Source of the DNA: Bacteroidota bacterium | GTDB lineage: Bacteria > Bacteroidota > Bacteroidia > Bacteroidales > Paludibacteraceae | Assembly: GCA_017860345.1 (NCBI GenBank) | Contig: JAFNAV010000015.1 | Location: forward strand, 1 to 64,000 | Length of the DNA stretch: 64,000 bases | Direction: 5' to 3' | Shown here: positions 1 through 64,000 of the stretch, in pieces | Layout: each line of letters opens with the position of its first letter | Numbering within the stretch: position 1 is the first letter of the stretch | Position numbers and translations under genes: made by a program | Notes under the pieces: model-generated | The model's input: the letters and a program-made list of their open reading frames with translations, nothing else | Told to the model about the DNA's origin: nothing | Database searches by the model: none

Positions 1-95
1 CGAAAAACTGGCGTTCAGTTGGCTGAAACCGTCCAAACTCGCTCCTGCGTCGCTCAAACAGGACAGTTTCAAACGCCAACTTCACTGGTTTTTCG
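1..95. repeat. Imperfect ~34-nt inverted repeat (arms 1-34 and 61-95) around a GC-rich loop
   Basis: CGAAAAAC(1-8)/GTTTTTCG(88-95), GAAAC/GTTTC, GTCC(31-34)/GGAC(61-64), and GGCGTT or GTTGGC paired to AACGCC/GCCAAC; loop AAACTCGCTCCTGCGTCGCTCAAACA. Confidence 0.7.
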
Positions 96-406
96 GCTCG
101 CCGGACGAGGTCGCTCGTTGAAGAGATATTGTCTTTTTTACTGGTCGTTTTACGGATAATCATATTGAATTAAAACCGGTAAGAACAAAAGTACCCGTAT
201 CTTCTGGCAGGTACTACAGCTATACAACTAAAATTATTACAATATTGTTTTAATTACAATAAAAATAATGACAAACTATAACAAACCAAGGCTCTCATGT
301 TTCGATTTTTAAAAAGTTTTTTTAGAGAGAGATTAAACTATGTGAATGCGAAACAGTCATTATATGTACAACAAATTAATGTTATATTTTAAATAATTCA
401 AATGTC

Positions 407-781
407 ATGAAAAAACTATTATTATTCGCTTTCGTACTTATGTTAGCCATTGGTGCTAATGCCCAGAATCCTCAGGGTAATGGTCCTATGGGAATGAGAG
501 GCACCCCCAAAGAAAGGGCTGCCGTATTAGTAAAACAACTTGAGCTCACCCCCGAACAAGCTACTCAGCTTGAAGAATTTTACACCCAACAGGACAAAGC
601 CCGCGCAGAGCTAAGAGCCCAATTTCAGGACAACCGCGAAGGAATGCGCGAAAAATTCATGGAACAACGTAAAGCCGACGACGCTAAACTGGAACAAATT
701 TTAGGCAAAGAAAAATTCCAGAAATACGTAGAACAGCGCGAAGCCAGAATGCGTGAAGGTGGCGGCGGACAAAGACCATAA
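407..781 (+). CDS. Small secreted Spy/CpxP-like protein (LTxEQ motif, charged helical)
   Basis: Signal peptide, LTPEQATQLEEFY, Met/Arg/Gln/Glu-rich helical C-terminus. Confidence 0.55.
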   Translation: MKKLLLFAFVLMLAIGANAQNPQGNGPMGMRGTPKERAAVLVKQLELTPEQATQLEEFYTQQDKARAELRAQFQDNREGMREKFMEQRKADDAKLEQILGKEKFQKYVEQREARMREGGGGQRP

Positions 782-806
782 GATATTGGATTTTTATTTA
801 TTAGAG

Positions 807-850
807 AAAAAAGACTAAATTCGGTATTACCGGGTTTGGTCTTTTTTTTT
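807..850 (+). terminator. Rho-independent terminator
   Basis: AAAAAAGACtAAA..TTTgGTCTTTTTTTT hairpin with T-run after the 124-aa ORF. Confidence 0.75.
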
Positions 851-1076
851 GAAATTCACAACAGGAGTAGCCCCCCGATAGCGCAGCTGCCAGAGCTGGT
901 AATAAACGAAAAAACCGTTTCTTTTTTTTGATTTCATTCGTGATTTTACATTATTTTATATCATATTACAAAAATAATATATCTTTTTTCGATATATCAG
1001 TTAAGTTATTCTTATATTTGCATCCGTATTATGTGATAAATTATCAGGAGTAAAAACAATTAATTATTGTAAGCCA

Positions 1077-3350
1077 ATGAAATTCAAATTATTAAACCTT
1101 ATTGCATTGTTTGTTATGACAGCTATTACAGCAAATGCTCAGTCGGTTTCGGGCGATTGGAAAGGCACATTAGATGTGCAGGGTACAAAACTGGAACTGA
1201 TTTTTCACGTTTCAGGTTCGGAAGGTAGTTATGCTACCACATTAGATGTGCCAGCTCAGGGAGCAGCAGGTATTCCGGTAGACAAAACCGAATTTGCCGA
1301 CAATAAAATCTCGTTCAAGGTAACCGCCGCAGGCATTGCCTTCAACGGCGAGTTGAAAGATGGAGCTATTGTGGGTAACTTTTTGCAGGCAGGAATGTCT
1401 TTTCCGCTTACACTTACCAGGTTTGAGAACAAGCTTCCGGGCAATGTTTCGTTGCCTTCGTCGGCTGCCGAACTGGCCAAACTGGCGGCCTATGATCAGG
1501 GTAACTTTAAGTATAAAGTGTCCGACTATTTTGCTCGTCCCAAGGCCTCATCGTTCCAACTGTCGCCTAATGGCAAATACATGTCGTACAAAGAAAAAGA
1601 TGCCAACAACAAAAACCATGTGTATGTAAAAGAAATAGCAACAGGTAAAATCCAACGGGCTATTGAGGAAAAAGAAGAACTTATTAAGGGTTATGGCTGG
1701 ATAAACGACGACCGCCTGTTTTTTATGATGGACAAAGGTGGCAACGAAAACTACCATGTGTATGCAGCAAACATCGATGGGTCGAACACCAAAGACCTCA
1801 CTCCTTTTGATGGCGTAAGGGCCAATATCTCCAAAATTCTGAAAGACCAGAAAGACTACGTAATAGTTGAGATGAATAAAAACAACAAGCAGATTTTTGA
1901 GCCTTACAAACTAAACGTGGTTACCGGTGAACTTACGCAACTTTACGAAAACAAAGATGTAGCCAATCCTATTCAGGGATACGAATTTGACAAGGACGGA
2001 GAGCTGCGTGGTTACTCTAAGCTCGTAAACGGTACTCAGGTGGAGTTTTATTACAAAGATTTAGCTACAGGCGAGTTCCGCTTGCTGAAAAAAACCAATT
2101 GGGATGACTCTTTCGGTATCATCAGCTTCAACTACGCATCGAAAAACAAAGATGAAGCGTACGTGCTTACCAACCTCAATGGCGATAAAGCCGAAATTGT
2201 GCTTTACGACCTGAAAAACGACAAGGAGATTAAGAAAATTTTCTCCAATCCGGATTTTGACGTAAACGGCATATCCCTATCGCGCAAGCGCAACTGGGAA
2301 ACCGATTACTACAGCTACGAAGGCGACAAATACGTTATTGTTCCGGTAAGTAAATTTTACAAGGATATGAATGCCCGTATGCAAAAAGCATTTAAAGGCA
2401 AAGAGTTTTATGTGGTGGACAACGATGATAACGAAACCAAATTCCTGATTGTACTGCAAAGCGACAAGCTGTACGGTACATACTACGAATACAACGCTAT
2501 TACCAAAAAATTCACTTTGCTGTACGACCTGATGCCGCAACTCAAAGAAACTGATATGGCCGAAATGCGCCCTATCTCATTCAAAAGTCGCGACGGGCTT
2601 ACCATTCATGGCTACATAACCTTACCCAAAGCTGCCCTGGAAGGCAAAAAAGTGCCATTGATAGTGAATCCTCACGGAGGCCCGCAAGGCGTACGCGACT
2701 CATGGGGATTCAACCCTGAAACGCAACTATTTGCCAGCCGCGGCTATGCCACACTGCAAGTAAACTTCCGCATCTCGGGCGGTTACGGAAAAAATTTCCT
2801 GCGCGCCGGGTTCAAACAAATAGGTCGTAAACTGATGGACGATGTAGAAGATGGTGTAAACTACGCCATTGTGCAAGGCTGGGTAGATAAAAACAAAGTA
2901 GCCATTTACGGCGGAAGCCACGGTGGATATGCTACACTGATGGGACTGATTAAAACGCCTGAGCTTTACTCTTGCGGCGTCGACTATGTAGGAGTTTCAA
3001 ACATCGAAACCTTCTTCAATTCATTCCCCGAATACTGGAAACCGTACAAAGAAATGGTAAAAGAAATCTGGTACGACCTTGACAATCCTGAAGAAGCCAA
3101 AATAGCCAAAGAAGTGTCGCCAATATATCAGGTAGATAAAATTAAAAAACCACTTTTTGTAGTACAGGGTGCCAACGACCCACGTGTAAACATCAACGAG
3201 TCGGATCAAATTGTAACTGCACTGCGCAACAAAGGTTTTGAAGTACCTTATCTGGTTAAATACAACGAAGGACACGGCTACCACCGCGAAGAAAACCAGC
3301 TTGAACTTTACCAGCAGATGCTTGGGTTCTTTGCCAAATATCTGAAATAA
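1077..3350 (+). CDS. S9 family prolyl oligopeptidase-type peptidase with N-terminal beta-rich domain
   Basis: C-terminal alpha/beta hydrolase with nucleophile motif GGSHGGYATL, NDPRVN and GHGYHREEN; TolB-like propeller region; signal peptide. Confidence 0.88.
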   Translation: MKFKLLNLIALFVMTAITANAQSVSGDWKGTLDVQGTKLELIFHVSGSEGSYATTLDVPAQGAAGIPVDKTEFADNKISFKVTAAGIAFNGELKDGAIVGNFLQAGMSFPLTLTRFENKLPGNVSLPSSAAELAKLAAYDQGNFKYKVSDYFARPKASSFQLSPNGKYMSYKEKDANNKNHVYVKEIATGKIQRAIEEKEELIKGYGWINDDRLFFMMDKGGNENYHVYAANIDGSNTKDLTPFDGVRANISKILKDQKDYVIVEMNKNNKQIFEPYKLNVVTGELTQLYENKDVANPIQGYEFDKDGELRGYSKLVNGTQVEFYYKDLATGEFRLLKKTNWDDSFGIISFNYASKNKDEAYVLTNLNGDKAEIVLYDLKNDKEIKKIFSNPDFDVNGISLSRKRNWETDYYSYEGDKYVIVPVSKFYKDMNARMQKAFKGKEFYVVDNDDNETKFLIVLQSDKLYGTYYEYNAITKKFTLLYDLMPQLKETDMAEMRPISFKSRDGLTIHGYITLPKAALEGKKVPLIVNPHGGPQGVRDSWGFNPETQLFASRGYATLQVNFRISGGYGKNFLRAGFKQIGRKLMDDVEDGVNYAIVQGWVDKNKVAIYGGSHGGYATLMGLIKTPELYSCGVDYVGVSNIETFFNSFPEYWKPYKEMVKEIWYDLDNPEEAKIAKEVSPIYQVDKIKKPLFVVQGANDPRVNINESDQIVTALRNKGFEVPYLVKYNEGHGYHREENQLELYQQMLGFFAKYLK

Positions 3351-3375
3351 AAATCAGCGTTAGCTATTAACTATT

Positions 3376-3417
3376 AAACGGTTTGAGAGTTTCAAAAACA
3401 CTCAAACCGTTTTTTTA
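3376..3417 (+). terminator. Rho-independent terminator
   Basis: AAACGGTTTGAG (3376-3387) / CTCAAACCGTTT (3401-3412) plus T-run. Confidence 0.85.
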
Positions 3418-3419
3418 TT

Positions 3420-3480
3420 CAGATTTATACGGAATAGCATGTTATATGCCTAAAACAGGATATTACAAATACAAACAGGA
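3420..3480 (+). repeat. Copy 1 of a ~60-bp intergenic repeat (second copy at 28548-28611)
   Basis: Shared GTTATNTGCCTAAAA(A)CAGGATATT...AAATACNAACAG. Confidence 0.65.
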
Positions 3481-3783
3481 CGTTCAGACTTGTAGGTATG
3501 AGCAAACAATAAACCTCAGCATCTTATGGATTGATGCCTGAAACTGGCAGCCTTATTTCCGCAAGACTGACGAAAAAAAAACAGCCGGAACAAACTTTTT
3601 AAAGCTGGCTCCGGCGTTTGTAACAAAACAAAAGGTTGTCTCAATGTTGAGTTTAACGTTAACTATCACTATATATTCACAATATCGAAAATTAACAAAT
3701 TCACGTGTTAATATCGATTTCAAAAAAGCGGCTTAGGTTGTTTCACCTTATTTTCAAAAAATATTTACTTGTATCTGTATTAT

Positions 3784-4143
3784 TTACAGACTAAAATTTC
3801 CATGTAAAATCATCGAGCCATAACTAATCACCAGCAAATAATTGCCCGGAGCCAAATTGTCCACCATGGTACTCATCTCCAGTTCAGATGACGTGTCGGT
3901 GGTAACGCTGTAAACGGTATTGCCGTCGGCATCTTCTATAGCAATCACTGCTGTTCCTACAGAGTATTCAAAAATCACCAACAACTCATCTTCTTCGAGA
4001 AACGCTCTGACCGGAATATATACCGGCGAACGGGGCGGTATTGTTACATTTACGTCTTTAGTTGGTTTCAAACTAATTTCCGAGGCCGGCAACTGCATGC
4101 TTATCCCCACCAATAAAATTAAGAACACAAAAACTCTTTTCAT
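3784..4143 (-). CDS. DUF3244-like small secreted protein
   Basis: Signal peptide and short beta-rich domain ending ...LAPGNYLLVISYGSMILHGNFSL; MKRVF start preferred over the ORF-track start at 4155. Confidence 0.5.
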   Translation of the reverse strand: MKRVFVFLILLVGISMQLPASEISLKPTKDVNVTIPPRSPVYIPVRAFLEEDELLVIFEYSVGTAVIAIEDADGNTVYSVTTDTSSELEMSTMVDNLAPGNYLLVISYGSMILHGNFSL

Positions 4144-4335
4144 TATAAATATCAAAGAACTAAAGCCCGATAGCAGCTTTATATATATTAATTTTTTATA
4201 TTTGCACCTGCAAGTTAACTGTTTTTAATTTTACATGCAAAAAAAAATACGGTACACATCGTTTTTTACAAAAAATACAAATGCCTGTTTTTTAAAACAT
4301 TAAATAATTCCAAAAAAGTTTTTACGGTACAGACG

Positions 4336-4364
4336 ACCTGTTACTTCTACAAAACAGGTTTTTT
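4336..4364 (+). terminator. Rho-independent terminator/attenuator-like hairpin in the leader of the 4492 gene
   Basis: ACCTGTT (4336-4342) / AACAGGT (4353-4359) followed by T-run, with no + strand ORF upstream. Confidence 0.6.
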
Positions 4365-4398
4365 AACCAACGTTTTTAAAATTTCTTTAGGAAACAAA

Positions 4399-4470
4399 CA
4401 TGAGCATGGAGGTTGGCCGATGCCTGTTTCCCGAAAGTTATCGGGATTGCGAGTTTCATGCTACAACTAA
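4399..4470 (+). promoter_or_regulatory. Leader element copy A (family of four)
   Basis: ATGAGCA ... CCCGAAAGTTATCGGG (4430-4445) ... TTGCGAGTTTCATGCTACAACTAA, 21 nt before start codon 4492. Confidence 0.55.
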
Positions 4471-4491
4471 TTAAAAAATAAAAATGAACGT

Positions 4492-6156
4492 ATGAAAAAA
4501 AATAATTTTTTAATTCTGTGGACTCTTACCCTTCTGTTAAGCTCGTGCGGCGCAAGATACACTAACAATAGCGTTATACTGCAGGCAGAAGCTCTGATGA
4601 ACAACTACCCCGACAGCGCTTATAAGCTACTAACGTCGATCCCTAACCCCGAAAAACTCTCCCGGGCCGACTATGCAGCCTGGTGCCTGCAATATACTCA
4701 TGCACAGTACAAATCATACAAAGATATTACTTCGGACAGTATCATATCCATAGCCGTAAACTATTACGACAACTCAAAACTTTATAAATACAGCGGTACA
4801 GCATACTATCTTTCAGGCGCAATTGCCTATCTGGCCCAAGAATACAAAAAAGGAGTTAGCGATATGAAGAAAGCAATAGACCTGCTTGAACATACGGATG
4901 AATATGATTTAATCGGACTGGCTTCAATCAACCTCAGTTACCAGTATCAAAGAGAAGGATACATTCAAAATGCCCGCAAGTATATTTTTCAGTCGCTCAA
5001 AAATTTTACAGCTTCAGGCAATAAAAAATATCTGGTATACTCCTATCAAAAAATTGGCGACTTCTATTCAATTGCCGGTTACCCGCCTGATAGCAGTTGT
5101 TTGTATTTTCAGAAAGCGGTAGATTTAGCCAAAGAAGTAGGAGACAGCTCATCGTACTATATCAACATAGGCAATATTGGCTTTGAAATATACGCGAAGG
5201 ACCCCCGCGATGCAACCAACAAAATACTGACAGCCTACAAACACAGCAGTACATTCAAGAGCTCGTATACAGCATTTTTGGCTTACACCTACACCGTACT
5301 CAATAAACCTGATTCGGCAGAATATTTTTTGAAAGAGGCCGAAAAATTACAAACCAACACCTCGGAGCAACACCTGCTCAAAATAAGCAAAGCTCGCATA
5401 CATAGCCAGAAAAAACAATACGACCTGGCTTACAACGAAATAACCGACGCTTATTTATTGAACGAAAAAATACTGACCGACAGAATAAAAAGTCAGATAT
5501 ACAGCATCGACAAGCAATATGACTTCACTGAAAAAGAAAAGGAAAATGCCACGCTGAAAATAGCTAACAAAAACAAATTACTCCTTATAGGCGGCCTCAC
5601 TATGATGGTAATTTCGGCACTTATATTCCTGCTGTACATCAGAGGCATACACCGAAAAAAGCAAGCCGAACTGGAACTCCGCAATAAGAAAACAGAGTAT
5701 GAACTGAAAATTAAAGCTCAGGAAGCAAAAAACAAGTACGATCTTCTGAAACAAAAACTGCAACAGAGAATAGAAATATCGCTTCAGTTCCGCAAAATAC
5801 AAAACAACCCGACTTTAAATCAGAAGAAAGAAGAAATACTCGACGATATTATTAGAAAAGTAATTCTCCAAAAAGATGAATGGGACTACTATGAGAATGA
5901 GGTTAACAGCTTGTTGAACAACAAACTAAACGAGCTGAGAGAACACTATAAAAACCTAACTAAGGCCGACATGATAGTAATAGCACTGATATACATGGAT
6001 GTAAGCACTACCGACACCTGCACACTGATGAATATGAACAAGGAAACCCTGTATACCCGCCGCAAGAGAATAAAAAAACACCTGAACATAAGCGAAGATA
6101 CCGAAATAGAGGCCTGGCTTCATGCCTATGCCAATGCCCCAAGTTCAATGAGTTAA
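4492..6156 (+). CDS. Tetratricopeptide sensor/regulator with lipobox-like N-terminus, internal TM and C-terminal helix-turn-helix
   Basis: LLLSSCGARY N-terminus, TPR-like repeats, TM LLLIGGLTMMVISALIFLLYI, coiled coil, C-terminal LTKADMIVIALIYMDVSTTDTCTLMNMNKETLYTRRKRIKKHLNI. Confidence 0.75.
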   Translation: MKKNNFLILWTLTLLLSSCGARYTNNSVILQAEALMNNYPDSAYKLLTSIPNPEKLSRADYAAWCLQYTHAQYKSYKDITSDSIISIAVNYYDNSKLYKYSGTAYYLSGAIAYLAQEYKKGVSDMKKAIDLLEHTDEYDLIGLASINLSYQYQREGYIQNARKYIFQSLKNFTASGNKKYLVYSYQKIGDFYSIAGYPPDSSCLYFQKAVDLAKEVGDSSSYYINIGNIGFEIYAKDPRDATNKILTAYKHSSTFKSSYTAFLAYTYTVLNKPDSAEYFLKEAEKLQTNTSEQHLLKISKARIHSQKKQYDLAYNEITDAYLLNEKILTDRIKSQIYSIDKQYDFTEKEKENATLKIANKNKLLLIGGLTMMVISALIFLLYIRGIHRKKQAELELRNKKTEYELKIKAQEAKNKYDLLKQKLQQRIEISLQFRKIQNNPTLNQKKEEILDDIIRKVILQKDEWDYYENEVNSLLNNKLNELREHYKNLTKADMIVIALIYMDVSTTDTCTLMNMNKETLYTRRKRIKKHLNISEDTEIEAWLHAYANAPSSMS

Positions 6157-6203
6157 GGTAAAACTACTACGCTGGCCTGATATAAAAAATCAGACGGTGT
6201 TAT

Positions 6204-6234
6204 TTTGCTTGTTGGCAGATATTGATTATTTTTG
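6204..6234 (+). promoter_or_regulatory. Bacteroidetes sigma-ABfr-type promoter
   Basis: TTTG (6204-6207), 19-nt spacer, TATTTTTG (6227-6234); matches TTTG-N19-TAnnTTTG. Confidence 0.75.
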
Positions 6235-6263
6235 CAGTCGATTTTTGCGCCTCGGCAGCAAAA

Positions 6264-6298
6264 GCGTGTGCTTGAATACCACGTAAAAAACAAGAAAG
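6264..6298 (+). ncRNA. Candidate preQ1-I-like riboswitch (H-type pseudoknot)
   Basis: P1 GCGTG(6264-6268)/CACGT(6280-6284); loop CTTG(6271-6274) complementary to tail CAAG(6291-6294); A-rich linker AAAAAA; directly upstream of a queuosine-precursor transporter start. Confidence 0.5.
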
Positions 6299-6299
6299 A

Positions 6300-6980
6300 A
6301 TGAAAAAACAAGTGTCAGTCACCTTTATGGTGCTGGGGATGCTGTTTACGGTATGCCTCATCGTTTCTAACATTGTGGAGCAAAAGCTGATTCATATCGG
6401 CCCTTTCGAAGCTACTGCCGGATTGCTCCTTTTTCCTGTTACTTATATAGTAAACGACCTGATAGCCGAAGTATGGGGCTATCGCAAAGTGCGGTTAATT
6501 ATCTGGAACGGTTTCCTGATGAATTTTTTGGCAGTTTTTATTTTCAGGCTGAGCATTTGGGCTCCCGGCTCCGAAAATTTTACGCATCAGGAGGCCTTTG
6601 AACTTGTACTGAGCAATACAGCCCGTATCACAGTGGCCAGTTTTATCGCATTTCTGTTTGGGTCGTTCCTGAATGCCTATGTAATGAGCAAGATGAAAAT
6701 TTTGCAACACGGACGGGGTTTTTCGGTGCGAGCCATTGTTTCCACCATTGTAGGCGAAGGGGTCGACTCCATCGTGTTTTTCAGCATTGCATTCAGCGGC
6801 ATTCTGTCTGTTCACGACCTGATAATGCTAATACTTACACAAACAGCCATGAAAACCGGCTATGAAGTTTTGGCCTTACCCATAACCAATATATTGGTAA
6901 AATGGGTAAAAAAACGGGAAGACACTGACATTTACGACGACAACGTATCGTACAACCCACTGAAAATAAAAGAACTATAA
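6300..6980 (+). CDS. yhhQ: Queuosine precursor transporter (YhhQ/DUF165 family)
   Basis: Multi-TM protein with VSNIVEQKLI, TYIVNDLIAEVWGYRKVR, EGVDSIVFFSIAF. Confidence 0.88.
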   Translation: MKKQVSVTFMVLGMLFTVCLIVSNIVEQKLIHIGPFEATAGLLLFPVTYIVNDLIAEVWGYRKVRLIIWNGFLMNFLAVFIFRLSIWAPGSENFTHQEAFELVLSNTARITVASFIAFLFGSFLNAYVMSKMKILQHGRGFSVRAIVSTIVGEGVDSIVFFSIAFSGILSVHDLIMLILTQTAMKTGYEVLALPITNILVKWVKKREDTDIYDDNVSYNPLKIKEL

Positions 6981-7013
6981 AAAAAACATATTTTTTTCAT
7001 TCAAGTCACACAT

Positions 7014-7070
7014 AAAAAAAAAGACAGGTTAACCTTTGCAAAAGCGCGCAGGCAACCTGTCTTTTTTTTA
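7014..7070. terminator. Strong (bidirectional) terminator hairpin
   Basis: AAAAAAAGACAGGTT / AACCTGTCTTTTTTT stem with internal CCTTTGC..GCGCAGG. Confidence 0.85.
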
Positions 7071-7182
7071 TATCAGATTCTTTAAAAATGTTTTATTCAT
7101 ACTCTTGAGAATGGACATCCAAAAGCCGCACTAATTTGGCTATTGACGGTTACAAATTTTTGACTTCTGGGTTGTTAGTTTA

Positions 7183-7213
7183 TCCCCTCCAAACCACCCC
7201 GAAGGGAGGCTTT
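7183..7213. repeat. C-run/G-run hairpin repeat (family also at 8657-8693 and 61110-61145)
   Basis: CCCCTCCaaaccaccccgaaGGGAGGCTTT. Confidence 0.55.
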
Positions 7214-7231
7214 CAGAGTTGCGTTGTTTTA

Positions 7232-7262
7232 GTGGAGACGCGATCTGAAGTCGCACTCCCAC
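7232..7262. repeat. GTGGAGACGCGA hairpin
   Basis: GTGGAG ac GCGA tctgaag TCGC a CTCCCAC. Confidence 0.55.
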
Positions 7263-7274
7263 ATGAAAAACAGC

Positions 7275-8645
7275 TTATTTTATCATTTTTACAAATGCTT
7301 GTTTGCCGGCAGCATCTGTGTATCTGGCAATATAAGTACCTTTGGCTAAGACTGACACATCTACTGTTTCAGCAGTGCTATTTGTGGCGATTATTTTTGC
7401 AACTACTGTTTTGCCACTTAAATCCGAGATAACGATGCTTGCTCCACTACCTGCTGAAGTGAAAATGAAGCGGGCTTCGTTAACTACAGGATTGGGTTGC
7501 AGGTGGAGAGCAAAATCACTTTCGGCAGCAGGAGCGTTGTTAGCGGTAGAAATTGTTACATTTATTTCAAACTCCACGCTTTGGGCTCCATCTGCTGAGG
7601 CAACGGTAATGATAGCTGAACCAACTGTGAGTGCGGCTATATTGCCAGTATTGTCAACCGTGACAACAGCGGTATTGTCGCTGCTCCATGTTACGTTGGT
7701 GTTAGTGGCATTGGTGGGCGATACGGTGGCAGTGAGTTTTGCCGTGCTGCCTTGCTCCAGTGAAAGCCCGAGACGGATAGCACTCACCTTTAACTCCTCT
7801 ACCGTAAGCGTAGCAGTTACAGGGGTGGCTGCATTGTAAGTGTCGTTACCGGCTTGTGAGGCGGTGATGGTGGTAGTGCCTGCACCAACGATATGCACCG
7901 TGTTGCCACTGATGGTGGCAACTGCTGTGTTGGAACTACTGTACGTTACGGCCAGACCACTGGTAGCGGTGGCTGAAAGTGAGAAGTCGGCATCGCCTAC
8001 GGTTTTTTCCAAATTGCTCAGGCCGCTTATGGTTTGATCCTGCTTGCTAACGGCTCCGACTTCCGTGACGGAAGCATTGTCGAAATAAGCGGTTATTTGA
8101 TTCGGTCTAAGCAAAATTCCTATATAAGCTGCTGTCGATGGAACTACCTCGTTGGTAGTTAACGTTAGCTGCCCCCATGTTTGCAATGTGACTGTGTTAG
8201 CTTTTATCACTGTTGTTGATCCGACAACACTTCCTGAAGTAATAGCACCACCTGCAATTTGCCCTCCATTATTCAAATTATTTCCATCCGCATCTATATA
8301 TGTGTATGCAAGGGAAACTCCACTGCGGGAGCCTGTATAAGATTGTATATTGTACCATACCGACAAGTTGTATGTTTTCCCCGGAGTTACCGGAACATAA
8401 TTTATTACAAAATCAAAACCATAAGTACTAATTACTTTCAAGCTTTTACTGCCCGCATACACAACATCGGTTGCAGCTTGGATAGTCAGGGTACTTGGAC
8501 TTAAATTTGTCCAATTATCGGGTACACCATCCATTACGGTTTCAAAACCGGGGTTGGGTACCAGATTGGTTTGCGCTTGTAGCGTTGTGAGGCTACACAA
8601 TGTCGTCAGAGTGATGACGGCGAAAAAGAGTCGAATTGTTTTCAT
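7275..8645 (-). CDS. T9SS type A sorting-domain protein with N-terminal carbohydrate-binding-like and BIG2-like Ig domains
   Basis: Signal peptide; NLVPNPGFE start; VTWSSDNTAVVTVDNTGNI BIG2 repeat; C-terminal LHLQPNPVVNEARFIF...GTYIARYTDAAGKQAFVKMIK. Confidence 0.8.
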   Translation of the reverse strand: MKTIRLFFAVITLTTLCSLTTLQAQTNLVPNPGFETVMDGVPDNWTNLSPSTLTIQAATDVVYAGSKSLKVISTYGFDFVINYVPVTPGKTYNLSVWYNIQSYTGSRSGVSLAYTYIDADGNNLNNGGQIAGGAITSGSVVGSTTVIKANTVTLQTWGQLTLTTNEVVPSTAAYIGILLRPNQITAYFDNASVTEVGAVSKQDQTISGLSNLEKTVGDADFSLSATATSGLAVTYSSSNTAVATISGNTVHIVGAGTTTITASQAGNDTYNAATPVTATLTVEELKVSAIRLGLSLEQGSTAKLTATVSPTNATNTNVTWSSDNTAVVTVDNTGNIAALTVGSAIITVASADGAQSVEFEINVTISTANNAPAAESDFALHLQPNPVVNEARFIFTSAGSGASIVISDLSGKTVVAKIIATNSTAETVDVSVLAKGTYIARYTDAAGKQAFVKMIK

Positions 8646-8656
8646 TTTTTTGTTGT

Positions 8657-8693
8657 TAAAGCCCCCCTAAATCCCCCCTTGAGGGGGACTTTA
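8657..8693. repeat. C-run/G-run hairpin repeat
   Basis: AAAGCCCCCCTAAATCCCCCCTTGAGGGGGACTTT. Confidence 0.65.
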
Positions 8694-8733
8694 AGAAGCG
8701 TTGATTATTAATTGATTGTTTATAATTTTTAAT

Positions 8734-9471
8734 TTATTTCCATGTTGTCCCGAAGAGGAAAGAGAATTCCGAAGTCAATATCCTGAAGGTGGCAAACTTA
8801 TAGGTTGCCCCGGTTATGGTGGTGTTGGTCATGGTGGTTTTGGTAGTACCACTCCATGCCGTGCCGTTCCAGGTCTGGCGCATGTAATAAAAATAGGTGC
8901 TGCTGCCTGCCGCCCTGTACTTGTCGGTATCAAACTCCACGTAGGCACTTAACTTGTTTTTATAGGCCACTATGGTGTCGAAGCTCTGCGACATGGCTCC
9001 TGGCAGGGTCAGACTGGCTTTGGTGCTGCTGAGCCAGATAAATCGAAGCGAGTCGGCGGCGTGGTAGTCCGCCTTGTAAATAAAGCGAGCCTTGTTGCAG
9101 GTGCTGTCGGTGGGCGCAGGTTCGCTTTCGGCAGCATTGGCATCGTAGAACTTGATCTTTTCGCCGGGCAGCTGGATAAGCGACATTGTGCTCCACGGAG
9201 TAAAGTGTATCGTGCTGTCTAATTCCAATTTATCTCCCCGGTAGGCACGCAGGGTCCCGATGGTATCCTTGCTCAGGACATATTCTCCGATGGAGTCGTA
9301 GGCCACGCCGTTGTAGGTGAAGGTGTAGGTGGAGTCGGCATACACCAAGTTGATATTAAATATCCTGGCGTAAGAATACGTCTCTTCCTTTACCCCGTCA
9401 AGCTCGCAAGCCGTGAATAGCAGCAGTCCGGACAATATTGCCAGCGCGTATTTCAAAAAATGTGGTGTCAT
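8734..9471 (-). CDS. Hypothetical lipoprotein co-transcribed with TonB receptor
   Basis: Lipobox-like LLLFTAC, no recognised domain; same strand directly downstream of the TonB receptor. Confidence 0.6.
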   Translation of the reverse strand: MTPHFLKYALAILSGLLLFTACELDGVKEETYSYARIFNINLVYADSTYTFTYNGVAYDSIGEYVLSKDTIGTLRAYRGDKLELDSTIHFTPWSTMSLIQLPGEKIKFYDANAAESEPAPTDSTCNKARFIYKADYHAADSLRFIWLSSTKASLTLPGAMSQSFDTIVAYKNKLSAYVEFDTDKYRAAGSSTYFYYMRQTWNGTAWSGTTKTTMTNTTITGATYKFATFRILTSEFSFLFGTTWK

Positions 9472-9489
9472 ATCTTGATTGTTTACTTT

Positions 9490-12400
9490 TTAGAATTTAT
9501 AACTTACTGATGCGGAAAAATTAATGCCTTTGTTGATGCGGCTCATGACCCAGTCGCCGGGATTGTAATCCATGCCCAAACCGGTGCGGTTGATGTAACC
9601 CGGATCGCCTTCTATTACCTCCTCTGAATTCGTGTAGCCACAATTCCGATATATAATTACATCTTCGTTGAGTATATCGCTCGCGTTGAGCTTCACTTCC
9701 AGCCGTTTTTTCAGAAACAGAGCCGATAATTGCACATCCAGCACATTGCGGGGATTTTCGTACTGGTCCAGCTTCGCGTAATCGCCCCCGATTACTAATT
9801 TGCGGCCGTTGCGCCCGTAGTTGACCGACATGCCGATGCTGCTTCCCTGATAGGTAATCCCTGCGTTGACAACATAGGGGGATAAACCCTGTAGCGGCCT
9901 TTCGCGTCCTCCGATTCCTTCGATGGGGTTCATCATGGCATCGTAGTTATAGGTTATGTTACCTTTCAGGACCGTAAAGTTGCCGTTCAGGTAGATGTCA
10001 TTCAAAAAAGTGCGGGGGGCGATGAAGCCTAAGGATTTACGCATGTTGAACTCCAGCCCCTTCAATTCGGCATCTTTCAGGTTCATCGAATAGAGGTATA
10101 TTTCCTGTGCGCTTGCCTGTAGCTGGGCTATCATTTCTACCGGATTGGTGAACTTCTTGTAAAATGCGGACAGGGAAATCACCTCGCCGGCACCGGGATA
10201 GAATTCGAGGCGCAGGTCGTAGTTTTTAACATCGGTTTGTTTGAGGGGATTCAGGTTATACACCCACAAGCGGTCGTTGACATTGTAGTAAGCGCAATAA
10301 GACAATTCGCGAAAATCGGGGCGGATAAGGGTTTTGCTGTAGGCGAACCGGACGTTTGCTTTGTCGGTGAGGTTATATATCAGCGACAGTGCTGGCAGCC
10401 AGTTGGTTTTAACCAAAGTTGCGGTGTCTTCTACCAACACATATTTGTTGAGGCTTGTGTCGTAGCGTCCCCAGGTGGTAACCACCCGGTTGTTCCCTTT
10501 TTCCATGCGGAAACCTCCGGTGATGTGCCACTTGCTGAAAAAGGAGAAATCGCCCATAAGATATCCTGCACTTACCCCCAAACGCCCGTCATAATAGTCG
10601 GCTCCCCCCGATGCCCCTCCCCGTGTATAATAGAGTAAAGGGGAGTCTCCTTCAAAGTTTTCGGGATCGAAAAAATCGTTTATATCGGCACCGTTCAGGA
10701 AGGAACTGGTGCTTTTGTTTAGCTTGAGGTATTGCTGGCGGTATTTGGCGGTACGCAAAACTCCCCAGTATCCGGCTTTGACTCGTTGCGGGTTGTTGAG
10801 TATGATGAAAGGTATCTCCACATCGGCACTCAGGTTTTTTTTCAATTCATGCAGTTTACTATACATCAAGTGCCCATTGTTAATACCGACCGTACTGCTG
10901 CCGACCGATCGTGTCCAGTCGACCCGTCCACCTTCGAAGTAAGACACAGCATCTGTAATTTTTCCGACGGTAGCCGACGAATATGCATCGCCGGGGTTGG
11001 TCCGCTCCATATCGTTGATGGAAGCATTCCACGAGAAAAGCAGTTTGTTGTGCAAGAAGTGATGCTTCCCATCGAGCTGCGACTGCATGACTCTACTGTT
11101 TAAAACAACACTGTATATATCCATAAAAGGGTATCCTTCGTAGGTTTTCCATATATATCGCTTTTGATTAGAATGTGAAAACCGGTTGTTGAAAAGATTG
11201 CGCCAGGTAATGGCGTGTCCTTTGGTTTCCCAGCCGATATTGGCTATCGCCCCGACGGAAGTGGTCATGGTGTATCGTTCTCCCTGTTTCAAAAGGCTAT
11301 CTTTGGTGAAGGTGATCATTTCCTTAAGTTCCTCTTTGGTTTGCTCATTGCGGTAAGTCAACGCTGCTACAATCCCAATTTTATGATGTTCCCCAATTTT
11401 GAAGGGCCATCCTCCGGCAATGCTGTAACTTTGCATGGGTTGCGCCGTGAATTTGTAGAGGGGATAGCGGTTCCACGAGGCCGCATTGGTGGCATTAACA
11501 GTTAATGCCTCCTGTGAGAGTCCCGTGTACCATTGGCGTTCTTCCGTTCCACCGAGGAAATAATCGGCTGCAAAACGCTTGGTACTCAAAAATTCCTTCC
11601 CGGTGGCGTTTGTGTTTAATCCCGATCCAAGGCTGATGTTCAAAAACGGTTCATCGGGAACAGAGAGGGTTTGTATTTCCACCAACCCCCCGGTGAACTC
11701 CCCCGGCATGTCGGGCATAAACGTTTTGGCAATGGTCACATTGCTGACCAACGCGCTGGGGATAATGTCGAACGAGAAGTTGCGGCGATTAGGTTCGGTG
11801 CTGGGCAGCGAAGATCCATTGAGCTGCACATTGTTGTAGCGCTCCCCCATACCACGAACCGTAACGAACTTACCATCGTTAATGGTAACGCCCGCCACGC
11901 GCTTCAAGACCTGTGCCACATTATTATCGGAAGTTTTCTTAATCAAGTCGGCAGAGATACCGTCGGTCATGGAAATGGCTGATTTTTGCTGGAGGAGCAT
12001 GCCTGCTGCCGAAGCACGCTGCACCTGTGCGGTAACCACTACTTCGGAGAGTTGCTTGTTGTCCTCGCTGAGGGTAATGTCCAACTTAGTGGTTTTGTCG
12101 GGGCGGATTTCCACACCCGTTATTTTCTTTTTTTGATACGAAATGAAACTGACTTCGATAGTGGTTTCGCCTGCCGGAGCTTGCAGCGTGTAGTTGCCGT
12201 TTACATCGGTAACGGTTCCCTTACCCGTGCCGGGAATAACAACGGAGGCTCCGATAATGGGTTCGCCCTTGTCGTCGGTCACCAGACCGGAGAGGCGACC
12301 GGGGGCGGAGGAACGTTGAGGAGATGCTTCTTTACGAACTATAACGTAAGAAGTCGCGGATATTTTTTTTAATGTAAGAATGGTTCTGGACAGACTTTTT

Positions 12401-12651
12401 TCCAAGACCTGTTCCAGCGTGGCATCAGCTATTTGTAAAGCAGGTAAAGCGGTGTTTCCAATTTCTTTTGAATCGAATGTAATGTTCTTTTTACTGATTT
12501 TAATCAACTCTTTCACTCTGTTTTCGAGCGTTTGCTGCGGGAAGTTGTGGGTTATGTTTTGTGCCGATAGAGTCGTAACTGCACTTAACAGCAGTGCGAC
12601 CATCAGCAACACATACTTTTTGTTGCATTTCATTTGTTTGTCGTATATCAT
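9490..12651 (-). CDS. TonB-dependent receptor with STN domain and carboxypeptidase-regulatory-like domain
   Basis: STN-like N-terminus (NFPQQTLENRVKELIKISKKNITFDSKEI), SGLVTDDKGEPIIGASVVIPGTGKGTVTDVNGNYTL, plug VLKRVAGVTINDGKFVTVRGMGERYNNVQLNGSSLPS, beta-barrel end ASVSYKF. Confidence 0.88.
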   Translation of the reverse strand: MIYDKQMKCNKKYVLLMVALLLSAVTTLSAQNITHNFPQQTLENRVKELIKISKKNITFDSKEIGNTALPALQIADATLEQVLEKSLSRTILTLKKISATSYVIVRKEASPQRSSAPGRLSGLVTDDKGEPIIGASVVIPGTGKGTVTDVNGNYTLQAPAGETTIEVSFISYQKKKITGVEIRPDKTTKLDITLSEDNKQLSEVVVTAQVQRASAAGMLLQQKSAISMTDGISADLIKKTSDNNVAQVLKRVAGVTINDGKFVTVRGMGERYNNVQLNGSSLPSTEPNRRNFSFDIIPSALVSNVTIAKTFMPDMPGEFTGGLVEIQTLSVPDEPFLNISLGSGLNTNATGKEFLSTKRFAADYFLGGTEERQWYTGLSQEALTVNATNAASWNRYPLYKFTAQPMQSYSIAGGWPFKIGEHHKIGIVAALTYRNEQTKEELKEMITFTKDSLLKQGERYTMTTSVGAIANIGWETKGHAITWRNLFNNRFSHSNQKRYIWKTYEGYPFMDIYSVVLNSRVMQSQLDGKHHFLHNKLLFSWNASINDMERTNPGDAYSSATVGKITDAVSYFEGGRVDWTRSVGSSTVGINNGHLMYSKLHELKKNLSADVEIPFIILNNPQRVKAGYWGVLRTAKYRQQYLKLNKSTSSFLNGADINDFFDPENFEGDSPLLYYTRGGASGGADYYDGRLGVSAGYLMGDFSFFSKWHITGGFRMEKGNNRVVTTWGRYDTSLNKYVLVEDTATLVKTNWLPALSLIYNLTDKANVRFAYSKTLIRPDFRELSYCAYYNVNDRLWVYNLNPLKQTDVKNYDLRLEFYPGAGEVISLSAFYKKFTNPVEMIAQLQASAQEIYLYSMNLKDAELKGLEFNMRKSLGFIAPRTFLNDIYLNGNFTVLKGNITYNYDAMMNPIEGIGGRERPLQGLSPYVVNAGITYQGSSIGMSVNYGRNGRKLVIGGDYAKLDQYENPRNVLDVQLSALFLKKRLEVKLNASDILNEDVIIYRNCGYTNSEEVIEGDPGYINRTGLGMDYNPGDWVMSRINKGINFSASVSYKF

Positions 12652-13685
12652 TGTTTATCAATTATTATCTGGTTGCTTTGCGAAGTACATCTGACATCAT
12701 ACAGGGCTTCAATAGTTCCTAACACATCGTTAAGTGTTGTACTTTCTACAAAAGTTGATTTGATTTTAATATTATCTAATGCGTTATTTCTGAACTGTAT
12801 ATCGGCATTATAGTGTTGTTTTATACGGAGTTTCAGTTCGTCTTTGTCGGCATAATTCAGTATTAAGCCTCCGCTTTGCCAACCGGTAACTTCGTCGGCA
12901 TCAATATCCATTAATTGACTTGCATTTGTCTTTTTATTGTATTCCAACTGTTTGTCAGGGGTTAGCATTGCCAACACTTTATCTTTTGTCTTTACTTCTA
13001 CTTTACCTGTAAGTACGGTCACCACGTTAGCACTTAATTGCGGATAAGCTTTTACATTAAAGGAAGTACCTTTCACTGTTGTGATCATATCGCCGGTGTG
13101 AATGATAAAAGGTTTTTCAGGATTCTTGGCTACTTCGAAAAAGGCTTCACCCGATAGCCAAACCTCGCGTTGACGGCGATTGAAAGCGTTGGAAGCATAA
13201 CTGATTTTTGTTCCGCGGTTCAGGTGAATGCGGGAGCCGTCGGGAAGCGTAACTTGCTTTGTCTGTGCATCGGTGGTTTGGAAAAAAGTGTTGGCATCGG
13301 CCATTGCGCCATATTCGGATCGGTTGAAACTATTGTGTTGAGTGAGAAACAGAATGCCTCCGCCCAAAAGAATGAACAGGACGGCGGCTGCGGCGTAACG
13401 ATGGAAAAGTTGACCTGGTCTTATGGTTTTGTGTTTTTTCTCAAAATGCAATTGCGAACTGATATTGTTCCATACTTCGTCGCAAGCTGCATCCATTTTA
13501 CGGTTATTCACTTTTATCCTGTGTTTTTCCCAAGCCGATTGAGCATCCCAAGCATCTATAATTTGTTTTTCTTTGGGTGTTGCTTGTCCATTGTAGTAAC
13601 GCTGGAGTAGTCCTGCCAAAAGCCGAAAACGGTCTAATTTGCTCTCTACGTCGTTTCCATTCATCTTTTTGTTTTTTTCTTCCAT
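12648..13685 (-). CDS. FecR family anti-sigma factor
   Basis: LPDGSRIHLNRGTKISY, REVWLSGEAFFEVAKNPEKPFIIHTGDMITTVKGTSFNVKAY. Confidence 0.9.
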   Translation of the reverse strand: MEEKNKKMNGNDVESKLDRFRLLAGLLQRYYNGQATPKEKQIIDAWDAQSAWEKHRIKVNNRKMDAACDEVWNNISSQLHFEKKHKTIRPGQLFHRYAAAAVLFILLGGGILFLTQHNSFNRSEYGAMADANTFFQTTDAQTKQVTLPDGSRIHLNRGTKISYASNAFNRRQREVWLSGEAFFEVAKNPEKPFIIHTGDMITTVKGTSFNVKAYPQLSANVVTVLTGKVEVKTKDKVLAMLTPDKQLEYNKKTNASQLMDIDADEVTGWQSGGLILNYADKDELKLRIKQHYNADIQFRNNALDNIKIKSTFVESTTLNDVLGTIEALYDVRCTSQSNQIIIDKQ

Positions 13686-13741
13686 TTTTCTCTATTGCTA
13701 TTTGAATTGATTTTGCACTTATTAAGTAATGGGATAAATAT

Positions 13742-13864
13742 AATGTCGTATTTTGAACGCTTAGTCGCAACGACGCAAAGACAGAAAGTTTAAATACACA
13801 TAGCGTTTTAGCTACTTTGTGCCGTTGCGTTCAAAAAATAAGTTAAATAGATTTATACGACATT
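13742..13864. repeat. Nested inverted repeat in the fecR/sigma intergenic region
   Basis: AATGTCGTA(13742-13750)/TACGACATT(13856-13864); TTTTGAACGC(13751-13760)/GCGTTCAAAA(13827-13836); GCAACG..CAAAG/CTTTG..CGTTGC. Confidence 0.75.
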
Positions 13865-14036
13865 TAATTATTTCAAGTACTAATATGCCCTCATATATAA
13901 AAAGAGTTGAATGGAATGGATGTTATATATGAAACTATTAAGAAAGCATGTCATTTATGTTACCAGATGTATTTGGAGCAGATGTAATATGCCTGTAATA
14001 TGCTTGTCCTATTTTTGCGTTGAAATACTCATCTGC

Positions 14037-14648
14037 ATGGAGGCATCTGACAAACAACTACTGACATTAATAACTCAACGTGATCAGACTGCTTATAATC
14101 AATTGTATAAGCGTTATCGACGCATATTCTATGATTTATCCTATTCGTACACGCGGGATAAGGATGTTTCGGATGAAATTAATCAGATCTTTTGGATAGC
14201 TCTCTGGCTTAATCCTGCGGTGATAAAAACAGATGTGAACGATTCGGCGAAAAGTTTTTTGTATAAACATTTCTCGTTTTGTGTGTTCGATTATTTTAAA
14301 TCAGCTGCTGGACGGCAAACAGGAGGTACTGAAGATTTGCTTCTTCAACAAGCTCAGGAACTTAGTTACTCGCATGTGTTGGAGGAAATGGAAATGAAGG
14401 AGGTATTGGACCTACTTGATAAAACAGTAGCGGATATGCCGGAACTGACACGGGAGATTTTTATTCGCCGCTGGAAAGAAGGACATTCGACTGCCGAAAC
14501 AGCCAAACAACTTGGTATAAGTGAACAAACTGTTCGTGCTCGGTATAACTGGGCTTTAGAGTCAGTAAAAAAACAGATTCAGCCGCTTTATCCGTCACAT
14601 GTTTATTCGGCTATTGTGTTGGCTATGTATATTTCAATGTTGAAATAA
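14037..14648 (+). CDS. ECF RNA polymerase sigma-70 factor
   Basis: Sigma-70 region 2/4 pattern (AYNQLYKRYRRIFYDLSYSYTRDKDVSDEINQIFWIALW; AETAKQLGISEQTVRARYNWALESVKK); start at 14037 (MEASDKQ) more plausible than 13911. Confidence 0.85.
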   Translation: MEASDKQLLTLITQRDQTAYNQLYKRYRRIFYDLSYSYTRDKDVSDEINQIFWIALWLNPAVIKTDVNDSAKSFLYKHFSFCVFDYFKSAAGRQTGGTEDLLLQQAQELSYSHVLEEMEMKEVLDLLDKTVADMPELTREIFIRRWKEGHSTAETAKQLGISEQTVRARYNWALESVKKQIQPLYPSHVYSAIVLAMYISMLK

Positions 14649-14759
14649 GTGACATATTCGAAAAAAAAGAGAAAGCGTTAAAACTTTCTCTTTTTATATT
14701 CTGATTAATTGTTGGTGTGAATTTTATGCAGTCTTTTTCAACATGACCGCCAACAATCT

Positions 14760-15212
14760 CTATATCGGGAAATAAGCACCTATGGAGTATAACAACATAA
14801 CCGGAGTTTGTTCTCTGCCCGAGGGAAAAGCCGGTCCCTGGCCTAATGCAAACCCTAAACCTATCTGAGCGGTAAACCATCTTCTTCCCCTAAAAACATA
14901 AGTTGGACCCAGCATGCTTTGCGTGTACGATGACCCTACTCCCTGATGCCAATACTGTAGCGATAGAAAAGAACTACGGATAGAAGGCCTAAAATGATAG
15001 TTGAGTCCGGCGCCATAGCCCAGTAAACCGGCGCCAATCTGAACCCCAAACTTATTCGTCAGCAATGTTTCAAAATCGGCTCCTACAAGAGAGCCTCCTC
15101 CCTGTAAAAACCCAACCGTGATGCTACTCCGGCTCTCGGAGTAAATATTAACCTGCGAAAACAGGTGAACTGTAAATACAAGCAAAAACGTAGTAATAAA
15201 AATTTTTTTCAT
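14760..15212 (-). CDS. Hypothetical exported protein, outer-membrane-like beta protein
   Basis: Signal peptide; Gly-rich alternating beta pattern. Confidence 0.5.
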   Translation of the reverse strand: MKKIFITTFLLVFTVHLFSQVNIYSESRSSITVGFLQGGGSLVGADFETLLTNKFGVQIGAGLLGYGAGLNYHFRPSIRSSFLSLQYWHQGVGSSYTQSMLGPTYVFRGRRWFTAQIGLGFALGQGPAFPSGREQTPVMLLYSIGAYFPI

Positions 15213-15523
15213 AATTCTAAAAATGATGTTTAAAAATATTTTAAATGAAGGCTGTTTGTTTCACAAAAATAAATAAATATTTCTCATGTTGCTAATTTTT
15301 AAACTATTTGCACGAACATTTTTTTAGAAATCAAAACCAACCAAGTTTCCAGCATTAGTCATTGCATCATAAACAGATAATCATCTGAGAAAAACACGCC
15401 AAATGCTAAGTAAAGTTCAATAAAAACGCCATTTTCACTACAAACAGGTATCGTTTCTTCAACAAATCCAATTACTTTTGTGTTTTATGGAGTTAAAGTC
15501 AACCCCCAAAAACTACATTAATC

Positions 15524-16315
15524 ATGGATTCAAATATACTATTTGCCTTAGGACTAACACTTTTTGCCGGGTTAAGCACCGGTATCGGGAGTGCTCTGGC
15601 ATTTTTTACCAACAAAACAAACAATAAGTTTCTGTCAACGGCGCTCGGTTTTTCAGCAGGTGTGATGGTATACGTTTCGTTTGTAGAGATATTTCCGCAA
15701 GCGCATGATTTGCTGACGCAAAGTGGCACCCGCGCCCCCGAGGCCTTAACCGTTTTGGCTTTTTTTGCGGGAATAGCCATAATTTATATCATCGATATGA
15801 TTATACCTAATGCCGAAAATCCACACGAAATGCGTTCGGTAGAGGACATTGGCAATGCCAGAGAAAAACAACTGAAACGCATGGGGGTGATGATGGCATT
15901 AGCCATCGGGATACACAATTTTCCAGAAGGAATGGCCACATTTACCTCTGCCATGGTATCGCCGGATATTGCCATCCCTATTGCCATAGCGATAGCCATT
16001 CACAATATACCCGAGGGAATTGCGGTGTCGGTACCTATTTACTATGCCACCGGCAAGCGCCGCAAGGCATTCTGGCTTTCGTTTGCATCAGGTATGGCTG
16101 AACCAATCGGAGGGCTAATCGGTTATTTTATACTGTTGCCTTTTATGTCGGAGTTTACACTCGGCCTGCTTATGGCATCGGTAGCAGGAATCATGGTATT
16201 TATTTCGGTGGATGAGCTACTCCCCGGAGCACAAAAGTATGGCGAGCACCATTTTTCCATAGCCGGATTTGTAGGCGGTATGGGCGTAATGGCTATAAGT
16301 TTGCTCTTACTTTAA
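15524..16315 (+). CDS. zupT: ZIP family zinc transporter
   Basis: [10 protein letters not shown] and [24 protein letters not shown] signatures. Confidence 0.9.
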
Positions 16316-16395
16316 TGATATTTTCTGCTGAAATTCATCCAGCGCGTTCTTTTTTATTATTTTTATTGACAATAATTTTCTGAATATTACAAACA

Positions 16396-17322
16396 ATGAA
16401 GCCTTTACAACCCGGAATTAAGCAATTTTACGATATCAACTTACGGGAGATAGTCCCATTTATTCACTGGACATTCTTTTTTATGGCCTGGCGACTGAAC
16501 GGAAAGTATGACGATATACAGACCGTATGCGACTGCACATCGTGCCGCGTGGGATGGCTGCAAAAATTCCCGGAATCGGAGCAAGAAAAAGCCGAAGAAG
16601 CCCTGAAACTGTATAAAGATGCCCAGGAAATGCTGCGCCGTTTTTTAGACGAGAAATGTATTACCATCAATGCCATGGTTGGTATTTTCCCGGCCCGCTC
16701 CAACAACGAGGATATTGTGATTGATTTTGAAAATGAAAAGATTGTAGTACCCATGCTCAGGCAACAAATTCCGGCTACCGACGGCTTTTGTTATTCGCTG
16801 GCCGACTTTTTGAAAACCGCAGATGATTATGTGGGCGTATTTGCCAACACCGTAATTGGAGCCGAAGCACTGGCCGAAACCTATGAGCGTGACGACGACA
16901 TGTATCACTCCATCCTGATTAAAACACTGGCCGACCGCCTGGCCGAAGCCACGGCTGAATGGTTGCACTATAAAGTACGGAAAGAAATATGGGGTTATGC
17001 CCCGGATGAAAAACTGAACCTGAGCGAATTTTTCAAAACACACTATCAGGGCATCAGGCCGGCAGTTGGTTATCCGTCGCTACCCGATCAATCAGTTATT
17101 TTTACGCTGGATAAACTGATACGCTTTCAAGAGTTGGGCATAACGCTGACCGAAAACGGAGCCATGTTTCCGAATGCCTCAGTTTGCGGGATGATATTTG
17201 ACCATCCCAAATCGAAATATTTCAATATCGGGAGAATTGACGAAAATCAGTTTCAGGATTATGCCCGTCGCTCGGGTAAATCGCCCGAAGTGTTACGGAA
17301 ATGGCTGGCATCAAATTTATAA
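16396..17322 (+). CDS. Stand-alone methionine synthase reactivation (AdoMet-binding) domain protein
   Basis: HWTFFFMAWRLNGKYDDI, LKLYKDAQEMLRRFLDEKCITINAMVGIFPA, RPAVGYPSLPDQ resemble the MetH C-terminal activation domain. Confidence 0.75.
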   Translation: MKPLQPGIKQFYDINLREIVPFIHWTFFFMAWRLNGKYDDIQTVCDCTSCRVGWLQKFPESEQEKAEEALKLYKDAQEMLRRFLDEKCITINAMVGIFPARSNNEDIVIDFENEKIVVPMLRQQIPATDGFCYSLADFLKTADDYVGVFANTVIGAEALAETYERDDDMYHSILIKTLADRLAEATAEWLHYKVRKEIWGYAPDEKLNLSEFFKTHYQGIRPAVGYPSLPDQSVIFTLDKLIRFQELGITLTENGAMFPNASVCGMIFDHPKSKYFNIGRIDENQFQDYARRSGKSPEVLRKWLASNL

Positions 17323-17496
17323 ACTGATACAATTGGTTTTTTTGCAATGCATGGTAAGCCATCCGTGCTGTTGAAACTTCGGGATTCAGAGGTACAAATC
17401 GTCATCAAGCAGAAGTTTACGCATCGGTGCCCGCTGTTTCGTTGGCACGGTATCACATTTTTTCGTATTTTTGTAGTCTTATAATTTTTCAATAAG

Positions 17497-18174
17497 ATGC
17501 GAATTGATATCATCTCTGCCGTCCCCGAACTTTTGGATAGTCCTCTCAGTCACTCTATTGTGAAGCGTGCGCGCGACAAAGGGCTGGTTGAAGTAGTAGT
17601 GCACAACCTGCGCGACTACACCACCGACAAACATCGCAGGGTAGATGATTATGCCTTCGGGTTTAGTGCAGGCATGGTTATTCAGATAGAGCCGGTCGAC
17701 CGCATCATCAGTTATCTGAAAAACGAGCGTCGTTACGACGAGGTAATATACACATCGCCCGACGGAGAACGCTTTAACCAGAAAATGGCCAACCGCATGT
17801 CGATGTACGAAAATCTGATCATCCTCTGCGGCCATTACAAGGGTATCGACCACCGCATACGCGAGCATCTTATTACTAAAGAAATAACCATTGGCGATTA
17901 TGTGCTTACCGGAGGAGAGCTTCCGGCAGCCATCATGACCGACGCCATTGTGCGCCTTATTCCCGGAGCCATTGGCGATGAGCAGTCGGCGCTATCCGAT
18001 TCATTTCAGGACAACCTGCTGGCGCCACCCGTGTATACACGGCCTTCAGAATACAAGGGATGGAAAGTGCCGGATATTTTGCTATCAGGGCATCAGGCTA
18101 AGGTAGACGAGTGGAACCACCAGCAATCGGTAGAGCGTACCAGATTACTACGCCCCGATTTGCTTCAGGAATAA
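17497..18174 (+). CDS. trmD: tRNA (guanine-N1-)-methyltransferase TrmD
   Basis: [37 protein letters not shown]. Confidence 0.95.
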
Positions 18175-18209
18175 TAAGGGCATTTACCGGAACAGAGATA
18201 GACGCATAA

Positions 18210-18497
18210 ATGATTGACAACGAAATAGTGCTGTATTATCTGGCGTTTATCAACATCCTGAGCGGGTTGTTGTTTGCGCTGGACAAAAGCGCAGCCCGAA
18301 ACGGGCGTAAACGAATTTCAGAACGCACCCTGCACTTGCTTGAACTGGCTGGAGGAGTGTTTTTGAACCTGATTTTGATGTATATCCTGCGGCATAAAAA
18401 CAAAAAATTCATCTATTGGATTTGGACATGGATAATTATGGCTGGCTGGGTTAGCATAATCATTATTTTCAGGCATTTAATAAACTATTCTTTATAA
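18210..18497 (+). CDS. DUF1294 family small membrane protein
   Basis: DKSAARNGRKRISERTLHLLELAGG...HKNKKF. Confidence 0.75.
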   Translation: MIDNEIVLYYLAFINILSGLLFALDKSAARNGRKRISERTLHLLELAGGVFLNLILMYILRHKNKKFIYWIWTWIIMAGWVSIIIIFRHLINYSL

Positions 18498-18526
18498 ACG
18501 CTAATATCCAAAAGAAATATATCAAT

Positions 18527-18607
18527 ATGAAACAAGCATGAACGCAAAGCTTCAACAAAGCAAGAGCTCCGATAACTATCGGTACTGTCGTGCAAGTTCC
18601 ATACGAC
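18527..18607 (+). promoter_or_regulatory. Leader element copy B
   Basis: ATGAAACAAGCA(18527-18538) ... CCGATAACTATCGG(18569-18582) ... TGCAAGTTCCAT(18591-18602), 22 nt before argC start. Confidence 0.6.
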
Positions 18608-18629
18608 CATAAAAAACAAATATTATTGT

Positions 18630-19604
18630 ATGAAAAAAATCAAAACCGGCCTTATTGGCGGAGCAGGATACACCGCCGGCGAATTGTTACGCATTTTGGT
18701 GAATCACCCGAATGTAGAAATAGTGTTTGTAAACAGCAGCAGCAATGCAGGCAATGCGGTAACCGATGTACATAGTGGTTTGGTGGGCGAAACCAGTCTT
18801 ATCTTCACCTCTGAACTGCCGTTGGAACATGTCGACCTGATATTTTTATGTTCGGCTCACGGCGACAGCAAGAAGTTTATGGAGGAGAATAACGTACCTG
18901 CACACCTGAAAATAGTGGATCTATCCACCGATTATCGTCAGAAACGCACCGACCACAGCTTCGTATATGGTTTGCCCGAGCTCAACCGCGACGAAATAGT
19001 AGGAGCCAAACAAATTGCCAATCCCGGATGCTTCGCCACAGCTATTCAGCTGGCGCTGCTTCCACTTGCTGCGGCTGGCCTGCTTACCGACGAGGTGCAC
19101 GTGAACGCCATTACGGGTTCTACCGGCGCAGGTGTTAAGCCCTCGGCTACCTCCCACTTCAGTTGGCGCAACAACAATATATCTATCTACAAAGCCTTTG
19201 AGCACCAGCATCTGAATGAAATCGGGCAATCGCTCAGGCAGCTACAACCGGAGTTCGATAAGGCGGTGAACTTTATTCCCGTACGAGGTAATTTTGCCCG
19301 GGGTATTTATGCCACAAGCTACATCAACTGCCCACTGACCATTGAGCAGGCCAAAGAACTTTATAAAAACTATTATAAAGATGCAGCCTTCACATTTGTA
19401 GTAGATAAAAATCCGGATATGAAGCAGGTTGTAAACACAAACAAAGCAATTATTTATCTTGAAAAACATGGAGATAAACTGCTGATTGTATCTATGATTG
19501 ATAATTTATTAAAAGGAGCATCGGGGCAGGCTGTTCAGAATATGAATTTGCTTTTTGGTCTCGATGAAAAAACCGGGCTGGCATTAAAATCTATCGGATT
19601 TTGA
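18630..19604 (+). CDS. argC: N-acetyl-gamma-glutamyl-phosphate reductase
   Basis: GLIGGAGYTAGELLRIL, NPGCFATAIQLALLPL, ITGSTGAGVKPS, VPRGNFARGIYAT-like region. Confidence 0.93.
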   Translation: MKKIKTGLIGGAGYTAGELLRILVNHPNVEIVFVNSSSNAGNAVTDVHSGLVGETSLIFTSELPLEHVDLIFLCSAHGDSKKFMEENNVPAHLKIVDLSTDYRQKRTDHSFVYGLPELNRDEIVGAKQIANPGCFATAIQLALLPLAAAGLLTDEVHVNAITGSTGAGVKPSATSHFSWRNNNISIYKAFEHQHLNEIGQSLRQLQPEFDKAVNFIPVRGNFARGIYATSYINCPLTIEQAKELYKNYYKDAAFTFVVDKNPDMKQVVNTNKAIIYLEKHGDKLLIVSMIDNLLKGASGQAVQNMNLLFGLDEKTGLALKSIGF

Positions 19605-19780
19605 AAAACAAATGGCACGAACGGATATTAAAACGCATCACAGTGGTTAGTTGTACTCGCCGAAACTGTGAAAATACTTAAATTTTAAGGAACTTATGCC
19701 ACAATATTCTGAAAAAAAACGCCAAAATCCTAAAATAATGTTATAAAACATCTTTTTTGATGAATATTTTATCAAAACTA

Positions 19781-19811
19781 TTGCATATACAAAAAATGCG
19801 CCTTATCTTTG
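19781..19811 (+). promoter_or_regulatory. Bacteroidetes-type promoter with no downstream + strand ORF
   Basis: TTG (19781-19783), 20-nt spacer, TATCTTTG (19804-19811). Confidence 0.65.
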
Positions 19812-19817
19812 TATCGT

Positions 19818-19970
19818 GATTTTTTCATAGTATTAGATTTAAGGTTAACAAAAAAGATTGGTAGTCGGCCGTGAGGTTCACTACCTTTCGCATTTTATAG
19901 GGTTATAGTAAAAGAAATTTGAACCAATATAAAAAGCCACTTGCAAAACACAGATGCAAGTGGCTTTCAA
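19818..19970 (+). ncRNA. Candidate small RNA (promoter-to-terminator unit without ORF)
   Basis: Starts downstream of the 19781-19811 promoter, contains hairpin GGTAGT(19860-19865)/ACTACC(19880-19885), ends in terminator AAAGCCACTTGC/GCAAGTGGCTTT. Confidence 0.5.
19933..19969. terminator. Terminator hairpin
   Basis: AAAGCCACTTGC(19933-19944)/GCAAGTGGCTTT(19956-19967). Confidence 0.8.
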
Positions 19971-19991
19971 TTTATATAAGTGCATAATAAG

Positions 19992-20570
19992 CTATTTGTT
20001 CTTCAGGGCACGAGCAATAATCTCAGCCATCTTTGCCGCCGCCTTTTCGTTTGGGTGAATATCGTCGGGGAAATCAGCACCGTCGTTTTTCAGTCCGCCA
20101 TACAGATCAACCACCTGCAAATTATTTCTGACAGCAAGGCGTTCTACAGCCGGAATCACACCATTAACTACCGTAGAGTCGTTAATGCCCCATTTGGTTT
20201 TGAATGCCGGAACCGGCTTACACAGCAGAATGCGGGGTTTGGATTTCAGGGTCGAAAAAGTATCGATGAGTGCCTGATAATCTTTTTCAAAATCAGCCAG
20301 CTTCCAGTTATAAGGCTTGGTGTCGTTGGTTCCAAGTTTGATAACAATAATATCGGGCTTAAACGCAAACACATTGCTAAACTCATTGCAGTTCCAATAC
20401 ACCGCATACCGTTTGCCCAACAATTGGTTTAGCACTACAGGGTAGCCATCGCGGCTTTGGCGCGAAATGCCTGCACCCTCGGTAATACTATCGCCTACGC
20501 AGGCCACTTTTACAGCACAGCTGCTTACCAAAAAAATAAGCAACAGAGGAATAATTGTGATTCTTTTCAT
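19992..20570 (-). CDS. SGNH/GDSL hydrolase family lipoprotein
   Basis: LLIFLVSSCAVKVACVGDSITEGAG, IIVIKLGTNDTKPYNW, DDIHPNEKAAAKMA. Confidence 0.9.
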   Translation of the reverse strand: MKRITIIPLLLIFLVSSCAVKVACVGDSITEGAGISRQSRDGYPVVLNQLLGKRYAVYWNCNEFSNVFAFKPDIIVIKLGTNDTKPYNWKLADFEKDYQALIDTFSTLKSKPRILLCKPVPAFKTKWGINDSTVVNGVIPAVERLAVRNNLQVVDLYGGLKNDGADFPDDIHPNEKAAAKMAEIIARALKNK

Positions 20571-20588
20571 CTATAAATAATTATTTTT

Positions 20589-20664
20589 TAGTGATCGGAT
20601 GAAACTCACAAAACAAAATTTATCCCCTTAGCTATCGGGATGATTTAATTTTGCCATGTTCATT
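20589..20664 (-). promoter_or_regulatory. Leader element copy D
   Basis: Minus strand: ATGAACATGGCA ... CCCGATAGCTAAGGGG ... GTGAGTTTCATCCGATCACTAA, about 18 nt before start codon at 20570. Confidence 0.5.
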
Positions 20665-20688
20665 TCAAAATTGTTTTTGCAAAAATAA

Positions 20689-21060
20689 TCATTCTGCATC
20701 TTGTTTCAAACGTTTTTCGCGTAAACTTCTGAAATATCCATCCATAAACAGCAGGAAAAGAACAATAACTGCGATATAAATACTAAAGCCCAGCGCCGAA
20801 GAAGAAACCTGCACAGCAAACATGCTTTTAACGCTTTTCAAAAAAGTAAGCAATATACCATCCTTAAGTAAGAATCCGGCCAAACCTACCAAAAGCAAAG
20901 AAACACCCCCAACAAGCAGATAGCTCAGCACGGTTTGCCGTCTTTTGCGTACCGCCACATCCTTATTTATTTGTTCCATAAGCCTGCTGTTGAAGCCCGC
21001 AGGTAGCTCATCAGGCCACTGCTGTTTCAGCGCATCGCCTATTATTTTATCACTACTCAT
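20689..21060 (-). CDS. Hypothetical inner-membrane protein downstream of ECF sigma (possible anti-sigma-like)
   Basis: Two TM segments and soluble N-terminus; follows the sigma factor gene. Confidence 0.5.
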   Translation of the reverse strand: MSSDKIIGDALKQQWPDELPAGFNSRLMEQINKDVAVRKRRQTVLSYLLVGGVSLLLVGLAGFLLKDGILLTFLKSVKSMFAVQVSSSALGFSIYIAVIVLFLLFMDGYFRSLREKRLKQDAE

Positions 21061-21127
21061 GGTTTTCTGTTTTTATATATCATTTTAAATCAATATCTTA
21101 TAACACCAAACTACCACCCAAGCCCCA

Positions 21128-21697
21128 TCAGGCATCGGCTTTGGTAAGTTCGCGTATCATTACGTAAAGTTTTTTTCGGGTTCTGTGAAGCTTCACTTTT
21201 ACATTATCGGGCGTAATACCAAATACCTGAGCCAGCTCCTGTACCGGATTATTTTCGAGATAATAGAGCGTAATCAATGCTTTTTCGTCGGGATTAAGCT
21301 TCTCTATGGCTTTTTCCATATGAATCAGCAGTTCCTCACTATCGTTACCGGCCAGCAATCTGTCTACATCCTCGTCGGCCACAGTATCAATCACATATTC
21401 ATCAATAGCCGGAAACACAATTTTCTTTTTGCGTACCGCCGATATGGCTGTGTTGTAACCAATTCTGAAAAGCCAGGTAGAAAAACTACAATCGCCCCGA
21501 TAAGTATCCAGCTTTCTGAAAGCTTTCAGAAAAGTATCCTGCGTCAGTTCCTCTGCATCTTCTTTAGACTGCACCACACGCACGATAAGCGTAAATACCG
21601 AATGGCTATAACTGTTCAGGAAATACGAAAACAAGTTTGTATCTCCATCCAGTATCTTTTTTATGTAGTTTATCTCGGTCTGATGATCCATATACAT
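21128..21697 (-). CDS. ECF RNA polymerase sigma factor (RpoE-like)
   Basis: DAEELTQDTFLKAFRKLDTYRGDCSFSTWLFRIGYNTAISAVRK; VQELAQVFGITPDNVKVKLHRTRKKLY. Confidence 0.93.
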   Translation of the reverse strand: MYMDHQTEINYIKKILDGDTNLFSYFLNSYSHSVFTLIVRVVQSKEDAEELTQDTFLKAFRKLDTYRGDCSFSTWLFRIGYNTAISAVRKKKIVFPAIDEYVIDTVADEDVDRLLAGNDSEELLIHMEKAIEKLNPDEKALITLYYLENNPVQELAQVFGITPDNVKVKLHRTRKKLYVMIRELTKADA

Positions 21698-21974
21698 TTA
21701 ATGACGCAGCCCGGAAGATTAGGTTACAAAAATAAGTCATAATTTATAATATGCAATCCATATTGTTTTAGCTAAAAGCATTTACTTAAAACAACGTAGT
21801 GAGCTATCTGATTCAAAATCATCTTAAAAAAACACTAAACAAGTACGATGCACTATTTTTCAGAATTAATGGCCATATCGTACAAAAAAACCAGCTTACT
21901 TGTAACCATATTCAATCAGCGGCGTCAAACATACAAAGCTAAAAAATTATTTACATTTAAAAAGAATAAAAATT

Positions 21975-22385
21975 ATGATGGATTTCATTTCAATCCCTTT
22001 GGTGATAGGGATTATTACCTTAGGCGTGTACAAACTTTTTGAACTATTTGTACGAAAAAAAGAACGGTTGTCGATTATTGAAAAAATCGGGGATAAGTTT
22101 GACCCTTCTATGATTGAAAACAAGTTTTCGTTTCCCGACAAACAAACAGGAGGCAGCACATTTGGCACACTTAAAATTGCCAGCCTGCTATTAGGTGTAG
22201 GATTTGGGCTGCTGATTGGCTTCTTTATCAGCTACTATTACTATGGTGGAATTAATTTTGAAAACGATTATTACTACAAAGTTCGCGAGATGGCTGGTGT
22301 AATCTATGGAGCATCGGTACTTTTGTTTGGCGGTTTGGGTTTAATGATATCTTTTATTGTTGAAATAAAATATCTGAAAAAATAA
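21975..22385 (+). CDS. DUF6249-like membrane protein
   Basis: TM - linker - two TM architecture, divergent from ECF sigma operon. Confidence 0.5.
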   Translation: MMDFISIPLVIGIITLGVYKLFELFVRKKERLSIIEKIGDKFDPSMIENKFSFPDKQTGGSTFGTLKIASLLLGVGFGLLIGFFISYYYYGGINFENDYYYKVREMAGVIYGASVLLFGGLGLMISFIVEIKYLKK

Positions 22386-22406
22386 CCCTTAAGAACGTGT
22401 AAAACG

Positions 22407-22460
22407 AAGACGCAAAGCGCAATGAGATAATACTCTTTGCATGCATTGCGTCTTTGTTTT
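22407..22460. terminator. Terminator hairpin
   Basis: AAGACGCAA(22407-22415)/TTGCGTCTT(22446-22454) and T-run. Confidence 0.65.
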
Positions 22461-22508
22461 TTTTGTGGCTCAGCTCACACAGAGCCGACCAAATGCTGAC
22501 ATCCCTGC

Positions 22509-24713
22509 CTAAGGCATCACCTGAATCTTAACAGCGCTTTTAACGTCGCCGGCCGAGGCCGCATTACTCAACACAAAATCGCCGGGTTCTACTGTCCACT
22601 GATGCGTTTTATCGTTGAAGTAAGCAAGGTCGCTCACCTTAATATCGAGATTTACGGTTTGTGTTTCGCCAGCTTTCAGAAAAATCTTCTTAAATGCTTT
22701 GAGTTCCTTAGCCGGACGAATAACTGATGCTTTCGGCTGCGAAGCATATATTTGTACAGCTTCAGCACCATCCATCGTACCGGTATTCTTCAAAGTAAAA
22801 GAAACTTTCACCACATCAGTAGCTGCATAAACCTTTTTATCGGCAGATATTTTACCATACTCAAAAGTAGTATACGAAAGGCCGTACCCAAACGGGAAAA
22901 GCGGCTTTACCTTTTTAGTATCGAACCAACGGTAACCCACCAGAATATCTTCTTTGTAATACTGGTTAATGCTATCGCCCGGATAAGATAATTTATCGAA
23001 CGCATGTGCGCCATAATCAGTAAGTTTCTGTCCGAAAGTAAACGGCAACTTTCCACTGGGATTAACTGTACCCGATATAACTCCGGCCAAAGCATTGCCA
23101 CTTTCAGAGCCCAGATACCAGGCCTGCATTACAGCCGGAACTTCTTTCAGCCAGGGCATGGCCACCGCGTTGCCACTTACCAATACTACAACCAGGTTTT
23201 TATTCACTTTCAATATCTCTCTGATCAGGTCATCCTGTCCGAATGGGAGATTATAAGATGTACGATCCCCAGCTTCGCAGTCTTGCTCGTGGTTTTTGTT
23301 CAACCCTCCAACAAAGAATACTATTTCGGCCTCACGGGCTGTTTTCACAGCCTCGTCGAACAGTTTTTGCTGATTTTCTTTCGGTGCAATAACCCGTCCG
23401 TACACCGAAGGACCTGTAGAATATCCTTTGCTGTAAACCACATTGGCAGCGCCATACACCTGCTGCAAACCTTCGAGTGGCGAAACCTCATATTTTACTT
23501 TCAACGTCGACGAGCCACCTCCTTCGGTCATACTGCGGGTAGCATTCTCGCCAATGACTGCTATTTTTTTGTATTTTCCGGCTTGTACAGGTAAGAATTG
23601 TTTATCGTTTTTAAGCAGTACAATACCTTCTTCGGCCACCCGGCGTGCAGCAAGGCTGTGAGTTTCATTCACAAAACTGCCGTAGGGGCGCTCACCCATC
23701 ATAGAGGTACGGAACGTCATACGTAAAATTCGCCTTACTTTATCATCGAGTACCGAAACCGGAACCTCACCACTTTTGAGCAATTTCAGAAATGGTTTTG
23801 CCAGATAATAATCTTCGTAAGTAAAAACCGACATAGAGCTTAATCCGTTGGTATAGCTACCCATCTCAATATCCAGGCCATTCAGCGCCGCCTCTTGGGT
23901 ATTGTGTGCCCCACCCCAGTCGGTCACCACTACACCATCAAAATTCCACTCGCCTTTCAGTATTTTATTCAGCAACAAATCGTTATGACAGCAATGCTGA
24001 CCTCTGAATTTGTTGTACGAACCCATAATAGACCAAACACCACCCTCTTCTACCGCAGCTTTAAAAGCGGGAAGATATATTTCGTACAAAGCGCGGTCGC
24101 TCAGTTCTACATTGATATGCCCGCGCCACATCTCCTGATTATTCAGGGCAAAATGCTTAACGCAAGCAGCTACACCACTTTGCTGAACCCCTTTGATATA
24201 CGGAACCGACAAGCGTGCTGCCAAATAGGGATCTTCGCCCATATACTCAAAATTACGTCCGTTGAGCGGCGTGCGATAGATGTTTACACCCGGGCCAAGC
24301 AAAATATCCTTGCGCCTATAGCGAGCTTCCTCGCCTATGGCCACACCGTAAGCATGAGCCAAATCGGGATTGAATGTAGCAGCCAGACAGGTAAGAGCAG
24401 GAAAAGCAGTACATGAATCGTTGGTCCATTTAGCTGCGCCCCAGGAGTCCCACTCAATTTCTTCACGCACCCCATGCGGGCCGTCACTCATCCATATTTC
24501 AGGTATACCCAAACGAGGCACCCCATGCGACGAAAATTTAGATTGAGCATGGCACATAGCCACTTTCTCTTCGAGCGTCATGCGCGACAAAGCATCTTCA
24601 ACCCGTTTTTCCACAGGTTGTGAGTTATCAAGATAGATTGGTTTCATGGGTGATTGAGCCTGTAGGCTGGTTACAGCCCAAAGCAGGATAAGAAGTTTTC
24701 GGATTTTAATCAT
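22509..24713 (-). CDS. Glycoside hydrolase family 3 beta-glucosidase-like
   Basis: Signal peptide; KHFALNNQEMWRGH, FDGVVVTDWGGAHN, fibronectin-III-like C-terminus. Confidence 0.9.
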   Translation of the reverse strand: MIKIRKLLILLWAVTSLQAQSPMKPIYLDNSQPVEKRVEDALSRMTLEEKVAMCHAQSKFSSHGVPRLGIPEIWMSDGPHGVREEIEWDSWGAAKWTNDSCTAFPALTCLAATFNPDLAHAYGVAIGEEARYRRKDILLGPGVNIYRTPLNGRNFEYMGEDPYLAARLSVPYIKGVQQSGVAACVKHFALNNQEMWRGHINVELSDRALYEIYLPAFKAAVEEGGVWSIMGSYNKFRGQHCCHNDLLLNKILKGEWNFDGVVVTDWGGAHNTQEAALNGLDIEMGSYTNGLSSMSVFTYEDYYLAKPFLKLLKSGEVPVSVLDDKVRRILRMTFRTSMMGERPYGSFVNETHSLAARRVAEEGIVLLKNDKQFLPVQAGKYKKIAVIGENATRSMTEGGGSSTLKVKYEVSPLEGLQQVYGAANVVYSKGYSTGPSVYGRVIAPKENQQKLFDEAVKTAREAEIVFFVGGLNKNHEQDCEAGDRTSYNLPFGQDDLIREILKVNKNLVVVLVSGNAVAMPWLKEVPAVMQAWYLGSESGNALAGVISGTVNPSGKLPFTFGQKLTDYGAHAFDKLSYPGDSINQYYKEDILVGYRWFDTKKVKPLFPFGYGLSYTTFEYGKISADKKVYAATDVVKVSFTLKNTGTMDGAEAVQIYASQPKASVIRPAKELKAFKKIFLKAGETQTVNLDIKVSDLAYFNDKTHQWTVEPGDFVLSNAASAGDVKSAVKIQVMP

Positions 24714-24848
24714 GGAATTATCAGATATGGTTTTAATAAAATTATTTCATTTACAAAAATAAAAGAAAACATTGGATTAGCACTCTTGCTCAGCGTTTGT
24801 TTTTAAGGCTGATATTATTCAAAAAACGGGGCATTTTGTTTCTATCAT

Positions 24849-24890
24849 AAAAAAACGGGCACTTTCTCACGCAGAGAAGTACCCGTGTTT
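24849..24890. terminator. Terminator hairpin
   Basis: ACGGGcACTT.CTC..GAG.AAGTaCCCGT. Confidence 0.7.
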
Positions 24891-24910
24891 ATCAGAAAAA
24901 AGATCTTTTT

Positions 24911-25498
24911 TTAAAGTTCGTACGAAAGAGAAATACCCATGGTATTTGTTTTATACGAGATGTTGTCAGATTTATACTGGTCCATAACGCCCCAGTCATA
25001 AGAAAACCGAAGAGTGGCGTTCCGGTATTTAAGACCCGCACCAACCCCAAGTTGAACATTAAATCTGGAGAAATCTTCATCCTCATAAACGCTTACCGGA
25101 TCAGCATCATTTATTTGTGAAGTACCCGATAATACATACGAAAAATCAGGACCGGCAAAACCAATCAGTTTCAAATCGCCTGCCAGTGGCAACGAAGCTT
25201 CGATGCGCAAGGGAACATCCAACTGATGACCTTTATACTTTGCATCAAACAACGAAAGAATTTTAGTATCGGACTGATAATAAGAATAATGCAAACCATA
25301 CTGCAACGACAAAGGCCCTGCAATGCCCTGATATGAATTAATCCCTACCCTGATACCATTTACGGGATCTGACTTTTCACCACCCACAACACCGGTGGAC
25401 TGAACATACCCAATTTGGAAATCCTGAGCTTTAGCGGTATACGAAACAGCCAAAGCTGCAACTACAACAAATAAAATCTTAACTTTTTTGTTCATCAT
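24911..25498 (-). CDS. Outer membrane beta-barrel (porin-like) protein
   Basis: Signal peptide, amphipathic beta pattern, FAGPDFSYVLSG, C-terminal GISLSYEL. Confidence 0.65.
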   Translation of the reverse strand: MMNKKVKILFVVVAALAVSYTAKAQDFQIGYVQSTGVVGGEKSDPVNGIRVGINSYQGIAGPLSLQYGLHYSYYQSDTKILSLFDAKYKGHQLDVPLRIEASLPLAGDLKLIGFAGPDFSYVLSGTSQINDADPVSVYEDEDFSRFNVQLGVGAGLKYRNATLRFSYDWGVMDQYKSDNISYKTNTMGISLSYEL

Positions 25499-25746
25499 GT
25501 TTTTTAGTTTAATAAATAATATACATAGAGTATAAAATCAACTACTATGCCAAAAAATATTATTTACTGAACATATAAAACATTTAAGCCGGCATATGCC
25601 TCGTTATCAAAAAGATATATTTTTAATTTATTTACACGAACAATCAGACTGCCACTCATCCGTTCTGAATGGATAAGCCGGAATTCCACAACTATTTGTC
25701 AGGTTGCAATCCGGATTTGCAAATAAACCCTTTATCCACAGAGATT

Positions 25747-27996
25747 TTATTCCTGAATACGATGTACCGAGTTCACTTCTTTAATTTTGTTGATGTTTTT
25801 ACAGAGAATATCAATATCTTCGGTATCGTGTACATAAATATAAAACCGCCCCACAAAAATTCCGGCATTGGTTTCAATATTCATACGGCTGATATTACCA
25901 CCGTATTTTTCAGAAATTACTTTAAGTATCTCTATCAATACGCCTTTTTTGTCAATACCTCTGATTTCGAGCACTTCTATGAAAGATAATGCTTTGTGAG
26001 TTTCCCATGCTGCCGACACTAATCGCTGGCCGAAATTAGTTTTCAGCTTAGTGGCAGTAGGACACTGGCGTTTATGTACAATAACCATTTCGGAGTCTTC
26101 GACATATCCCAGTACGTCGTCGCCGGGAATGGGGTGGCAACATTCGGCAAATTTATAATTCACCCCCAAATTTTCTTCGGTAAGGATAAACTTCTTGTTT
26201 CTATCTACCTTAAATGCCGGTACAGTGTCAGTCCCAACGGGTTTACTTTGTTTGGAGTCTGAATTACCCACAAACGGGATTTTCAGATACCGTGCAAAAA
26301 CGTTTTGCGATTTTTGCTTGAAAATAACCTTGCTGATATCGTCAAGATTGAGCAGGCCTTTACCGGCTTGCAGATAAAGCGCATTTCGCTGATTGTAATT
26401 ATAATGATTCAGTATGCGGACGATATTTTCGTTTTCGGGCTTCAGGTTGATGGCCGCGAGGGCATCTTCAATTTTTTTCTGTCCATCAATTATCGTCGAC
26501 TTTTCAACGCGCTTAAAGTAAGCCTTCAGTTTGGTTTTGGCGCGGGCAGTGGTAACATATTCTTCCCACTCCGGTTGAGGGGTTTGCTTGCGCGAAGTAA
26601 GAATTTCGACTTGATCGCCCGAATTGAGTCTGTAGCTAAGCGGTACAAGTTTATGATTTACCTTGGCGCCAATGCAGTGCATACCGAGGTCGGAGTGCAG
26701 GTCGAAAGCAAAGTCGAGTGCTGTGGAGCCCATGGCCAGTGTTTTAATTTCGCCTTTGGGCGTAAACACAAATATCTCGGAAGCAAAAAGATTCAGCTTA
26801 AAAGTATCCATGAAGTCGATAGCATTCGGCTCCGGATTGTCGAGCAATTCCTTGATGGTTTTCATCCACTTGTCTAATTCCGATTCTTCGGATTCGCCCG
26901 ACTTATATTTCCAGTGAGCAGCCAAACCTTTTTCGGCAATATCGTTCATGCGCTCGCTGCGAATCTGAATTTCCACCCATCGGCCCATCGGCCCCATCAC
27001 CGTCACATGCAATGCTTCGTATCCATTGGCTTTGGGCGTACTTACCCAGTCGCGGATACGCTCAGGATGAGGCTTGTAAATTTCAGTCATAGCCGAGTAA
27101 AGCATCCAGCACTGGTCTTTTTCGCTCAAGCCCGGTTTTGGTTTAAACACAATACGCAAGGCCAGTATGTCATACACTTCCTCAAAAGGGATATTGCGTG
27201 CCGACATCTTGTTCCAGATAGAATAGATAGATTTTATGCGCTCTTTCAAAAAGAACTCATAACCCATCTTCGCCATTTTCAGCTTGATAGGTTTCGAAAA
27301 TTCCTGAAAAAACAGGGCGCGCGCTTCTTCATCGACAGCTAATTTTTCTTCTATCTGACGATAAGTTTCGGGATGTTCGTATTTAAAACTGAGATTTTCG
27401 AGTTCGTTTTTTATGCGGAAAAGTCCGAGGCGGTGTGCAAGAGGAGCATATATATAGGTAGTTTCGCCGGCTATTTTGTATTGCTTGGCCGGCGGCATGG
27501 AGCCCAGCGTTCGCATATTGTGCAGTCTGTCGGCCATTTTCACCAGAACCACCCTGATATCTTCGGACATGGTAAGAAGGAGTTTACGGAAATTCTCGGC
27601 CTGCGCCGAAGCTTTTTCAGCAAAAACGCCCCCCGATATTTTGGTTAGCCCATCTACAATTTGAGCTATTTTGGGCCCAAACAGATTTTCGATATCCTCT
27701 ACCGTATAGTCGGTATCCTCTACCACATCGTGCAGCAGCGCCGAACAGATAGAGGTAGAACCAAGGCCAATTTCGCGCACAACAATGCGCGCCACCGCCA
27801 ATGGATGCAATATATAAGGCTCACCCGAGCGGCGCTTAATACCTTTGTGAGCAGTATTGGCAAAATTAAACGCTTTGGTAATCAGCTCAATTTTTTGCCG
27901 GTGATTGGTATTCCGGTAATCATCGAGCAAAGCCTCAAACTCTTGCTTGATCTGTTCTTCTTCGTTCGTTAGGGTGTGTTCTTCTACCTGCAACAT
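25747..27996 (-). CDS. RelA/SpoT homolog (p)ppGpp synthetase/hydrolase
   Basis: HD region [32 protein letters not shown], synthetase [16 protein letters not shown] domains. Confidence 0.95.
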
Positions 27997-28130
27997 ATAT
28001 CCGTTTTATCTCTTTGGCAAAATTACAAATTTATTTCATACTTAATGGTTTATTTCCGGGGTACAAAATAATTTTTATGCAGAAAAAAGCTTTTCGATGT
28101 AACAATTTCGCACACTCGCCACCCAAAATC

Positions 28131-28508
28131 TTACTGATTGAGCGAATAGCCTGCCTGTTGCCATTCAATTATTCCTCCGCTCAGTTCATATACTTTCAGA
28201 TTCATATTTTTGATTATGCCCATAGCAGCCTTACTGCGTCGTCCGCTACGGCAGTACAAAGCAACGGTTTTGTTTTTGACGGTTAGCTGTTTCACTTTGG
28301 CCTCAAATTGCGGATCAGATAAATCAATGTTGATAGCTTTAGCAATATGCCCCTGAGCAAACTCTGCCGGAGTACGCACATCTATCAGTATTACCCGCCC
28401 CGATTCGGCTACCTTTTTGAACTCGCCAGCACTCACACTTTGTTGCTGACCGAAAGCTGATAGTACAGCGAAGAGAACCAAAAGCATTAAAACATGAAAT
28501 CGTTTCAT
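28131..28508 (-). CDS. Exported rhodanese-like domain protein
   Basis: Signal peptide; VILIDVRTPAEFAQGHIAKAINI; active-site loop YCRSGRRSKAAM. Confidence 0.9.
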   Translation of the reverse strand: MKRFHVLMLLVLFAVLSAFGQQQSVSAGEFKKVAESGRVILIDVRTPAEFAQGHIAKAINIDLSDPQFEAKVKQLTVKNKTVALYCRSGRRSKAAMGIIKNMNLKVYELSGGIIEWQQAGYSLNQ

Positions 28509-28547
28509 AAAAGCACTATTATTTTATATTTTAACAAAAAGTATTTC

Positions 28548-28611
28548 AGAGTTTATACCAAGCAGTTTGTTATCTGCCTAAAAACAGGATATTTATAAAT
28601 ACGAACAGAAT
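28548..28611 (+). repeat. Copy 2 of ~60-bp intergenic repeat
   Basis: AGAGTTTATACCAAGCAGTTTGTTATCTGCCTAAAAACAGGATATTTATAAATACGAACAGAA aligns to 3420-3480. Confidence 0.65.
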
Positions 28612-28811
28612 ATATTGACTTAACAGTAGACATAACTTTTTTCGTAACTTGGTGTTTAAAAAAACGCTTAAATGATGGTTTTGTTTTTAAAAGCCATTAT
28701 TTAACAACCAAATATTTGGAGCTTATGATGTACAACTGATTGGTAAACGCGGTAGTTGTAGGCTTTGAATTTACTTTTTTATATCTTTGCACGTTAAAAG
28801 CAGAAAAAGCC

Positions 28812-29711
28812 ATGCTTTCGCTCACCGACGAATATAAGTATTATCTTCAGCTCGAAAAATCTTTGTCGGGGAATACCGTCATGGCTTACCTGCGCGATTT
28901 GGAGAAACTTATGGTTTATCTGGAGCAAGCACACATCAAGCCTGAAGAAGCGACCATGGAAATTTTGCGCGATTTCATTATTGAGATAGCTGAGAAAGGC
29001 GTGCATCCGCGGTCGCAAGCCAGAATATTATCAGGCATAAAATCGTTTTACAGTTTTCTGATTTACAAAAATAAAATAGAGCAAGACCCAACAGAATTGC
29101 TCGAAAGTCCGAAAATAGGAATACATCTGCCCGATGTTCTTTCGATAGCAGAAATAGATGCCATTGTTTTAGCCATCGACCTGTCGAAACCGGAAGGCCA
29201 GCGCAACAAGGCCATTATTGAAACATTATACGGCTCGGGGCTGCGGGTATCCGAACTGATTGGTCTGAAAATTTCGAATATGTATACCAACGAGGGATAT
29301 ATGCTTGTAGAAGGAAAAGGGAGTAAACAACGGCTGGTACCGCTCTCGCCACAATCGATAAAACAGATAGCGCTCTGGCGCACCGACCGTGAGCAGCTGA
29401 CCGTAAAAAAAGGAAGTGAAGATATTGTTTTTCTGAACAGGCGCGGAGCCCGGCTCACACGAGCCATGATTTTTGAAATTGTAAAAGATCTGGCTCTTAA
29501 AGCAGGTATTCGTAAGCGCGTAAGTCCGCATACTTTCAGGCATTCGTTTGCAACTCATTTGCTCGAAAACGGAGCTAATCTGCGAGCTATTCAGCAATTG
29601 CTGGGACATGAGTCTATCACCACAACCGAACTTTATACGCATATTGATGTAAATTATCTGCGACAGACAATTCTTGAGTTTCACCCTATGAACAAAAAAG
29701 GACAGCATTGA
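28812..29711 (+). CDS. xerD: Site-specific tyrosine recombinase XerD/XerC
   Basis: LYGSGLRVSELIGLKISN, HTFRHSFATHLLENGANLRAIQQLLGHESITTTELYTHID; start set to 28812 because promoter TATCTTTG at about 28790-28797 lies inside the ORF-track start. Confidence 0.92.
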   Translation: MLSLTDEYKYYLQLEKSLSGNTVMAYLRDLEKLMVYLEQAHIKPEEATMEILRDFIIEIAEKGVHPRSQARILSGIKSFYSFLIYKNKIEQDPTELLESPKIGIHLPDVLSIAEIDAIVLAIDLSKPEGQRNKAIIETLYGSGLRVSELIGLKISNMYTNEGYMLVEGKGSKQRLVPLSPQSIKQIALWRTDREQLTVKKGSEDIVFLNRRGARLTRAMIFEIVKDLALKAGIRKRVSPHTFRHSFATHLLENGANLRAIQQLLGHESITTTELYTHIDVNYLRQTILEFHPMNKKGQH

Positions 29712-32104
29712 ACAGAAAAACACCACTTATAAAAACGATATTTCTGCTGATATTACTTATATTGGCAAGTAAGCTTACAGCTCAGGAAACCATTGTGGTG
29801 GGTCAGGTTTACAATTCGACCGACAGAACCCCAGTGCCGGATGTGAATATATTTTTTAAAAACACCACCGGAGGCACTAAAACCAACGACGAAGGATTTT
29901 TTATGCTCCGGTATCACGGTCAGGAGAGTGTGTTGGTGTTTTCGTGCGTGGGCTACCGCCGCAAAGAAATTAAAATAAAACCCGGAATGGCTGCCGGAGT
30001 GGAAGTGCTGCTCCGCGAAGAAAACACCCTGTTGCAAGAAGTTTTTGTGGTACCCGGAGTAAATCCGGCCATTGAGCTGATGAGGCGCATACGCCTTATG
30101 CGTTCCGAAAACGACGTAACCCGCAACGACTGGTATCAAACTACAGCACGCTCATCGCAACTTGCATTACTTAACAAAGTCAATAAACATTCCGTAAACC
30201 GGAAAATTTACGAACAATTGCTCCGTGGCAACACAAGCAACAATGACTCGGCATTGGCCATACCCGTTTTTATGTCGGAAAGCGATGTGCTTATTCGGAA
30301 AAACGAACGAAAGTACATGAATGAAAACATATTCTCTTCTGAAAAACAAAACGAAGAAATAGTCAGGCAGATGCTTGATGATAGCGATTTCAGGATTAAC
30401 TTTTACAACAATGCTGTAAGTCTTTACGGAAAAAGTTTTATCAGTCCCTTATCGGCTGCAGGTAGCTTGTACTACAATTTTTACCTGACCGACAGCCTTT
30501 GGCACGACGAACGCAAACAATACACCATTCGCTTCCACACAAAAAACCCAAAAAATCTGGCCTTCGTAGGCGATATGACTATAGATTCGGCCAGTTTGGC
30601 TCTGACCAGTATAACGGCCTACCTGCCCAACGAAGCCAATATAAACTTTGTTCGCAACTTAGGAATCAGCCAGAAATTCACCTTAAAAAACAAACGCTGG
30701 CTGCCCGATTATGAGAACACGACCATCAGCATGACTTATAATCTGCCGGGCGATAGTGTATACACACAACCAGAGCTGTTTGTTAAGCGTAGCCTTACCT
30801 ACAATACCGACAGCTTGCTGAATATTCCGGACATGAACTTTGCCGGCTCGGGAGTGAGCTCAGCCACTTTGGACGAAAAATTATCGGCCGTAAACAATAC
30901 GCCAGTCATGAAATTTGCACACTGGCTGGCCGACATTATATTAACCGGATATATCCCTGCCGGAAAATTTGATATAGGAAAAATTCAACAATTAGGACGA
31001 CTTACCGATGCAGAAGGGCTGCGACTGAACATACCGCTACGCACCAACGAACATCTATGGCCTAATGTCTGCATAGGTGGGTATGCCGGCTACGCATTCA
31101 GACCCCAAGAACTAAAATACTCGGTGTATGCGCAATATCGCCTACCGGTGAAGCAAAAAAGTGTTTTCAGCCTTGGTTATACAGATGATTACCGACGTAT
31201 AGATTATGATTACAACGATTTTCTGACCCTTGAAAACCCGCTGGAAACGGCCGATGTAGATATTGCAGGCACATTGCTCTCGTTTAAGGAAGCAAGCCAT
31301 ATGAATGGCCGTAAAGAGTTTTCAGCATCGTTTTCGACCGATTTGAACAATGATATTGAAGCTGCCTTGTATTTCAGATCCAACAAAATATATCAGGGTG
31401 CGCAGTTGCCCTTTCAGGTAAACGGAACCACTTACGAATATATCAATAATCGTTCAATAACTCTAAAAACGCGTTTCTCATTTGGCCAACGCACCTACGA
31501 AGATCATTTACAACGCATTTATGCCAACAACTACAAGCCAGTAATTTATGCCCTTGCCGAAGCCGGAACTTACGCTCTGGGAAACACAAAGGGCAACTAC
31601 GCCCGCCTGAGCGGAACCCTAAGTCAGCGGGTTTTGTTTGATTATGGCCGGTGGGACTATATGATTGAAGGTGCTTATCTGCTCGGAAGTGTTCCTTATC
31701 CGCTGTTGAATATTGCTACAGGTAGCGAGAGTTCCGGATTTAAACGCTATAACCTCAGCATGATAAAATTCATGGAATTTGCCACAGACCGCTATATGGC
31801 AATGCACAATGAATTGACTTTCGATGGAATACTGTTTAATCAAATACCACTGATTAAGCATCTGAGCATGCGCGAAATGTTTAGTTTCAAAGTGATGTAC
31901 GGAGGATTAAGCAACAAGCATCGCTCATTGCTCGATTTTCCCGAAACCACATCGGCTCTTAACAAACCTTATGCCGAAGTAGGTGTAGGTGTAACCAATC
32001 TGCTGCATTTCCTAACCATACAGTCGGTATGGAGGCTCACCAGCCATGACCACACGCAAGCTGAAAAATGGCGCATACTTACCGTGATACGAATTACGCT
32101 TTAG
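29708..32104 (+). CDS. DUF5686/carboxypeptidase-regulatory-like domain outer membrane protein
   Basis: GQVYNSTDRTPVPDVNIFFKNTTGGTKTNDEGFFMLRY N-terminal domain and long beta-rich barrel C-terminus. Confidence 0.75.
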   Translation: MNRKTPLIKTIFLLILLILASKLTAQETIVVGQVYNSTDRTPVPDVNIFFKNTTGGTKTNDEGFFMLRYHGQESVLVFSCVGYRRKEIKIKPGMAAGVEVLLREENTLLQEVFVVPGVNPAIELMRRIRLMRSENDVTRNDWYQTTARSSQLALLNKVNKHSVNRKIYEQLLRGNTSNNDSALAIPVFMSESDVLIRKNERKYMNENIFSSEKQNEEIVRQMLDDSDFRINFYNNAVSLYGKSFISPLSAAGSLYYNFYLTDSLWHDERKQYTIRFHTKNPKNLAFVGDMTIDSASLALTSITAYLPNEANINFVRNLGISQKFTLKNKRWLPDYENTTISMTYNLPGDSVYTQPELFVKRSLTYNTDSLLNIPDMNFAGSGVSSATLDEKLSAVNNTPVMKFAHWLADIILTGYIPAGKFDIGKIQQLGRLTDAEGLRLNIPLRTNEHLWPNVCIGGYAGYAFRPQELKYSVYAQYRLPVKQKSVFSLGYTDDYRRIDYDYNDFLTLENPLETADVDIAGTLLSFKEASHMNGRKEFSASFSTDLNNDIEAALYFRSNKIYQGAQLPFQVNGTTYEYINNRSITLKTRFSFGQRTYEDHLQRIYANNYKPVIYALAEAGTYALGNTKGNYARLSGTLSQRVLFDYGRWDYMIEGAYLLGSVPYPLLNIATGSESSGFKRYNLSMIKFMEFATDRYMAMHNELTFDGILFNQIPLIKHLSMREMFSFKVMYGGLSNKHRSLLDFPETTSALNKPYAEVGVGVTNLLHFLTIQSVWRLTSHDHTQAEKWRILTVIRITL

Positions 32105-32131
32105 TGCCTGAAAAACACAGGAAACACGTTT

Positions 32132-35100
32132 TTATTTTTCAAACTTCTTTTTATATTCGTTAGGGCTATAACCAAACTCTTCTTTAAAATACTTGCGGAA
32201 ATACTTCGGGTCGTTGAAACCTACCTGAAAAGCCACTTCGTTGACATATAACTGACTTCGCTCCAGCAAATCGGCAGCACGTTTCAGACGGATAAAGCGG
32301 ATAAATTCCGAAGGCGTTTTGTTGGTGAGCGACAATATTTTTTTATAAAAATAAACCCTGCTCATGGCCATCTCGCGACATAAATCTTCTACCAGAAAAT
32401 CGGCATTATCAATATTTAACTCCACCAGAGCCACAGCTTTTTTTACAAACTTTTCGTCCATGGATGTAATTTCAATCTCAGAGGGGTTGATATCAATCCT
32501 CTTTTTGAAATGTTCCTGTATCTTTCGCTGACGTTCAATAATACGAGTTACTTTTAACGACAGCATTTCCATATTGAAAGGCTTTGAAATATAATCCTCG
32601 GCACCCGACTCCAAGCCAATATACTTGTTTTCATCGCCGGTTTTGGCCGTTAGCATTATCACCGGAATATGCGACACCCGTATATCCTGCTTTAGTTTAC
32701 GACAAAATTCAAATCCGTCCATAACCGGCATCATTACGTCCGACAAGATTAAGTCCGGCATTTTATCAAGCACTATTTTATAGGCTTTTTCGCCATTCTC
32801 GGCAGTTATCACTCTGTATTGAGATATAAATAATGTGGTAATAAAGTTTCTGAAATCAGCATTATCATCCACAATCAGCATCAGTGGCAATTTGTTTTTC
32901 TTTTCGTCGGCACCGTGCAGTTCGTTTTCAGCGTCCAGTATCTTTTCTGTCGTATCCGGCAGCATATTTTCATTGTTGTTGGTCAGCATTATTTCCTGAA
33001 CCATATATTGTTTGGCCGGAATGAGCACCGTAAAGACAGAGCCTTTCCCTTCGGTGCTTTCAACACTTATCTGGCCTCCGTGGAGCTTTACATATTCGCT
33101 TGCGATATGCAAGCCTACTCCGGTGCCTGTTTGATGCCCGGTTCCGGGATTTTCAACTCTGTAAAAGCGCTCAAATATTTTCTCAATATCTTTAGCCGGA
33201 ATACCTAAACCCGTATCGGCAATGGTAATTTTTAAAAACTGATTTTCAAAATCTATTTGCTGAACCATGTTTACGCTTACCTCTATCCTGCCACTATTGT
33301 TGGTAAACTTAAAAGCATTGGAAAGCAGGTTATAAACCACTTTACGCATTTTTTCCGGGTCAAACTCAATTCGGAGTTCGGAAATTGACGTTGAAAACGA
33401 GAAATTAATTGATTTCCTGTTGGCCAGATCAGTAAAAGAGTAGCAAATATCCTTGATAAAAGACACGGCATCGCCCACCGATAGATTCAATGTATCTTTC
33501 TTCACATCCAGCTTGCGGAAGTCGAGCAACTGATTTACCAAATCGAGTAATCCGTTGGCATTTCGCTGAATAATATCCAACAAGTTTCTCTCCTCGTCGG
33601 TTCTGTTCATTTGCATCAACTTCTCTACCGGGCTTACAATCAGCGTAAGCGGAGTTCTGAACTCATGGCTGATATTTGTAAAAAAGCGGAATTTCATCTC
33701 GTCCATTTCATGAACTTGTCGAGCTTCGCGCATTTGCCGCTCAGTTTCAAACTGACGCTTTTGCTTTCGCAAATTATAGTACACAATCAGCCATACAGCA
33801 AAAAGAGCCATAAGCACATAAAATGTTATAGCCCACCATGCCAGCCAAAATGGCGGTTTAATAACAATCCGCAGCACAAGAGGCTCCTTGCTCCATACAT
33901 TATCGTTGTTGCTGGCATACACTACCAGTTCGTAAACCCCGTGTGCAAGGCTGGAATAACTCACAGAACCTATACCGGCACGGGGTTCAATCCAATCATT
34001 ATCCAAACCTTTAAGCATATACCTGTACCTGTTCTTTTCGGGGTGTATATAACTCAATGCGGAGAATTTGACTGTGAAGTTGTTTTCGTTATAGTTCAGC
34101 ACAATCTCATCCAAATCTGCCATCGATTTATATACTATCTGGCGGCCATGAAATTTTTTCCCGGGGATTATCTCCTCTGTGCCTATGTACAACGACGTAA
34201 AGCGAGGCACCGGAACGATGGTATTGAACCGGATGTTATCAGGGTTAAACTTAACATAGCCTTTGGTACCTCCAAAGTACAATTCTCCTTTTGAGTTTTT
34301 AAAAACCGCATTTTGATTAAAGGAAGTATTGACTAAACCATCGTTTTCATCGAATGAAAAAACAGAAAAGCGATATGTTCCATTCTTGTTTTTCCGACAG
34401 GTAACAGAAGCCAGTCCATTGCGGGTGCCTACCCATATATCACCTTTATTATCTTCCAGAAACGACACTACCTGCTCACTTGGCAATCCGTTGGAGGCAT
34501 TAATATACGCTATTGAATTGTTCGCCGCATTATATATGTTTATACCATTATCAGTAGCAATCCAAAGAAGGCGGCGCGAATCGTAAAAGGTGTTGTATAC
34601 CACCAAATCCGTCAATTTGCTTTCCAGCTCACGATCCTTAAAAACCGGCTCAATGGTACCGTTAGAAGTATTCAGCACCCCTACTCCCTGCGAAGTACTT
34701 ATAAAAATAGAAGACCCGCTATTGTGAAGCGAAAGTACAAAATTGGCCTGCGATGTAGAACCCACATGATGCTTTTCGAATATTGTTCTGGTCTTATCAA
34801 GTCTGTCCACCCCTCCTCCTAAAGTACCAATCCAAAGATTTTCATTCGCATCTTCGGCCAGACCAAATACGCTCATGTTTGAAAGTGAGTTCGGGTTACT
34901 AACATCCGAAGCAAACCTTTTAAACTTGTCGCCCTGCATCAGGTTAAGCCCGCCCAAAAAAGTTCCAAACCACATATTCCCCTGCTTATCTTCTATCGAC
35001 GAAATCACGATGTCCGACGAAATGCTGGAAGGGTCATTCTTATCATTCCGGTAAATTTTAAAATCGCCACGTTTACCATCATATTTAAGCAAGCCGTTAC

Positions 35101-36265
35101 CGTTGGTACCAATCCATAAATTGCCACGGGTATCTTCGTAAAGACTGTTGCAATCTTTATTCTCCAATCCGGCATGCTGATAAAAAAACAAAGGTGATTT
35201 TTCGAACTTAAACATTCCGGGATGATAATACGACACGCCGTTTTTAAACGTACCCACCCATACAATTCCATCGTTGTCGCAAAAAAGACTGATGGTGGAA
35301 TTCTGACTGATGGTGTTCGGGTTCATTGGGTTATTCAGCAAAACTGCGATGGATTCGGATTTTTTATCGTATATATTGATGCCACCATGATCGGTAGCTA
35401 TCCATATTTTACCTGTTTTATCCTGTACAACATCCCGTACAATATCCGACGATATGTTTCTGATAGCAAAAGCACTGAATGGCGTTTTGCTCCTTCCGAA
35501 GTAAACCCATTCCGATTTTTCAAAATCATAATGACTCACACCGGCATCGCCAATTCCGGGAAAGATCCATGGACAACCCTCATTATCAACAAACAAATTT
35601 TTGGGAATAAAAGAACCGATTGATTTTTCGGACACAAAAGAGCTTCTGAAATCTACTGAGTTAGTTTGCTCGTTAAAGCGCTCTACGAGTCCGTTCTGGA
35701 AAAGTACCCAAAAGCAACCCTTGTACACGCGCAATCCTGCAATTGTACCGGCACTCAGCGAATTAGGATTCTTGTTTTGCAGGAAGCTAAAGAGTTTTTT
35801 TTGTTTGATATCATATTTAAAAATGCCTACATTGGTTTGATAAAAATAGAAATTCTTGTTTGCATCAATTTCGACTAAAGCCGGATTGAAATTGATACCA
35901 TAAGGCTTAAGAATTTCGGACAAATTCCTGCTGAATTTTTCGGTACTGAAACTATAAACCACATAGTCGGGTGCCCCTTTAATCCATAATCGGCCAAATG
36001 CATCTTCTTCTATCTCAGGGATAGAATTATACTTCAGGCTGGCACTGTCGGCTTTTTCCGATTTATATACTTTCACCTCGTATCCATCGTATCTGTTCAG
36101 GCCAAAGTTGGTACCAAACCACATAAAACCACGACTGTCTTTAAAAATTGACTCAATCTGATTGTTTGACAAGCCATCAGTATTGTCCAAACGGGCAAAG
36201 TTATAAACCTGAGCTTGCAGGCAAAAAGTAAAAAACAAAAAAAGGAAGAAAATGATTTTTCTCAT
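32132..36265 (-). CDS. Hybrid two-component system protein (HTCS)
   Basis: Two-component regulator propellers, Y_Y_Y domain, TM, histidine kinase HEFRTPLTLIVSPVEKL, receiver LILSDVMMPVMDGFEF, AraC HTH; signal peptide begins at 36265. Confidence 0.95.
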   Translation of the reverse strand: MRKIIFFLFLFFTFCLQAQVYNFARLDNTDGLSNNQIESIFKDSRGFMWFGTNFGLNRYDGYEVKVYKSEKADSASLKYNSIPEIEEDAFGRLWIKGAPDYVVYSFSTEKFSRNLSEILKPYGINFNPALVEIDANKNFYFYQTNVGIFKYDIKQKKLFSFLQNKNPNSLSAGTIAGLRVYKGCFWVLFQNGLVERFNEQTNSVDFRSSFVSEKSIGSFIPKNLFVDNEGCPWIFPGIGDAGVSHYDFEKSEWVYFGRSKTPFSAFAIRNISSDIVRDVVQDKTGKIWIATDHGGINIYDKKSESIAVLLNNPMNPNTISQNSTISLFCDNDGIVWVGTFKNGVSYYHPGMFKFEKSPLFFYQHAGLENKDCNSLYEDTRGNLWIGTNGNGLLKYDGKRGDFKIYRNDKNDPSSISSDIVISSIEDKQGNMWFGTFLGGLNLMQGDKFKRFASDVSNPNSLSNMSVFGLAEDANENLWIGTLGGGVDRLDKTRTIFEKHHVGSTSQANFVLSLHNSGSSIFISTSQGVGVLNTSNGTIEPVFKDRELESKLTDLVVYNTFYDSRRLLWIATDNGINIYNAANNSIAYINASNGLPSEQVVSFLEDNKGDIWVGTRNGLASVTCRKNKNGTYRFSVFSFDENDGLVNTSFNQNAVFKNSKGELYFGGTKGYVKFNPDNIRFNTIVPVPRFTSLYIGTEEIIPGKKFHGRQIVYKSMADLDEIVLNYNENNFTVKFSALSYIHPEKNRYRYMLKGLDNDWIEPRAGIGSVSYSSLAHGVYELVVYASNNDNVWSKEPLVLRIVIKPPFWLAWWAITFYVLMALFAVWLIVYYNLRKQKRQFETERQMREARQVHEMDEMKFRFFTNISHEFRTPLTLIVSPVEKLMQMNRTDEERNLLDIIQRNANGLLDLVNQLLDFRKLDVKKDTLNLSVGDAVSFIKDICYSFTDLANRKSINFSFSTSISELRIEFDPEKMRKVVYNLLSNAFKFTNNSGRIEVSVNMVQQIDFENQFLKITIADTGLGIPAKDIEKIFERFYRVENPGTGHQTGTGVGLHIASEYVKLHGGQISVESTEGKGSVFTVLIPAKQYMVQEIMLTNNNENMLPDTTEKILDAENELHGADEKKNKLPLMLIVDDNADFRNFITTLFISQYRVITAENGEKAYKIVLDKMPDLILSDVMMPVMDGFEFCRKLKQDIRVSHIPVIMLTAKTGDENKYIGLESGAEDYISKPFNMEMLSLKVTRIIERQRKIQEHFKKRIDINPSEIEITSMDEKFVKKAVALVELNIDNADFLVEDLCREMAMSRVYFYKKILSLTNKTPSEFIRFIRLKRAADLLERSQLYVNEVAFQVGFNDPKYFRKYFKEEFGYSPNEYKKKFEK

Positions 36266-36570
36266 GATATGAATCAGGGTATATTTAAAACATTCTGAAA
36301 AACTTAAAAATCCGGACATAAACTATTGGCCAGATTGTTACCTCACAGGAGCTTTCACTGCAAAAGTAAAAAATTACAGGGTTAAATCACACAATTCAGG
36401 CACAAGTTATCAATAAGGGCCTTTAAAGATTACATTTGACCCCTATAGGTTAACATATACCCCACACATCAAGAACATTTTCACTTAACATTACGGTAAA
36501 GTGTTTCTATTTTTGTAAGCCTTAAAATGTTGACTACATCAATTCAAAATAATACTACCAGAAAAAAATT

Positions 36571-39423
36571 ATGTATAGGTTAAGAATCATTGTGTTGTTT
36601 TTTTTCATTGCATCGCTGATAGGATGCAAAAGTTCTCCGTTTAGTAAAAATAAGGATGGAATTACCGTAACGCTACAATCCGGCGCACCTAATGCCGGGC
36701 AAACCATCCGCCTTCAGGTAATTACAAACGATATTATCAGGGTAAGCGCCGTTCCGGCAAAGGATATTCCTGAGTTCAAAAGCCTGATAACTTCGTACAC
36801 AGCAACCAGCACCGAAGGCTGGAATGTTACACAAAAAGGAGATTCCATCATTTTATCTACCGCCACTACATGTGCCAAACTGCTGCTGAGCACAGGCGAA
36901 GTTTTATTTACCGATGCCAAAGGAAATATCCTTTTGCGCGAACAACATGGAGGTGGAAAAACCTTTGAACCCATTCAGGTAGAGGGCAAAGGTGGTTATT
37001 CATTCCGTCAGGTATTTGAGTCGCCTGCCGACGAAGCTTTCTATGGACTTGGGCAGCATCAGTCCGACGAGTTCAACTGGAAAGGCCGAAACGAAGAGCT
37101 TTTCCAATACAACACTAAAGTTACCATCCCCTTCCTTCTTTCCAACAAAAACTATGGCATTCTTTGGGACAATTATTCTTTGTCGCGCTTTGGCGACCCG
37201 CGACCTTATGCCAACCTCAATGACTTATTTCTTATATCCGATAAAAACGGAGAAAATGGCGGCTTGACAGCAACTTATATGGTAAACAAAGACCCCAAAA
37301 ACATCTTTGTAGAACGTCAGGAATCCAATCTCGATTACGAAGACATTAAAACCATCAAAAATTTTCCACGCGATTTCCCGTTTCAAAATGCTGCCATCAG
37401 GTGGGAAGGGTACATTCAACCCAAAGAAAGCGGATTGTTCCGGTTTAATCTGTATTATGCCGGATACACCAAAGTGTATGTCGACGACGAACTGGTGGTG
37501 AAGGAACGCTGGCGTACAGCCTGGAATCCGAATAGTTATAAATTTGCGCTGAACTTAGATAAAAACAAACGCCACAAACTCCGTGTTGAATGGATCCCCG
37601 ATGGAGGTGTATCCTATATCGGATTAAAAGCCCTTTCGCCGGTAGCCGATAGCGAACAGCAAAAGCTATCGCTCTGGTCTGAAATGGGACAAATGCTTGA
37701 TTACTATTTTATTCGTGGTAACAACGCCGATCAGGTAATAAGCGGTTACCGAACCATCACAGGTAAAGCCTCCATTATGCCCAAGTGGGCTTTGGGGTTC
37801 TGGCAAAGCCGTGAGCGCTACAAAACCCAGGACGAAATTGTGGGAACATTAAAAGAATTCCGCAAACGCCGGATACCTATAGATAACATTGTACTGGACT
37901 GGAACTACTGGCCGGAAGATGCCTGGGGTAGTCATGAGTTCGACAAAAAACGTTTCCCCAATCCCAAAGGGATGGTTGACTCCATACATAAAATGGATGC
38001 ACGCATCATGATTTCGGTATGGCCAAAATTTTACGCTTCCACCGGGCATTTCAAAGAATTTGAGAAAAACGGATGGATGTATATGCAGGCCATCAAAGAT
38101 AGTATTAAAGACTGGGTAGGCCCGGGATATATCGGATCTTTTTACGATGCCTATTCGGCCGATGCCCGTAAGCTTTTCTGGAAGCAAATGAGTGAGCATT
38201 TATACTCAATCGGTATAGATGCATGGTGGATGGACGCCAGCGAACCTAATGTACGCGACTGTACCGATATGCCTTACCGCAAAGCCTTGTGTGGACCTAC
38301 TGCGCTGGGGCCTTCTACCGAATACTTCAACGCATACGCCTTGGAAAATGCCAAAGCCATATACGACGGACAACGCGGGGAAAACAATAATACTCGTGTA
38401 TTTCTGCTTACCCGCTCAGGGTTTGCCGGACTGCAACGGTACTCAACAGCCACCTGGAGCGGCGACATTGCTACCCGCTGGGAAGATATGAAAGCGCAAA
38501 TACCTGCAGGGATTAATTTCTCGATGAGTGGTATTCCATACTGGACGATGGATAACGGTGGCTTTTGCGTAGAAAAACGCTACGAAAATGCTCCCGAAGG
38601 TTCGGCCAACCGCGATGAGTGGCGTGAGCTGAATGCCCGCTGGCATCAGTTTGGCACTTTTGTGCCCCTGTTCCGGACTCACGGACAGTTTCCTTTCCGC
38701 GAAATGTGGAATATAGCTCCCGACACACATCCGGCCTACAAAACCATGCTTTATTATAACCAGCTCCGTTATAAGCTGATGCCATACATTTACTCACTGG
38801 CCGGAAAAACCTATTTGGAGGATTACACCATCATGCGCGGACTGGCTATGGATTATGGTCGGGATAAAAACGTGCTGAATATTGGCGACCAGTATATGTT
38901 TGGAAACGCCATGCTTATAGCTCCTGTATACGAATACAAAGCCCGCACACGCGAAGTGTATTTTCCATCGGGAACCAACTGGTATAGCCTGTACGACGGC
39001 AAACTCACCACCGGAGGTCAAAAACTCAATGTAAGCGCACCTTATGACCGCATGCCGGTGTACGTAGCTGCCGGAAGCATTATCCCAACAGGGCAACTAA
39101 TACAAAACACCACGCAACCCCAAACCGACCTTACACTTTATGTTTATGCCGGTAAAAACGGGAAATTCACCATCTACGAAGATGAAAACGTGAATTACAA
39201 TTACGAAAAAGGAAAATACAGCACCATCGACATCATATACAATGATAAAAACAAAACCATAACCATTGACAAGCGCAAGGGAACCTTCGATGGAATGGTA
39301 AAAACCCGTCAGATAAAAGTGGTATACATTACACCGAAAAAACCTGCCGGATTTGACACAGAAACAGAAGACCTTAAAACAATGAATTATACAGGCTCAA
39401 AAATAACGCTTAGTCTTGATTAA
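36571..39423 (+). CDS. GH31 alpha-xylosidase-like lipoprotein with PA14 insertion
   Basis: IDAWWMDASEPNVRD GH31 nucleophile region, PA14-like IRWEGYIQPKESGLFRFNLYYAGYTKVYVDDELVVKERWR, lipobox IGC. Confidence 0.9.
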   Translation: MYRLRIIVLFFFIASLIGCKSSPFSKNKDGITVTLQSGAPNAGQTIRLQVITNDIIRVSAVPAKDIPEFKSLITSYTATSTEGWNVTQKGDSIILSTATTCAKLLLSTGEVLFTDAKGNILLREQHGGGKTFEPIQVEGKGGYSFRQVFESPADEAFYGLGQHQSDEFNWKGRNEELFQYNTKVTIPFLLSNKNYGILWDNYSLSRFGDPRPYANLNDLFLISDKNGENGGLTATYMVNKDPKNIFVERQESNLDYEDIKTIKNFPRDFPFQNAAIRWEGYIQPKESGLFRFNLYYAGYTKVYVDDELVVKERWRTAWNPNSYKFALNLDKNKRHKLRVEWIPDGGVSYIGLKALSPVADSEQQKLSLWSEMGQMLDYYFIRGNNADQVISGYRTITGKASIMPKWALGFWQSRERYKTQDEIVGTLKEFRKRRIPIDNIVLDWNYWPEDAWGSHEFDKKRFPNPKGMVDSIHKMDARIMISVWPKFYASTGHFKEFEKNGWMYMQAIKDSIKDWVGPGYIGSFYDAYSADARKLFWKQMSEHLYSIGIDAWWMDASEPNVRDCTDMPYRKALCGPTALGPSTEYFNAYALENAKAIYDGQRGENNNTRVFLLTRSGFAGLQRYSTATWSGDIATRWEDMKAQIPAGINFSMSGIPYWTMDNGGFCVEKRYENAPEGSANRDEWRELNARWHQFGTFVPLFRTHGQFPFREMWNIAPDTHPAYKTMLYYNQLRYKLMPYIYSLAGKTYLEDYTIMRGLAMDYGRDKNVLNIGDQYMFGNAMLIAPVYEYKARTREVYFPSGTNWYSLYDGKLTTGGQKLNVSAPYDRMPVYVAAGSIIPTGQLIQNTTQPQTDLTLYVYAGKNGKFTIYEDENVNYNYEKGKYSTIDIIYNDKNKTITIDKRKGTFDGMVKTRQIKVVYITPKKPAGFDTETEDLKTMNYTGSKITLSLD

Positions 39424-39469
39424 AATAAATCTAATAGAAATAATTACTAACTTTAAATTATTATGAAGT

Positions 39470-42400
39470 ATGAAAGAAAATCACGTGATTGAACATGTTT
39501 GGCGGATTGATTTAAAACAACTGCTAAACAAGTGTATTATTCTTGCGATTGTACTATGTTCTTTCGGACTGGTATCAGCACAAAGCCCCTCCGGGAAAGC
39601 TTCGGGTGTGGTTTTGTCAAAAGCAAACGGCGAACCATTGATTGGTGTAAGCATCGTTATCGAAGGCACCACTCAGGGAACAGTAACAAATCTGGATGGC
39701 CAATTTGAAATTGAAGCCAAAGCCGGACAAACACTTAAAATTTCGTATATTGGTTACGAAACTCAATTTGTAAAAGTAACTAATTCCAAACTGGTTGTAA
39801 ATCTTAACGAAGAAACAACATCGCTCGACGAGGTAATCGTTATGGGTTACGGAGTTCAGAAGAAAAAATTAGTAACCGGAGCAACCGTTCAGGTCAAAGG
39901 TGAAGATTTGCAGAAAAGAAACTCAACCAACGCATTACAAGCTATGCAGGGACAAACAGCCGGGGTTAACATCACTTCGCAATCGGGTCAACCTGGTGGA
40001 GGTATTAAAGTGAACATTCGTGGTGTGGGAACTGTAGGTAACTCCAATCCTACCTATGTAGTTGACGGTGTAATAACCGGTGACATTACCTATCTGAACA
40101 ACTCCGACATCGAGTCAATAGATGTGCTTAAAGATGCTGCATCCTGCGCCATTTATGGTATCAACGGTGCTAATGGAGTAGTTTTAATTACCACCAAAGG
40201 AGGATCATCATCAGCAAAACCCAAAGGTCAATTGTCGTTCGACGCTTATTATGGAATACAAAACGCAGCCCGAAAAGCCGATTTGTTAAACTCCAAAGAG
40301 TATGCAATCATGCAAAACGAAGCTGCTATCAACTCCGGGAAAACCGTTTACTTTAATCAGGCCGCTATTGACGCGATGGGGACAGGCACCAACTGGCTGA
40401 ATGAAATGCTTGCCAGCAACGTACCCACTCAAAACTATAGTTTAAATGCCATTGGCGGTGGATCAACATCAAACTACTCGCTGGGGTTGTCATATACCGA
40501 ACAGGGAGGTATCGTAGGTGGTCAGGATTTGTCGAACTACGAAAGGTATAATGCCAGAGTTAATACCGAACATAAAGTTCTTGGCGATTACGTTAAAGTA
40601 GGTCAGCACTTCACTTTTTCGTTTATCAACCAGAAAGGAATCAAAGATGGCGACCAGTACAATAACTCTCTGCGTTCGGCATTCAACACAAGTCCGTTTC
40701 TTGAAATGTACGACAACGATGGGAACTTCCTCAATAGTAACAACTCAACTTTCTACAACGGCAGCCCATGGACAAACTCCGAAAGCAACCCGTACGCTAT
40801 AATGCTATATACCAACCAGAACAACACTAAATATCAGAAATTAGTGGGAGATATGTATGCAGAATTCCAGCCGGCTAAAAATCTTAAAATAAAAACTTCG
40901 CTCGGACTTGATTATGTAAACAAAACTGCACATAGTTACAGTCCGCAATACGAACTATCGCTTTATGCAAAAGATGATGAAACCATTACCCAAAGCACAA
41001 GCACCGGATATTCGTGGAACTGGGATAATACAATTAATTATGTTTTTGATAAAGACAATCACAACCTCGATGTACTGGTAGGCTCATCAATCCGTCAATA
41101 CAATGGTTCATGGACTTACGGCTCCAACAAAGGAGCAACCCTGTTTGGTGATCTCGAAAACGCATATCTTTCGAACTCAACCAATTCAACGGAAGCTACC
41201 CTTATGTCGTTGACCGGCAACAGAGACCAAAAAGTTGCCCATGCATCATTTTTCGGAAGATTGAATTACAACTACAACGAAACCTACATGGCATCTGTAA
41301 TTTTCAGAGCCGATGGTTCCACTATGTTTGCCAAAGGCCATCAATGGGGTTATTTTCCATCGATATCAGCCGGATGGGTTATCAGCAACGAGAATTTTAT
41401 GGAATCAACCAAAGGCTGGCTCGATTTCCTTAAGATTCGTGCAAGCTGGGGAACCAACGGTAATGACAATATCAAACCCAACCAGTATTTATCATTAATG
41501 TCATTGGTAAATGCACAATATAATTTTGGTTCAACAGAGAGTACACTAACTACAGGTGCTTATCCATCTACCAACGCCACCAAAGGTCTGAAATGGGAAA
41601 CTTCGGAACAGGCCAACTTCGGGTTCGATGCCAGAATGCTTAACGGACATTTAAATCTGAATTTTGATCTTTACAATAAAAAGACCAAAGACTGGCTCGT
41701 AATAGCCAGTGTACCAGCCACAGCAGGTGTTGCAACAGACCCTTACATCAACGGAGGTAACGTAACCAACAAAGGTGTGGAGTTACAACTGAGCTACAAC
41801 AACAGTATTGGAAAAGATTTCAAATACACTTTGTCGGCCTCATACTCCTACAATAAAAATACTGTTAACGACATTCCTACAGTAGACGGAATAATTCATG
41901 GAGGTACTAATATCTTGTTCGACAACGCACCTGAGTTCTATCGGGCATCAGATGGTGAACCTGTAGGATATTTCTGGGGATACAAAACAGCAGGTATTTT
42001 TCAGAACGAAGAAGAGGTAAGCTCTTATACCAACAAAGGTAAAGTATTGCAGCCAACGGCAGAGCCCGGTGATGTAAAATATGTAGATATAAATGATGAC
42101 GGGGTAATAGACGAAGACGACAGAACCAACATTGGCGACCCTAACCCACATCATTTCTTTGGATTTAGCGTAGCCTTAAACTACAAATCCTTTGACTTTT
42201 CAGTCACAGCTTCGGGTGTGGGTGGCAATAAGTTGGTACAATCGTACCGCAATCAGGCTTCGAGATATTCAAACTGGACAAGCTCCATTCTGGGTCGCTG
42301 GCACGGCGAAGGCACATCCAACACCATGCCAAGAGTAACTGAAGACAATGCCAACTGGGCTAAATTCTCAGATTTATATGTAAAAGATGGTGATTATCTT

Positions 42401-42649
42401 CGCATATCCAATATCACGTTAGGTTATGATTTTTCTAAGCTTATCCACAAAAAATTCATTACCAAATTACGTTTATACGGCGCTGTAGAGAATGCATTCA
42501 CATTTACAAAATACGATGGAATGGATCCGGAGGTAGGATTTAGCGCTGCCGGTCAGAGTGATACAAAGTACAATTTCGGTCAGGGTGTTGATATAGGATA
42601 TTATCCCCGTCCACGTACTTATTTAGTTGGTGTAAACATTCAATTTTAA
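39470..42649 (+). CDS. SusC family TonB-linked outer membrane protein
   Basis: ASGVVLSKANGEPLIGVSIVIEGTTQGTVTNLDGQFEI, DVLKDAASCAIYGINGANGVVLITTKGG. Confidence 0.96.
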   Translation: MKENHVIEHVWRIDLKQLLNKCIILAIVLCSFGLVSAQSPSGKASGVVLSKANGEPLIGVSIVIEGTTQGTVTNLDGQFEIEAKAGQTLKISYIGYETQFVKVTNSKLVVNLNEETTSLDEVIVMGYGVQKKKLVTGATVQVKGEDLQKRNSTNALQAMQGQTAGVNITSQSGQPGGGIKVNIRGVGTVGNSNPTYVVDGVITGDITYLNNSDIESIDVLKDAASCAIYGINGANGVVLITTKGGSSSAKPKGQLSFDAYYGIQNAARKADLLNSKEYAIMQNEAAINSGKTVYFNQAAIDAMGTGTNWLNEMLASNVPTQNYSLNAIGGGSTSNYSLGLSYTEQGGIVGGQDLSNYERYNARVNTEHKVLGDYVKVGQHFTFSFINQKGIKDGDQYNNSLRSAFNTSPFLEMYDNDGNFLNSNNSTFYNGSPWTNSESNPYAIMLYTNQNNTKYQKLVGDMYAEFQPAKNLKIKTSLGLDYVNKTAHSYSPQYELSLYAKDDETITQSTSTGYSWNWDNTINYVFDKDNHNLDVLVGSSIRQYNGSWTYGSNKGATLFGDLENAYLSNSTNSTEATLMSLTGNRDQKVAHASFFGRLNYNYNETYMASVIFRADGSTMFAKGHQWGYFPSISAGWVISNENFMESTKGWLDFLKIRASWGTNGNDNIKPNQYLSLMSLVNAQYNFGSTESTLTTGAYPSTNATKGLKWETSEQANFGFDARMLNGHLNLNFDLYNKKTKDWLVIASVPATAGVATDPYINGGNVTNKGVELQLSYNNSIGKDFKYTLSASYSYNKNTVNDIPTVDGIIHGGTNILFDNAPEFYRASDGEPVGYFWGYKTAGIFQNEEEVSSYTNKGKVLQPTAEPGDVKYVDINDDGVIDEDDRTNIGDPNPHHFFGFSVALNYKSFDFSVTASGVGGNKLVQSYRNQASRYSNWTSSILGRWHGEGTSNTMPRVTEDNANWAKFSDLYVKDGDYLRISNITLGYDFSKLIHKKFITKLRLYGAVENAFTFTKYDGMDPEVGFSAAGQSDTKYNFGQGVDIGYYPRPRTYLVGVNIQF

Positions 42650-42663
42650 ATTTTAAGGCATTA

Positions 42664-44277
42664 ATGAACATGAAAACATATAAATATTTAGCTGTTGCAT
42701 TTACTGCACTGTTATCATTTAGCTCATGCGATAGTTTTCTGACCACTGAGTTGGTGGATTCTACTCCAACGGACAACTATTACAAAACACCGGAGCAAGC
42801 CTATGCCGCATTAACAGGTTGCTACAATGGCCTGAATCTGATATGGGCTGATGGTGTATCTTTCCCCCTTGCATCTGAAGTTATGTCGGACAATTGCTTA
42901 GGCGGTGGTGGCACTTCAGACGAACTCGGTTATCAAATGCTTAATCAGTTTGATAAATCTATAGCCCCTACAAAGTATTCGCAGTTTAACGCCAACTGGT
43001 CAGCCTATTATCAGGCTATTTATCGTTGTAATGTATTGCTGCAAAATATCGAAAAAGTAAATTGGGGTACCGAAACGGCTCTCAAAACACAGTACGAAGC
43101 CGAAGCCCGTTTCCTGCGCGCTTACTTCTACTTTGACTTGGTACGCTTGTTCGAAAAAGTTCCTTTGGTAACAGAACCAACTTCGGAACGAATACCTCAG
43201 GCAGAACCAGCAGAAACATATGCACAGATTATGAGCGACCTTCGGTTTGCCTCAGATAATTTGCCCGCTACGACCTACTCAGCCACACCAAACGGCCGCG
43301 TAACCAAATGGGCAGCCGAATCATTATTGGCTCGCGCATATCTTTTTTATAGCGGGTATTACGGTGTTGCCGAAATTGGAGGCGAAACTAAAACAACTGC
43401 TCTGGCTGCTGTAGAAGATGTTATCACAAACAGCGGACATGGTTTGGTTGGAGATTACACTACACTTTGGCCAGCGGCATCTACAGCTCAGAGTAAAACC
43501 TATGCAGGCGAAGATAACAAAGAAGTGATTTTTTCCATCAAATATACGCTAACCGGTGATTACAATGGAAATATTTGCGGAAATCGCTGGTTGATTATGA
43601 CCGGATTACGCGAACAAAGTGTTTACCCATATGGCTTAGGTTGGGGATTTTGCACTATCGATCCTAAATTGTACAACGCTTTTAGCGCAACAGATACCCG
43701 GAAATTTGGTTCGGCAATAGCCATCGATGACGAAGATCTTGAGTTTTCCAAACAAAGCAACACCCGTGAGTACACCGGCTATTTCATGAAAAAATATAGT
43801 CCGGAAGTCGACGAGGATGGTGTAAGCCTTGCTCAGAAAAACGGAGGCGCTGCAGGAACTAACTCATTTATGGTAAGTCAGTATCAGGATTACTTCGTTA
43901 TCCGTTATGCCGATGTATTGCTTATGGCCGCCGAACTTGGCAGCGCCAATGCACAAACATATTTCGATGAAGTTCGTGGTCGTGCGGGACTAACCTCCTT
44001 AGCTCCAACCAAAGAGAACATTTTGGCCGAACGTCGCCTCGAATTCTCGGGTGAAGGCCTACGTTACTGGGATTTGTTGCGATATTACGGACAGAGCAAC
44101 CTCGATGGGTTTGCGGCTGCTTTAATTGCAAACACGTCTACCAATTTGCTTGACAGTTCGCACCCAACATTAAGTGCCGACAAAATAAAAGCAACCCGTG
44201 GATTTACGCAAATACCACAGGATGAAATCACTTTAATTGGCAATTCAGCCATACTTACACAAAATGCCGGTTGGTAA
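42664..44277 (+). CDS. SusD family glycan-binding lipoprotein
   Basis: SSCDSFL lipobox, AEARFLRAYFYFDLVRLFEKVPLV, VRGRAGL, AERRLEFSGEGLRYWDLLRY. Confidence 0.96.
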   Translation: MNMKTYKYLAVAFTALLSFSSCDSFLTTELVDSTPTDNYYKTPEQAYAALTGCYNGLNLIWADGVSFPLASEVMSDNCLGGGGTSDELGYQMLNQFDKSIAPTKYSQFNANWSAYYQAIYRCNVLLQNIEKVNWGTETALKTQYEAEARFLRAYFYFDLVRLFEKVPLVTEPTSERIPQAEPAETYAQIMSDLRFASDNLPATTYSATPNGRVTKWAAESLLARAYLFYSGYYGVAEIGGETKTTALAAVEDVITNSGHGLVGDYTTLWPAASTAQSKTYAGEDNKEVIFSIKYTLTGDYNGNICGNRWLIMTGLREQSVYPYGLGWGFCTIDPKLYNAFSATDTRKFGSAIAIDDEDLEFSKQSNTREYTGYFMKKYSPEVDEDGVSLAQKNGGAAGTNSFMVSQYQDYFVIRYADVLLMAAELGSANAQTYFDEVRGRAGLTSLAPTKENILAERRLEFSGEGLRYWDLLRYYGQSNLDGFAAALIANTSTNLLDSSHPTLSADKIKATRGFTQIPQDEITLIGNSAILTQNAGW

Positions 44278-44303
44278 TACTAATCTCTTAATATCTAAAA
44301 TGT

Positions 44304-46235
44304 ATGAAAATCAAATTTAAATTACTATATGCATTCATAGGGTTGGCAATGCTCTTTTCGGCATGTACACCCCAGGAATTTGAACTTGGCTCTGTGTTAG
44401 ATAAGAGCGAACTGAAATTCTCCATCGTCCCCGATGCTACAGATCCTAATATGATTGTGCTTACCAGCCTTACTCCAAACGCTACACCTCAGTGGATTAC
44501 CCCTTACGGAAAATCCATCAGAGTAAGAGACACTGTAAAAATAGCATTCCCCGGTGAATACGATTTTGTATACGGTGTGCAATGTGCAGGAGGTTTGGTT
44601 CAGGCCGATACTGTTACAGTGAATATTACCACTACCAATCTATCATATGTGAACGATCCGTTATGGACAAACCTGTGTGGTGGTGTAGATCAATCCAAAA
44701 CATGGTTGCCCGACAATGGCAAGTATGGCTTTGCAGCCGGAATTATGTCTTATGCCGATCCGAGTGTAAGCCAAGAGTATGAGAACTTTGTTGTAAACTG
44801 GGATCCGGGTAACGGAACCTTAGGAGTTACCGAAACCGATTTATCAAGCACGATGACCTTCGACTTGATTGGCGGCCCACACCTGACTGTTTCAAAACCG
44901 AATGAACCGGGTGCACCTACCTCAGGTACTTATTATTTAGACGCAAGCGGGCATACTCTTACCACCAACGATGTAACAGTGCCAAGAATTGCTGCCAGAA
45001 TAGCAGAAGTAACCAATTGGAGTTCAAATATTAAGGTACTAAAGCTCACGAAAGATCAATTACGTTTGGCATTTATGCGCACAGATCCGGAACAGGGAGC
45101 CTGGTGGGAAATATACAACTACGTATCGAAAGAATATGCTGACAACTATACCCCATCAGAACCGGAGCCAACCTTGCCTGATAACTGGCAAACTGATGTT
45201 TCGAAAAATGTAACCACATCCATTAAGTGGGTACTATCGCCTGAAACACCATTCAACTGGGCTAACCTTGATGGTTCGCTGATGAATACGGCATGGACAT
45301 CGGCCGACAAATATGATGGTTGGACCGGCTATAGCGCAAGTGCTGCCAGTAACTTCGAAAAATTCTCATTAACACTGAATTCAGAAGATAACACAGCTAC
45401 TTATGTAGATCCAAACGGAACATCTACAACTGGCAGTTACACTCTCGACGAAAAAGGAGTTTTCACATTCAATGGATTCAAACCCAACTTTGTGATATGT
45501 GGCGGCTGGGTAACGCTATCAACTACCGACGATAACCAATGGCGTATTACTAAAATCGAAAAAAATGCCAGCGGTGCTGTTAGTGGTATGTGGGTTGGTA
45601 AACGCGACCCGAACAAAGCCGAATATATGGTTTATCACCTTATTCCTGAAGCAGGCGATAGTTCCGATCCTTTAGCAGCATGGAAAAAAGCCTTTGTAGG
45701 AAAGACATTTAAGCCTGACGTTAACTGGTTTATCGACTGGGTTAATTTTGACTTTAGCGGCGGCTGGACGAGCGCTACTACATTCGGAAGCGATTATACC
45801 TCCAACAGCTGGGTATGGACAGAAAAAACAAGAGCCATTGCTGAAAGCGCAACGCTCAAGTTCGAAATGGTAGGTACTCAGATAAGAGCAACGCTTACTC
45901 AGGACTTATACAATGCAGATGGCACGCTGGCAACTGCCGGTTATACGGTTTCGGGAAAGGTTACTTTCAACACCGATTTATCAGCCATTGTATTCTCTAT
46001 ACCACTGGTAGATTACACCGGAAGTCCGGCATCATGGTTAAATACTACCAACGAGAAAGGCAAATACTGGACGGAAGAACTCAGAAGCAAAGAATGGCTT
46101 TTGACTTCACACGGCGATTCTAATTTAGGAAATATAGATGAAAAAGGCTTTTGGCTCGGAGCTGTAACCAACTCGATAAGCGGTGGCGACAGTAAAGATG
46201 AAATACTTACATTCCACTATATTTTAGCTCAATAA
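44304..46235 (+). CDS. SusE/SusF-like surface glycan-binding lipoprotein
   Basis: LFSACTPQ lipobox, PKD/Ig-like start, Trp-rich C-terminal domains, position after SusD. Confidence 0.75.
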   Translation: MKIKFKLLYAFIGLAMLFSACTPQEFELGSVLDKSELKFSIVPDATDPNMIVLTSLTPNATPQWITPYGKSIRVRDTVKIAFPGEYDFVYGVQCAGGLVQADTVTVNITTTNLSYVNDPLWTNLCGGVDQSKTWLPDNGKYGFAAGIMSYADPSVSQEYENFVVNWDPGNGTLGVTETDLSSTMTFDLIGGPHLTVSKPNEPGAPTSGTYYLDASGHTLTTNDVTVPRIAARIAEVTNWSSNIKVLKLTKDQLRLAFMRTDPEQGAWWEIYNYVSKEYADNYTPSEPEPTLPDNWQTDVSKNVTTSIKWVLSPETPFNWANLDGSLMNTAWTSADKYDGWTGYSASAASNFEKFSLTLNSEDNTATYVDPNGTSTTGSYTLDEKGVFTFNGFKPNFVICGGWVTLSTTDDNQWRITKIEKNASGAVSGMWVGKRDPNKAEYMVYHLIPEAGDSSDPLAAWKKAFVGKTFKPDVNWFIDWVNFDFSGGWTSATTFGSDYTSNSWVWTEKTRAIAESATLKFEMVGTQIRATLTQDLYNADGTLATAGYTVSGKVTFNTDLSAIVFSIPLVDYTGSPASWLNTTNEKGKYWTEELRSKEWLLTSHGDSNLGNIDEKGFWLGAVTNSISGGDSKDEILTFHYILAQ

Positions 46236-46302
46236 TAACTTTTTAACAGAGATTGCCTATAGGAAACTATATGGTAATCTCTGTTTAATTTTCTTCTTTG
46301 TT

Positions 46303-46785
46303 ATGCAACAAGTGATTTACAAACAAAATCTTAATATTTTTCTGCTGGGCATTTTTTGTGTTTTTGCTTTCAGCCAATGTGGAAAAAACAAAACAAATGC
46401 TTCGGGAATTAAGGAAATTGAAGATGTGTCTGAAAAAGCTGAAGAACTAAGTACTAAAGCTGTGAGCGATACAACATACCTGAACTCTGACGAATATCTT
46501 ACCGAGATGCAGCAATTCGATATCGCGCTGTCGAAAAAAACATCAGGACTGGAAAACAATGAACGACTTCTCATATTTTTTGAAAGCTCGCTCAGAATGC
46601 TCAAACAGTACTCTATAAAAGTTAAAGAAAATCCCTCGCTGATCAATAACAAAAGATATATGCAGGTCACAGAGCAATGGGGCTCAAAAGTGCGGGATTA
46701 TTACCAGATATTACAAAAAACCAACCTCAGCCTCCATCAAAAAGAAAAATTCGAATATCTCAACAAGAACTTTGATAAGTTGTAA
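46303..46785 (+). CDS. Hypothetical small exported/lipoprotein-like protein within the PUL operon
   Basis: Hydrophobic N-terminus ending FSQCGKNK; helical remainder; same-strand short spacers on both sides. Confidence 0.6.
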   Translation: MQQVIYKQNLNIFLLGIFCVFAFSQCGKNKTNASGIKEIEDVSEKAEELSTKAVSDTTYLNSDEYLTEMQQFDIALSKKTSGLENNERLLIFFESSLRMLKQYSIKVKENPSLINNKRYMQVTEQWGSKVRDYYQILQKTNLSLHQKEKFEYLNKNFDKL

Positions 46786-46846
46786 AAAAACTTTGATTGT
46801 CGACTAAAAACCTGATTTATTTTCTTCTCATTTTTTTAATAAAAAT

Positions 46847-48562
46847 ATGCTTCGAACAAAAAAATACATGACTCTTTTAGCTTCCTTAATAGCTATCTCA
46901 TTATCATTCTGCAATTGCACTGATCCTGCTGATGTATCTCCTGAAATTGATTTATCGTTTCAGGAAATAACTTTCAATGGTGGCGCCAATAACAATGTTC
47001 TGATTATCGAAACAAATATTGAATGGGAAGCCACCGTATCCGAAACATGGTGTACTTTGGGCGTAACTACAGGCTCAAAAGGTGTCACACAGATAAAACT
47101 ATCCGTTACTCCCAACCCTACAGTATCTACACGGAAAGCCACCATAACTTTTAAGGCCGGGACACTCACCAAAGAGGTAATTATCAATCAAAAGGCATCT
47201 GATCTGATTACATTCAGTCAGGATAAATTTTCAGTTGCAGCAGCTGGTGCCGAAATAAGCCTCACCACACAATCGTCCGCAAGCAGTTATACATATACCA
47301 AACCGGAATGGATAACGATAAAATCCGAATCGGCCGAAAACAACGCTCGTGTCAGTATTTTTTCAGTTGTCGAAAACAACTCCATATTAGCGCGAACTGG
47401 CCTCATTATATTCACAGCAGGCTCTTTTAAAGATACTGTAACGGTAGAACAAACTGGCAAAGATTTATATATTGCACCCAATGCCACAGGCATGGGAAGC
47501 ACAGCCCTGACATTGGCAAAAAAAATGTATACCGGATGGAATATAGGAAATACACTTGAAGTTCCCGGAGGAGAAACCGGCTGGGGAAATCCGCAGGTAA
47601 CCCAAACGCTGATAGACTCGATAAAGGCAGCAGGCTTCAACGCCGTACGCATACCGTGCGCCTGGGATAGCCATATAGACGACGTGAATACTTACAAAAT
47701 AAATGATGCCTGGCTGGCTCGCGTAAAAGAAGTTGTCAATTATTGTTACAATAACAACATGTATGTAATTATCAACATACATTGGGATGGCGGTTGGCTC
47801 GAAAACAACCCCACTTACGCTAAACAAGCTGCTATCAACAAAAAACAAAAAGCACTTTGGGAACAAATTGCAGCTTATTTCAGGGACTTCGACGAACATC
47901 TGCTCTTTGCAGGCACCAACGAGGTACATGCCGACTACAACACACCTACAACCGAGAATATTACCGTACAACAATCTTTTAATCAAACATTTGTTGATGC
48001 TGTTCGCTCTACCGGAGGTCGGAATCATTACCGCAACCTGATTGTTCAGTCGTACAACACAAATATTGACTATGCAGTAACCTATCTCAAATTACCAACC
48101 GATGTGGTTTCGGATCGTATGATGGTAGAAATTCACTATTACGACCCATGGGATTTCTGTGGCGACGATACAAGTTCTGCCAAATACTTCTGGGGACAGC
48201 CATACAGCGCTCTTGGTGTGTCGTCGTGGGGACAGGAAGCTCATGTGGATCAACAATTTGGTAAAATGAAAACCAATTTCGTCAACAATGGTTATCCGGT
48301 AATTCTGGGCGAATACGCTCCTACCCGCCGTTCGGCGCTCACCGGTAGTACGCTTACCAACCATTTGGCTTCGCGTGCATACTATCTCCAGTATGTTACC
48401 AAACAAGCTAAAAATTACGGATTAGTACCGTTTTACTGGGACAATGGAGGTACAGGCAATAACGCTTCCGGCATTTTCGATCGCCCCACTAATACTACCT
48501 TCGACCGACAGGCCTTAAAAGGCATTATGACCGGAGCTGCATCCGGTAATTATCCTTATTAA
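46847..48562 (+). CDS. GH5 family endo-glucanase/xyloglucanase-like with BACON domains
   Basis: BACON WCTLGVTTGSKGVTQIKLSVTPNPTVSTRKATITFKAG; GH5 GWNIGNTLEVPGGETGWGNP, GFNAVRIPCAWDSH, HLLFAGTNEVHADYN, FVNNGYPVILGEYAPT. Confidence 0.9.
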   Translation: MLRTKKYMTLLASLIAISLSFCNCTDPADVSPEIDLSFQEITFNGGANNNVLIIETNIEWEATVSETWCTLGVTTGSKGVTQIKLSVTPNPTVSTRKATITFKAGTLTKEVIINQKASDLITFSQDKFSVAAAGAEISLTTQSSASSYTYTKPEWITIKSESAENNARVSIFSVVENNSILARTGLIIFTAGSFKDTVTVEQTGKDLYIAPNATGMGSTALTLAKKMYTGWNIGNTLEVPGGETGWGNPQVTQTLIDSIKAAGFNAVRIPCAWDSHIDDVNTYKINDAWLARVKEVVNYCYNNNMYVIINIHWDGGWLENNPTYAKQAAINKKQKALWEQIAAYFRDFDEHLLFAGTNEVHADYNTPTTENITVQQSFNQTFVDAVRSTGGRNHYRNLIVQSYNTNIDYAVTYLKLPTDVVSDRMMVEIHYYDPWDFCGDDTSSAKYFWGQPYSALGVSSWGQEAHVDQQFGKMKTNFVNNGYPVILGEYAPTRRSALTGSTLTNHLASRAYYLQYVTKQAKNYGLVPFYWDNGGTGNNASGIFDRPTNTTFDRQALKGIMTGAASGNYPY

Positions 48563-48617
48563 TTATACAAGATTTTTCATAGTTTTTTCAAAATTAAGTT
48601 AGGTTTAAATCAAAAAG

Positions 48618-48666
48618 TGAAAAAAATCCCGCCAGGTTGTGAAACCAGACGGGATTTGTGTTTTTA
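48618..48666. terminator. Bidirectional terminator between convergent genes
   Basis: AAATCCCGcCAGGTTgtgAAACCaGACGGGATTT. Confidence 0.8.
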
Positions 48667-48704
48667 AAGATAAGCTGCTGACTGTATGCGGGGTTTAATA
48701 TCAA

Positions 48705-49589
48705 TCAGATCAGCACCCTCATTTTAGCATAGTTTTCGCGAAACTCTTTGGGCGTGCTCCCTTTTCGTTTTTTGAAAATCCTGTTAAAATTCGACAAGTT
48801 GTTAAAACCACATTCGTAGCTTATTTCCGCTATGGTTTTGGTAGTATCAATCAGACATCGCGAAGCAATACCCAATCTCAAATCGTTGAGATATTCTATA
48901 TAGTTTTTACCGGTACGCTTTTTCATAAACCTGCTGAACGACACTTCAGACATATTCACATAGTTAGCCACATCCGTAAGCCTTATTTCTTTTTGGTAAT
49001 TCAAATGCAGATAATTAATTACCTTCTGTATTCTTCGGCTATCCGATGATTCGTCCTGATTGGCAAACGTACTTGTGCACAATATCCTCGACCCTTCGTC
49101 AACCGAAAGTTCGTAAAGAATATACAGCAATTTCATTACCGAATGAAAACCATTCTGATTATTGCTTAGCGAGTTGAGCCTGCCTTTGACTCTTTCGATA
49201 ACCGGTCGGGAAAACACCACACCCTTTTTGGCATTTTCGAGCATAATAGCCACGGAATGAAACTGACGCTTATTAAGCAAACTCTCGAAGAACAAATCCT
49301 TATGAAACTGAATTGTAATTTCGTGTATTTCATTCGACGAGCAGCGATGATTCATCCAGGCGTGCTCCAAACTTTCATTTCCGATAAGGCAAAGTTCCAG
49401 ATCATCAATTTCTTCCATCGAATCGCCCACGATGCGTTGAGCGCCACGGGCATTCTCTATAAAGTTTAGTTCATATTCAGGATGAACGTGTACCGGGTAA
49501 GCAAATTCTGACTTTATCCGATTTATAATCACAAAGCAGTCTTCGGACGATAATGGAGTTATTTCCCTGAAAATATTTGATACGTGCAT
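48705..49589 (-). CDS. AraC family transcriptional regulator
   Basis: Cupin-like HVHPEYELNFI, C-terminal HTH VSFSRFMKKRTGKNYIEYLNDLRL...ISYECGFNNLSNFNRIFKKRKGSTPKEFR. Confidence 0.9.
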   Translation of the reverse strand: MHVSNIFREITPLSSEDCFVIINRIKSEFAYPVHVHPEYELNFIENARGAQRIVGDSMEEIDDLELCLIGNESLEHAWMNHRCSSNEIHEITIQFHKDLFFESLLNKRQFHSVAIMLENAKKGVVFSRPVIERVKGRLNSLSNNQNGFHSVMKLLYILYELSVDEGSRILCTSTFANQDESSDSRRIQKVINYLHLNYQKEIRLTDVANYVNMSEVSFSRFMKKRTGKNYIEYLNDLRLGIASRCLIDTTKTIAEISYECGFNNLSNFNRIFKKRKGSTPKEFRENYAKMRVLI

Positions 49590-49775
49590 ACACCTAAAGA
49601 ATTGAATTTGAAACACAATATTACGAAAAAAACATCTTATTTCATACAAAGTTCATGTTAAATACCGGGAATATATAAAACTTTCCGGTAAATATCCAAA
49701 CAAAATAAATATCTTTGCTGATAACCTGACTTTTAGCAGGTTTTTTATACAATTTTATTCAATATTCTGTTTTTC

Positions 49776-52595
49776 ATGTTAAGAAGGTTCTTCCTGCTGT
49801 TCCTTCTCGTTGGTTGGTGTGCATATGTATGGACAGCTATACCTGCGGGATATTATTATTTTGCGGCTAATAAGAAAAAAGCTGAGCTGAAAACGGCTCT
49901 GAAAACCTATGGTTCGCCGGTATATGTTCTTGAATACGGTAGCGGTAAAGGCTACACGTGGCAAGGTTTTTATGCTACCGATAATCACAACGATACCGTT
50001 CGGGATATGTATTCCGATGTCGTACGGACTTTCGATGGATTTAATTCGGTAAGCGGGATGCACATTGAACACTCTTTGCCCAAAAGCTGGTGGGGAGGCG
50101 CTACCAATAAAGCTTACAAGGATTTGTTTCATCTTTATCCGGCCGATGGCACTACCAACACCACCAAAAGCAATCTGCCATTGGGTGAGGTTGCGGGAAA
50201 TTTATTGCTGGACAATGGAGTTAGCAAAATTGGCCGTAACGGTTTTGAAAGCGATTATACCGGCAATTGCTTTGAACCTGCCGACGAGTATAAAGGTGAT
50301 TTTGCCCGCTCGTATCTTTACATGTCTACTATTTACGAAGATTTTGCTTCTTTGTGGCAATCGCCCATGATGGACAATAACACCTGGCCTGTATGGAAAC
50401 CCTGGGCAATCAGTCTTTTGCTCAAGTGGCATCATCAGGATCCTGTAAGTGATAAAGAGCGCGACAGGCTCGAAGCGGTTTATAACATTCAGGGTAATCG
50501 CAATCCTTTTATCGATTATCCTGAGCTGGCCGATTATATCTGGGGAACCGACACTACAGCCGTTTTTCCTTTTCCTGCCGAAACGCAACCTTTTATCATT
50601 ACACCACACAAAGGAATAAAACTTGATTTTGGCTATATGATGAATAACAGCACTCGAAGCCAAACGCTCCACATTCAGTCTGCCAATCTGTTGCAAAGTA
50701 TCCAGCTCACAAACAAAAAAAGCGTATTCACATTATCCACCAATACCTTATCGGCTACGCAAAGCACATCGGGAACTGATATTACCATTTCTTTTTCTCC
50801 TATTGCTACCGGCGAGTATACCGACACCTTATATATTTCGGGAAACGAACTGGCCGAAATTACAAAAATACCACTTGTAGGTAATGCCATCGAAGAATTA
50901 CTTGTGTTGCCCGCAACCGACCTTACTCCCGTGGGAGCTACTCTGCACTGGATTGCCGACCCGCTGGCCACCGGATACACTCTGACCCTTAATGAAAACA
51001 CTCAGCAAGCCGGCGATCTTATTATTTCGGCATACGCCGAAGGGAGTAGCTGGAACAAAGCCATCGAACTTTACAATGGCTCCACCCGCTCCATCGATCT
51101 GAGTAAATACGCTCTGCAAAAGCAATCCAACGGTACAGGAAAATTTGGAAACACACTCCAGTTGAGCGGAACGTTATCCCCAAACAGCACTTATGTTATT
51201 GTACACAAAAGTGCTTCGCAAAGCTTGCTTAGCAAAGCTACGCTTGTTGCCGACTCGGTTTTACAATTCAACGGAAATGATGCCATAAGACTAATTCACA
51301 GTGGATTAGTTATCGATATGGTAGGTATTGCCGACGATGAGTTAGGTACAATATGGGGGCAGGATGTCACGCTGCAACGGATACCAGATGTAAATTTCCC
51401 GTCAGCTACTTACAATACTGCTGAATGGAAGCATCTTCCCAATGATTCTATCGCATTTCTGGGTTTGCATCAGATGACTTTTTCACCCATTTCCGGAACC
51501 GAACGTAAAATAAATGTAGGGAACACAAATTCTTATCCGGTTGAAAATCTTAGTCCAAACTCGAAGCTGACATATACGGTTGAGTCCACCAGACCCGACG
51601 GAACATTGAAAGCAGCTAACACAATGCAAATCATAACATCGCAGCTGGATACCCCCGAACCGGTGCCGGCTACGCAGGTTTCGTCCACCGGATTTATGGC
51701 CAACTGGGAAACCACTCCTTACGCAAGCCATTACCTATTAGACGTTTACACCTTAACCGGAAGTGGACAGGTTACCGAAACGGAAGGGTTTCCTCTCGTA
51801 GGTACAGGAGGAACACCTCTACCCGATGGATGGACAGGAAACGCCTCGGGCAACTATACAAGTACCGCAAGCTCTGGAAATGCCACACCCTCTGTAGCAC
51901 TCAAAAACGAAGGCGAATGGCTACAAACCAAAACCTATCCTCATACTGTAAGTAGCCTGTCGTTCATGTATCGCTTTGCATCAACAGCCACAGCGTCGTC
52001 ATTAGCCGTGTATGGATTAAACAATGGGATTCGAAGCCGTATCGACAGTATTGTTTATGTAAACTCAACCAAGACTACGGCTACTTATCATCTTACACCG
52101 GAGCAAAATTTCACCGCATTTCGGTTTATATATCACAAGTTAGCTTCGAGCAATTTGGCTATCGACGATGTTGCTGCCACCTACGGCACGTCCGATACAT
52201 TGTTTATTGAAAAGAACAAAACCATATATGCCAATAGTTTTGAAATAAGCGGTTTAACACCCGCCACCTCTTACTTTTACCGGGTTCGGGCGGCATCAGG
52301 CAGCTCGGCATCGGCCTATTCTGTGCCTGAGTTGGTCACTACATCCGTGCAAACCGGCACGCATCAGGGCACAAACTCCACAATCAGCTATCGGATTGAT
52401 AACCAAACGCTTTATCTTACAGGACTATCTGGCAGCGAGCGTATAAGCCTGTATACCCTGACAGGCATGTGTATCAACAGGATTACGAATATTGGTGGGG
52501 CGGTTGAACTTCCGTTGATGGGAAAAGGTATTTACATTTTACATATCAGCAAAAAAGGAATGCCTCAGGTTTTTAAAATAGTTAGCAAAAATTAA
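49776..52595 (+). CDS. Endonuclease I family protein with lamin-tail-like domain and T9SS sorting domain
   Basis: GMHIEHSLPKSWWGG...DLFHLYPADG nuclease region; DLIISAYAEGSSWNKAIELYNGS lamin-tail-like; C-terminal LYTLTGMCINRI...GIYILHISKKG. Confidence 0.85.
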   Translation: MLRRFFLLFLLVGWCAYVWTAIPAGYYYFAANKKKAELKTALKTYGSPVYVLEYGSGKGYTWQGFYATDNHNDTVRDMYSDVVRTFDGFNSVSGMHIEHSLPKSWWGGATNKAYKDLFHLYPADGTTNTTKSNLPLGEVAGNLLLDNGVSKIGRNGFESDYTGNCFEPADEYKGDFARSYLYMSTIYEDFASLWQSPMMDNNTWPVWKPWAISLLLKWHHQDPVSDKERDRLEAVYNIQGNRNPFIDYPELADYIWGTDTTAVFPFPAETQPFIITPHKGIKLDFGYMMNNSTRSQTLHIQSANLLQSIQLTNKKSVFTLSTNTLSATQSTSGTDITISFSPIATGEYTDTLYISGNELAEITKIPLVGNAIEELLVLPATDLTPVGATLHWIADPLATGYTLTLNENTQQAGDLIISAYAEGSSWNKAIELYNGSTRSIDLSKYALQKQSNGTGKFGNTLQLSGTLSPNSTYVIVHKSASQSLLSKATLVADSVLQFNGNDAIRLIHSGLVIDMVGIADDELGTIWGQDVTLQRIPDVNFPSATYNTAEWKHLPNDSIAFLGLHQMTFSPISGTERKINVGNTNSYPVENLSPNSKLTYTVESTRPDGTLKAANTMQIITSQLDTPEPVPATQVSSTGFMANWETTPYASHYLLDVYTLTGSGQVTETEGFPLVGTGGTPLPDGWTGNASGNYTSTASSGNATPSVALKNEGEWLQTKTYPHTVSSLSFMYRFASTATASSLAVYGLNNGIRSRIDSIVYVNSTKTTATYHLTPEQNFTAFRFIYHKLASSNLAIDDVAATYGTSDTLFIEKNKTIYANSFEISGLTPATSYFYRVRAASGSSASAYSVPELVTTSVQTGTHQGTNSTISYRIDNQTLYLTGLSGSERISLYTLTGMCINRITNIGGAVELPLMGKGIYILHISKKGMPQVFKIVSKN

Positions 52596-52610
52596 GTCTA
52601 AAAGAAAGAG

Positions 52611-53561
52611 TTAAACCTGAACCACCGTTTGTCTGCAAAATAGCGGATAAACAGCCAAACCGACAAACAAAAGGATAACCGAAGATACAATTCCGGCCAA
52701 CACATCAACCAGAAAGTGGGCCTGGATATAAACCGTAGCCATTACCAAAAAAATATAGAAGGGAATAATAACGGCAGCTAAAACATAATTTTTGTTTTTT
52801 AAAACAAGCAAGAGGATTAAGGTAGAAATACCTACGTGCGAACTGGGAAAAGCAGCAGTAGGCCGCTCACCCAGTTTTTGAGTAAGCTCTACCAAACGAT
52901 GAAAGACTCCTGCATCAGGCTCCGTTTTAGCTACAAAAGGATGCGTATTAAAATAGGTTCCTATCTGAGGAAACACTCCCATGTTGACGTGAAGTTTACC
53001 GATTACAGCATAATAAAATTGAGGTCCCGACGCAGGAAAAAGAATATAGAAAAGATAATAAACAAAAAACGCAAACATCAACACAAAGAAGTATTGCATA
53101 AAATATTTTTTTTGTCTGAAAAAATAAAAGGCAAGAGTCCCTGCAATAATCACAAAATAAGACGAATACCCCAGATTCATCAGTTCCGCAATCCAGCGTC
53201 CGGGAAAACGCTGTGCAAAAACCATAGCCGGCTGAAAGCCAAACATCACCTGATCGAGCCAGGCCAGCCAATGATCGTAATTGCCTACATAACGGTTGAT
53301 TTCAAAAGTTTCGGGATACCAGTACGACAATAATGCCAAGACAAAAACAGCCCTTAGCAAATACAAAATTTTGTATTCTAATTTATTATCAAGAAATACA
53401 AGCAAGAGCATCACAACCAGAAAACCTACCCTTAAAAACAACAAGTCCAGCATTTTGTTGGCTGGCATACCTACCAACAACATCAGGATAAAAGAGAGTA
53501 ACATATAAAGAATAGTGATTTTCTCAGCTGGGGTAAAATGTAGCTTTGCGGACAAATTCAT
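52611..53561 (-). CDS. PAP2 superfamily membrane phosphatase
   Basis: Multi-TM; AAFPSSHVGISTLILLL; QAHFLVDVLAGI. Confidence 0.85.
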   Translation of the reverse strand: MNLSAKLHFTPAEKITILYMLLSFILMLLVGMPANKMLDLLFLRVGFLVVMLLLVFLDNKLEYKILYLLRAVFVLALLSYWYPETFEINRYVGNYDHWLAWLDQVMFGFQPAMVFAQRFPGRWIAELMNLGYSSYFVIIAGTLAFYFFRQKKYFMQYFFVLMFAFFVYYLFYILFPASGPQFYYAVIGKLHVNMGVFPQIGTYFNTHPFVAKTEPDAGVFHRLVELTQKLGERPTAAFPSSHVGISTLILLLVLKNKNYVLAAVIIPFYIFLVMATVYIQAHFLVDVLAGIVSSVILLFVGLAVYPLFCRQTVVQV

Positions 53562-53984
53562 GTAGTAAAATTTTTTATTGTAAACGTAAATAATTCATTC
53601 AAAGTTAAACGTTTGCCAACTACAAGGCAAATACATGTTTTTCGGAACAAATGTCATTAAAAAGAATCATGTTTTCAATGCAAAAGTATCAAAATGAAGT
53701 GAGAGTAAAATAAAACCATCAACACATTTAACCATAATTATCATTACAATCAAATTAAAAACAGCTGAAGATGCTGATAAAACACTTTATCGCCAAGCAG
53801 ATTTTTTCTTGATAAAATAAGTATCTAATCGGTCAAAATATGAAGTTTTTACGTTCAGGAAGCATTTCTTTTTTTACTATGTTTGTAGCTTAAGAAAAAC
53901 ATGAGCCGTACAGAAAAAAACTCCTCAAAAAAAATTGAAATAAAAACATCTCAAAAAAAACATCACGAAAAAACCTAAAAGACA

Positions 53985-55829
53985 ATGAATGCAGGAAAAA
54001 CAACATCAGCAGTTCCTTCGTTGGGAACACAAACCCGCAAGGAAAAAACAGGTCGTTTGCAAGGAGAAAATCCTAAAGTAGGTATCCGTCCGGTCATCGA
54101 TGGCCGTCAGGGAGGCGTACGCGAATCTCTTGAAAACCAAACCATGAATATGGCTATAGGGCTGGCCAATTTCTTATCTGCTAACCTCACTTACACCGAC
54201 GGAAGCCCGGTACAATGCGTTATTGCCGACACCACCATCGGGCGGGTTGACGAAGCTGCGGCCTGTGCCGAAAAATTTAGTCGCCAAGGTGTGGGAGTAT
54301 CCATCACCGTAACTCCATGCTGGTGCTACGGCAGCGAAACCATTGATTACGACGCTCAGATACCTAAAGCCATTTGGGGATTCAACGGCACCGAACGCCC
54401 GGGAGCTGTATATCTGGCTGCAGCATTGGCCGGACATACGCAAAAAGGACTGCCTGCGTTCGGCATATACGGACACGATGTACAGGATAATGGCGATACA
54501 TCCATACCTGCCGATGTACAGGAAAAACTGCTTCGGTTTACGCGTGCCGGCATAGCTGTTGCCGCCCTGAAAGGAAAGTCCTACCTCTCGATAGGTTCGG
54601 TATCCATGGGTATTGCAGGCTCTATTGTCGACGCCGACTTTTTCCAGACCTATCTGGGCATGCGCAACGAATATGTGGATATGAGCGAAATTATCCGCCG
54701 CGTACAACTCAATATTTTTGATCCGGTTGAGTTTGAGAAGGCGATGGCCTGGACTAAAAAATATTGCAAACCACGCGAAGGTGCTAACTATAACGACGAA
54801 GACAAACAAAAATCGCGTGAAAAATTAGACGAAGAATGGGAATTTGTAGTAAAAATGACCATTATTATGCGCGACCTGATGATAGGAAACCCCCGCTTGC
54901 GCGAACTTGGTTTTGCGGAAGAAGCTCTTGGACACAATGCCATAGCCGGAGGATTTCAGGGACAGCGCCAGTGGACTGACTTTATGCCGAATGGCGATTT
55001 CTCCGAAGCTATACTCAACTCATCGTTCGACTGGAACGGTATCCGCGAAGCCTTTGTAATGGCTACCGAAAATGATTCGCTCAACGGTGTGGCCATGCTT
55101 TTTGGTAAGCTACTCACCAATACAGCGCAGGTTTTTGCCGATGTACGTACTTATTGGAGTCCCGAGGCTGTTAAGCGCGTTACCGGCTATCAGCTCGAAG
55201 GAGCTGCCGCCAACGGCCTTATTCACCTGATTAACTCGGGTTCGGCTGCGCTCGACGGTAGCGGAAGCCAAACCGACAACGGCAAACCGGTTATGAAACC
55301 ATTTACAAAAATCACCGAAGCCGAAGTTGAAAAATGCCTCGAAGCAACCACCTGGTATCCGGCCAATTGCGGTTATTTCCGTGGCGGTGGCTTTTCGTCC
55401 AACTTCCTCACCAAAGGAGGAATGCCCGTTACCATGATTCGTGTCAATTTGGTTAAAGGCCTTGGCCCCGTACTACAACTTGCCGAAGGATGGACAGTAG
55501 ATATCCCTGCCGAAGTACATAAAAAATTAGACGATCGTACCGACAAAACATGGCCTACCACCTGGTTTGCACCCCGCCTTACCGGCTCGGGCAATTTTAC
55601 CGATGTATATTCGGTGATGAACAACTGGGGCGCCAACCACGGTTCGTTCGCTTACGGACATGTTGGGGCAGACATCATCACGCTGGCTTCAATGCTTAGA
55701 ATACCGGTATGTATGCACAACGTTGACGACCAGAAAATTTTCCGTCCGAGTGCCTGGGCTTCTTTTGGTATGGACAAAGAAGGGGCCGACTACAGAGCAT
55801 GCCAAACCTATGGACCGCTTTATAAATAG
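53985..55829 (+). CDS. fucI: L-fucose isomerase
   Basis: [101 protein letters not shown] closely match known FucI. Confidence 0.97.
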
Positions 55830-55856
55830 CCATTTATAAAAAACCGGTTAAATACA

Positions 55857-55900
55857 CAACCCACACTTCATCGCAACTAAGAAGTGTGGGTTGTTTTTTT
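55857..55900 (+). terminator. Rho-independent terminator
   Basis: CAACCCACACTTC/GAAGTGTGGGTTG plus T-run. Confidence 0.9.
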
Positions 55901-56052
55901 GTTTTACTATCAAGGCTTTTAATTATCCGCTAACCAATTGATTGTTTTTTCATTTGATTTTTTACTTTTGTATCCGATAATGTTCTTGTGATAGAATTTC
56001 ATTATTGTTAATTGATATATCATCAAGGACACCCACTTAACATCTAATACAA

Positions 56053-57108
56053 ATGAAAAAAATATTTTACACCATCCTCCTGACAACGGGATTTTTCTGC
56101 TTTGCAATAACTCCTGTTTCGTGCGGCGACGACAATCCCAATCCGAAGGATACAACCAGAACTGAAACAAGCGTCTTTGCCAAAGGCGCCGACATCAGCT
56201 GGCTTACTGAAATGGAAACATCGAACAAGAAGTTTTATAACTCCTCTGGGACAGCCACTGAATGCATATCACTCCTCAAAAGTTTGGGCATGAATTCCAT
56301 CAGACTCAGAGTATGGGTAAACCCTGCAAACGGCTGGAACAACACTGATGACGTACTGGCTAAGGCGCGTCGCGCCAATAATCTGGGGATGCGTATTATG
56401 ATCGATTTTCATTACAGCGACACCTGGGCCGATCCGGGCCATCAGACGAAACCTGCGGCATGGGTCAATATGAATGTTACCAACCTGAAAACAGCCGTAG
56501 CCAACCACACCTCTGCTGTACTCACTACACTCAAGAACAACGAAATAACGCCTGAATGGGTACAGGTAGGAAACGAAACCAATGATGGAATGCTTTGGGA
56601 AGATGGTAGAGCATCGGTAAGTATGGCCAATTATGCCGCACTTACATTAGCCGGATATAATGCGGTGAAATCGGTGTTTCCAAGCACTAAAGTTATCGTT
56701 CATCTGAGTGATGGGTATAACAACAGCATGTACAGATGGATTTTTGACGGGTTGAAAAATAACGGTGCAAAATGGGATGTGATAGGCATGTCGGTATACC
56801 CTTACTGGTACACTACCCAAAATGACTGGGCCGCCTGCAACGCAAAAGTGCTGACCAATATGAATGATATGGTAAGCCGTTACGGATCGGAAGTGATGGT
56901 GGTGGAATGCGGTATGAGCTGGGATAGTCCGTTGGTATGCAAAAACTTCCTGACAGACCTGATTGCTAAAGTGAAATTAGTAAACAACAATAAAGGTATC
57001 GGTGTAATGTATTGGGAACCACAATGCTATGGTGGCTGGAAAAATTATACACTCGGAGCGTTTGACAATAGCGGAAAACCCACCGCAGCGCTGGATGCGT
57101 TTAAATAA
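56053..57108 (+). CDS. GH53 arabinogalactan endo-beta-1,4-galactanase
   Basis: KGADISWLTEMETSNKKF, LGMNSIRLRVWVNP, RIMIDFHYSDTWADPGHQTKPAAW, VQVGNETNDGMLW. Confidence 0.93.
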   Translation: MKKIFYTILLTTGFFCFAITPVSCGDDNPNPKDTTRTETSVFAKGADISWLTEMETSNKKFYNSSGTATECISLLKSLGMNSIRLRVWVNPANGWNNTDDVLAKARRANNLGMRIMIDFHYSDTWADPGHQTKPAAWVNMNVTNLKTAVANHTSAVLTTLKNNEITPEWVQVGNETNDGMLWEDGRASVSMANYAALTLAGYNAVKSVFPSTKVIVHLSDGYNNSMYRWIFDGLKNNGAKWDVIGMSVYPYWYTTQNDWAACNAKVLTNMNDMVSRYGSEVMVVECGMSWDSPLVCKNFLTDLIAKVKLVNNNKGIGVMYWEPQCYGGWKNYTLGAFDNSGKPTAALDAFK

Positions 57109-57326
57109 AAAATGCCGAATATAGCCCGGGAATTAGCTGAATTCTAAGTATCTTATCAGCAGATTAACTTTTCATTATTTTGATTTTTTATGACAAACAA
57201 TCCGGGAAATCAATTCCCTATTGAACTTTCGTATTAGTTTTACCCCTCTTTTGTAAACATATAGCATTGAATATATTTCTGAAAAGAGACTATTTTTACA
57301 TGTTTCCTTAAAACACAGTATATATC

Positions 57327-57407
57327 ATGAAACGAGCACCCCGATAGCTATCGGGACTGGTAAAACCCAAGGACCATGTCTATTTGCGAGTTCCATGCGA
57401 CAACTAA
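57327..57407 (+). promoter_or_regulatory. Leader element copy C
   Basis: ATGAAACGAGCA(57327-57338), perfect palindrome CCCGATAGCTATCGGG(57340-57355), TGCGAGTTCCAT(57385-57396)GCGACAACTAA, 20 nt before start codon 57428. Confidence 0.65.
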
Positions 57408-57427
57408 CAAAAATTTAATAAGAACGC

Positions 57428-59788
57428 ATGAAAAAACAACTCTTTTCTATTTGTATGCTCTCGCTACTGGGGGCTTTTGCTCAGGCTCAGCACACCAACC
57501 GTATGCTTGGCGAACCCGTTGATGTAAGTAGCGATTTTCGCGATTTTCAGAACACTTTCTTCTTTGCAGATAAGTTAGCCTCTTTTAATGCTGCCGATGC
57601 AAAGGGAACTATCAGCTGGAAACGCTCCTCTGTTTATACCCGTCAGGCCTTTAACGTAAACACAATTCTGCCTCAGGATTTGAAAATGCTCGATTTCCCG
57701 GGCCCGGCTTACGAGCAAAATCCGGAGTTAGCTTTTCGGGTAGATTTTGTTTCGCCCCGCACAGTACGTATTCGTATGCTAACATCGCCGGTGGAACCGA
57801 AAACTTTTGACAGCCCTATGCTGGTTGGCGAGCCCGGCAAAGACAATTCGTGGAAATACACACGCCTTGCCAATGGTCATCTTTATACAAGTAAATACGC
57901 CAAACTGCTGATAGAAGAAAGTCCTTTCCGCATTACCCTGATGGACGAAAGTGGCAAACGACTTACCGACACCTGGCGATGGGCTGACAATGACTCGTCA
58001 CAGGTAAAAGTACTGCCGTTCAATTTCATTAAAAAAGGAGTAGATAACAGCCGGGAAATTAACCCCGTATTCTCTCTATCGCCCAACGAAAAGATATTTG
58101 GGTGCGGTGAGTCGTTCACTAAATTAGACAAACGCGGGCAAAAAGTAAATCTATTTGTAACCGACCCTCAGGGACCTGAAACAGATGGTATGTATAAGCC
58201 CGTTCCGTTTTTTATGAGTAGTCGCGGTTATGGTATGTTTATGCACACATCAGCACCTGTCACCTGCGACTTTGGTAATACTTACGTAGGGGCCAACAAA
58301 CTATTTATGGGCGATGAAATCATGGATTTATTCGTGTTTATAGGCCAGCCCAAAGATGTGCTGAACGAATACACCAACATAACAGGCAAAGCTGCTATGC
58401 CTCCGCTTTGGTCGTTTGGTACCTGGATGAGCCGTATCACCTATTTTGAACAAAAAGAAGGCTATGAGGTAGCTGCCAAACTACGCGAAAACAAAATTCC
58501 AGCGGACGTTATTCACTTTGATACCGGTTGGTTTGAAACCGACTGGCAATGCGACTATAAGTTTTCGCCCTCGCGCTTTAGTAATCCTCAGAAAATGATA
58601 GACGACCTGAAGCAACAGGGTTTCCATATATCGCTTTGGCAATTGACCTATTTTACACCCAAAAACAAATATTTCTCCGAAATCATCGATAAAAACCTGC
58701 ATGTGAAAAATCTGAAAGGTGAGATGCCTTACGAAGATGCAGTGCTTGATTTCTCGAACACTGAAACCATCAGGTGGTATCAGGATAAATTAGGCGGATT
58801 ATTAAAAATGGGTGTAGGCGCCATAAAAGCAGATTTTGGAGAGGCAGCTCCGCTCGAAGGTATTTACGCATCGGGACGCAGTGGTTGGTACGAGCACAAT
58901 CTTTATCCACTACGATACAATAAGGCGGTGGCCGAAATAACTAAGCAGACCACTGGCGACAACATCATTTGGGCACGAAGCGCCTGGGCTGGCAGTCAGC
59001 GTTATCCGCTTCACTGGGGTGGCGACGCGGCCAATACCGACATAGGCATGGAAGCAGAACTACGCGGCGGATTATCATTCGGGCTAAGCGGGTTCTCGTT
59101 CTGGAGCCATGATATTGGCGGATTTGTACAACCCTCGCCCGAGAATCTTTACCGGCGCTGGTTGCCTTTTGGCTTTTTGACTTCGCACAGCCGGGCACAC
59201 GGAGCGCCACCCAAAGAACCATGGCTGTATAATGCCGGCTTTGTAAAAGCTTTCAGGCAGTCGGCCGAACTGAAATATAAGCTGATGCCTTACGTTTATG
59301 CGCAGGCTAAAAACTGCACCGAAACCGGACTGCCCATGGTGCGTGCGTTGTTCGTAGAATTTCCGGACGATCCCGGAGCCTGGGATGTGGAAGATGCTTA
59401 CCTGTTTGGAGCAGATATTTATGTAGCTCCACTGATGGAAAACACGGGTAGCAGAACTGTATACTTGCCCGGAAAGACAAACTGGATAGATTATCAGAGC
59501 GGGAAAAGTTATGTGCCGGGATGGAATACCATAGCATGTGGCGATATACCGTGTATAATTCTGGTACGTGAAGGAGCCGTAATTCCTCACGCTGCACTGG
59601 CACAAAGTACCGATAAAATCGACTGGAAAAACATTACGTTGAAAGTATATGGCCATGCCCCGGCAGCTAAAGGCCTGCTGTGTATACCGTCGGACAATAA
59701 GCTGATTAATTTGGAGCTTACAAAGAAAGGAAATGCTTATCAGTACAGCGGGAAACCTGTTACCGGAGTGAATTTTAATATTCAATAA
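57428..59788 (+). CDS. GH31 alpha-xylosidase (YicI-like), exported
   Basis: GQPKDVLNEYTNITGKAAMPPLWSFGTWMSR, GVGAIKADFGEAAPLEG, FWSHDIGGF; signal peptide. Confidence 0.92.
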   Translation: MKKQLFSICMLSLLGAFAQAQHTNRMLGEPVDVSSDFRDFQNTFFFADKLASFNAADAKGTISWKRSSVYTRQAFNVNTILPQDLKMLDFPGPAYEQNPELAFRVDFVSPRTVRIRMLTSPVEPKTFDSPMLVGEPGKDNSWKYTRLANGHLYTSKYAKLLIEESPFRITLMDESGKRLTDTWRWADNDSSQVKVLPFNFIKKGVDNSREINPVFSLSPNEKIFGCGESFTKLDKRGQKVNLFVTDPQGPETDGMYKPVPFFMSSRGYGMFMHTSAPVTCDFGNTYVGANKLFMGDEIMDLFVFIGQPKDVLNEYTNITGKAAMPPLWSFGTWMSRITYFEQKEGYEVAAKLRENKIPADVIHFDTGWFETDWQCDYKFSPSRFSNPQKMIDDLKQQGFHISLWQLTYFTPKNKYFSEIIDKNLHVKNLKGEMPYEDAVLDFSNTETIRWYQDKLGGLLKMGVGAIKADFGEAAPLEGIYASGRSGWYEHNLYPLRYNKAVAEITKQTTGDNIIWARSAWAGSQRYPLHWGGDAANTDIGMEAELRGGLSFGLSGFSFWSHDIGGFVQPSPENLYRRWLPFGFLTSHSRAHGAPPKEPWLYNAGFVKAFRQSAELKYKLMPYVYAQAKNCTETGLPMVRALFVEFPDDPGAWDVEDAYLFGADIYVAPLMENTGSRTVYLPGKTNWIDYQSGKSYVPGWNTIACGDIPCIILVREGAVIPHAALAQSTDKIDWKNITLKVYGHAPAAKGLLCIPSDNKLINLELTKKGNAYQYSGKPVTGVNFNIQ

Positions 59789-59850
59789 ATAGTATTGGTT
59801 GAAAAAATAATTCCGAAGCAAGAAGTTACTCGGAAATGAACCAATCCTTC

Positions 59851-59981
59851 GCGACCGTGGGTGAGGGATAGTAGTGGAAAGGACACAGGCGAAGGTGCAG
59901 GGCTATGGCGAAGCCGATGCCCTGCACTGAGCCGGTGGACTTGGAGCGGATAGCCCGACCCGACGCAGGAGGGGCACCCCC
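59851..59981 (+). ncRNA. Structured intergenic element of unknown function
   Basis: Nested pairings GGGTG(59859-59863)/CACCC(59975-59979), CACaGGC(59884-59890)/GCCgGTG(59931-59937), GTGCAGGGC(59895-59903)/GCCCTGCAC(59919-59927), GGC/GCC apical; repeated GGATAG. Confidence 0.5.
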
Positions 59982-59992
59982 AAAAAAAAACA

Positions 59993-60050
59993 TAAAAAAA
60001 ATCAGCCACTGATTGAAGCGTTAAGTTTGGCTTCGGTGGCTGATTTTTTT
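59993..60050. terminator. Bidirectional terminator
   Basis: AAATCAGCCAC(59999-60009)/GTGGCTGATTT(60036-60046) with inner GAAGC/GCTTC and A/T tracts. Confidence 0.9.
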
Positions 60051-60068
60051 CGATGAAGTGGGGAGTTT

Positions 60069-61103
60069 TTACTCTACTGAGAATTTGTAAATGCACCATT
60101 CGTCGTACTTCTGACCCGGGCGCAGGAGCGGACTCGGGAAGAATGAAATGTTTGGTGAATTGGGGAATCCTTGCGTTTCGAGACATATGGCGTCCTGACG
60201 GTCGTAAGTTTTACCTTCTTTTCCGGTTTGCTTTTCAATCCAGTTGCCGGTGTATACCTGCAATCCCGGTTGTGTGGTAAATACTTCCATTTTTCGTCCG
60301 CATACCGGTTCGTAAACGTAGCCGGCCAATACACAATCGCCCTGCTGTTCCTTGCGCAGGCACCAGTTGTTGTCGATACCCCAACCGGGGACGTATACCT
60401 GATGGTCGATTCGCTCACCAACGATTGCCGGCTGGCGAAAATCGAAAGCCGTGCCATGAACAGGACTGATTTCGCCAGAGGGGGCGAAAGATTCGTCGAG
60501 TATGGTTACAAAATCGGCATTGATTTGCAGGATGTGGTCTTTTATGGTACCATTACCCGCCCCTTTGAGGTTGAAATAGGAGTGCTGCGTAAGCCCAACG
60601 ATTGTAGGTTTGTCGGTAGTGGCCTCGTAATGAATGCTTAGCGCGTTGTCGGCAGTAAGCTCGTAAGTGAGGGTTACTTTGAGTGTTCCGGGGTAACCTT
60701 CGTCGCCATCGGGCGATACGAGCGCCAACACGATTTTGGTTTCTGCGGTTTCAACTACATCCCACACGGCGGTATTAAATCCGTCGATTCCACCGTGCAA
60801 AGCATTGGTGCCATTGTTGATAGCCAGCGTGTATTGCTTGCCGTCGATGGTAAATTTACCGTCTTTGATGCGGTTGGCAAACCGTCCGCACACGGCGCCA
60901 TAATACTCTTCTTTTTCCATCACTTCGGCCAGGGTATCGAAACCGAGTACCAGGTCGTCGAATTGATTGTTACGGTCTGGGGCATAAAGGCGAATGATTT
61001 TTGCCCCGAAGTTGGTGATGTCGCAGGACATGCCGTTAGCATTTACAATGGTGTAAAGCGATACCGGCTTGCCCTGAACAAGTATACTGTCAGTTGTTTT
61101 CAT
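60069..61103 (-). CDS. galM: Aldose 1-epimerase (galactose mutarotase)
   Basis: YYGAVCGRFANRIKDGKFTIDGK, NNGTNALHGGIDGFNTAVWD, GLTQHSYFNLKG, LETQGFPNSPN. Confidence 0.95.
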   Translation of the reverse strand: MKTTDSILVQGKPVSLYTIVNANGMSCDITNFGAKIIRLYAPDRNNQFDDLVLGFDTLAEVMEKEEYYGAVCGRFANRIKDGKFTIDGKQYTLAINNGTNALHGGIDGFNTAVWDVVETAETKIVLALVSPDGDEGYPGTLKVTLTYELTADNALSIHYEATTDKPTIVGLTQHSYFNLKGAGNGTIKDHILQINADFVTILDESFAPSGEISPVHGTAFDFRQPAIVGERIDHQVYVPGWGIDNNWCLRKEQQGDCVLAGYVYEPVCGRKMEVFTTQPGLQVYTGNWIEKQTGKEGKTYDRQDAICLETQGFPNSPNISFFPSPLLRPGQKYDEWCIYKFSVE

Positions 61104-61109
61104 ACAATT

Positions 61110-61145
61110 AGAAGCCCCTCCAACCTCCCTGATGGGGAGGTTTTC
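61110..61145. repeat. C-run/G-run hairpin repeat upstream of galM
   Basis: AAGCCCCTCCAACCTCCCTGATGGGGAGGTTTT. Confidence 0.6.
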
Positions 61146-61323
61146 CGACTGATTGAGGGGATATCGGATTTATTAATCATTCCCTTGAGCGATTAAATTT
61201 ACTCATGAGGGTTTAATTCAATTAAAAAAGTTGATTGGTTGATGTGTCGATGCGTTTAAGGTAACTTTATATGTTTTTAAGGATAATGAGAACAATAAAC
61301 TCACCGACACGAAAACTCAGAAT

Positions 61324-62484
61324 TTATTCCACGCGAGTTGCACCATTGCCAATTTCGGCGATATAAAACTCAGGTTTAATGCCAATTTTAGCTTCGTAAG
61401 CAGCACCTACTTCTTTGATAAAAGTATCGATAGCTTCGTCTTTTACGAGTGAAACTGTGCAGCCTCCAAAACCTCCGCCTGTCATGCGCGAGCCAATAAC
61501 CCCGTCGATTTTCCAGGCCTCTTCAGCCATCGTATCCAATTCGGGGCCGGTAACTTCGTAATCGTCGCGCAGCGAAGCATGCGAGGCATTCATAAGTTGT
61601 CCGAAAAGCTGGATATCTCCCGCTTTCAACGCCTTAACAGCATCGGATGTGCGTTGTACTTCGCCTACTACGTGGCGAGCACGCTTGAATGCTACAGGAT
61701 CAGTAATGGCCGATGAAATCTGATTAAATTCAGCTTCGGTAAGTTCGGCCAGATATTTCAGAGGACGCACCTTGTTGAGCTGTTCTACAGCCAGTTTACA
61801 TTCGGCCACGCGTTGGTTGTAAGCTCCCGAGTCCAGTTTGTGAGGGCTGTGGGTATTTGAGATCAGGATTTTGACTCCCTGAAGTTTTACGGGTACAAGT
61901 TCAAACTCAAGCGTATCGCAGTTGAGGTGTATGGCGTGGTCTTTAGCTCCGTTGGCCGACGCAAACTGATCCATGATACCGCAGTTAACAAGCGCAAATT
62001 CGTGTTCGGATTTTTGCCCGATTTGCGCAAGCACGGTGCGATTGAATTCAGTACCCAGTTGGTCGTTAAAAGCAAAAGCCGTAACCACTTCCAACGCAGC
62101 CGAGGATGAAAGTCCGGCTCCGTTAGGTACATTACCCCAAATCAGAATATCGTATCCCTGCGAAATAGCCACTCCACGTTTTACAAACTGAGCAATCACT
62201 CCCAGAGGATAGTTGACCCAGGATTTTTGCAGTGGAGTAGTAAGCTGGTCAAAACCAAGAGAAATAATTTCGGGTTGGTTGAGCGATTTAAAATTCATGG
62301 ATTTTTTATCATTCCTGGCCAACAGCAAGTAAGTACCAAAACTTAACGCGCAGGGAAACACCGCTCCCCCGTTGTAGTCGGTATGCTCGCCAATAAGGTT
62401 TACCCTTCCCGGCGAAAAATAAACAGCTTCGGCTTTTTTACCGTAAGCTTCTTCAAACGCTTTTTTTAATTCAAGAACTGTCAT
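61324..62484 (-). CDS. galK: Galactokinase
   Basis: SPGRVNLIGEHTDYNGGAVFPCAL, PNGAGLSSSAALEV, GSRMTGGGFGGCTVSLV. Confidence 0.96.
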   Translation of the reverse strand: MTVLELKKAFEEAYGKKAEAVYFSPGRVNLIGEHTDYNGGAVFPCALSFGTYLLLARNDKKSMNFKSLNQPEIISLGFDQLTTPLQKSWVNYPLGVIAQFVKRGVAISQGYDILIWGNVPNGAGLSSSAALEVVTAFAFNDQLGTEFNRTVLAQIGQKSEHEFALVNCGIMDQFASANGAKDHAIHLNCDTLEFELVPVKLQGVKILISNTHSPHKLDSGAYNQRVAECKLAVEQLNKVRPLKYLAELTEAEFNQISSAITDPVAFKRARHVVGEVQRTSDAVKALKAGDIQLFGQLMNASHASLRDDYEVTGPELDTMAEEAWKIDGVIGSRMTGGGFGGCTVSLVKDEAIDTFIKEVGAAYEAKIGIKPEFYIAEIGNGATRVE

Positions 62485-63169
62485 AACTATAGTTTAAAAA
62501 TTGGTTTTATGAGTCCACTCCGAAAAGTGTTTTTTTAAGTATAAATAGCACGTTCCGACGTGTCGGTAGAATCCATTAGCATTCAAAAAATAAAGAATCG
62601 ACTTAGCGGAGCAATCTTTATTTTGCAGAGTTCAGTATGTAAGAACCGTAATAGCATATAACTAGGTTTTTTTGCACAAAAAGTGAGATAAATTACGGTC
62701 ATATTTTTCAAGCACAAAGTTATTAAAAATGGGGATAACGCTACGTATAAAAACTCTGTTTTAAAGCAGGATAATCTTTTGTGTGTGTTTTAAGAACAGC
62801 TTATTTGGTAAAAATCTGACAAAACACACCAGATTCACTTTATTGTAGTTAATATTTAAATACTGCGTATAAAATTTGGAACTTAAATACGGATTTTTAT
62901 ACAATGTACTCCATAAACACCTTTCTTCATGCAAACAAACTGTTATTTTATCTATACAACATCTTATCAAAGGCTTTTTTTTCTTATTAAAAACTATCTA
63001 TTTCATAATTTTAGATTATGTTTGTGATGTTTTTTTACTATTTTTGTTTTCAAAGCATTTTAACAGGGAGGAACTTATCCCAAGAAAATATTCAATATCA
63101 TACCTATAGACTGTTAATGTATCTATCTTAGATATTTGTATAAAAATTGAATTTTTTTAAAAAACCATT

Positions 63170-64000
63170 ATGGAAGATATCAGTAAAACGAAAATTCTCA
63201 TTGTTGACGATGATGTGTTTACCATCAGACTTCTTACGGAGATATTGGTAAGTAATCCTGACTATGAGATACTTACTGCCTCAACAGGTTCATCGGCTAT
63301 CGACGTAGTTTTACGTGAGATGCCAAGTTTAATCATTATGGATTGGCAAATGCCCGAAATTAGTGGGATTGAAGCCACAATATTGTTAAAACAGAATTTA
63401 CAAACCAAAGATATCCCAATTATCCTGATTTCGGGAGTTACGTCAAGTTCCGAAGATGCAGGCAAAGCTATTTTCACAGGAGCTATAGACTTTATGCGTA
63501 AACCCGTGGAGAAAGCAGAGCTATTGGCCAGAGTAAGCAGCATATTGCAGCTATCCAAGGCATACATTCGCATCAAAGAGCAAAATTTTTTATTGCAAGA
63601 GCAGCTAACCACAAAGATGCTTGATATACAACAGTTTGAATCTATGCGCGACAATATTCTGAAGGGTTTAAACTCTATCAAGGAAAGTGATGCTCAGGAG
63701 GATACCAAACAAATGATTAATATCATTGAAAGTTACATATCGGGGCGTAATACAAAAATAAACTGGGATGGTTTTAAAACACAGGTTGACACCTTGTTCC
63801 CGGACTTCTTTAAAAAACTAAGCAAAAAACAGCTTACCAATTATGAGCTACAGTTATGTGCTTATATCAGACTGAATATGAACAGCAAGCAAATTTCGAA
63901 CCTGATGTATACATCGCTGAACACCATCAATATAGCCCGCAAGAGGCTCAAGAAAAAACTGGGGCTTGGCGCTGGTGAAAGTTTGCAGATATTCCTGCAG
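63170..64000 (+). CDS. Response regulator: receiver domain fused to C-terminal helix-turn-helix (truncated by window end)
   Basis: My translation from ATG 63170: MEDISKTKILIVDDDVFTIRLLTEIL...SLIIMDWQMPEISGIEAT...GAIDFMRKPVEKAELLARV...MNSKQISNLMYTSLNTINIARKRLKKKLGL; 277 open codons to window edge; absent from the ORF track. Confidence 0.85.
   Translation, partial: MEDISKTKILIVDDDVFTIRLLTEILVSNPDYEILTASTGSSAIDVVLREMPSLIIMDWQMPEISGIEATILLKQNLQTKDIPIILISGVTSSSEDAGKAIFTGAIDFMRKPVEKAELLARVSSILQLSKAYIRIKEQNFLLQEQLTTKMLDIQQFESMRDNILKGLNSIKESDAQEDTKQMINIIESYISGRNTKINWDGFKTQVDTLFPDFFKKLSKKQLTNYELQLCAYIRLNMNSKQISNLMYTSLNTINIARKRLKKKLGLGAGESLQIFLQ

Follow-up and report, generated by a model that had tools for sequence, protein, structure and literature searches.

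Short leader sequences of Bacteroidales genes as copies of a mobile element inserted before ATGAA, probably by an IS200/IS605-like route

Integron attC sites are folded bottom strands with a two-box stem, a spacer and a variable terminal loop. Short repeats are also known from Porphyromonas gingivalis, whose MITEs are presumably those named BrickBuilt. In the accessible part of their description, the repeat is presented as a minisatellite within a MITE, and that part does not mention placement at start codons (PMC4596501). Among insertion sequences, IS608 integrates 3' of TTAC and leaves this target in the left flank. Each hairpin foot has on its 5' side a guide that pairs with the cleavage site, and the choice of a new target is set by the guide (PMC5934647; PMC6006769).

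In this study, a leader element was analyzed in a stretch of 64,000 nucleotides of a draft genome (the window, taken at its full length) and in related genomes. A preliminary description had reported the element in four copies before unrelated genes. Pattern and covariance-model searches agree on four related copies at about the places first proposed, each in sense orientation before an open reading frame (Table 1); the total for the genome by covariance model is 61. The model found exactly four copies in the window, with E-values of 5.5e-11 to 1e-8; the 28 copies used to build it came from this genome and from relatives and include the four of the window, whose match is therefore partly by construction. 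The window contains four matches to the 3' core GAGTTYCATNCGANNACTAA vs 0.26 expected in shuffled sequence, and four to the hairpin palindrome vs 0.08 expected; all four palindromes lie inside the elements. Pfam supports three of the gene identities proposed earlier, namely the argC product (Semialdhyde_dh) after copy B, a GDSL/SGNH hydrolase after copy D and GH31 after copy C, but the supposed TPR regulator after copy A, a 554-aa ORF, had no match in the Pfam scan.

The element is about 75-120 bp long; it begins with a 5' end of its own (ATGAAAC) and stops immediately before the next ATG. It had been thought to stop 18-22 nt short of the start codon; the A/T-rich linker in this interval is conserved, is part of the element and reaches the ATG. 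The alignment first given for copy A was out of register, the true 5' arm being AGGAAACAAACATG at 4389. The 5' arm of copy D is TTGAAATGAACATG at 20668. Both copies have worn 5' ends (AGGAAAC in A, TTGAAAT in D).

Table 1. Positions of the four element copies in the window and of the parts of copy C.
Feature	Position	Strand	Remarks
Element copy A, degenerate	4389..4491	+	Covariance model 62.5 bits; abuts ATG (4492) of 554-aa ORF
Element copy B	18527..18629	+	Covariance model 64.8 bits; abuts argC ATG (18630)
Element copy D	20571..20668	-	Covariance model 67.2 bits; abuts ATG (20570, minus strand) of GDSL/SGNH hydrolase gene
Element copy C, type 1	57327..57427	+	Covariance model 75.5 bits, E 5.5e-11; abuts ATG (57428) of GH31 gene
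5' end ATGAAAC of copy C	57327..57333	+	Constant where targets differ; element-borne by empty and filled sites
Inner hairpin CCCGATAGCTATCGGG of copy C	57340..57355	+	Variable module of type 1 copies
Middle segment GTTCCAT-GC-G of copy C	57390..57399	+	Complementary to 5' end and 3' junction (pair counts)
C-GC of copy C, directly 5' of ATG	57425..57427	+	NN covaries with NN of the proposed guide
Target ATGAAA, GH31 start codon	57428..57433	+	Junction sequence

The 61 copies of the own genome (3.27 Mb, 113 contigs) fall into two main forms. Type 1 carries the CCCGATAGCTATCGGG module; type 2, with the sequence ATGAAACGAGCATGAATACGAGTATTCACCAAAGACAGTGAAAATTTGACATGCGAGTTCCATACGACCTTTAAAAAAACAATTATTTACGT followed by ATGAAA, is represented by about 18 nearly identical copies at unrelated loci. 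The inner hairpin of type 1 is missing from type 2 copies and from most relatives, where other modules are present. One copy (L057, C110:1719-1824) is a chimera with a type 1 5' part and a type 2 3' part. Contigs C39, C83, C100 and C103 break at type 2 copies, and because contigs of this draft genome break there, the true copy number is probably greater than 61. Tandem insertions, with one element before another, were also found (L018, L044, L355). A second dispersed repeat, CCTCAATCAGTCGGAAAGCCTCCCCTTTGGGGAGGTTGGAGGGGCTT, occurs directly before ATGAAA or beside the element (L044, L021 and L030/L037, on C54, C50 and C31); it could represent either a separate family or the element itself with its interior exchanged.

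Copies were detected by covariance model in 25 of 40 relatives. Matches to the exact pattern were found in Marinilabilia, Anaerophaga, Thermophagus, Carboxylicivirga, Paludibacter, Proteiniphilum, Dysgonamonadaceae and others, and the viral contigs searched held no copy. Three relatives with genomes of 2.4-2.9 Mb (G003, G006, G012) carry 19-30 copies, above many larger congeners. The apical hairpin is inverted between copies of one of these genomes (L151 and L156 vs L152 and L153 in G006), as expected from exchange within palindromes. At two Anaerophaga loci (L209, minus strand 6918-7327; L342, minus strand 1167-1576) the arms of the element are 409 bp apart with other repeats between them, which suggests that the hairpin interior tolerates nested insertions.

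The element is mobile DNA. In Anaerophaga thermohalophila DSM 12881 a 94-bp copy (L224) lies between GACTTTGGTA and ATGAAACAAAC, and at the equivalent site of strain Valhall GACTTTGGTA is joined straight to ATGAAACAAAC. The 94 bp were gained exactly before ATGAAAC; nothing was lost and nothing else was duplicated. This site is the start of no ORF that we found. In a second pair of empty and filled sites (L209) the target is ATGAATATG, yet the 5' end of the element is still ATGAAAC. Based on these two pairs, the element inserts just 5' of ATGAA, bringing its own ATGAAAC and causing no further duplication or loss. Two other origins of the terminal bases were considered and rejected. A target-site duplication is not the source of the 5' ATGAAAC, which is kept even with the target ATGAAT, and the two variable bases at the 3' junction (NN) were not derived from the target at L224: the element has GG there, and the target's own dinucleotide is TA. 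Orthologous leaders differ in the same way. At aroQ the element is present in the own genome and in one relative (G019), and the other readable relatives are empty. The gene before aroQ ends in a TGA stop that in several empty genomes overlaps the aroQ start; in G019 this stop still overlaps an ATGA, the first one of the element. At argC, among 16 readable genomes, the element is present only in the own genome (0 of 15 relatives).

Three segments of the element are complementary to one another, namely the 5' end ATGAAAC, the middle segment GTTCCATNNG and the 3' junction, CNN directly followed by ATGAAA. The NN of the junction is exactly complementary to its partner NN in 136 of 158 distinct copies, where shuffling gave a mean of 25 and a maximum of 43; the counts should not be taken for probabilities, since the copies are not phylogenetically independent. 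The combinations that predominate are AC/GT, CT/AG, CC/GG, GT/AC, CA/TG, AT/AT, GC/GC, TC/GA and TA/TA. As a control, the two bases 5' of the element's 5' end were complementary in 28 of 158 copies. Pairing was found in 88 of 99 copies at gene starts, 24 of 29 at non-starts and 22 of 28 in tandems; because it is equally good at all three, it is apparently of use to the element rather than to translation. In 28 aligned copies, covariation of the helix between middle segment and junction was 0.188 vs 0.096 after shuffling (none of 500 as high) and at most 0.077 when the segments were slid; for the helix between 5' end and middle segment it was 0.069 vs 0.044 shuffled. Covariation had been suspected in the preliminary description, and a strong signal is indeed present, between the two bases after GTTCCAT and the two before the start codon, but not at the GA/GA loop where it had been placed. 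The change from GA/GA to AA/AA in copy B had been read as a paired change; neither state is a Watson-Crick or wobble pair, so it gives no evidence of base-pair covariation or of a helix.

A near-invariant C in GTTCCAT (152 of 158 copies) puts an A.C mismatch into the outer helix when the top strand folds and a G.T wobble when the bottom strand does. In a folding-energy test, an apparent excess for the bottom strand (109 vs 42) came from a single position only and was absent for the inner hairpin, which had no strand bias (69 vs 78); the GA/GA motif favors the top strand.

Based on these observations, the leaders are probably copies of a non-autonomous mobile element of Bacteroidales that inserts 5' of ATGAA(A) by a single-strand movement like that of IS200/IS605. 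The copies are dispersed and near-identical, the empty and filled sites are precise, the 5' end is element-borne, tandems occur, and the complementary segments covary. The element would move as a folded single strand, as in IS200/IS605 and REP elements. Insertion takes place exactly 5' of ATGAA(A), or 3' of TTCAT on the bottom strand, and always in the orientation that turns the element into the leader of what starts there. On that strand the order would be the target TTTCAT, the left boundary, NNG, an A/T-rich linker, the guide CNNATGGAAC, the hairpin, and GTTTCAT with the right boundary. We propose that the middle segment is the guide, that the bottom-strand TTTCAT at ATGAAA is the left cleavage and target site (CL), and that the bottom-strand GTTTCAT of the 5' end is the right cleavage site (CR). 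At the left end the guide would pair with the target in the flank, at the right end with the terminal bases of the element itself; both ends would be cut after TTTCAT by an enzyme supplied in trans. The bottom strand is the likelier substrate on the basis of the topology and of the near-invariant C (152 of 158).

Placement relative to genes was examined in the own genome, where 48 of the 61 copies abut the ATG of an ORF (ORFs were counted if they had at least 60 codons or ran off the fetched stretch). Among the other 13, three lie before another element, eight lie at no recognized start and two are at contig ends; some of the eight may mark short or broken genes. The downstream genes are unrelated and include dnaN, purE, aroQ, argC, gcvP and genes of signal-peptide proteins. 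Names such as dnaN, purE and gcvP were read from the first 20 residues and are taken here as presumptive, the Pfam searches having covered the four genes of the window. Start-codon placement (48 of 56 classifiable copies) exceeded that of intergenic ATGAA at the loci of the own genome (76 of 219 as gene start; Fisher p 3e-12), a comparison whose weak point is its simple ORF calling and whose background comes from the window and the fetched loci. The excess is also seen in the recent type 2 copies. In named Bacteroidota genomes, 64 copies were at starts, 25 were not (25 of 89 classifiable non-tandem copies) and 21 were in tandem; the background was 198 intergenic ATGAA at starts vs 445 not, with 2552 ATGAA inside genes. 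The off-start copies too end exactly at ATGAA, and many of them come from Marinilabilia, Anaerophaga and Thermophagus. One copy counted as off-start (L259) presumably stands at the start of a gene for a 38-residue ribosomal protein L36.

It had been argued that a random repeat would not hold a constant spacing to start codons. This argument fails: the insertion target, ATGAA, is itself a very common gene start in Bacteroidota. Simple ATGAA targeting does not explain the start-codon excess, however. The precise junction and the orientation follow from target choice, but part of the excess does not; it could possibly come from selection against other sites or for the leader. Since many Bacteroidota genes begin with ATGAAA and the element brings an A/T-rich leader that reaches the ATG, insertions at start codons would leave genes intact and be kept. 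A bolder reading is that the family is specialized in start codons and is perhaps moved by an enzyme other than Y1. ATGAA would be recognized through the internal guide, and the element would carry a ready-made translation-initiation region with a helix that opens or closes the start codon; each insertion at a gene start would then swap the leader of that gene for a portable translational switch. We regard this as possible but rather unlikely.

Y1 transposases were considered as the enzyme that mobilizes the element. About 60 Y1 loci were scanned, and none had this element as its own ends. The nearest case, Anaerophaga L296, was rejected: separate tandem copies lie beside a Y1 gene that is flanked by its own GCCCC..GGGGC palindrome. 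Copy number does not rise with the number of Y1 genes (Spearman -0.33, p 0.11). No Y1 match was found in three genomes with copies (G003, G006, G051), drafts or MAGs in which the enzyme could be lost or could act in trans; the genomes without a Y1 match include two with 19-27 copies. Searches for an autonomous long version were also negative, as distant pairs of 5' arm and 3' core enclose only other repeats, and solo 3' cores in the own genome were ordinary short copies or chance matches. These results bear on the suggestion that the element is a REP/REPIN-type repeat moved by a REP-associated Y1 transposase (TnpA_REP) of these genomes. The hairpin with a guide-like foot, the many copies and the Y1 genes of most host genomes agree with it; however, the Y1 genes examined are flanked by other palindromes, three genomes have copies and no Y1 match, and the consensus lacks the GTAG/CGTC foot. 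Overall, this origin is unlikely.

A cis-regulatory RNA or a mobile translational leader had been the preliminary interpretation. The second part comes close, as the element is mobile and makes up the final ~100 nt of the 5' leader before the start codon; a cis-regulatory RNA as its primary identity is not supported. Under that interpretation, the transcript would form either the 5' hairpin, from 5' arm and middle segment, or a hairpin of the middle segment with CNNATGAAA that buries the start codon, a ligand or protein would shift the balance between them, and mobility would only spread a useful control device. The 5' and junction helices are mutually exclusive, start codons are over-represented among the sites, and in mRNA folding the predicted probability that the AUG is unpaired averaged 0.10 with the natural NN vs 0.51 with a mismatched one. 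The loop sequence is partly conserved, but its modules are exchanged or inverted between copies, or CCCGATAGCTATCGGG takes their place. Moreover, the NN pairing is kept equally where no gene starts, the leaders are not conserved at orthologous argC and aroQ, and the genes downstream have nothing in common. A search of Rfam gave no family at the gathering cut-off and only unrelated matches below it. A cis-regulatory RNA is thus quite improbable as the nature of the element. A regulatory side effect on the host is possible, given the predicted folds, and is not needed to explain the sequence.

An attC-like site recombined through its folded bottom strand by a tyrosine recombinase (integron integrase or Xer) is very improbable, since the two-part stem (R-like and L-like boxes), the GA/GA spacer before a variable terminal hairpin and the same-site junctions stand against an R box of GTTYCAT instead of GTTRRRY, an integron integrase over the cut-off that is absent from the own genome and present in only 1 of 24 genomes, and arrays that, where seen, hold no cassette genes.

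The element offers a clear case of mobile DNA that in effect targets start codons and replaces the displaced leader with its own sequence. In the own genome, dnaN, purE, gcvP, aroQ and argC appear to be translated from a leader supplied by a parasite. Whether a guide directs the choice of target can be tested naturally on the covarying dinucleotide at the junction, and the missing enzyme gives a well-defined object to search for. Annotators should not read leaders of this kind as a riboswitch or a regulon.

Compared with known systems, the element resembles attC in its two-box stem, spacer and variable terminal loop on a folded bottom strand; it differs in its core box, and no integron integrase over the cut-off was found in the own genome and no cassettes in the arrays seen. 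Like the P. gingivalis MITEs, as far as the accessible part of their description goes (PMC4596501), it is a short non-autonomous repeat of Bacteroidales, the two being set side by side by description and not by sequence. With REP/REPIN repeats it shares a short, palindromic, intergenic, multicopy and non-autonomous form; unlike them, it is not found beside Y1 genes and has a fixed orientation and a fixed junction at gene starts. Differences from IS200/IS605 are also clear. The element lacks tnpA and tnpB, and a single hairpin seems to be used for both ends. The pairing extends over as many as 10 bp, two covarying bases within the element included. The target, TTCAT, is complementary to a start codon, and there is a strong start-codon bias. 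The link to a Y1 HUH transposase was tested: the element encodes none, no Y1 gene among the loci scanned had its ends, and no autonomous version was found; for this reason it is not filed as a member of IS200/IS605. It nevertheless works like a non-autonomous element of the IS200/IS605 type, one for which no Rfam family and, in the open-access literature, no description was found. As in IS608, ISDra2 and the non-autonomous PATE of Haloquadratum, insertion is 3' of a short target that is kept in the flank; no target duplication stands beside the fixed target in the two empty and filled pairs, and a hairpin carries at its 5' foot, on what is probably the bottom strand, a guide that pairs with both the target and the end of the element.
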